NCBI GenBank assembly: GCA_030615745.1
Contig: JAUWYR010000036.1
Coordinates: forward strand, 1-25,035
From: Candidatus Zixiibacteriota bacterium
GTDB taxonomy: Bacteria > Zixibacteria > MSB-5A5 > SM23-73-2
Direction: 5' to 3'
DNA: 25,035 nt
This document shows positions 1-25,035 of this stretch, in pieces; within the stretch, counting starts at the first letter, position 1, and each line of letters starts with the position of its first letter. The notes beneath the pieces were generated by a model. It searched no databases. It was not told the DNA's origin and worked only from the letters and a program-made list of their open reading frames with translations. The translations under genes and the position numbers were made by a program.

Positions 1-124
1 AAAATGAAACCGTAGGTGCCATAGTGCGCAAATATACCAAAAAACTTACCAAAAATACCAAAAACATTAATACTAAACTCAACCTGTCCTGTGACCTCCA
101 CCACAACCTCAAACTCTTTTGCAA
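1..124 (-). CDS. DUF2723 family membrane protein, N-terminal part (runs off the left edge)
   Basis: This is an open frame on the minus strand starting with TTG at 124-122 and still open at base 1, so 41 residues are visible. A perfect AGGAGG (131-136) lies 6 nt before the TTG, which fixes the start. The peptide has a short basic N-terminus (LRLWWRSQDR), one hydrophobic segment at about residues 16-32, and then YLRTMAPTVSF. The Tyr-x-x-Thr-x-(Ala)Pro-Thr-Val-x-Phe pattern right after the first membrane helix is typical of DUF2723 proteins (TMEM260-like, GT-C-like multi-membrane proteins), where it continues as W-D-x-G-E. It lies 18 nt downstream of nusB on the same strand, so it is probably the last or next gene of the riboflavin operon. 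The family assignment rests on a short motif; that it is a real gene start is well supported by the ribosome binding site. Confidence 0.68.
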   Translation of the reverse strand, partial: MQKSLRLWWRSQDRLSLVLMFLVFLVSFLVYLRTMAPTVSF

Positions 125-142
125 ATCTCTCCTCCTTTAAGT

Positions 143-553
143 TTATCTTGAGTCCAGATTTTTAGCAATAGCGTCCAAGACTCCATTGACAAATGACCCT
201 GAATCCTCTCCACCATATTTTTTTGCCAGCTCAATCGATTCGTCAATAGAGACCTTTCTCGGAACATCCCCGAAAAAAAGAAGTTCACATATTCCCATCC
301 GTAAAATATTTTTATCCACCACAGAGAGCCTCGAAAAATCCCAGTTTTTCACGCACCCTTTTATCATAATATCAATGTTCTCGATATTATTTATAATCTT
401 ATGATAAAGATCAGATGCAAAAAGCTTTGATGGGGGATCGAGTTTTGACTTTGATAAAAAATCAGAAAATGTCTCCGCTGAACTACCCCCTTTTATCTCA
501 TAAGAGTATAAAGAGCTTAAAACCAACTCCCTCGCTTTCCTTCTTTTCCCCAT
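143..553 (-). CDS. nusB: Transcription antitermination factor NusB
   Basis: NusB binds boxA RNA with NusE (S10) and helps antitermination on rRNA operons. The product is 136 residues, a normal length. It has the usual N-terminal (K)RRKAREL-x-L-x-x-LY-x-x-E helix at residues 3-19, the central W-D-x-x-R-L-x-x-x-D-x-x-I-L-R block (about 71-85), and the C-terminal block with P-x-x-V-S-I-D-E-S-I-E-L-A-K, GSFVNGVLD and I-A-K. The start ATG is preceded by AGGA with a 6-nt gap and lies 21 nt after ribH. Placement of nusB behind ribH is a very common bacterial arrangement, so it should be co-transcribed and under the FMN riboswitch unless an internal promoter exists; none is obvious. Confidence 0.95.
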   Translation of the reverse strand: MGKRRKARELVLSSLYSYEIKGGSSAETFSDFLSKSKLDPPSKLFASDLYHKIINNIENIDIMIKGCVKNWDFSRLSVVDKNILRMGICELLFFGDVPRKVSIDESIELAKKYGGEDSGSFVNGVLDAIAKNLDSR

Positions 554-574
554 CTTTTTTCCTAAATCAAGGTT

Positions 575-1039
575 CTAAATCTTCTCAAAAAGATCTATCA
601 TCTCTATTGCCGAGATAGCAGTATCCCATCCTTTGTTCCCTGCTTTTGTCCCAGCCCTTTCTATTGCCTGTTCCAGAGTATCAGTGGTTATTACACCTAA
701 GATGGTTGGAACACCTGTTCTTAAAGTGATTTCTGCTACTCCCCTTGTTACCTGATTGGCAATGTAATCGTAGTGAGGTGTTTCACCCCTTATCACTGCT
801 CCTAAGCATAATATCGCATCGTATTTTTTTGAGGATGCAAGCTTTGAGGCGGCATAGGGAAGCTCAAATGCGCCAGGAACCCATACCACAGTGATCTTAT
901 CCTCCTCAGCCTGATGCCTGAAAAGACAGTCCAAGGCACCATCTAAAAGCTTCTGAGTTACAAACTCATTAAACCTGCTCACCACCAGAGCAAACCTTTT
1001 ACCTTTTGCATTCAATAAACCTTTTTTTACCTCTGGCAT
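575..1039 (-). CDS. ribH: 6,7-dimethyl-8-ribityllumazine synthase
   Basis: RibH joins 5-amino-6-ribitylaminouracil and 3,4-dihydroxy-2-butanone 4-phosphate to make the lumazine precursor of riboflavin. The protein of 154 residues shows S-R-F-N-E-F (21-26), the PGAFELP substrate loop (55-61), [14 protein letters not shown] with catalytic His89, and G-V-I-T-T-D-T-x-E-Q-A-x-E-R-A-G (115-130). A longer frame starts at 1063, but that ATG overlaps the end of ribBA and has no spaced Shine-Dalgarno; the ATG at 1039 has AAGGAG seven nt upstream and gives the standard 154-156 residue length, so I chose it. The start lies 13 nt after the ribBA stop. Confidence 0.96.
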
Positions 1040-1052
1040 AGATTTCTCCTTT

Positions 1053-2267
1053 TTAATTTTCATCCTTTGCTTCTAACAAATGACCCAACTTATCCCTTTT
1101 TGTCTCAAGGTATCTGATATTTTGCGGTTTTGGACGAACTTCTGTGGGAATTCTTTCTACTACTTTCAATCTATATCCCTCGATCCCCACTATCTTTTTA
1201 GGATTGTTGGTGATCAACCTTATTGTGCTCAAACCCAAATCTACCAGAATTTGTGCTCCAATTCCATAATCCCTTAAATCTGGAGCAAAACCTAATTCAC
1301 GATTAGCTTCAACTGTATCTTTTCCATCATCCTGAAGCTGGTAAGCCAAAATCTTATTTACCAATCCTATCCCTCTCCCTTCCTGTCTCATATATAAAAA
1401 GACACCTAATCTTTCTTTCTCTATCATAGAGAGGGCTAAGGAAACTTGCTCCCCACAATCGCACCTTAAAGACCCAAAAACATCTCCGGTAAGACACTGG
1501 GAATGAACCCTTACTAAAACATTTTTTTTACCCTTAACTTCACCCTTCTCCAATACGAGATGGTGATGTTCATCGATTTCGCTTCTATATAAATGGAGCT
1601 TGAAATCCCCCCATTTGGTTGGGAAATTAACTGTGACTACCCTTTTAACTAACTTCTCATTTCTTCTCCTGAACTCTATTAGATCTTTTATGGAGATTAC
1701 CTTTAAGTCAAATTCTTTAGCAATCTCCAAAAGCCTTGGTAGTCGGGCCATCCCACCATCCTCATCCATTATCTCACACAAAATGCCAGCTGGAGAAAGT
1801 CCAGCAAGTCTGGCTAAATCCAAAGTAGCCTCAGTATGACCAGCCCGGGACAGGACACCGCCATCCTCAGCCTGAATAGGAAAGATATGACCTGGTCGAG
1901 CTAAATTTTGTGGCTTTGTAGAAAGGTCGATCAAAACCTTAATCGTCTGAGCGCGGTCATAAGCTGAGATTCCGGTGGTGGTGTTCTCCTTAGCATCAAC
2001 TGAAACGGTAAAGCGGGTCCCCATCTTGGCGGTGTTGACCACTGTCATAGGATGAAGGTCAAGTTCCTCTAACCTATCCTTTGATAGGGGAACACAGATA
2101 AGACCGCGAGCGTTTTTAGAAAGAAAATTGATCGCCTCAGGGGTAACTCTCTCAGCCGCCATCACCATATCTCCCTCATTTTCCCTAGCCTCATCATCTA
2201 CCACAATCACAAATTTACCCTTTTTAATATCCTCTATTGCTTCTTTTATCTGATTTAACTTGTTCAT
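1053..2267 (-). CDS. ribBA: Bifunctional 3,4-dihydroxy-2-butanone 4-phosphate synthase / GTP cyclohydrolase II
   Basis: This fusion supplies both precursors of riboflavin: the N-terminal RibB half converts ribulose 5-phosphate to dihydroxybutanone phosphate and the C-terminal RibA half opens GTP. RibB motifs are [10 protein letters not shown] (24-33), the T-T-T-G-I-S-A-x-D-R block (96-105) and RAGHTEAT with His144. RibA motifs are [21 protein letters not shown] (252-272) with zinc ligands Cys258, Cys269 and Cys271, then RQEGRGIG (294-301), the D-x-R-x-Y/D-x-G-I-G-A-Q-I-L block near 330-341 and NNPKK (354-358). The length of 404 is typical and both active sites look complete. It begins 11 nt after ribE, with AGAGGG as the ribosome binding site. 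Confidence 0.97.
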
Positions 2268-2278
2268 AAAATCCCTCT

Positions 2279-2911
2279 TTAAAAGCCTTTTTCTTTTAAA
2301 AAATCATAAGTGAAATTTTTTTTATCCTTTTTAAGAATTTTTTCAACATATTTTCCAAGAATATCAAATTCAATATTAACCTTATCACTAACCTTTTTTT
2401 TGCCAAATGTAGTATTTTGATAAGTTAACGGAATTATTGATACTCTAAAAAAGAAAGAACCCACAAAAACCACAGTCAAACTTACTCCTTCTATTGCGAC
2501 CGAACCTTTTTCAACAATATACGGCAAAAATTCTTTATGTGTAGCAATCTCAAAATCCCAAGAGTTTTCTTTTCTTCGAATAGATTTTATTCTACCCACG
2601 CAATCTATATGTCCTAAAACAATATGACCTCCCAATCTATCAGATAGTTTCAATCCCCTTTCGAGGTTGACCCGATCACCTATTTTTAGCTCCCTTAAAT
2701 TAGTCCTTTTCAATGTCTCCTCCACTGCTTCCACCTCAAAGGATGACCTTTTAAGCTCAATAACAGTAAGACATGCTCCATTGATATTTATACTGTTTTT
2801 AACTTTCAAATCCTCTAAAACCTCTTTACCCTCAATCTCAAATCTCCTTTTTTTTGACCCTCCAATTATTTTCCTAATCCTTCCCATCTCTTCAACTATT
2901 CCAGTAAACAT
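2279..2911 (-). CDS. ribE: Riboflavin synthase (alpha chain)
   Basis: It dismutates two lumazine molecules into riboflavin and the pyrimidine precursor. The 210-residue protein has the two duplicated lumazine-binding barrels: the first opens with MFTGIVEE at the N-terminus and contains N-G-A-C-L-T-V; the second begins near HIVLGHIDCVGRI (about residues 95-107) and contains E-G-V-S-L-T-V and the I-I-P-L-T block. Two consecutive ATG codons are possible; the second (2911) sits 5 nt after GGAGG and gives the canonical MFTGIVE start, whereas the first is too close. Its A overlaps the TGA stop of ribD (TGATG), so translation is probably coupled. The tail is lysine-rich. Confidence 0.96.
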   Translation of the reverse strand: MFTGIVEEMGRIRKIIGGSKKRRFEIEGKEVLEDLKVKNSININGACLTVIELKRSSFEVEAVEETLKRTNLRELKIGDRVNLERGLKLSDRLGGHIVLGHIDCVGRIKSIRRKENSWDFEIATHKEFLPYIVEKGSVAIEGVSLTVVFVGSFFFRVSIIPLTYQNTTFGKKKVSDKVNIEFDILGKYVEKILKKDKKNFTYDFLKEKGF

Positions 2912-3837
2912 CATCTCCTCCCAACAGGATATCCTGATAAAAGAAATCCATCTGAGAGTTTTTTGACCCTGATACCCTCAAGATAAACCGAATCAGAAAC
3001 TTGAAAAACGCCAAGCTCACCAAAAGGTTGTTCTCCTTTACCAAAAATCTCAAAAGTAAAAAACAAATAGATTTTATCCACAAGCTTATTTTTTAAAAGA
3101 GGTGTTAAAATTTCTTTTCCACCTCTGACCAACAAAGATAAGATATTATCCTTAGCTAAATTATGCAATAAGTTAATGACATCTTTTTTTTGCTTATCAA
3201 CTATAAAAAGACGTGGTTTTCCTTTTTCCCTTTTAAAAAACCAGATTAAATTCTTAGCCTCATTAGAATCGACTAAGACTCCATCAACCTCTGTATTTAG
3301 TTTTTTCAAAAATCTTTGAAACTCAAAGCTACCAGAAGAGCGTCTTGGAGAAACTATTTTCCCATCAAGGCTCAGGTTCAAAAGCAAATTAACAAAAGGA
3401 AGCTTATGTCTTATGAATTTGAAATAGACCTCATTTAGTTTTTTTGCCTCCTTTTCTAAAATTCCCATTTTAACTTCTATTTTTTTCTCCATTAATTTTT
3501 TTATCCCTTTTCCCCTCACTTTAGAATTAGGGTCGTAGGTGGCGCATACAACCTTTTTTATTCCAGATTTTATTATCGCTTCTGTGCATGGAGGGGTTTT
3601 GCCATAAAAGCAGCAGGGCTCTAAGTTCACATATAGAGTTGCGCCATAAGCTTTTCTACCTGCTTTTCCCAAAGCATCTACCTCAGCATGAGGTCTTCCA
3701 TATTTTTTATGGAAACCTTTTCCTGCAATTTTTTTGTTTTTAACAATAACCGCTCCCACCATAGGATTAGGGGAGGTTTTCCCCAATCCCTTTTTGGCTA
3801 AATTTAAAGCCATTCTCATATAGCCTTCATCCTGCAT
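2911..3837 (-). CDS. ribD: Riboflavin biosynthesis protein RibD (deaminase with shortened, divergent reductase domain)
   Basis: RibD normally deaminates the GTP cyclohydrolase product and then reduces its ribose. The N-terminal deaminase (1-145) is textbook: MQDEGYMRMAL start, PNPMVGAV, zinc site His50-Ala-Glu52 and PCCFYGKTPPC with Cys75 and Cys84. The C-terminal part (146-308) begins with V-N-L-L-L-N-LSLDGK and has L-V-R-G-G near 236-240 plus KLVDKIYLF, so it is a RibD_C fold. It lacks the S-x-W-I-T and T-V-x-x-D-D-P-x-L-x-x-R substrate segments, and the total of 308 is well below the usual 350-370 residues. The start is certain because an in-frame TGA lies 12 nt upstream and E. coli RibD starts the same way. 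It is the first gene after the FMN riboswitch. Confidence 0.93.
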   Translation of the reverse strand: MQDEGYMRMALNLAKKGLGKTSPNPMVGAVIVKNKKIAGKGFHKKYGRPHAEVDALGKAGRKAYGATLYVNLEPCCFYGKTPPCTEAIIKSGIKKVVCATYDPNSKVRGKGIKKLMEKKIEVKMGILEKEAKKLNEVYFKFIRHKLPFVNLLLNLSLDGKIVSPRRSSGSFEFQRFLKKLNTEVDGVLVDSNEAKNLIWFFKREKGKPRLFIVDKQKKDVINLLHNLAKDNILSLLVRGGKEILTPLLKNKLVDKIYLFFTFEIFGKGEQPFGELGVFQVSDSVYLEGIRVKKLSDGFLLSGYPVGRR

Positions 3838-3908
3838 ATCTTGTAGACTTCAAACACAAATCCCCGAGTTTCCACGGGGCGAAAAAGAGCTTAAAATCTG
3901 AATATAAT

Positions 3909-4017
3909 CCCTCTTCCATCCGGACTTTAACCGTCGGCACCGGAATCTCACCGGTTCGATCCTTAAAGGCTCGTGGGCTTTCACCACCGATCGAGGAATT
4001 TCACCTCGCCCCGAGGG
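3909..4017 (-). promoter_or_regulatory. FMN riboswitch (RFN element) controlling the rib operon
   Basis: Read on the minus strand, the conserved RFN core blocks appear in order: GGGGCGAGGTGAAATTCC, GGTGGTGAAAGCCCACGAGC, GGTGAGATTCCGGTGCCGAC and AGTCCGGATGGAAGA. The closing helix P1 is CCCTC (plus-strand 4013-4017) with GAGGG (3909-3913). Downstream, CCCCG (3875-3879) and CGGGG (3862-3866) can form a hairpin with an 8-nt loop before the ribD start, and the longer CGCCCCG (3875-3881) is perfectly complementary to CGGGGCG at 4007-4013 in the 5' side of the aptamer. This is consistent with mutually exclusive structures. Only a broken U-tract follows the hairpin, so I cannot say whether control is by termination or translation. 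Confidence 0.97.
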
Positions 4018-4025
4018 TCAAAAAA

Positions 4026-4053
4026 AATATAAAAAATAATTTTTTTTAGTCAA
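4026..4053 (-). promoter_or_regulatory. Sigma70-type promoter of the riboflavin operon
   Basis: On the minus strand TTGACT (4053-4048) is followed after 16 nt of A/T-rich spacer by TATATT (4031-4026), 5/6 matches to each consensus hexamer. The predicted start of transcription, about 7 nt further, falls at about 4019, the first bases of the FMN riboswitch. This agreement between two independent signals is strong support. Confidence 0.78.
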
Positions 4054-4083
4054 GATATTATTCATATATCTCAAATTTCTCTC

Positions 4084-4111
4084 TTGACTAATTTTTAAAA
4101 TGTATTAAATT
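4084..4111 (+). promoter_or_regulatory. Possible promoter of the secreted peptidase gene
   Basis: TTGACT (4084-4089) is a good -35 hexamer; the best -10 at usual spacing is TAAATT (4106-4111, 16-nt spacer), 4/6. It stands divergently to the rib promoter in a very A/T-rich 120-bp intergenic region, so chance matches are easy and the -10 is tentative. Confidence 0.42.
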
Positions 4112-4144
4112 ATATAACGTATAAACCTAAAAAAGGAGGATAAA

Positions 4145-5539
4145 ATGGGAAAGATATTAAAATCAGCAATTTTATTTTTGATTTCTTTTTCACTTGTTTC
4201 TGTGACAGTTTCATCAACGGAATTGGAGGAGATCCAAAAAGCTATAAAGGAAAAAGGTGCCAGATGGATCGCTGGTGAGACCTCAGTTTCCAGACTTGCT
4301 CCAGAGCAAAGGAAAAAGCTTTTGGGCGATTTGCCGGTAGAACAAATTGTTACAAAAACCATACCGGCTCTGTCTGGATTGACTACTCCGGATCACTTTG
4401 ACTGGCGTGATAAAGACGGTCACAACTGGATGAGCTCGATAACGAACCAGGGTACCTGCGGAAATTGCTGGGCTCATGCTTCCTGTGGTGCATTGGAGGC
4501 GGTGACAAGAATAACTCTAAATGAGCCAAACAAGAAGGTTAACTTTTCGGAGATGTTTTTGACCTGGTGCAGTGGCAGAGGATGTGATCTTGGATGGGGT
4601 CAAAGTAATACCCTCACTTATATTAAAAACACAGGTGTTCCGGATGAGCAATGCTGTCCCATTTGGGCTGATGAGTGTGCTGATACCTGTAACAACCGCT
4701 ACATAAGATCAGTTTTTATCGACGAATGGTGGCATATGTTCCCATCCATCGACCAAATAAAAGACCGCATAATGAATTACGGTCCAGTTACAGTCCACTT
4801 TGCAGTATACTCAGATTTCTACACCTATAACAGCGGAGTCTATACACATGTATATGGCGATTACGAAGGCTCGCATGCGGTGGCTTTTGTAGGGTGGAGT
4901 GATACTGATAGCTGTTGGATCGTCAAAAACAGCTGGGGAACCGATTGGGGAGAGCCCGGTGGAGGAGAGGAAGGAGGGTGGTTCAGGATTGCAATGGAGA
5001 CCTCTGGTACAGGGATTGATGATGAAATATGGTATATGACTGTGGACATCTCCACCATCCACGATATTATTGTAACTCACCCTGATGGTGGTGATTACTT
5101 TATAGCTCAGGAATTCAAAAGCGTCAATTGGGTCTCGCCCTACTTTGATGGAAACAACGTCAAAATTGACTACTCACTTGACAACGGTTCAAGCTGGTTC
5201 AATATAACTCCTACTACCTTCAATGACGGAGACTATAGTTGGTCTGTACCTGATACTTCGTCTTGTTATTGTCTGATCAAAGTCTCAGATGCAGAAGATG
5301 AAAACCCATTTGATGAAAGCGACGATTTGTTCTTTATCATCCAGCGTGGTGATGTAAATAAGGATTGTTCCTGGAATTTAGCAGATGTGATCTTTTTAGC
5401 CAACTATTTGTTGAAGAGCGGACCCGTTCCTGACCCTCTGAAACTCGGGGATGTCAACTGTGATGGGCTGATAAACCTCAGCGACGTTATCTTTTTATCT
5501 AACTACTTACTTAAGGGAGGAGAAGCACCTGGCTGTTAG
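4145..5539 (+). CDS. Secreted papain-like (C1A) cysteine peptidase with C-terminal dockerin
   Basis: A 464-residue exported protease. Residues 1-24 form a signal peptide (K, then ILFLISFSLVSVTVSS). Residues 26-65 look like a short propeptide (ARWIAGETSVSRL). The peptidase domain is about 84-300: Gln102 (oxyanion hole) and catalytic Cys108 in NQGTCGNCWAHAS, His244 in GSHAVAFVG, and Asn262 in IVKNSWGTDWGE, so the triad is complete. About 305-400 is a beta-sandwich-like linker domain of unknown type. Residues 401-464 are a type I dockerin with two calcium-loop repeats, GDVNKDCSWNLADVIFLANY and GDVNCDGLINLSDVIFLSNY. AAGGAGG lies just before the ATG. Dockerins normally bind cohesins, but in FCB candidate phyla they are common on secreted proteins without cellulosomes. 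It is monocistronic and closed by the terminator at 5569. Confidence 0.93.
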   Translation: MGKILKSAILFLISFSLVSVTVSSTELEEIQKAIKEKGARWIAGETSVSRLAPEQRKKLLGDLPVEQIVTKTIPALSGLTTPDHFDWRDKDGHNWMSSITNQGTCGNCWAHASCGALEAVTRITLNEPNKKVNFSEMFLTWCSGRGCDLGWGQSNTLTYIKNTGVPDEQCCPIWADECADTCNNRYIRSVFIDEWWHMFPSIDQIKDRIMNYGPVTVHFAVYSDFYTYNSGVYTHVYGDYEGSHAVAFVGWSDTDSCWIVKNSWGTDWGEPGGGEEGGWFRIAMETSGTGIDDEIWYMTVDISTIHDIIVTHPDGGDYFIAQEFKSVNWVSPYFDGNNVKIDYSLDNGSSWFNITPTTFNDGDYSWSVPDTSSCYCLIKVSDAEDENPFDESDDLFFIIQRGDVNKDCSWNLADVIFLANYLLKSGPVPDPLKLGDVNCDGLINLSDVIFLSNYLLKGGEAPGC

Positions 5540-5568
5540 TTTAGGAAGGATAAGATCATACAACATAA

Positions 5569-5595
5569 AAAAGACGGGTTTTGCCCGTCTTTTTT
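5569..5595 (+). terminator. Rho-independent terminator of the peptidase gene
   Basis: AAAAGACGGG (5569-5578) pairs with CCCGTCTTTT (5584-5593) around a TTTTG loop, and the stem runs into a T tract. It begins 30 nt after the peptidase stop. The A-rich left side means it could also work for transcription coming from the right. Confidence 0.9.
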
Positions 5596-5635
5596 CATAT
5601 AATCTACCATCAACTGACAACTATAAACTGAAAAG

Positions 5636-5708
<73 letters not shown>

Positions 5709-5951
5709 AACTAACTTTTATATCGACTGATAAAAAAATTTTTTAAACAAAACTAAATTTAAAGTTTTCAATACCTTTGTCAAGAGAAAATCCTGAGTCT
5801 TTTCATTTTTTTAAACCTCCATTCGAGTAAGCTTTTAGGGATAGGGCTTGTCTATCCTTTTTATTTGACATCAGATAAATGGGAGGCAATTACCCGACAG
5901 GGTACTTTGAGTTGATTTGCTTTTTTATCTCAACAAGTTTCAATACTCTCA

Positions 5952-6479
5952 TTATTCTATTAGAATCAACGAGCAAAATTTACATCCCTTATCATAATCT
6001 CTGACCACTTTTAATTTATATCCGAGATTAGCCAATGTCTGATATACATCGATGCCACAAGCCTCCATCGAAGGACGGGCAAAATCCTCATATTTGCACG
6101 GATAAGATAGAGTGCACTTTTTACAAAGATTACAGGGGCCACAGGCCATTCCAAATGCTTTGTAATAACCATCTAAAAACATCTCCCTTTCTATTCTTGC
6201 CACATCCTTTCTCAATTTCTTTCTCAAATCTTTCTCTCTTTTTCCTCTTTGGATATCATAGACCATAGTCAAGGCAGAAGAATAAGACTTCAACATCCTC
6301 TCAGTATACTCTGGGGTTGGCGAATAAGGAGGGCAGGTCAAACATCTCCCATACATTCCGCACCCATATTGACATTTAATCCTTACCCATTCAGATGTTA
6401 CCACATTCTTAGGGTCTATGATTTTTACCCAAATAGCGCCTGACTTTTTAGCTAAATCAATATATTTTTTGAATTTCAT
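5952..6479 (-). CDS. DUF2284 family Cys-rich putative metal-binding protein
   Basis: A 175-residue protein with twelve cysteines. The first cluster is C36-QYG-C40-GMYGR-C46-LT-C49-PPYSPTP, the hallmark of DUF2284 (predicted metal- or Fe-S-binding proteins). The second is C113-GP-C116-NL-C119-KK-C122 with C128, followed by C141, C166 and C169, a ferredoxin-like spacing. No membrane segment or signal is seen, so it is cytoplasmic. Biochemical function is unknown for the family; a redox or metal-cofactor role is inference. The frame extends upstream to a TTG at 6512, but neither that start nor the ATG at 6479 has a good ribosome binding site; I prefer the ATG. It is probably the last gene of the MBL hydrolase / DUF6485 / DUF2284 row. 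Confidence 0.85.
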   Translation of the reverse strand: MKFKKYIDLAKKSGAIWVKIIDPKNVVTSEWVRIKCQYGCGMYGRCLTCPPYSPTPEYTERMLKSYSSALTMVYDIQRGKREKDLRKKLRKDVARIEREMFLDGYYKAFGMACGPCNLCKKCTLSYPCKYEDFARPSMEACGIDVYQTLANLGYKLKVVRDYDKGCKFCSLILIE

Positions 6480-6527
6480 ATTTTCGCATCTAAAAGTATA
6501 GTAACCAGACAAATTTGATTTTTTAGT

Positions 6528-6659
6528 GCAAAGATAAATCTTTATCTGCTTACTGCATACTGAACTCCCTCTTTCTCAAATCTCAACTCTCAAATCTCTC
6601 AGCTTACTGCCTACTGAATTCTCTCTTTCTCAAATCTCTTTCTCAATTCTCTATCTCAA
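6528..6659. repeat. Pyrimidine-rich dispersed repeat, copy A
   Basis: This approximately 130-bp sequence recurs at 6921-7053. It opens with GCAAAGATAAATCTTTATCTG, which contains the inverted repeat AGATAAA-TC-TTTATCT, followed by two internal subunits of the type TTACTGC-TACTGAA-TC-CTCTTTCTCAA. The plus strand is almost free of G. It fills the gap between the DUF2284 and DUF6485-like genes. Confidence 0.9.
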
Positions 6660-6662
6660 GTC

Positions 6663-6869
6663 TCATAAGCTCTTCCCATAAATCTCAAAAAACTCCCTTA
6701 GAGACCTATCAAATGTCTTTTCAACATCATCTGGAAAAAAGCAAGCGGGAAGCTCTTTCATTCTCCAGTGGTATTGGATACATTCACAGCAAATCCCTTT
6801 CCTTGAGCAAGGCTCGTAAGTGCAGTTACAAATAGTTAAATTCTCTTTTTTGTTATCACACTTTTTCAT
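6663..6869 (-). CDS. Small Cys-rich protein, DUF6485-like
   Basis: A 68-residue protein with the pattern [21 protein letters not shown] and then ELPACFFP, giving eight cysteines plus the early Cys4. The pattern matches my recollection of the small DUF6485 family; a profile search would confirm it. The spacing suggests one or two zinc or Fe-S sites. It has its own ribosome binding site (AGAGGTG, 6 nt before ATG). It is flanked on both sides by copies of the same repeat and lies between an MBL hydrolase and the DUF2284 protein on the same strand. Function unknown. Confidence 0.78.
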
Positions 6870-6920
6870 CTTTTACACCTCTTTTTTAAAAGAGCTCTGA
6901 AAGCTTCTTTTTCAAATAAT

Positions 6921-7053
6921 GCAAAGATAAATCTTTATCTGCCTACTATGCACTGCCTACTGTCTACTGAACTCCCTCTTTCTCAAATCTCAACTCTCAA
7001 ATCTCTCAGCTTACTGTCTACTGAATTCTCTCTTTCTCAATTCTCTATCTCAA
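6921..7053. repeat. Pyrimidine-rich dispersed repeat, copy B
   Basis: Second copy of the repeat at 6528-6659. A stretch of over 70 nt (from ACTGAACTCCC through TCTCTCTTTCTCAA) is identical apart from one C/T change. Copy B has an extra TACTATGCACTGC-like subunit near its left end and lacks a 12-nt subunit (ATCTCTTTCTCA) near its right end. It fills the gap between the DUF6485-like gene and the MBL hydrolase gene. Confidence 0.9.
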
Positions 7054-7062
7054 AATGTTATT

Positions 7063-7773
7063 CTATTCAAGGGGAATAATCTTTCCTACACCGTTTTCGA
7101 TAAAATCTTCTTTGTATCTTTTCCTGAACAGATCGATTGCTCCAACACCTGAGCAATGGCAGGGTGCTACTTTTTGGACTCCAAGATCCTTCAAAGCTAA
7201 AATTACCGAGTCTATAGCCGAATTTCTTTTATCGAGAAGATGAAATCCTCCTAAAATTAAAAAAAAATCTTTTTTGAAATCCTCTTTTGCCTTTTTTGTT
7301 ATCTCCACTATTCCCGGATGAGCACATCCTGTGATGACTACTAATCCTTTATCTGTGTCTATGACCAGAGACTGCTCCGGAACTATCTGTCCCAACTCAC
7401 CGGTTGTATAAACTTTTTCATCTATCATAAAAAAATTCTTTAGTTCAAGAATCTCATTCCCCATCTTTTTTATATCTGACTTAAATCCTTCAGGGAAAGA
7501 TTTCAAAAGATAAACCTTTGCTTTTTTGTTTTTGCCCAAAAGCTCAAAAAGCCCACCAGTATGGTCCCAGTGATCATGCGATAGAAATATAAAATCGATT
7601 ATCTCTGGATTTAAATTCATCTTCTCAAGATTATCTAAAAGAAGTTTCCCCTCTGCTCCTGTATCAAAAAGTATATTCTTTTCCCCAAGTTTGACCACAC
7701 AGGAAAAACCCCATCCGCTCTTGAGATCTCTATTATATGAGTAATTGTCGAAAATGGTTGTTATAGACATCAT
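7063..7773 (-). CDS. MBL-fold metallo-hydrolase (dihydropterin/RFA-P synthase-like subgroup)
   Basis: A 236-residue cytoplasmic metallo-beta-lactamase-fold protein. Metal ligands are visible: SHDHWDHTGG gives His66, His68, Asp70 and His71; G-C-A-H-P-G-I gives His152; GGFHLL gives His178 and PCHCSG gives His206. The N-terminal T-T-I-F-D-N-Y-S-Y and the GWGFSC block followed by I-L-F-D-T-G are typical of the COG1237 group, annotated as 7,8-dihydropterin-6-methyl dehydratase / RFA-P synthase-like. The actual substrate is not known. GGAGGAG lies upstream of two adjacent ATG codons; I took the first. It is likely the first gene of a three-gene row continuing to 5952. Confidence 0.9.
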   Translation of the reverse strand: MMSITTIFDNYSYNRDLKSGWGFSCVVKLGEKNILFDTGAEGKLLLDNLEKMNLNPEIIDFIFLSHDHWDHTGGLFELLGKNKKAKVYLLKSFPEGFKSDIKKMGNEILELKNFFMIDEKVYTTGELGQIVPEQSLVIDTDKGLVVITGCAHPGIVEITKKAKEDFKKDFFLILGGFHLLDKRNSAIDSVILALKDLGVQKVAPCHCSGVGAIDLFRKRYKEDFIENGVGKIIPLE

Positions 7774-8005
7774 GTCTTCTCCTCCGATTTAGTCCTGTTT
7801 TAATGTAGATTTTTTTTGAAATTTAAATATACAAAGATAAAAAGAAAAAATCCAGATTTTTTTTATCATATTTTGATCTGCCTTTTAGTATAATTCATAA
7901 AAATCATAGCACTCGTAATTGGTAAAATAAAACTAAAATCAGCAATATTTGATAGGGGTATACAAAGAGATGAAGTTGATGTTTCTTCTATCAGGAAGAA
8001 ATCTT

Positions 8006-8770
8006 TTAAAAAACCTCAACTGTTATTCCGGATAACTCTTGTGCTAACTCTGCGATCTTGGAAAGAACATAGCGGTCCACCTTCAACAGGGATTTAAAAG
8101 CTGAGGGTCGATCCAATGAATAGATCTGTACCTTGTCAGGGGAGATATATCTTATCTTTTCGATCCATTCCTCCACTTCGTCTGTTGAGGTGTTGGAAAT
8201 GTCCCCGCGCACAAAGACCGATTGGATGATTATATTTTTTATATCTTTAAGGTTCTCAATCATATCTTGATATTTAATTTTTGTTGCGGGTTGATTTATT
8301 TTTTCAAACGCCTCAGAAGTTCCACAATCCAACTTCATAATTCTCACATCCAACATCTCCAGTGCTTTTTTCACCCAGGGTAAAGCTAAAGAGGAGGAAT
8401 TTGATAGGATAGCCACTTTTGCCTGAGGCTGAAATTTATCCCTGAGCTTTTTAACCTCATCGACAATCTTATCAAATTCTGGATGAATAGATGGTTCACC
8501 ATTCCCTGAGAATGTGATATAATCTACTTTTTGTCCTTTTTTAAGCCAATCTTCCAAAGTTTTTTTTACTTCATCCACAGTGGGTAGAGCGGGAAGGTAG
8601 CCAGAAACCTCAAGGGTATGTGTCTTGGTCCAACCATATTGGCAATAGACACAGTTAAAAGAGCACATCTTATAGGAGGTAGGCATAAGATTTATTCCCA
8701 ATGATTTACCCAGCCTTCTCGAATTTACAGGACCATAGATAATCGTTTTCTGAAGTTCAAGCAAAGTCAT
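8006..8770 (-). CDS. Radical SAM protein (COG0731-like)
   Basis: A 254-residue protein with the radical SAM cluster C36-SFN-C40-VY-C43, preceded by YGPVNSRRLGKSLGINLMP (12-30), a segment characteristic of a COG0731-type group of uncharacterised radical SAM proteins. F-S-G-N-G-E-P-S is the GGE-equivalent SAM-binding block and A-I-L-S-N-S-S-S follows. No SPASM or other auxiliary cluster is seen at the C-terminus. The reaction is unknown. It stands alone, 232 nt upstream of the MBL gene on the same strand; a ribosome binding site is weak. Confidence 0.9.
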   Translation of the reverse strand: MTLLELQKTIIYGPVNSRRLGKSLGINLMPTSYKMCSFNCVYCQYGWTKTHTLEVSGYLPALPTVDEVKKTLEDWLKKGQKVDYITFSGNGEPSIHPEFDKIVDEVKKLRDKFQPQAKVAILSNSSSLALPWVKKALEMLDVRIMKLDCGTSEAFEKINQPATKIKYQDMIENLKDIKNIIIQSVFVRGDISNTSTDEVEEWIEKIRYISPDKVQIYSLDRPSAFKSLLKVDRYVLSKIAELAQELSGITVEVF

Positions 8771-8850
8771 CTAAACATCTTTTCTTTAATATCGATATAC
8801 GTCTACTCATTATAATATTTACGAAGTTTGAAGTCAAACAATATCTACCT

Positions 8851-8882
8851 ATTGTCAATGCAAATTAAAAATGTCAGTAATT
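8851..8882 (-). repeat. Terminal repeat of the ISNCY-type remnant
   Basis: The bases just past the transposase stop read on the plus strand ATTGTCAATGCAAATTAAAA-ATGTCAGTAATT. The sequence at 18855-18886 matches it at 25 of 32 positions without gaps. It lies exactly where the 3' terminal inverted repeat of the element should be, next to and overlapping the transposase stop codon. Confidence 0.6.
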
Positions 8883-9182
8883 TATGGGTACAAGCTCATT
8901 TTCCTTTCGTTTAGTTCTTTCCTTTGGTATTGGTTTATGTTTTAGTTTTTTGCCCTGGTAAAAGATATGAACCGAGCCATCCAGATGTTCATGCACCACA
9001 ACCTTTGCTTTGACAGAGCTTATCCGGTATTCATTCGGCAGTATCTGAAATACCTTTCCCTTGTAACTTATGGTATTATCCCCGGAAACGGTCCTTTTCT
9101 CTTGATGCATATGCACTTCTTTTAAACAGAAGATATCCTTTGACTTCAATCCTTTAGGTAGGGGTCTATCCAAAGGATTCAT
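8874..9182 (-). pseudogene. C-terminal remnant of an ISNCY-type (rve/DDE) transposase
   Basis: The 102-residue frame contains LDRPLPKG, D-I-F-C-L-K, R-T-V-S-G-D-N-T-I-S-Y-K-G-K-V-F-Q-I, K-A-K-V-V-V-H-E-H-LDGSVHIFYQGKKL and a lysine-rich tail. This is the end of ISNCY-type integrase-like transposases (about 400-450 residues), behind the catalytic core. The DDE domain and helix-turn-helix are absent: upstream of the ATG the frame soon meets stops and the 9183-9350 stretch has no recognisable transposase. The ATG is therefore probably an internal Met and the gene is dead. Its end overlaps a terminal repeat at 8851-8882. Confidence 0.75.
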
Positions 9183-9351
9183 AGAATAAGCTTAACCAGA
9201 AAAGACTTTTTAGTCCTGTTTGGAAAAATATCTGACAAAAGACCTTACTTATAAACATTTCGTATTCTTTTTTGCATCTAAAGATAACCTACACGGATGG
9301 ATAGTCTCTACCTTTTTAGTTATAAAAATTGATTTTTTTTTATAAATAATA

Positions 9352-9381
9352 AAAATGGGGATTTTTAAAAATCCCCATTTT
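9352..9381 (-). terminator. Terminator downstream of the pilin gene
   Basis: A perfect 30-nt palindrome (AAAATGGGGATTTTT and its complement, 15 bp) is followed on the minus strand by a T-rich tract. It lies 37 nt after the TAA that ends the extended pilin frame, and not after the earlier TGA, which fits the idea that the gene really extends to 9419. Confidence 0.85.
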
Positions 9382-9389
9382 CTTTTTTT

Positions 9390-9408
9390 CCAGCTAAGAC
9401 TTAGCTGG
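9390..9408. repeat. Second hairpin after the pilin gene
   Basis: CCAGCTAAG and CTTAGCTGG form a perfect 9-bp inverted repeat around a single A, between the pilin TAA (9419) and the terminator palindrome. It could stabilise the 3' end of the pilin mRNA; this role is inference. Confidence 0.6.
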
Positions 9409-9418
9409 TGGCATCATT

Positions 9419-9583
9419 TTAGGTGTTTTGGAGCACTCCATCTTGGTCTATTTTCCAGGTATCGATTGTGGGATCATCATCTAAGTTCGCAGTGGCTCTG
9501 CAAGTGAAACTGTTAGAATCAGCAGTTATTCTGTAAGTGTATCTCGCATCAGGCATAATCTCCACACCAATAGGCCTGAATGT
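9419..9583 (-). other. In-frame continuation of the pilin gene beyond an internal TGA
   Basis: Immediately after the TGA at 9586-9584 the same frame stays open for 54 codons to TAA at 9421-9419. The peptide contains P-I-G-V-E-I-M-P-DARYTYRITAD, F-T-C-R-A-T-ANLDDDPTIDTW and KIDQDGVLQNT. This is the usual C-terminal half of small type IV pilin-like proteins (ARYTY... then a D-D-D-x-x-x-D-T-W-x-I-D-x-x-G strand), so it belongs to the pilin and not to a separate gene. It has no start or ribosome binding site of its own. The complete product would be 133 residues. Either the gene carries a nonsense mutation or error, or the TGA is recoded. Confidence 0.85.
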
Positions 9584-9820
9584 TCAACCTCCACACATGG
9601 TCTGACCATTACAACAATAGTAATCATTCTCCATCTTGAAAGCTCTCTGCATCACATAGATCTGTTTTAAAATCATCTTAGCTTCAGTCTGTTTTGATTT
9701 TGTCGTAGCTTTCATAAAACGAGGAATTGCCAGGGATGCTAAAACCCCGATGATAACCCCAACAATCATCAACTCAATCAAAGTGAAACCTGTTGATTTT
9801 CCCTTAAATTTAATCAGCAT
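9584..9820 (-). CDS. Type IV pilin-like protein, N-terminal part up to an in-frame TGA
   Basis: The 78-residue product has a prepilin peptidase site G-FTLIELMIVGVIIGVLASL: cleavage after Gly11, methylatable Phe12 and the Glu at mature position +5, followed by the hydrophobic alpha-1 helix and A-I-P-R-F-M-K-A-T-T-K-S-K-Q-T-E-A-K with A-F-K-M-E-N-D-YYCCNGQTMCGG at the end. The signal-type N-terminus directs it to the inner membrane and a type IV pilus or pseudopilus. AAAGGAGTG lies 5 nt before the ATG. The frame ends at TGA (9586-9584), but pilin sequence continues in the same frame to 9419. TGA is a genuine stop elsewhere here (ribD, tamB, the amidotransferase). No other pilus genes are in the window. 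Confidence 0.85.
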   Translation of the reverse strand: MLIKFKGKSTGFTLIELMIVGVIIGVLASLAIPRFMKATTKSKQTEAKMILKQIYVMQRAFKMENDYYCCNGQTMCGG

Positions 9821-10098
9821 ATTTTCACTCCTTTCTTAATTTTAAATTTTTATATGTAGCTATTTTTTATCATAATTTTTAGAGCAAAAGATATGCACTA
9901 TCTCGAAATCTTTCTTTAAGTTTTTGAAAGTCAAAATGTTTCGTTTTTCAAAATCTCAAGTTTTATTATTTAAGTCTTGATTCTTTCAAGCAGAATGCTC
10001 GCTTTTTTGCAAATTACAATAATAAACTATAAATTTTTTCAATTTGAGATTTTCAGAAATCGTATAATTTTATTAGGAAATAAGAAGGATTCTTAGAG

Positions 10099-10836
10099 AT
10101 GAAATCGTTGCTTGTTTTTCTTTTTATCCTGCTTTTAGTAAATTTCTGCTTTGCCCAAGAAAAAATAGAGCTCTGTTACCAGATAAATATTGATACGTTG
10201 ATTGTAGGCTATCATTCTGAAGTTGACATCGGCGCAATCTCACTCTGGTTTTTTCATACCGGATACCAGATCGATACGGTAATATTCCTTGAGCCCGCTC
10301 AAAATATGGACTACTCAGATTACAGAGATTCATTGGGAATGCTGAGAATATTGGTCTGGAGTCTGGGGGCAGAGATAATACCAAAAGGCACAGATTATCT
10401 TCTTTCAATTTACCTTTCAGGAGAAGGAACCATCCTTTTAGATACAGCGGATGTTTCTGATAATTTGGGACAGATATTAACTTACGAGGAGGTGGATTGT
10501 TCTGAATTGTGGGTAGATTGTCCTGAATCAGAGCAAAAGGAAAATCTTTCTTTACCTGAAAATTTCATATTATTTCAAAACTACCCCAATCCTTTTAATC
10601 TTTACACCAACATTTTATATGAGTTAAATCATGAGTTTTTCGTAAAATTAGAAATTTACGATATCTGTGGGAAGAAGGTAAAAACTCTCCTTTCAAAAAA
10701 ACAAACCCCGGGTTTTAAAAGTTTGGTCTGGGATGGAAAAGATGAAGATAAAAACCTTCTGCCCAGTGGAGTTTATTTTTATAGGCTAAAAGTCGGAGAT
10801 CAAGAGAAAACCAAAAAGATGGTCCTTTTAAAATAA
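10099..10836 (+). CDS. Secreted protein with FlgD-like/type IX-style C-terminal sorting domain
   Basis: A 245-residue exported protein with signal peptide at 1-20 (K-S-L-LVFLFILLLVNFCFAQ). Residues 21-145 form a beta-rich module resembling a short cohesin-like or extracellular adhesion domain (repeated I-D-T, D-I-G-A-I-S-L-W, L-L-D-T-A-D-V-S-D), not assignable to a family. Residues 152-245 are a FlgD-Ig-like/T9SS type A domain: LPENFILFQNYPNPFN, then L-E-I-Y-D-I-C-G-K-K-V-K-T-L, W-D-G-K-D, LPSGVYFYRLK and a K-K-M-V-L-L-K end. Such tails target proteins to the type IX secretion system or anchor them in FCB bacteria. It is divergent from the pilin gene; a perfect TATAAT at 10063-10068 may be its -10, with no clear -35. 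Confidence 0.85.
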   Translation: MKSLLVFLFILLLVNFCFAQEKIELCYQINIDTLIVGYHSEVDIGAISLWFFHTGYQIDTVIFLEPAQNMDYSDYRDSLGMLRILVWSLGAEIIPKGTDYLLSIYLSGEGTILLDTADVSDNLGQILTYEEVDCSELWVDCPESEQKENLSLPENFILFQNYPNPFNLYTNILYELNHEFFVKLEIYDICGKKVKTLLSKKQTPGFKSLVWDGKDEDKNLLPSGVYFYRLKVGDQEKTKKMVLLK

Positions 10837-10855
10837 AAAAATTATCCAAGACTTT

Positions 10856-11044
10856 TTATCTCAAAATGCTAAATAAAATCCTTGCTAAAGAGAGCACAAA
10901 AAGGATTAAAAGTATAAAACCAGCTATCCAGAATATTTTGCTCTTAGCTTCCCTTTGAGGAAACTCATATCCGCAGATATAGCAGACCTTACTATCTTTA
11001 GGAATCTCTGTGGCGCAGTTAGGACATTCCTTTTTCTTTTTCAT
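10856..11044 (-). CDS. Small zinc-ribbon membrane protein
   Basis: A 62-residue protein with an N-terminal zinc ribbon, E-C7-PN-C10 and V-C21-YI-C24-GYEFP, then one transmembrane helix (about residues 37-58, IFWIAGFILLILFVLSLARI) and a very short end. The ribbon would face the cytoplasm. AAAGGA lies 10 nt before the ATG. It converges on the secreted-protein gene with 19 nt between the stops. Function unknown; such proteins are common as hypothetical zinc-ribbon proteins. Confidence 0.8.
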   Translation of the reverse strand: MKKKKECPNCATEIPKDSKVCYICGYEFPQREAKSKIFWIAGFILLILFVLSLARILFSILR

Positions 11045-11189
11045 TTAATGAGTGTTCCTTTATATTTAAGATAAGAAGGTCAGAATATTTAGCAAGAGCA
11101 AAATTGAATTGAATGGTTTACAAATAGAGATAGGGCTTTACAATCAGAATGTTTGACCTATAAGAAGGGGCTGTTGCTCAACCCCATTG

Positions 11190-11263
11190 TGTCATTCTGA
11201 GCGAAGCGAAGAATCTCATTTTTCCTACGACATAAAAGACCCTTCACTTCGTTCAGGGTGACA
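11190..11263. repeat. Dispersed palindromic element (TGTCATTCTGAGC type)
   Basis: TGTCATTCTGAGCGAAGCGAAG (11190-11211) and CTTCACTTCGTTCAGGGTGACA (11242-11263) are inverted repeats pairing at 18 of 22 positions. Sequences of this type are scattered in intergenic regions of many bacterial genomes. It sits in the 352-bp gap 11045-11396, which otherwise contains only the tamB promoter; the flanks CTGTTGCTCAACCCC and CAGCAACCCC may be further arms. Confidence 0.8.
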
Positions 11264-11344
11264 TTTGTAGACTTCGGCAGCAACCCCAGAAATTAAACAA
11301 AAAGTTCTCAAAAGGATTAACAACTTAAAATCGATTGTTTTCCC

Positions 11345-11373
11345 TTGACCAAATATCTTTTTTGGGATATAAT
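11345..11373 (+). promoter_or_regulatory. Sigma70 promoter of the tamB-Omp85 operon
   Basis: TTGACC (11345-11350) and a perfect TATAAT (11368-11373) are 17 nt apart, the ideal spacing. Transcription would begin at about 11380, leaving a leader of about 17 nt with AGGGA before the ATG at 11397. Confidence 0.85.
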
Positions 11374-11396
11374 CGTATAGTTTATAGGGATTTAAA

Positions 11397-14300
11397 ATGA
11401 AAAAAAGGTTTAAAATCCCAATTCTGTTTTTTGTATCCTTGTTTTTTATAGTCGGAATAATCTATTTACTTCTAACTCAGACCACCTTACTTCAGAGTCA
11501 GATCAATTACTGGGTAAGCTTTTACCTTTCAAAAAATTATCCCTTGAAGATAAAAATTGGAAAAATTAATGGTTCTATTTTTAATGAGCTTATACTTCAC
11601 GATGTTCATCTGCTATATGATACACCCGAAAATAAATACACCATTTTGAAAACATCAAGGATTGATCTAAGGTATAATCCCTTCGATTTTTTAAAGGGGA
11701 AAATTGTTTTTAATTATGCAGAGCTCGATTCTCCACAAATAAAAATATTGAAAAAGAATGAAAAATATCTTTTGCCCTCCTCGAAAAAAAAGAAAAGGAT
11801 AACATTAGCCCCTAAAAAACCTCTAGATCTTAGACTTGACACATTGTTGATAAATGATGGAACCTTTACACTTCTTGAAAATTCCCATCCTGTTCAGATT
11901 AAAGACATAAATCTTTTAACATCTTTAAAAAATCTGGATGATAAAAAAGAGATCAAAGTCATATTTTGCAATTTCGAGTATGCTGATAAAGATTTAAAAG
12001 TGAAAAAAATCGGAGGGAACATTGAAGTTAAAAAAGACACAATTTTTCTTTCTGACTTGGCTTTAAACACAGAATTTTCTAAGATCAAAACATACGGCAC
12101 CATCTCCAATTTTAAAAATCCTGAAATTAACCTTGATATAAAAGCACATCCTTTTAATTTTGATGAATTAACTAAACTCATAAATTCAACTTTGTCAGGT
12201 GAATTCGAAATCGAGGGTAAAATAGAAGGGAATTTGAAATCTTTTAAAGGATATGCTAAGTTTTCTGGTGATCTTTTTAAAAGAGCCTTTGAGAATGTAG
12301 ATTTAAAATATTCTTATAAAAATAAGGTCTTATATTTCAGTCAGATTCGTGGGAGAGTCTTCAGGTCATATCTTTCTGGTTCAGGCAATATAGATTTTGG
12401 AAAAAAACCAGTAACCTACAAGTTACAAGCTCAAGCTAAAAATCTCAATCTTCCAAATATTGTGTCCACTTCTCTAGACACCGATTTCTCCGGCAAAGTC
12501 TCTTTGGAAGGTCAGGGCTTTTCAGAAAAAGATTTTTTGCTTTCTATGCAAGTGGATTTAGACCAGGGCAAACTCGAAAAATATAGCTTTGATCAGGCTG
12601 AAGGTGGATTCTTCTTAGATCTGTCCTCTATTCATTTTCTTCCAGATTTTAAGCTTAAATATAAAAACACCGAGGCTCTTTGTGAAGGAGATTTGGATTA
12701 CCAAGGGAAACTAAACATAAATGCACAAGTTTTTTTTGCCGACTTAAGTGAGTTCGAAGGTAAAACCCCAATAAAAAAGATCAGAGGAGGAGGGAAAGCA
12801 AAGCTTCAAATCGATGGAAGGATTAAAGAACTAAAAATTAAAGCAGAGCTTACATCTGATTCTTTGTGGGTTTATGAATTTTTTAGCCCAGATTTTTCTG
12901 GCTATATATATCTGGAAAACCTTCCAGCTCAAAAAAAAGGGAAACTTTCATTTCAAAGTCTTTCTGGTTCCATATGGGGGATTGATTATGATTCCACTGA
13001 GTTAAAATTGAAAATAGAAGATGACCTGATAAAAATCGACACTCTGTGGATAAAAAGTGATAATGCTAATATAAATCTTTGTGGTATCTTCGATAATTCA
13101 ATTTCTCCGAGTCAACTAATTATAGAAGGTTTAAAGGGAAATTTCAAAGATAATTTTTTTGAGATAACCTCAAATGTCAAAATCTCAATCGATAAGAATT
13201 TTTTGGATCTCAAAAATCTTGAGCTGAAATCCAACCGGGGTTCATTTAAATTTATTGCTAAGCTTGACTATCCAGATAAAATAGATTTTAAAACATCCTT
13301 TTCCGAGATAGACCTTTCCTTTTTGACAAATACTTTTCTCTCTCAAAAAAATATTTTTGGGATTTTAAAAGGGGACTTATCAATTAGAAAAACCCTTCCC
13401 AATCCAGTTATAAGATTAAAAACAGAGGTAGTTGACTTAAAATATAAACAAGTTGATTTAGGAGAGCTTGAGACAGAGGTCTTTTATAAAGATAAAAAAA
13501 TAAATTTTGAAAAATTTGAATTATCCTATCCTGGTGGAAAATATGCCCTCAAAGGATATCTTCCCTTTTTATTTTCTTTTGCACCTTTGAAAAAAGAATT
13601 TTTGGATTCCGCACAGTCCCTTCAAATAAAAGGAGAAGGTGAGGAGTTGAAGATATTTTATCCATTTTTATCTTTTATAGAATATATAAAAGGACCTTTT
13701 GAAGCTAAGATAGATGTTTTGGGAACTCCTCTTAACCGAAAAATCGATGGTGAGTTGAAACTGAGTAAGGGAACTATGAAACTTATGTCCATACGTGATC
13801 CGATTGTTAATTTAGATTCAGAACTTAAGCTTAAAGATAATATTTTGATGGTTGAGAAATTTGAGGGTGAGGTGAAACACAAAAGCTTTGACTCCGAAAG
13901 TCTTTTTAAAAAGATTTGGAGGTTTTTCTTTCCAAAAAGGATGAAAAAGGGTGAAGTGGGAGGTTTCGGAACAATTGAATTTAAAAGTTTAAAAAACATT
14001 CATTTTGACCTAAATATTGCAGGAATGGATCTTCCCTTAAACTACGAATATCTTGACCTCTCTGCCATATCTGATTTGAACTTAGAAATTACTGGACCAA
14101 ATCCACCGACTATTTCCGGGGAGCTGTTTTTTCATCAACTGCACTTTCGGGAGCCATTCTCCGCTCTAAATAATACCTCACCACAAAAGAAAAAAAATGG
14201 AAAACCGGTTGATCTTAACTTCAGCCTACAAGCTTTCAACAACTGTTGGATTATAAATGAGGATATGAATCTTGAGTTTAAAGGTGATCTCTTAGTAAAA

Positions 14301-14981
14301 AAAGAAAGAGGGGACTTAAAACTCTTAGGGGAGCTTGAAACTATAAGGGGTAAATATTTCCTTTTTGGAACGAGTTTTAAAATAAAGAAAGGGAAATTCA
14401 TTTTCGATAACCTTGAGAAAATCGACCCGAAACTCGATTTTTTAGTCTCAGCAGATGTTTTAAATCCTGTATCAGTTACACCAGTAGAGACCCCTATAAC
14501 ATCTAGTGGTGAGAAGATTGAATTATCTATTTTGGGAACTTTATCTGCCCCGGAGGTCAATCCTGCTTCTGGCTCCCCATATTCCAGAGAGGAGATGATA
14601 GAGCTTTTAACTTTTGGACAAAGGCTTTCAGCTCTCGATACTCTGGGAACAAAAAGCCTTTTTGAGGAAAGGGTAATAAAAAGTTTAAGTGTGGGATATG
14701 GAGGAAGAATACTGGAGAATTTAGCTATAAAAACCTTAGGGGTGGAGACCTTTGAGATCAGACCTGCCTGGACTGGTAAATTTAGCCTAGGGGAGACCGA
14801 AATAACCTTAGGTAAATACATCTCAGAAAAAATCTATCTCAAATATACCCGAACACTCTCACAATCGACTGGAGATGAGACCGGGGTGGAATACCGTCTC
14901 AGCCGGCACCTTTTTTTCGAAGGTTACAAAGATAAAAAAGGTAAATTCCATTTAGGACTTAATTTGAACTGGGAATATTGA
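11397..14981 (+). CDS. tamB: TamB-like translocation/assembly or lipid-transport protein (DUF490)
   Basis: A 1194-residue AsmA-like protein. A single N-terminal membrane helix (about 8-28, PILFFVSLFFIVGIIYLLL) anchors it in the inner membrane and the remainder is beta-rich periplasmic sequence with repeated short D/N-G-x-F/L strands, as in the hydrophobic-groove bridge of TamB/YhdP proteins. The C-terminal about 350 residues carry the TamB domain: GTIEFKSLKN near the start, E-T-I-R-G-K-Y-x-x-x-G, V-S-A-D-V-L-N-P-V, LSILGTLSAPEVNPASG, YSREEMIELLTFGQ, L-G-K-Y-I-S-E-K-I-Y-L-K-Y and a LNLNWEY end. It overlaps the downstream Omp85 gene by one base (TGATG), so the two should act together at the outer membrane, in protein insertion or phospholipid transport. 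Confidence 0.92.
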   Translation: MKKRFKIPILFFVSLFFIVGIIYLLLTQTTLLQSQINYWVSFYLSKNYPLKIKIGKINGSIFNELILHDVHLLYDTPENKYTILKTSRIDLRYNPFDFLKGKIVFNYAELDSPQIKILKKNEKYLLPSSKKKKRITLAPKKPLDLRLDTLLINDGTFTLLENSHPVQIKDINLLTSLKNLDDKKEIKVIFCNFEYADKDLKVKKIGGNIEVKKDTIFLSDLALNTEFSKIKTYGTISNFKNPEINLDIKAHPFNFDELTKLINSTLSGEFEIEGKIEGNLKSFKGYAKFSGDLFKRAFENVDLKYSYKNKVLYFSQIRGRVFRSYLSGSGNIDFGKKPVTYKLQAQAKNLNLPNIVSTSLDTDFSGKVSLEGQGFSEKDFLLSMQVDLDQGKLEKYSFDQAEGGFFLDLSSIHFLPDFKLKYKNTEALCEGDLDYQGKLNINAQVFFADLSEFEGKTPIKKIRGGGKAKLQIDGRIKELKIKAELTSDSLWVYEFFSPDFSGYIYLENLPAQKKGKLSFQSLSGSIWGIDYDSTELKLKIEDDLIKIDTLWIKSDNANINLCGIFDNSISPSQLIIEGLKGNFKDNFFEITSNVKISIDKNFLDLKNLELKSNRGSFKFIAKLDYPDKIDFKTSFSEIDLSFLTNTFLSQKNIFGILKGDLSIRKTLPNPVIRLKTEVVDLKYKQVDLGELETEVFYKDKKINFEKFELSYPGGKYALKGYLPFLFSFAPLKKEFLDSAQSLQIKGEGEELKIFYPFLSFIEYIKGPFEAKIDVLGTPLNRKIDGELKLSKGTMKLMSIRDPIVNLDSELKLKDNILMVEKFEGEVKHKSFDSESLFKKIWRFFFPKRMKKGEVGGFGTIEFKSLKNIHFDLNIAGMDLPLNYEYLDLSAISDLNLEITGPNPPTISGELFFHQLHFREPFSALNNTSPQKKKNGKPVDLNFSLQAFNNCWIINEDMNLEFKGDLLVKKERGDLKLLGELETIRGKYFLFGTSFKIKKGKFIFDNLEKIDPKLDFLVSADVLNPVSVTPVETPITSSGEKIELSILGTLSAPEVNPASGSPYSREEMIELLTFGQRLSALDTLGTKSLFEERVIKSLSVGYGGRILENLAIKTLGVETFEIRPAWTGKFSLGETEITLGKYISEKIYLKYTRTLSQSTGDETGVEYRLSRHLFFEGYKDKKGKFHLGLNLNWEY

Positions 14982-16867
14982 TGAAAAGAGAAAAAATAAA
15001 TCATCTTTATTTTATAAGCTTCATAGTTTTTTTTTCTTATCTCATTCTTAACCCCTCTTCTTGTTTGGCAGTCAAACCTCCTATACTTCAAAAGATTATG
15101 ATTGAGGGAAATCAATTTTTCAAAGAAAAAAGAATTAAAGAAAATATGACAAATAAGGAGAATAAGTGGTATAACATCTTAAATAAAAGGAGGCTAAAAA
15201 GGTGGGAACTGGAAAAAGACCAATACAGAATAGAGGGTCTTTATAATACTTATGGATTTCTTGAGGCTAAGATTAAGCTCGATTACAAGATTTCAGAAAA
15301 AGATAAAGCAAAAGTCTTTGTGAAAATCGAAGAGGGTGTTCAGACAATGCTTGAGGATATATCTTTGACAGGAGGTATTGAAAAGCTAAAGCCTAAGGCT
15401 TTTAAGATATTGGAAGAGTTTGAAACTGATAAGTTTTTAAATCCGGCTAAAATAGAAAAAGCCAAGTTCTTATTAAAAACATTATATGCAAACAATGGAT
15501 ACCCTTATGCTGAGATCAGGACAAGTGTCAAAAAAAACAAGGATAAAACAAAAGCTTCTGTTATTTTCGAAATCACCTCAGGTCCTCTGGTTAGTTTTGG
15601 AGAGGTCTTTTTAAAAGGACTTAAACATACAAAAGAAAAAGTTGCTAAAAGGGAGTTGACCATAAAGAAGGGCCAGATTTATAGCAGAAAAAAGATCGTC
15701 GACTCGCAAAAGAGGGTTTACTCCACCAATCTTTTCAATTATATAAGCCTTGACGCAAAAGAGCCGGAGAAAAAACCTTTAAATCCCGATTTCACATTGA
15801 AAGTAGTTGAGAAAAAGTCTAACTTTTTTGGATTAAGAATGGGGGTAAGTCAAACCCAGCCCGCCAATTTTGTTGCTGACCTCACGACTTTGGACCTTTT
15901 GGCTGAGTGGGGTAATAGAAACCTTTTTGGCACAGGGAGAAAAATTAGTTTTTCAGGCTTCTCCAGCTTTGAGATTGTCAGATATAAACAGAATCTTTCT
16001 AACCGGTTCAGTTTGAAATTCTTTGAGCCATGGTTTTTGGGCAAAAGAATTCTTTTTGATCTGGACCTATATTATGAGCCAGGAATAAAAAGCATTCTTC
16101 AGGATTATAAGATTCAATCGTATGGTGGAAATCTCAACTTCAGCAAGGAATTAAGCAATTTTATAAAAGGCTGGTTTACCTTCAGTTACCAGAGGATAAA
16201 TATATTCGATGTCCCACCTGAAAAAATTGAGGATATTAAAAAAGAGTTAGGAATAAATATCAGGAGAAAATTCATCCTAATGGTTGAAAGAGATTCACGA
16301 GAAAATATCTTTGTTCCTGTTAATGGATCTTTAACTCGAATTTATGCTGAGCAAGTAGGAGGATTTTTAAAGGGTGACCATCATTTTCTAAAATTTATTT
16401 TTTCCTGGGCAAGATACAAAAGCTTAGGCAAGCCAGGTTTTCTGAACGTATTGGCTACAAGATTGAGATTTGGCTATATCAAAAGGATTAAAAAAGGTGA
16501 ATATGTTCCGACCTTCGACAGATTCTATTTAGGAGGTGCATCCACCATAAGAGGATATGCGGAAAATACTCTTGGTCCTAAGGATGAAAATGGTGATCCA
16601 AAAGGTGGGAAAGTGATGATTATAGGTAACCTTGAACTAAGAAGGGGTTTATTCTGGAAGTTCGGCTACACTTTTTTTGCCGATTTCGGCAACATCTGGT
16701 TCGAGTCTGAAGATGTAAATTTAGATGATTATAAGCTGACCGCAGGAGTTGGCTTACAGTTTTTCACTCCAATAGGCCCTTTAAGGCTAGATTATGCGAG
16801 AAGAATAATACGCAGAGAAGATCCAGTTGGAACAAGGTTACATCTGAGCATTTTATACGCTTTTTAA
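14981..16867 (+). CDS. Omp85-family outer membrane protein (BamA/TamA)
   Basis: A 628-residue outer membrane protein with a signal peptide (about 1-31, ending near SSCLA). Three POTRA-type repeats can be drawn: about 33-109, 112-203 (with NNGYPYAEIR) and 204-281 (F-G-E-V-F-L-K-G-L ... Y-S-R-K-K-I-V-D-S-Q). The barrel covers about 285-628, with the loop-6 motif GGASTIRGYAENTLGP, G-P-L-R-L-D-Y-A-R and a terminal aromatic beta-signal ending L-H-L-S-I-L-Y-A-F. An in-frame TTG one codon earlier is possible, but the ATG is preferred. With tamB directly upstream it is probably the TamA-like partner; three POTRAs fit TamA better than a five-POTRA BamA, but FCB BamA cannot be excluded. Confidence 0.92.
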   Translation: MKREKINHLYFISFIVFFSYLILNPSSCLAVKPPILQKIMIEGNQFFKEKRIKENMTNKENKWYNILNKRRLKRWELEKDQYRIEGLYNTYGFLEAKIKLDYKISEKDKAKVFVKIEEGVQTMLEDISLTGGIEKLKPKAFKILEEFETDKFLNPAKIEKAKFLLKTLYANNGYPYAEIRTSVKKNKDKTKASVIFEITSGPLVSFGEVFLKGLKHTKEKVAKRELTIKKGQIYSRKKIVDSQKRVYSTNLFNYISLDAKEPEKKPLNPDFTLKVVEKKSNFFGLRMGVSQTQPANFVADLTTLDLLAEWGNRNLFGTGRKISFSGFSSFEIVRYKQNLSNRFSLKFFEPWFLGKRILFDLDLYYEPGIKSILQDYKIQSYGGNLNFSKELSNFIKGWFTFSYQRINIFDVPPEKIEDIKKELGINIRRKFILMVERDSRENIFVPVNGSLTRIYAEQVGGFLKGDHHFLKFIFSWARYKSLGKPGFLNVLATRLRFGYIKRIKKGEYVPTFDRFYLGGASTIRGYAENTLGPKDENGDPKGGKVMIIGNLELRRGLFWKFGYTFFADFGNIWFESEDVNLDDYKLTAGVGLQFFTPIGPLRLDYARRIIRREDPVGTRLHLSILYAF

Positions 16868-16871
16868 ACAA

Positions 16872-16952
16872 CAGATTAAACAGATTGAACGGATATTATC
16901 AACGGATTTAACGGATAAAGCGGATGTTAGTCAGCGGATTAAACGGATTTTG
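16872..16952. repeat. Degenerate tandem repeat, CGGATTAAA units
   Basis: Eight consecutive units start with CAGAT or CGGAT: lengths 9, 9, 13, 9, 9, 14, 9 and 9 (CAGATTAAA, CAGATTGAA, CGGATATTATCAA, CGGATTTAA, CGGATAAAG and so on). It begins 5 nt after the Omp85 stop. The 302-bp gap 16868-17169 contains this array, two GC-rich palindromic elements and no gene. Confidence 0.85.
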
Positions 16953-17030
16953 TTTTTTATGATAAGTTTTTTCATAAATGCTAAAACGAATTTGTTAAAC
17001 ATTTAAATAATTCAGGAGATTTATGGTAGG

Positions 17031-17048
17031 CGCAGGCTTCAGCCTGCG
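17031..17048. repeat. Short GC-rich palindrome
   Basis: CGCAGGCT and AGCCTGCG form a perfect 8-bp inverted repeat around TC. It is in the leader of the amidotransferase gene and makes an apparent but spurious upstream reading-frame extension. Confidence 0.75.
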
Positions 17049-17073
17049 AGAAAAAACTATTTTCAATAACAAA

Positions 17074-17140
17074 CACAGGTTGCCTGCCCGGCCAGGGCCT
17101 GCCCGTTCAGGGCCTGCCCGGCCAGGGAGACAAGCTGTGT
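17074..17140. repeat. GC-rich element with three 15-bp tandem units
   Basis: Three units of GCCTGCCCGGCCAGG (the middle one with TT in place of GC) occupy 17082-17126 and are enclosed by nearly complementary arms ACACAGGTTG (17074-17083) and CAAGCTGTGT (17131-17140). One more unit copy occurs at 18635-18649 and a degenerate one near 21310-21322. The G+C of this element contrasts with its A/T-rich surroundings. Confidence 0.85.
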
Positions 17141-17169
17141 TACCGATATTTAAAAAGGTGAATCATAAA

Positions 17170-17928
17170 ATGAAAAGACCTATAATCGGAATCACCTGCT
17201 GTATGGATTATGAGGACAAAAAAAGAAAATATCCATTCACTTTTGCTTTCGATTACTTAAAAAGAAAGTACTATGAAGCTGTGGAATTAACAGGTGGAGT
17301 CCCTTTGATTTTGCCTAATATTGAAAAGTTGGAATTAATCGACGACATACTAAAAACCATAGATGGACTGCTCCTCTCCGGAGGAGGTGATATTCATCCA
17401 TCTTTTTTTGGACAGAAAATCGAAAAAGCTCTTCAAAAAAGCAAAAAATATCTTAAGATAATAAAGGAGAGGGATAGATTTGAAATAGAGCTTTTAAAAA
17501 GGGCTAAAGATAAAAATGTCCCTGTTTTCGGAATCTGTCGGGGACATCAATTGTTAAACGTCGCCTTTGGTGGAACTTTGTATCAAGATCTCTCTTTTTT
17601 AAACCTTAAAACCATTGAACATTCAACAAAAGGAAAAATCAAGTATAAAAAGAAGCATAGCGTTGAGATAAAGAAGGGGACCAAGTTATTCTCCATAATC
17701 AAAAAGAAAAAAGTCGAGGTCAACACAAATCATCACCAGGTGATAAAAGATATTGCACCAGGTTTTATCGCTTCTGCCCGATCAAGGGATGGTGTGATCG
17801 AGGCACTTGAAAGCTTAGAAGATGATTTTTTGCTTTCGGTTCAGTGGCATCCTGAAATGAACATTAAAGAGAAACAATCTCAGGCACTTTTTAAATCTTT
17901 CATCCAAGCCTCTTTGAAAAGAAAATGA
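17170..17928 (+). CDS. Class I glutamine amidotransferase-like hydrolase (peptidase C26, PuuD-like)
   Basis: A 252-residue protein with the gamma-glutamyl-GABA hydrolase signature: M-x-R-P-I-I-G-I-T start, L-L-S-GGGDIHP (69-77), nucleophile Cys123 in VFGICRGHQLLN, GGTLYQDL, VNTNHHQVI (185-192), D-G-V-I-E-A-L and SVQWHPEM with His227 and Glu229. The triad is complete. The likely reaction is hydrolysis of a gamma-glutamyl amide, but polyamine (Puu) genes are absent and the real substrate is unknown. The frame is open back to 17023, but that part is encoded by repeats and gives a low-complexity R/P/G/A-rich peptide; the ATG at 17170 has AAGGTGA in place and starts the conserved fold. Its TGA overlaps the thiE ATG by 4 nt. 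Confidence 0.92.
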   Translation: MKRPIIGITCCMDYEDKKRKYPFTFAFDYLKRKYYEAVELTGGVPLILPNIEKLELIDDILKTIDGLLLSGGGDIHPSFFGQKIEKALQKSKKYLKIIKERDRFEIELLKRAKDKNVPVFGICRGHQLLNVAFGGTLYQDLSFLNLKTIEHSTKGKIKYKKKHSVEIKKGTKLFSIIKKKKVEVNTNHHQVIKDIAPGFIASARSRDGVIEALESLEDDFLLSVQWHPEMNIKEKQSQALFKSFIQASLKRK

Positions 17929-18584
17929 AGAATAAAATGCAAAGCATTCTTCGAAAGAGTTTTTTAAAAAAAGTTAAACTCTATGTAGTAGTGGATAAAG
18001 AAATCTGTCCACACAAAAAAATCGAAAAGGTTGTGCTGGAGATAATTGAAGGTGGAGCACAGATGATTCAATTCAGAGATAAAAATTCTTCTGATAAAGA
18101 TTTTTTAAAAGATGCTTTGAGAATAAAAAAAATAACAAGCTCAAAAAAAATTCCTTTGATAATAAATGACCGGGTGGATATCGCAGAATGGGTCAATGCT
18201 GAAGGAGTCCATCTGGGTCAGGATGACCTTCCCCCAGAGGTTGCCAGAAAGATTTTAGGTGAAGATAAAATATTAGGTGTATCGACTAAAAACTTAAAAC
18301 AGGCAAAAATTGCAGAGAAAAAAGGGGCGGATTATTTGGGTTTTGGTCCTGTTTTTCATACCACCTCAAAAAAAATTCAAAAGACGATAGGTATCATTCC
18401 AGTCAAAAGAGCACAAGAGATAATAAAAATCCCGGTTTTCCCCATTGGAGGAATAAACTTAAAAAATATCGAAAAACTAACTGAAATTGGATGCAAAAGA
18501 GCCTGCGTTTTATCAGCCGTGGTCTGTGCTAAAGATCCCAAGAAAGCAGTTGAAAAACTTTTAAAAAAATTGATTGGAGTGTAA
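17925..18584 (+). CDS. thiE: Thiamine phosphate synthase
   Basis: ThiE couples the hydroxymethylpyrimidine diphosphate and thiazole phosphate moieties of thiamine. The 219-residue TIM-barrel protein has the expected motifs: I-Q-F-R-D-K (48-53), L-I-I-N-D-R-V-D-I-A (78-87), GVHLGQDDLP (94-103), L-G-V-S-T (117-121), Y-L-G-F-G-P-V-FHTTSKK (137-150) and F-P-I-G-G-I-N (172-178). It overlaps the amidotransferase by ATGA, so it is translationally coupled. A second Met at codon 5 is a possible alternative start. No other thi gene and no TPP riboswitch are visible nearby. Its last 27 bases are part of a 60-bp direct repeat. Confidence 0.94.
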   Translation: MKNKMQSILRKSFLKKVKLYVVVDKEICPHKKIEKVVLEIIEGGAQMIQFRDKNSSDKDFLKDALRIKKITSSKKIPLIINDRVDIAEWVNAEGVHLGQDDLPPEVARKILGEDKILGVSTKNLKQAKIAEKKGADYLGFGPVFHTTSKKIQKTIGIIPVKRAQEIIKIPVFPIGGINLKNIEKLTEIGCKRACVLSAVVCAKDPKKAVEKLLKKLIGV

Positions 18585-18617
18585 AGCTTTAGCTTTACTT
18601 ATTTATTTTCCTTTTAA
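18558..18617 (+). repeat. 60-bp direct repeat, first copy (includes the thiE 3' end)
   Basis: It starts CTTTTAAAAAAATTGATTGG inside the last codons of thiE and runs through the palindrome GTAAAGCT-TT-AGCTTTAC into the downstream A/T-rich sequence. It matches 18696-18755 at 58 of 60 positions (differences at 18601 and 18615). Confidence 0.93.
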
Positions 18618-18695
18618 CTGTAGCACGCGTAGCAGCCTGCCCGGCCAGGGAGCCTTTATGGCTCTGTGCGGAGGGATAAACCCTCCGCTACGCGG
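18618..18695. repeat. 78-bp GC-rich palindromic element between the direct repeats
   Basis: Outer arms CGCGTAGC (18626-18633) and GCTACGCG (18687-18694) are perfect inverted repeats. Inside are the unit GCCTGCCCGGCCAGG (18635-18649), also found at 17082-17126, and a hairpin GCGGAGGG-ATAAA-CCCTCCGC (18668-18688, overlapping the right outer arm). It looks like a small non-coding dispersed element. Confidence 0.85.
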
Positions 18696-18755
18696 CTTTT
18701 AAAAAAATTGATTGGAGTGTAAAGCTTTAGCTTTACTTCTTTATTTTCCTTTCAA
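18696..18755 (+). repeat. 60-bp direct repeat, second copy (duplicated thiE tail)
   Basis: This copy repeats the final 27 bases of thiE including its TAA, plus 33 bases downstream, 138 bp further right. It is not part of any gene. Confidence 0.93.
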
Positions 18756-18854
18756 AGCTTCTTTTACCCAATTTAAATAGGAAGAAAAATAAAATTCTTA
18801 TCCGACAACGCCAAACTTGTTATCTCAATTGAATCAAATATATTCAAATTTATA

Positions 18855-18886
18855 ATTGACATCGCAATATAATAATGTCAGTAGTT
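18855..18886. repeat. IS-terminus-like sequence matching the ISNCY remnant end
   Basis: Reads ATTGACATCGCAATATAATA-ATGTCAGTAGTT; 25 of 32 ungapped positions equal those of 8851-8882, the end of the transposase remnant. A second TGTCAG repeat unit follows at 18899-18904 after GGCAAATAGAAAA. It is probably the surviving end of another copy; no recognisable transposase is attached. It lies in the 616-bp gene-free stretch 18585-19200, together with the thiE-tail duplication, a hairpin cluster and the kinase promoter. Confidence 0.5.
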
Positions 18887-18899
18887 GGCAAATAGAAAA

Positions 18900-19085
18900 T
18901 GTCAGGTTATAATCGCCCATATGGGTGATGTGTATTGTTTAGCCTGACAATGAAAGAGACACATAGATATGCGTATGCATCAAGAGATAAGATAATCTCT
19001 GAAGTAAATGATGGTTTTGTTTTTCGTTAGTGTTCCTCACCAACGAAAAGAAACTCCAGGCTGCTGGTCAAAAAGACCAACAGCC
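18900..19085. other. Cluster of four hairpins in the gap before the sensor kinase
   Basis: TGTCAGG (18900-18906) pairs with CCTGACA (18943-18949) and encloses the palindrome CCCATATGGG (18916-18925). AGAGAT (18983-18988) pairs with ATCTCT (18995-19000). TTTTCGTT (19021-19028) pairs with AACGAAAA (19042-19049), extended by GTG/CAC. GGCTGCTGGTC (19059-19069) pairs with GACCAACAGCC (19075-19085) with one mismatch around AAAAA. No convincing reading frame crosses it. It may be a structured RNA, the interior of an IS remnant, or repeats; I cannot tell which. Confidence 0.5.
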
Positions 19086-19153
19086 AACGTCGAAGATCTT
19101 TTTGAATGTTAAAGGGTTTGGGTCCCAAATCCAGAAAATGCTTTTCTTATCCC

Positions 19154-19182
19154 TTGACACCCATCTTTTCTACGTTTAAATT
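19154..19182 (+). promoter_or_regulatory. Promoter of the sensor kinase gene
   Basis: A perfect TTGACA (19154-19159) is 17 nt from TAAATT (19177-19182, 4/6). The expected transcription start, about 19189, is after the ATG at 19183, which argues that translation begins at 19201. Confidence 0.65.
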
Positions 19183-19200
19183 ATGTGGGAGGAAAAGAGG

Positions 19201-21249
19201 ATGAGAAGATTTTTAGCCCCGAAATTTCTTGCCCATCTTAGGTTAAGATACGCCATACTTATTACTCTACTTTTAGCAACGATTCTTTTCTTCATCGCTT
19301 TTTTCGGAATTCAGAAAAGCAAATCAAATATGCTTGAGGTAATGGAAAGAGAGGGGAAGGCTCTGTTGGAAAGCCTGATTCTGGCAAGCAAGAATACTAT
19401 TTCCGCTAACCTTCTAATTGAGGATTTATCTGCGGACAAGCTTCTGGATATTGCCAAGCTGGTTGACCGGTTAGATAACGAAGGAAAAGTCACAGAAAAG
19501 CAACTTTTAGAAATAGCAAACCTCACCGGCGTTTTAAGAATTGATATATTAGATAAAGATGGAAAAATAGTTCAAAGCAACAACCCTTTTGATAAAAAGA
19601 TATATGAGGACACCTCTGGTGTAGTCTATTCAGTGCTAAACGAGTTTATCAATGAGGAGACTGAGGAGGTCTTTTTCAAGATAGAAAAAGAGGATATATT
19701 AAAAGAGATAAGATATGGTGTTATAAAAAGAAGGTCTGAAAAAAAAGGAGCAATAGTAGCCATAGCACCTGCTGGGTATTTTCGCGGATTCGAGGAAAAG
19801 ATTGGGATCGGTTACTTTATTCAGAGGATAAGTCAGGAGTCGGGTATAGAATACATTTTGCTCCAATCCGAGCAGGGGATCGTTTTCGCCTCAAAAAAAG
19901 TTGAGAGGATGCTCAAGATAGAAGCTGACCCTTTTTTGCAAAAATCATTAAATCAGAACCTCTCCCTAAGCAGGGTCATACCATTTGAGGGCAGGAATGT
20001 CCTGGAGGTGGTGAAACCATTTTTATCAGAAAAATATCCAAAAGGGATTTTTAGATTAGGGTTGTCTTTGGAGGGGTACAATCAGGTATCGGAAAGTTAT
20101 ACCCGTCAGATGATATTTTTTGCTATAATTCTTTTTATCTTAGGTATTGTTCTAATCGGAATAGTGGTGATAAATCAGAGCTATTTTGTTCTGGATAAAT
20201 CTTTCAAACAGATTAAGACCATAACCGGAAATGTTTTGGAGGGGATGGAAAGCGGAGTGGTGGCTGTTGACCAAGATGGGAAGATAATAATCATAAACAG
20301 GGTGGCTGAGTCGATTTTCTCTTTAAAAAAAGAGGATGTGTTAAACAGAGATTACTTGCAGGTTTTCCCTGAGGATGAGCCTCTTTTAAAAAAGACCTTA
20401 AAACAAAGAAAAATTGTCAGAGGAAAAGAGGAAGAATTCAAGACTTTTTCTGGTGAAGAGAAGTTTTTGATAATTGGAACTTCCACGATATATGATGAGG
20501 AGGGGCAAATGGGTGGTGCGGTATCTGTTATACACGATGTAACTGAGCTGAAAAAATTCGAGGAGGAGGCAAAAAGAGCAGAAAGGCTGAAAGCATTAGG
20601 AAGTTTAGCCGCTGGTGTTGCTCACGAGATAAGAAACCCATTGAATGCAATCTCCATTGCCACTCAGAGATTAAAAAAGGAGTTTATTCCGACGAAAAAC
20701 GAAGATGAATACACCTCCTTCACCAATACGATCTTAAAAGAGATAAAAAGGCTCGACTTAATAATCAATCAGTTTCTGAGTCTGGCTAAAGCTCATAAGT
20801 TAAATTTAGCTGAAACTGATTTGAATTCATTGTTAAACGAGATATTAAAATTAGTTGAGATGGAAGCACAGGATCGAAAGGTCATAATAGAGAAAAAAAT
20901 AGAAAAACTTCCTAAAATTCAAGTTGACAAAGAGGAGCTCAAAAAGGCTTTGTTAAATATATTATTAAATAGTGTCCAAGCCACACCACCAGAGGGAAAA
21001 GTGTTTTTTGAATCATTTTTTGATGAGGAAAAAAATGAGATTTTGATAAAAGTTAAAGATTCTGGTCCAGGAATCCCCAAGGAAAATCTTCGCAGGATAT
21101 TCCAGCCCTATTTCACCACCAAAGAGAAGGGAACCGGTTTGGGTTTAGCCATAGCATACCGGATAATAGCTGACCATAAAGGAAAGATCGAGGTAAAAAG
21201 CGAGGAGGGAAAGGGGACAACTTTCATCATAAGATTGCCTGTGGAATAA
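19201..21249 (+). CDS. Membrane sensor histidine kinase (PAS-HisKA-HATPase, NtrB/ZraS-like)
   Basis: A 682-residue kinase. A membrane helix at about 17-38 is followed by an extracytoplasmic sensor region (40-300, beginning with a long helix, Cache-like with I-D-I-L-D-K-D-G-K-I-V and a G-Y-F-x-x-x-I block) and a second helix at about 303-325. A PAS domain at about 335-450 contains G-M-E-S-G-V-V-A-V-D-Q-D-G-K-I and ends V-I-H-D-V-T-E-L. HisKA has phospho-acceptor His475 in GVAHEIRNPLNAI. The ATPase domain shows the N box with Asn590 (L-L-N-SVQATP), G1 D-S-G-P-G-I-P (620-626) and G2 GTGLGLAIA (644-652). ATG at 19201 has GGGAGG upstream; an in-frame ATG at 19183 lies inside the promoter. The HEIRNP type usually pairs with NtrC-like regulators; none is adjacent, so it is an orphan here. 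Confidence 0.94.
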   Translation: MRRFLAPKFLAHLRLRYAILITLLLATILFFIAFFGIQKSKSNMLEVMEREGKALLESLILASKNTISANLLIEDLSADKLLDIAKLVDRLDNEGKVTEKQLLEIANLTGVLRIDILDKDGKIVQSNNPFDKKIYEDTSGVVYSVLNEFINEETEEVFFKIEKEDILKEIRYGVIKRRSEKKGAIVAIAPAGYFRGFEEKIGIGYFIQRISQESGIEYILLQSEQGIVFASKKVERMLKIEADPFLQKSLNQNLSLSRVIPFEGRNVLEVVKPFLSEKYPKGIFRLGLSLEGYNQVSESYTRQMIFFAIILFILGIVLIGIVVINQSYFVLDKSFKQIKTITGNVLEGMESGVVAVDQDGKIIIINRVAESIFSLKKEDVLNRDYLQVFPEDEPLLKKTLKQRKIVRGKEEEFKTFSGEEKFLIIGTSTIYDEEGQMGGAVSVIHDVTELKKFEEEAKRAERLKALGSLAAGVAHEIRNPLNAISIATQRLKKEFIPTKNEDEYTSFTNTILKEIKRLDLIINQFLSLAKAHKLNLAETDLNSLLNEILKLVEMEAQDRKVIIEKKIEKLPKIQVDKEELKKALLNILLNSVQATPPEGKVFFESFFDEEKNEILIKVKDSGPGIPKENLRRIFQPYFTTKEKGTGLGLAIAYRIIADHKGKIEVKSEEGKGTTFIIRLPVE

Positions 21250-21266
21250 CAACAAGACCGAGTGTT

Positions 21267-21414
21267 CGCCAGGTCCCCTGACCTGGCGAGAAAAACTGTC
21301 GGGTCAGCTTGCCTAGCCAGGGGGGACCCGACCAGCACAGATGAGATTTTTTTCAGTGCTGTCGGCAATTACCTCCCACAGAACTCTAAGCGTCAGGAGT
21401 GGAGTTCCTGACGC
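21267..21414. repeat. Row of four intergenic hairpins after the kinase gene
   Basis: CGCCAGGT-CCCCTG-ACCTGGCG (21267-21288), GTCGGGTC (21298-21305) with GACCCGAC (21325-21332), CAGCAC (21333-21338) with GTGCTG (21356-21361), and GCGTCAGGA-GTGGAGT-TCCTGACGC (21390-21414). All stems are perfect. The second loop contains TTGCCTAGCCAGG, a relative of the 15-bp unit at 17082. They occupy the gap between the convergent kinase and S41 peptidase genes and could also help terminate transcription, though none has a proper T tract. Confidence 0.85.
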
Positions 21415-21536
21415 AACTAATTAAAGTATATTTTGACCGGTGGCAGAAGTTACTGGTTTACCCTAACAACAATAACTTAGAAAATAAAAATAAATTCATC
21501 CTATTCCATAATAATATTTTAATATTCAACAAGCAA

Positions 21537-22559
21537 TCACTTCAGCATATCAATGGCATACTCCAATTGTTTATCTCTTCCCCGTTTAACATCTTCTTCT
21601 GTTTGGATAACACGAATATCTGGCGGTATACCAAGCCATTCCCACGGCAGTCCATCGTAACGGCGAAGATCGATTGTTCCAATATAAACCAGTTTCCCGC
21701 TGGGTAGATGATATTCACCTGTCGCATCTGGAGGATTATCCTGAGAACCCGCTGAACCTCCGCCCGTTGTATCGCCTACAACCGTTACATCTGGCAATTG
21801 CTTCATGATTTCCGTGCAAAGTTCTCCCGCGCTAAATGTTGACCCGTTTATCAATACAACCACAGGATTCACATAAGTGAAAGGACCTTGTGGCTGAAAT
21901 GGCGGCAAATCCAATAATTCGCCCAACAAGTAGAAATCGGGTCTCTCCAGTGGCGAGGTCATAAATCTAGTGACAACTGCTTCAACATTACCATAGTCAC
22001 CACCTCTCTTTTGACGGATGTCAATGATCAGTCCTTTTGTGTTCTTCAGATATTGTAATGCCTCAGGAAATTCATTTATCAGATAGTCTTCGTGAAAATC
22101 TGACAAGAACGCATAACCTACATTACCAGGAATAATTTGGTATTCAATACTTCTACTTTCTGACAGCCGAAGTTCTTTGTCAAAATACTTTCTGACCACA
22201 AAAGGACTATATGCATGTCGATCTCTTAAGTGACGCGGCGCAACATAAGGATATACCTCACCACCACCATTGGTATGGTAATAAACGTGTCCATCTTTCA
22301 ATTCAAATAACATGTCGTGTAACACCTGATAGATCTCATCTCCGTTTGCGTTTTCAGCTCGCGGACGATATACTGTATATATTGAGTCCCAATCGATCTT
22401 TTTAAATTCAAGATAAGGATATACAGATTTTACCCTGTTCCATGCAGCTTCAAAATCTTTCATGTTCTGATTCGATTCAGGGGCTGTCACGATAATGCCT
22501 TCGCAGGCCATAAGCGATACTGTGACAAAGAGAATGAATAAGTGAATCATCTTTTTCAT
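21537..22559 (-). CDS. S41-family peptidase, lipoprotein
   Basis: A 340-residue tail-specific-type protease. The N-terminus M-K-K-M then hydrophobic residues ending SLMAC with Cys19 is a lipoprotein signal, so it is membrane-anchored on the periplasmic or outer side. The S41 domain covers about 80-315: K-D-GH with His91 as catalytic His of the S41B/tricorn-like type, G-L-I-I-D-I-R-Q-K-R-G-G (176-187), V-L-I-NGSTFSAGE (235-246) with nucleophile Ser243, and V-V-G-D-T-T-GGGSAGS (260-272). The N-terminal F-E-A-A-W-N-x-V-K-x-x-Y-P-Y-L helix is typical of this group, and no PDZ domain is evident. AAGGAAG precedes the ATG. It is 14 nt behind an outer-membrane barrel gene. Codon use has visibly more G/C than its neighbours. 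Confidence 0.92.
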   Translation of the reverse strand: MKKMIHLFILFVTVSLMACEGIIVTAPESNQNMKDFEAAWNRVKSVYPYLEFKKIDWDSIYTVYRPRAENANGDEIYQVLHDMLFELKDGHVYYHTNGGGEVYPYVAPRHLRDRHAYSPFVVRKYFDKELRLSESRSIEYQIIPGNVGYAFLSDFHEDYLINEFPEALQYLKNTKGLIIDIRQKRGGDYGNVEAVVTRFMTSPLERPDFYLLGELLDLPPFQPQGPFTYVNPVVVLINGSTFSAGELCTEIMKQLPDVTVVGDTTGGGSAGSQDNPPDATGEYHLPSGKLVYIGTIDLRRYDGLPWEWLGIPPDIRVIQTEEDVKRGRDKQLEYAIDMLK

Positions 22560-22573
22560 TTTAGAACTTCCTT

Positions 22574-23347
22574 TTAGAATTTATATGCTAAAGTAAAAAT
22601 TAAATTATCACTGGCAGAAAGAAGTGGATCCCACGAGCTGATTCGTGTCACATGTAATTTGTAAGCGAGTTTCAAGGAGAAATTACCATATAGATAATAA
22701 CGAATCCCCAGTCTGATTGAAGCGTTCGTTCCAGACAACAAGGTCAGGAGTTTTGCAGGCGATTCATCTTCCTCTTCCGTATCCACCATCCGCAAGCCCA
22801 AAGAAAGGATACTCAACCGGAAGGAACCTTCCGCCTGAAGAGCGGGTCGTATCGGAAAGATGATCTCAGAACTAACTCCAAGAGAAAACAACCCAGCAAA
22901 TGATTGCGAATAGTCAAATCCTGAAACAGCGACATTCTGTTTGTTATGAAAAATGTATATTCCCATTGAGGGTCCAAGAAACGCATAGACATCTCTTGTG
23001 AACAACGACATTTGGGACAAAGGATAAAGAAATCCCTGATTGAGTGAAAATTGTATGATGTCTGCCGAGATGTTATAGTTTTTTATTTTTGATGAGCTCC
23101 GATACTCTAAATCCAGATAGTAGCCGTATTTGTTGTGAAACCGAGACCAGCTAGCCTTAAACAACGGAAGTGTACCCGAATATTTCTCTTTAGAAATATA
23201 CTCATCACGAACGGAATAGTTGCCTAGACCGTATTCAACCGAAATGCCTCTGGGAAATACAGTTCGGTGACTCAGCGAGTCTTGCCCAAAAGATTTTCCA
23301 GCAAATAATAAAATCGCTAAACTAATAAAAATAAATTTGATTGTCAT
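22574..23347 (-). CDS. Putative outer membrane beta-barrel protein
   Basis: A 257-residue protein with signal peptide (M-T-I-K-FIFISLAILLFAGKSFGQ) followed by alternating hydrophobic/polar strands with many aromatic residues: G-I-S-V-E-Y-G-L-G-N-Y, Y-G-Y-Y-L-D-L-E-Y, Y-A-F-L-G-P-S-M-G-I-Y-I-F, F-S-L-G-V-S-S-E-I, S-I-R-L-G-I-R-Y-Y-L-Y and the final L-I-F-T-L-A-Y-K-F ending in Phe, the usual signal for barrel insertion. I do not recognise a family. The frame is open to 23407, but the ATG at 23347, with GGAG 7 nt before it, gives a clean signal peptide. It forms a two-gene operon with the S41 peptidase lipoprotein and shares its richer G/C codon use. Confidence 0.78.
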   Translation of the reverse strand: MTIKFIFISLAILLFAGKSFGQDSLSHRTVFPRGISVEYGLGNYSVRDEYISKEKYSGTLPLFKASWSRFHNKYGYYLDLEYRSSSKIKNYNISADIIQFSLNQGFLYPLSQMSLFTRDVYAFLGPSMGIYIFHNKQNVAVSGFDYSQSFAGLFSLGVSSEIIFPIRPALQAEGSFRLSILSLGLRMVDTEEEDESPAKLLTLLSGTNASIRLGIRYYLYGNFSLKLAYKLHVTRISSWDPLLSASDNLIFTLAYKF

Positions 23348-23628
23348 TTTCATTCTCCAATTAAGTATTTTGAATAATGATTGCATAACTGCACTTGGGC
23401 TATTCAACTAAGTTTATTATGAATAGTAATTTCGATAATTTCCATTTTAGCTAAAGCCATATGCTTTTCAAATACAAATCTATAGGAATTAAACGCCAGC
23501 TGACAATGTTTATCTTGTTCCGCATAACACTCCTTTATATTTGATCAGTAAATAAATCTATACTTAACGCTCTCCGATGTCAAATTATTTCAACGAAGTC
23601 TTTGAAAAACTCATATTATCAATGCGCC

Positions 23629-23717
23629 GTCATTGCGAGGCTTGTCCCGAGCGTGAGCGAGGGAACTCGACGAAGTCCCGCCGTTGGCGGGACCACGCCC
23701 TTCGGGCTCGCAATGAC
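23629..23717. repeat. Dispersed palindromic element (GTCATTGCGAG type)
   Basis: GTCATTGCGAG (23629-23639) and CTCGCAATGAC (23707-23717) are perfect 11-bp inverted ends; inside is the hairpin CCCGCC-GTT-GGCGGG and a G/C-rich body. This type is well known as scattered intergenic repeats in several bacterial groups. It starts 28 nt beyond the end of the dehydrogenase gene. The 397-bp gap 23348-23744 holds this element and otherwise A/T-rich sequence in which I see no gene. Confidence 0.88.
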
Positions 23718-23744
23718 AAAAAACCATGCTTTTTCAGAGACCTC

Positions 23745-24863
23745 TTACAATTTTCTTGCCACCTCATTAGCCACATCCAAAGTGGATGAATCCCCTTCCA
23801 TATCATAAGTTTTTACCTTCCCCTCTTTTATCACCTTCGCGATAGCAGATTCTAAGCTTAAGGCTTTATCTGTCTCTTCTAACCAGTCAAGCATCAACTT
23901 TGTAGCTAAAAGCATCGCAGTTGGATTGACCTTATACAAACCAGCATATTTAGGTGCAGAACCGTGGGTTGGTTCGAATAAAGCATAATCATCACCTATA
24001 TTCCCGGATGAGGCAAACCCCAACCCTCCTACTAACTGGGCACAAAGGTCTGATATTATATCACCGAACATATTGGAGGTGACCAGAACATCATAATCCT
24101 GTGGATTTTTTATAAGCCACATACACATGGCATCGATATTTGTCTCCCAGAGCTCGATTTCAGGGTATTCTCTGGCGATCTTTCTTGCCTCCCTTATCAT
24201 CAACCCTGATGTTTCCCTTATCACATTTGGCTTCTCAACTATTGTAACTGATCTTCTTTTATGTTTTTTTGCATATTCGAAAGCATCCCTCACTATATTT
24301 TGCGCTGCAACTCTTGTGACTATTCGCAGAGATACTGCAATATCCTCCAGAGGTGTCTTTTCGAATTTTCTCATCCTCTGATGGTGTTTTAATAAAACAT
24401 CCATCACTTCAGAAGGGAGAGGATGAAACTCCACCCCTGAATACAAATCCTCAGTGTTCTCTCTGAAAACAACTATGTCGATATCATCCCTGTAGTTCAA
24501 TGGATTTCCAAAATATGCTTTGCACGGTCTTAAGTTAGTTCTTAAATTAAACTTCTGACGAATCTTTACAATTGGGCTGTAGTATGCATATCCTTTCCCT
24601 TTCAAAGCTGGATCAAGCTCCAATTCAGCCTCCTCCTTGGGCTTTGAGGTTATTGCGCCAAAAAGGCAACAATCGGTATTTTTCAAAAGGTCAACAGTCC
24701 TTTCAGGCAAAGGATTCCCCTCAGATTTCCAGAACTCCCATCCAACATCGCCAGGAATATATTCTGCATCCAAACCTATTCTTTTTAGAATAATTCTTGC
24801 TGCTTCCATCACATCCATTCCAATTCCATCCCCGGATAGCCATGCTATTTTGTATTTTGCCAT
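23745..24863 (-). CDS. Isocitrate/isopropylmalate dehydrogenase family protein (probably NADP-type isocitrate dehydrogenase)
   Basis: A 372-residue beta-decarboxylating dehydrogenase. Motifs are GDGIGMDVM (11-19), Y-SPIVKIRQ (95-103) with Ser96 and Arg102, Arg112, FRENTEDLYSG (133-143) with Arg134 and Tyr141, the E-K-PNV loop with Lys211, N-I-D-A-M (Asp244), N-M-F-G-D-I-I-S-D (Asp268, Asp272) and T-HGSAPKYAG (299-308). The Ser in the substrate loop favours isocitrate over isopropylmalate, and Lys305-Tyr306 match the 2'-phosphate-binding Lys-Tyr of NADP isocitrate dehydrogenases. No leu genes are near. The frame extends to 24947, but the ATG at 24863 with AGGGGA upstream starts the fold and lies after the stop of the preceding gene, 16 nt away. 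Confidence 0.93.
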   Translation of the reverse strand: MAKYKIAWLSGDGIGMDVMEAARIILKRIGLDAEYIPGDVGWEFWKSEGNPLPERTVDLLKNTDCCLFGAITSKPKEEAELELDPALKGKGYAYYSPIVKIRQKFNLRTNLRPCKAYFGNPLNYRDDIDIVVFRENTEDLYSGVEFHPLPSEVMDVLLKHHQRMRKFEKTPLEDIAVSLRIVTRVAAQNIVRDAFEYAKKHKRRSVTIVEKPNVIRETSGLMIREARKIAREYPEIELWETNIDAMCMWLIKNPQDYDVLVTSNMFGDIISDLCAQLVGGLGFASSGNIGDDYALFEPTHGSAPKYAGLYKVNPTAMLLATKLMLDWLEETDKALSLESAIAKVIKEGKVKTYDMEGDSSTLDVANEVARKL

Positions 24864-24879
24864 AAGATTTCCCCTTATT

Positions 24880-25035
24880 TTAAAATCTAATATTAAAAGA
24901 TACCCTGTGGGTATTTCCCAAATCTGAGCCATAAGGAACAAAAGCATAATCTAAACCATAAGATTTGACTTTCAATCCAAATCCCAAACTATAACTTTTC
25001 TCATCATATCCGAACTGATAACCACCTCTCAAAGC
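24880..25035 (-). CDS. PorV/PorQ-like outer membrane protein, C-terminal end (runs off the right edge)
   Basis: Fifty-one codons are visible from the window edge to TAA at 24882-24880. The peptide has the end typical of PorV/PorQ (UPF0164-like) barrels: A-L-R-G-G-Y-Q-F-G-Y-D, S-L-G-F-G-L-K, Y-G-L-D-Y-A-F-V-P-Y-G, L-G-N-T-H-R-V-S-F-N-I-R-F with terminal Phe. These proteins accompany type IX secretion in FCB bacteria, which fits the FlgD-like sorting domain on the protein at 10099. The dehydrogenase follows 16 nt later on the same strand and may be co-transcribed. Confidence 0.82.
   Translation of the reverse strand, partial: ALRGGYQFGYDEKSYSLGFGLKVKSYGLDYAFVPYGSDLGNTHRVSFNIRF

Follow-up and report, generated by a model that had tools for sequence, protein, structure and literature searches.

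A type IV pilin gene on the minus strand of the 25,035-nucleotide stretch analysed here (the window), whose nearest named records are from Candidatus Zixiibacteriota, carries one TGA within its reading frame, and this raises the question of whether the gene is broken or whether the codon is translated, and as what. The original prediction had taken a point mutation or an assembly error as the simplest explanations and had set selenocysteine (Sec) beside them as an alternative. From the comparisons described below we consider it very probable that the product of this gene is a stand-alone type IV pilin with Sec at UGA codon 79, inserted by the cell's SelA/SelB/SelC/SelD system, and the apparently broken gene is most likely intact. 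In what follows G000 is the genome of the window, G001 a genome of the same genus and G003 one from another family of the same order. The features of the locus are collected in Table 1.

Table 1. Features of the UGA pilin locus (window coordinates)
Feature	Position	Strand	Remarks
Type IV pilin gene with one in-frame UGA	9422..9820	-	133 aa if read through
In-frame UGA, codon 79, Sec (inferred)	9584..9586	-	Also in G001:C101 and G003:C44
Putative Sec motif C-N-G-Q-T-M-C-G-G-U (C70..U79)	9584..9613	-	CxxU type
TAA ending the frame in G000, six codons ahead of the stop of homologues	9419..9421	-	
TAA aligned with the stop codon of homologous pilins, within the 3' hairpin	9401..9403	-	
Intrinsic terminator GAAAATGGGGATTTTTAAAAATCCCCATTTTT	9351..9382	-	Stem alike in the other two UGA pilins
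Shine-Dalgarno-like AAAGGAG 5' of ATG 9820	9828..9834	-	Read from sequence
Candidate distal SECIS hairpin CCAGCTA-AGTCT-TAGCTGG	9390..9408	-	-9.3 kcal/mol; loop G 183 nt past the UGA
Originally predicted stem 3' of the UGA	9549..9579	-	Judged no SECIS: not conserved

An interrupted pilin frame

The frame runs as first described, from the ATG to the TGA and on through 54 open codons to a TAA, and the codons ahead of the TGA are ATG TGT GGA GGT (M-C-G-G), in agreement with the Cys-Gly-Gly-TGA context that had been claimed. A strong intrinsic terminator is present 3' of the second stop only, and TGA is an ordinary stop in this genome, both as noted before; it terminates 5 of the 19 clear genes of the window. 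That TGA could be a sense codon in this organism, for example for Trp, has nothing in its favour except the open frame, and this idea is hardly credible given these five terminations and the use of UGA at known Sec positions by selD and the formate dehydrogenase gene.

The read-through product had been called pilin-like, and its leader, family matches and predicted fold identify it as a type IV pilin. The class III prepilin leader MLIKFKGKSTG^FTLIE retains G-1, F+1 and E+5, and the product scores above the cut-offs of both PF07963 (Pfam N_methyl) and TIGR02532. In the predicted model (pLDDT 80) an N-terminal helix (residues 14-65) is followed by beta strands forming a sheet, and the best PDB match in Foldseek is Myxococcus xanthus PilA (8tj2), with further matches to 1ay2 and 4d40, at E values of only 1e-3 to 3e-2. 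Processing machinery is present in the genome too, in the form of a prepilin peptidase (PF01478) encoded in G000:C70. Compared with the PilA and PilA_Myxo pilins (NF041775; 8tj2), the UGA pilin has the same prepilin leader, helix and C-terminal beta sheet, whereas it differs in its CxxU motif in the alpha-beta loop, its in-frame UGA and its solitary gene, and at 78-86 bits it lies far under the curated NF041775 cut-off of 400 bits. Its identity with the tandem pilins of its own genome and of the phylum is 60-67%.

The G000 copy has gained its early TAA, yet the old stop and the 3' hairpin have been retained (window 9403-9421). It also shows V21G and other changes at otherwise conserved helix positions; together with the early stop, these may reflect faster evolution of this copy.

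The genes next to the UGA pilin differ between G000/G001 and G003, and offer no functional hint. In the window the pilin lies between two secreted proteins, a C1A-type cysteine peptidase that has dockerin-like repeats (4145-5539) and a protein whose C-terminus carries a T9SS-like sorting domain (10099-10836). Elsewhere, GC-rich intergenic stretches (window 17023-17160 and 21108-21368; L072 3440-3560; L073 6500-6800) have similar translations (GAGFSLR or AAGFSLR, LPARPGPARSGPARPG, DGQADPKGEFPSGQGT) and artificially lengthen open reading frames; from their sequences they look like dispersed repeats.

Conservation of the TGA and of the sequence beyond it

In a search of 146 relatives, one internal TGA was found, among the matches listed, in three pilins, those of G000, G001 and G003, the second being 79% and the third about 64% identical to the first. 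All three conform to the consensus C-N-G-[QK]-[TS]-M-C-x-[GA]-TGA, of CxxU type, at a site where the ordinary pilins of the phylum have an ASAGG-like sequence. Across 132 genomes of the class, the pattern CNGxxMC matches just these three pilins and no others. A pilin-anchored Cys-x-x-TGA pattern gave in-frame matches in G001 and G003 only, the G000 gene being missed owing to V21G in the anchor, and in three further matches the gap lengths were not multiples of three. The Cys of the CxxU motif therefore appears solely together with the UGA, and both Cys76 and MCx[GA]U are confined to TGA-bearing pilins.

The residue opposite the TGA in homologues had been proposed as an indicator, with Cys expected in the case of Sec, and here the outcome is divided: homologues lacking the TGA have Gly, Ala or similar and not Cys, which speaks against Sec, while the restriction of Cys76 to TGA-bearing copies speaks for it. 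Among the class pilins searched, none had Cys at the position of the UGA, and the Sec reading is weakened by this. Almost all known selenoproteins do have a Cys homologue, as a usual and not a universal feature. Moreover, no UGA pilins were found in 17 genomes of one neighbouring phylum. A single origin of the three genes, as one clade, was neither shown nor rejected (AU test, p 0.32). A grouping of the G003 UGA pilin with its own genome's pilin was tried and rejected (p 0.001).

Between G000 and G001, dN/dS is 0.113 before the TGA and 0.034 after it, at synonymous sites that are near saturation (pS 0.62 and 0.71, respectively). Third positions account for 24 of the 34 nucleotide differences after the TGA, no frameshift is found beyond it, and the amino acid changes number 8 against 22.4 expected if the region were unselected, a value as low as which was reached in none of 20,000 simulations. 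Judged by these substitutions, the 54 codons past the TGA are under strong purifying selection; the low dN/dS and the few amino acid changes indicate a region that both lineages translate and need. Three species thus have an in-frame UGA with conserved coding sequence on both of its sides.

These results bear directly on the point mutation or assembly error that had been put forward as the simplest explanation, both of which are excluded because the TGA recurs in three independent assemblies and the codons that follow it are under selection. A nonsense mutation in a dying gene would fit the extra early TAA of the G000 copy and its several changes in the conserved helix; the recurrence of the same TGA in three independent genomes of two families, the low dN/dS past it and the absence of frameshifts make a dying gene, like an assembly error, very unlikely.

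Selenocysteine machinery and candidate SECIS elements

All four components that the original prediction had named as worth searching for are present in the genome of the window, where tRNA-Sec (selC), selD, selA and selB form a compact operon in that order (G000:C32, L072, 3204-7868). Moreover, other genes of this genome also have UGA at Sec positions: selD contains one (..SSFG-UGA-ASKC..), accompanied by a strong SECIS, GATGCAG-GTT-CTGCATC, and the formate dehydrogenase gene has a UGA at the usual Sec position. In G001, tRNA-Sec, selD and selB were found. In G003, tRNA-Sec is present at the edge of a contig, and about 5 kb separate the UGA pilin from a UGA formate dehydrogenase gene; selA, selB and selD were not found in this 82% complete assembly, selA having been sought by reading the neighbourhood only.

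The selenocysteine alternative is thus well supported by a CxxU motif common to three species and by complete Sec machinery. A different way of translating the codon would be a leaky stop, read through by a near-cognate tRNA (Trp, Arg or Cys) to give a short and a long pilin and involving no selenium. A conserved UGA and a conserved downstream frame do not by themselves name the amino acid, and to that extent they suit this explanation equally; we nonetheless find it improbable, as the Cys at -3 occurs only with the UGA, the genomes have a Sec system, a SECIS-like loop is present and termination at the UGA would leave no more than a pilin helix. Comparing the sequences, we infer Sec as the inserted residue, and with less certainty that SelB is recruited by a hairpin at the gene end.

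According to reviews, the SECIS of bacteria is located 16-37 nt from the UGA, and that of archaea and eukaryotes in the 3'-UTR (PMC10778597; PMC13188914). The bacterial element (bSECIS) is defined by a loop of 3-9 nt, a stem of 4-16 bp, a G in the first two loop positions and a minimum free energy (MFE) of -7.5 kcal/mol or below (PMC13188914). The stem first pointed out (TCAGGC, 9579-9574, with GCCTGA, 9554-9549, around a 19-nt loop) is present as written; its proposed function as a SECIS is not supported, 3 of its 6 pairs being lost in the G001 copy, no better than chance. Nor did prediction near the UGA succeed, as no hairpin at 16-37 nt meets the bacterial criteria in the three pilins, the best having -3.9, -5.9 and -4.3 kcal/mol. 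In all three these hairpins are no stronger than those of synonymous recodings, and selD stands out (-9.3; fraction 0.007-0.013) in this test, the power of which is limited, the formate dehydrogenase control scoring 0.20.

As a guide to what the SelB of this phylum probably recognises, we collected 27 selD and 18 formate dehydrogenase UGA contexts. In nearly all of these 45 a strong stem is closed by the loop AGUUU, AGUCU, GGUCU, GGUUC or AGGUU, mostly 18-33 nt past the UGA. The selD SECIS lies 32-33 nt past the UGA in the order of the window and about 19-20 nt past it in other families (L100-L147).

Folding of the gene ends revealed a perfect hairpin of 7-8 bp with the SECIS loop of the phylum at the 3' end of all three UGA pilins: CCAGCUA-AGUCU-UAGCUGG in G000 (window 9408-9390), CCGGUUA-AGUUU-UAACCGG in G001 and CCAGCUA-AGUU-UAGCUGG in G003, with energies of -9.3, -8.4 and -9.2 kcal/mol, respectively. 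It follows the UGA at a distance of about 188 nt in G003 and of 183 nt in the two others. Two pairs are compensatory between G000 and G001 (A-U to G-C, and C-G to U-A). The TAA stop falls within the stem in G001 and G003; in G000 the hairpin lies wholly in the 3' UTR and is still intact. Under a strict loop rule, it occurs in none of 69 non-UGA pilins, and terminator-like hairpins in 3 of the 69 satisfy a looser rule only. Moreover, a stem of 7 or more Watson-Crick pairs closed by an RGUY loop of 4-5 nt occurred only eight times in 850 kb of strand sequence, three of these being the hairpins of the UGA pilins.

Other searches were less specific. With a covariance model built from selD and formate dehydrogenase only (R1), the hairpins of G000 and G001 were recovered at low scores of 8.9 and 9.3 bits, with E values of about 4 in 64 kb; the G003 hairpin is absent among the matches listed, and other, chance matches score higher, so this result is supportive at most. 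A loose hairpin pattern gave 13 matches across the class, ten of them away from UGA pilins and, where read, looking like chance. In a distant family, a hairpin identical to that of G001 lies about 90 nt past the UGA stop of an OmpA-like gene (L161 near 1500; G124:C1:2833197-2833215), and is probably a chance occurrence or a terminator-like element.

In shape and energy the 3' hairpin agrees with bSECIS in all three pilins, having a stem of 7-8 bp, a small loop with G then U early, an MFE of -8.4 to -9.3 kcal/mol and the loop found in selD and formate dehydrogenase of the phylum. It departs from bSECIS in distance, its apical loop lying 183-188 nt and not 16-37 nt past the UGA, and in position, as it spans the stop (G001, G003) or lies in the 3' UTR (G000). 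Long-range pairing that would bring the UGA beside it was no better than in shuffled sequences, no second UGA at the right distance for it exists in G001 or G003, and no bacterial precedent for a SECIS 180 nt from the UGA was found. In archaea and eukaryotes, 3'-UTR SECIS elements act from a distance; the candidate resembles these in lying far downstream of the UGA, at or past the coding end, and differs from them in its bacterial loop and in a host with bacterial SelB.

An alternative source of the SECIS signal is an unrecognised, atypical element adjacent to the UGA, with the 3' hairpin serving merely to stabilise the mRNA or to regulate. The SECIS elements of some bacterial selenoprotein genes do not match any model (PMC13188914, PMC12013277), and a weak hairpin, GGUGUG-GAGAU-YAUGCC, is found 21-27 nt past the UGA in all three pilins. 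This hairpin, however, shares its sequence with conserved pilin codons (GVEIMP), can be formed by some non-UGA pilins as well, has a broken pair in G003, does not exceed synonymous recodings in strength and is without a G[U/G] loop, whereas the 3' hairpin carries the SECIS loop of the phylum and tracks the UGA perfectly. We regard an adjacent element as possible and rather doubtful, and give a slight preference to Sec insertion in this type IV pilin by way of a bacterial-type SECIS that lies about 180-190 nt further 3', across the stop codon or past it.

A possible selenium-bearing pilin

In the mechanism that we propose, UGA codon 79 would be decoded as Sec by SelA, SelB, SelC and SelD. The hairpin that brings in SelB would be the 3' one, 183-188 nt downstream and with the loop AGUYU, and not one adjacent to the UGA. 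The product would be a stand-alone type IV pilin, a minor or alternative subunit, exported by the type IV pilus machinery.

In the predicted model the CxxU motif is located in the loop between helix and sheet. This loop is exposed on the fibre in known pilins, and Cys76 and Sec79 could form there a redox-active selenenylsulfide or a metal-binding pair. We tentatively suggest that, in a minor or alternative pilin, this pair serves thiol-selenide exchange, or the binding of metals or metalloids, on the outside of the cell. CxxU is described as a redox motif in many selenoproteins in a 2026 inventory (PMC13188914). The UGA pilin resembles CxxU selenoproteins named there, such as SelW-like and AhpD-like proteins, GrdA and a mercuric transport protein (PMC13188914), in having the UGA within CxxU and a host with SelA, SelB, SelD and tRNA-Sec, whereas it differs in being a fibre subunit with an N-terminal helix and not a thioredoxin-like or enzyme fold, and in having no Cys homologue that could be found.

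The original prediction had stated that a selenocysteine-containing pilin would be new, and the searches agree with this: no case was found in the open-access literature, and a pilin does not appear in the inventory, which covers 119 prokaryotic selenoprotein families and subfamilies (PMC13188914). On the selenocysteine reading, the UGA pilin represents a new family of selenoproteins; confirmation of the distal SECIS would add a new variant to the bacterial mechanism. Apart from this pilin, no fibre subunit is known to us among selenoproteins.

Should the distal hairpin prove to be the SECIS, the 16-37 nt rule for bacterial SelB would fail in at least one natural gene, which would bear on the origin of 3'-UTR SECIS use in archaea and eukaryotes. 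Gene finders that demand an adjacent SECIS or a Cys homologue would overlook such genes and label them pseudogenes. Finally, if the selenocysteine reading is true, these bacteria would have a cell surface filament that carries selenium chemistry.
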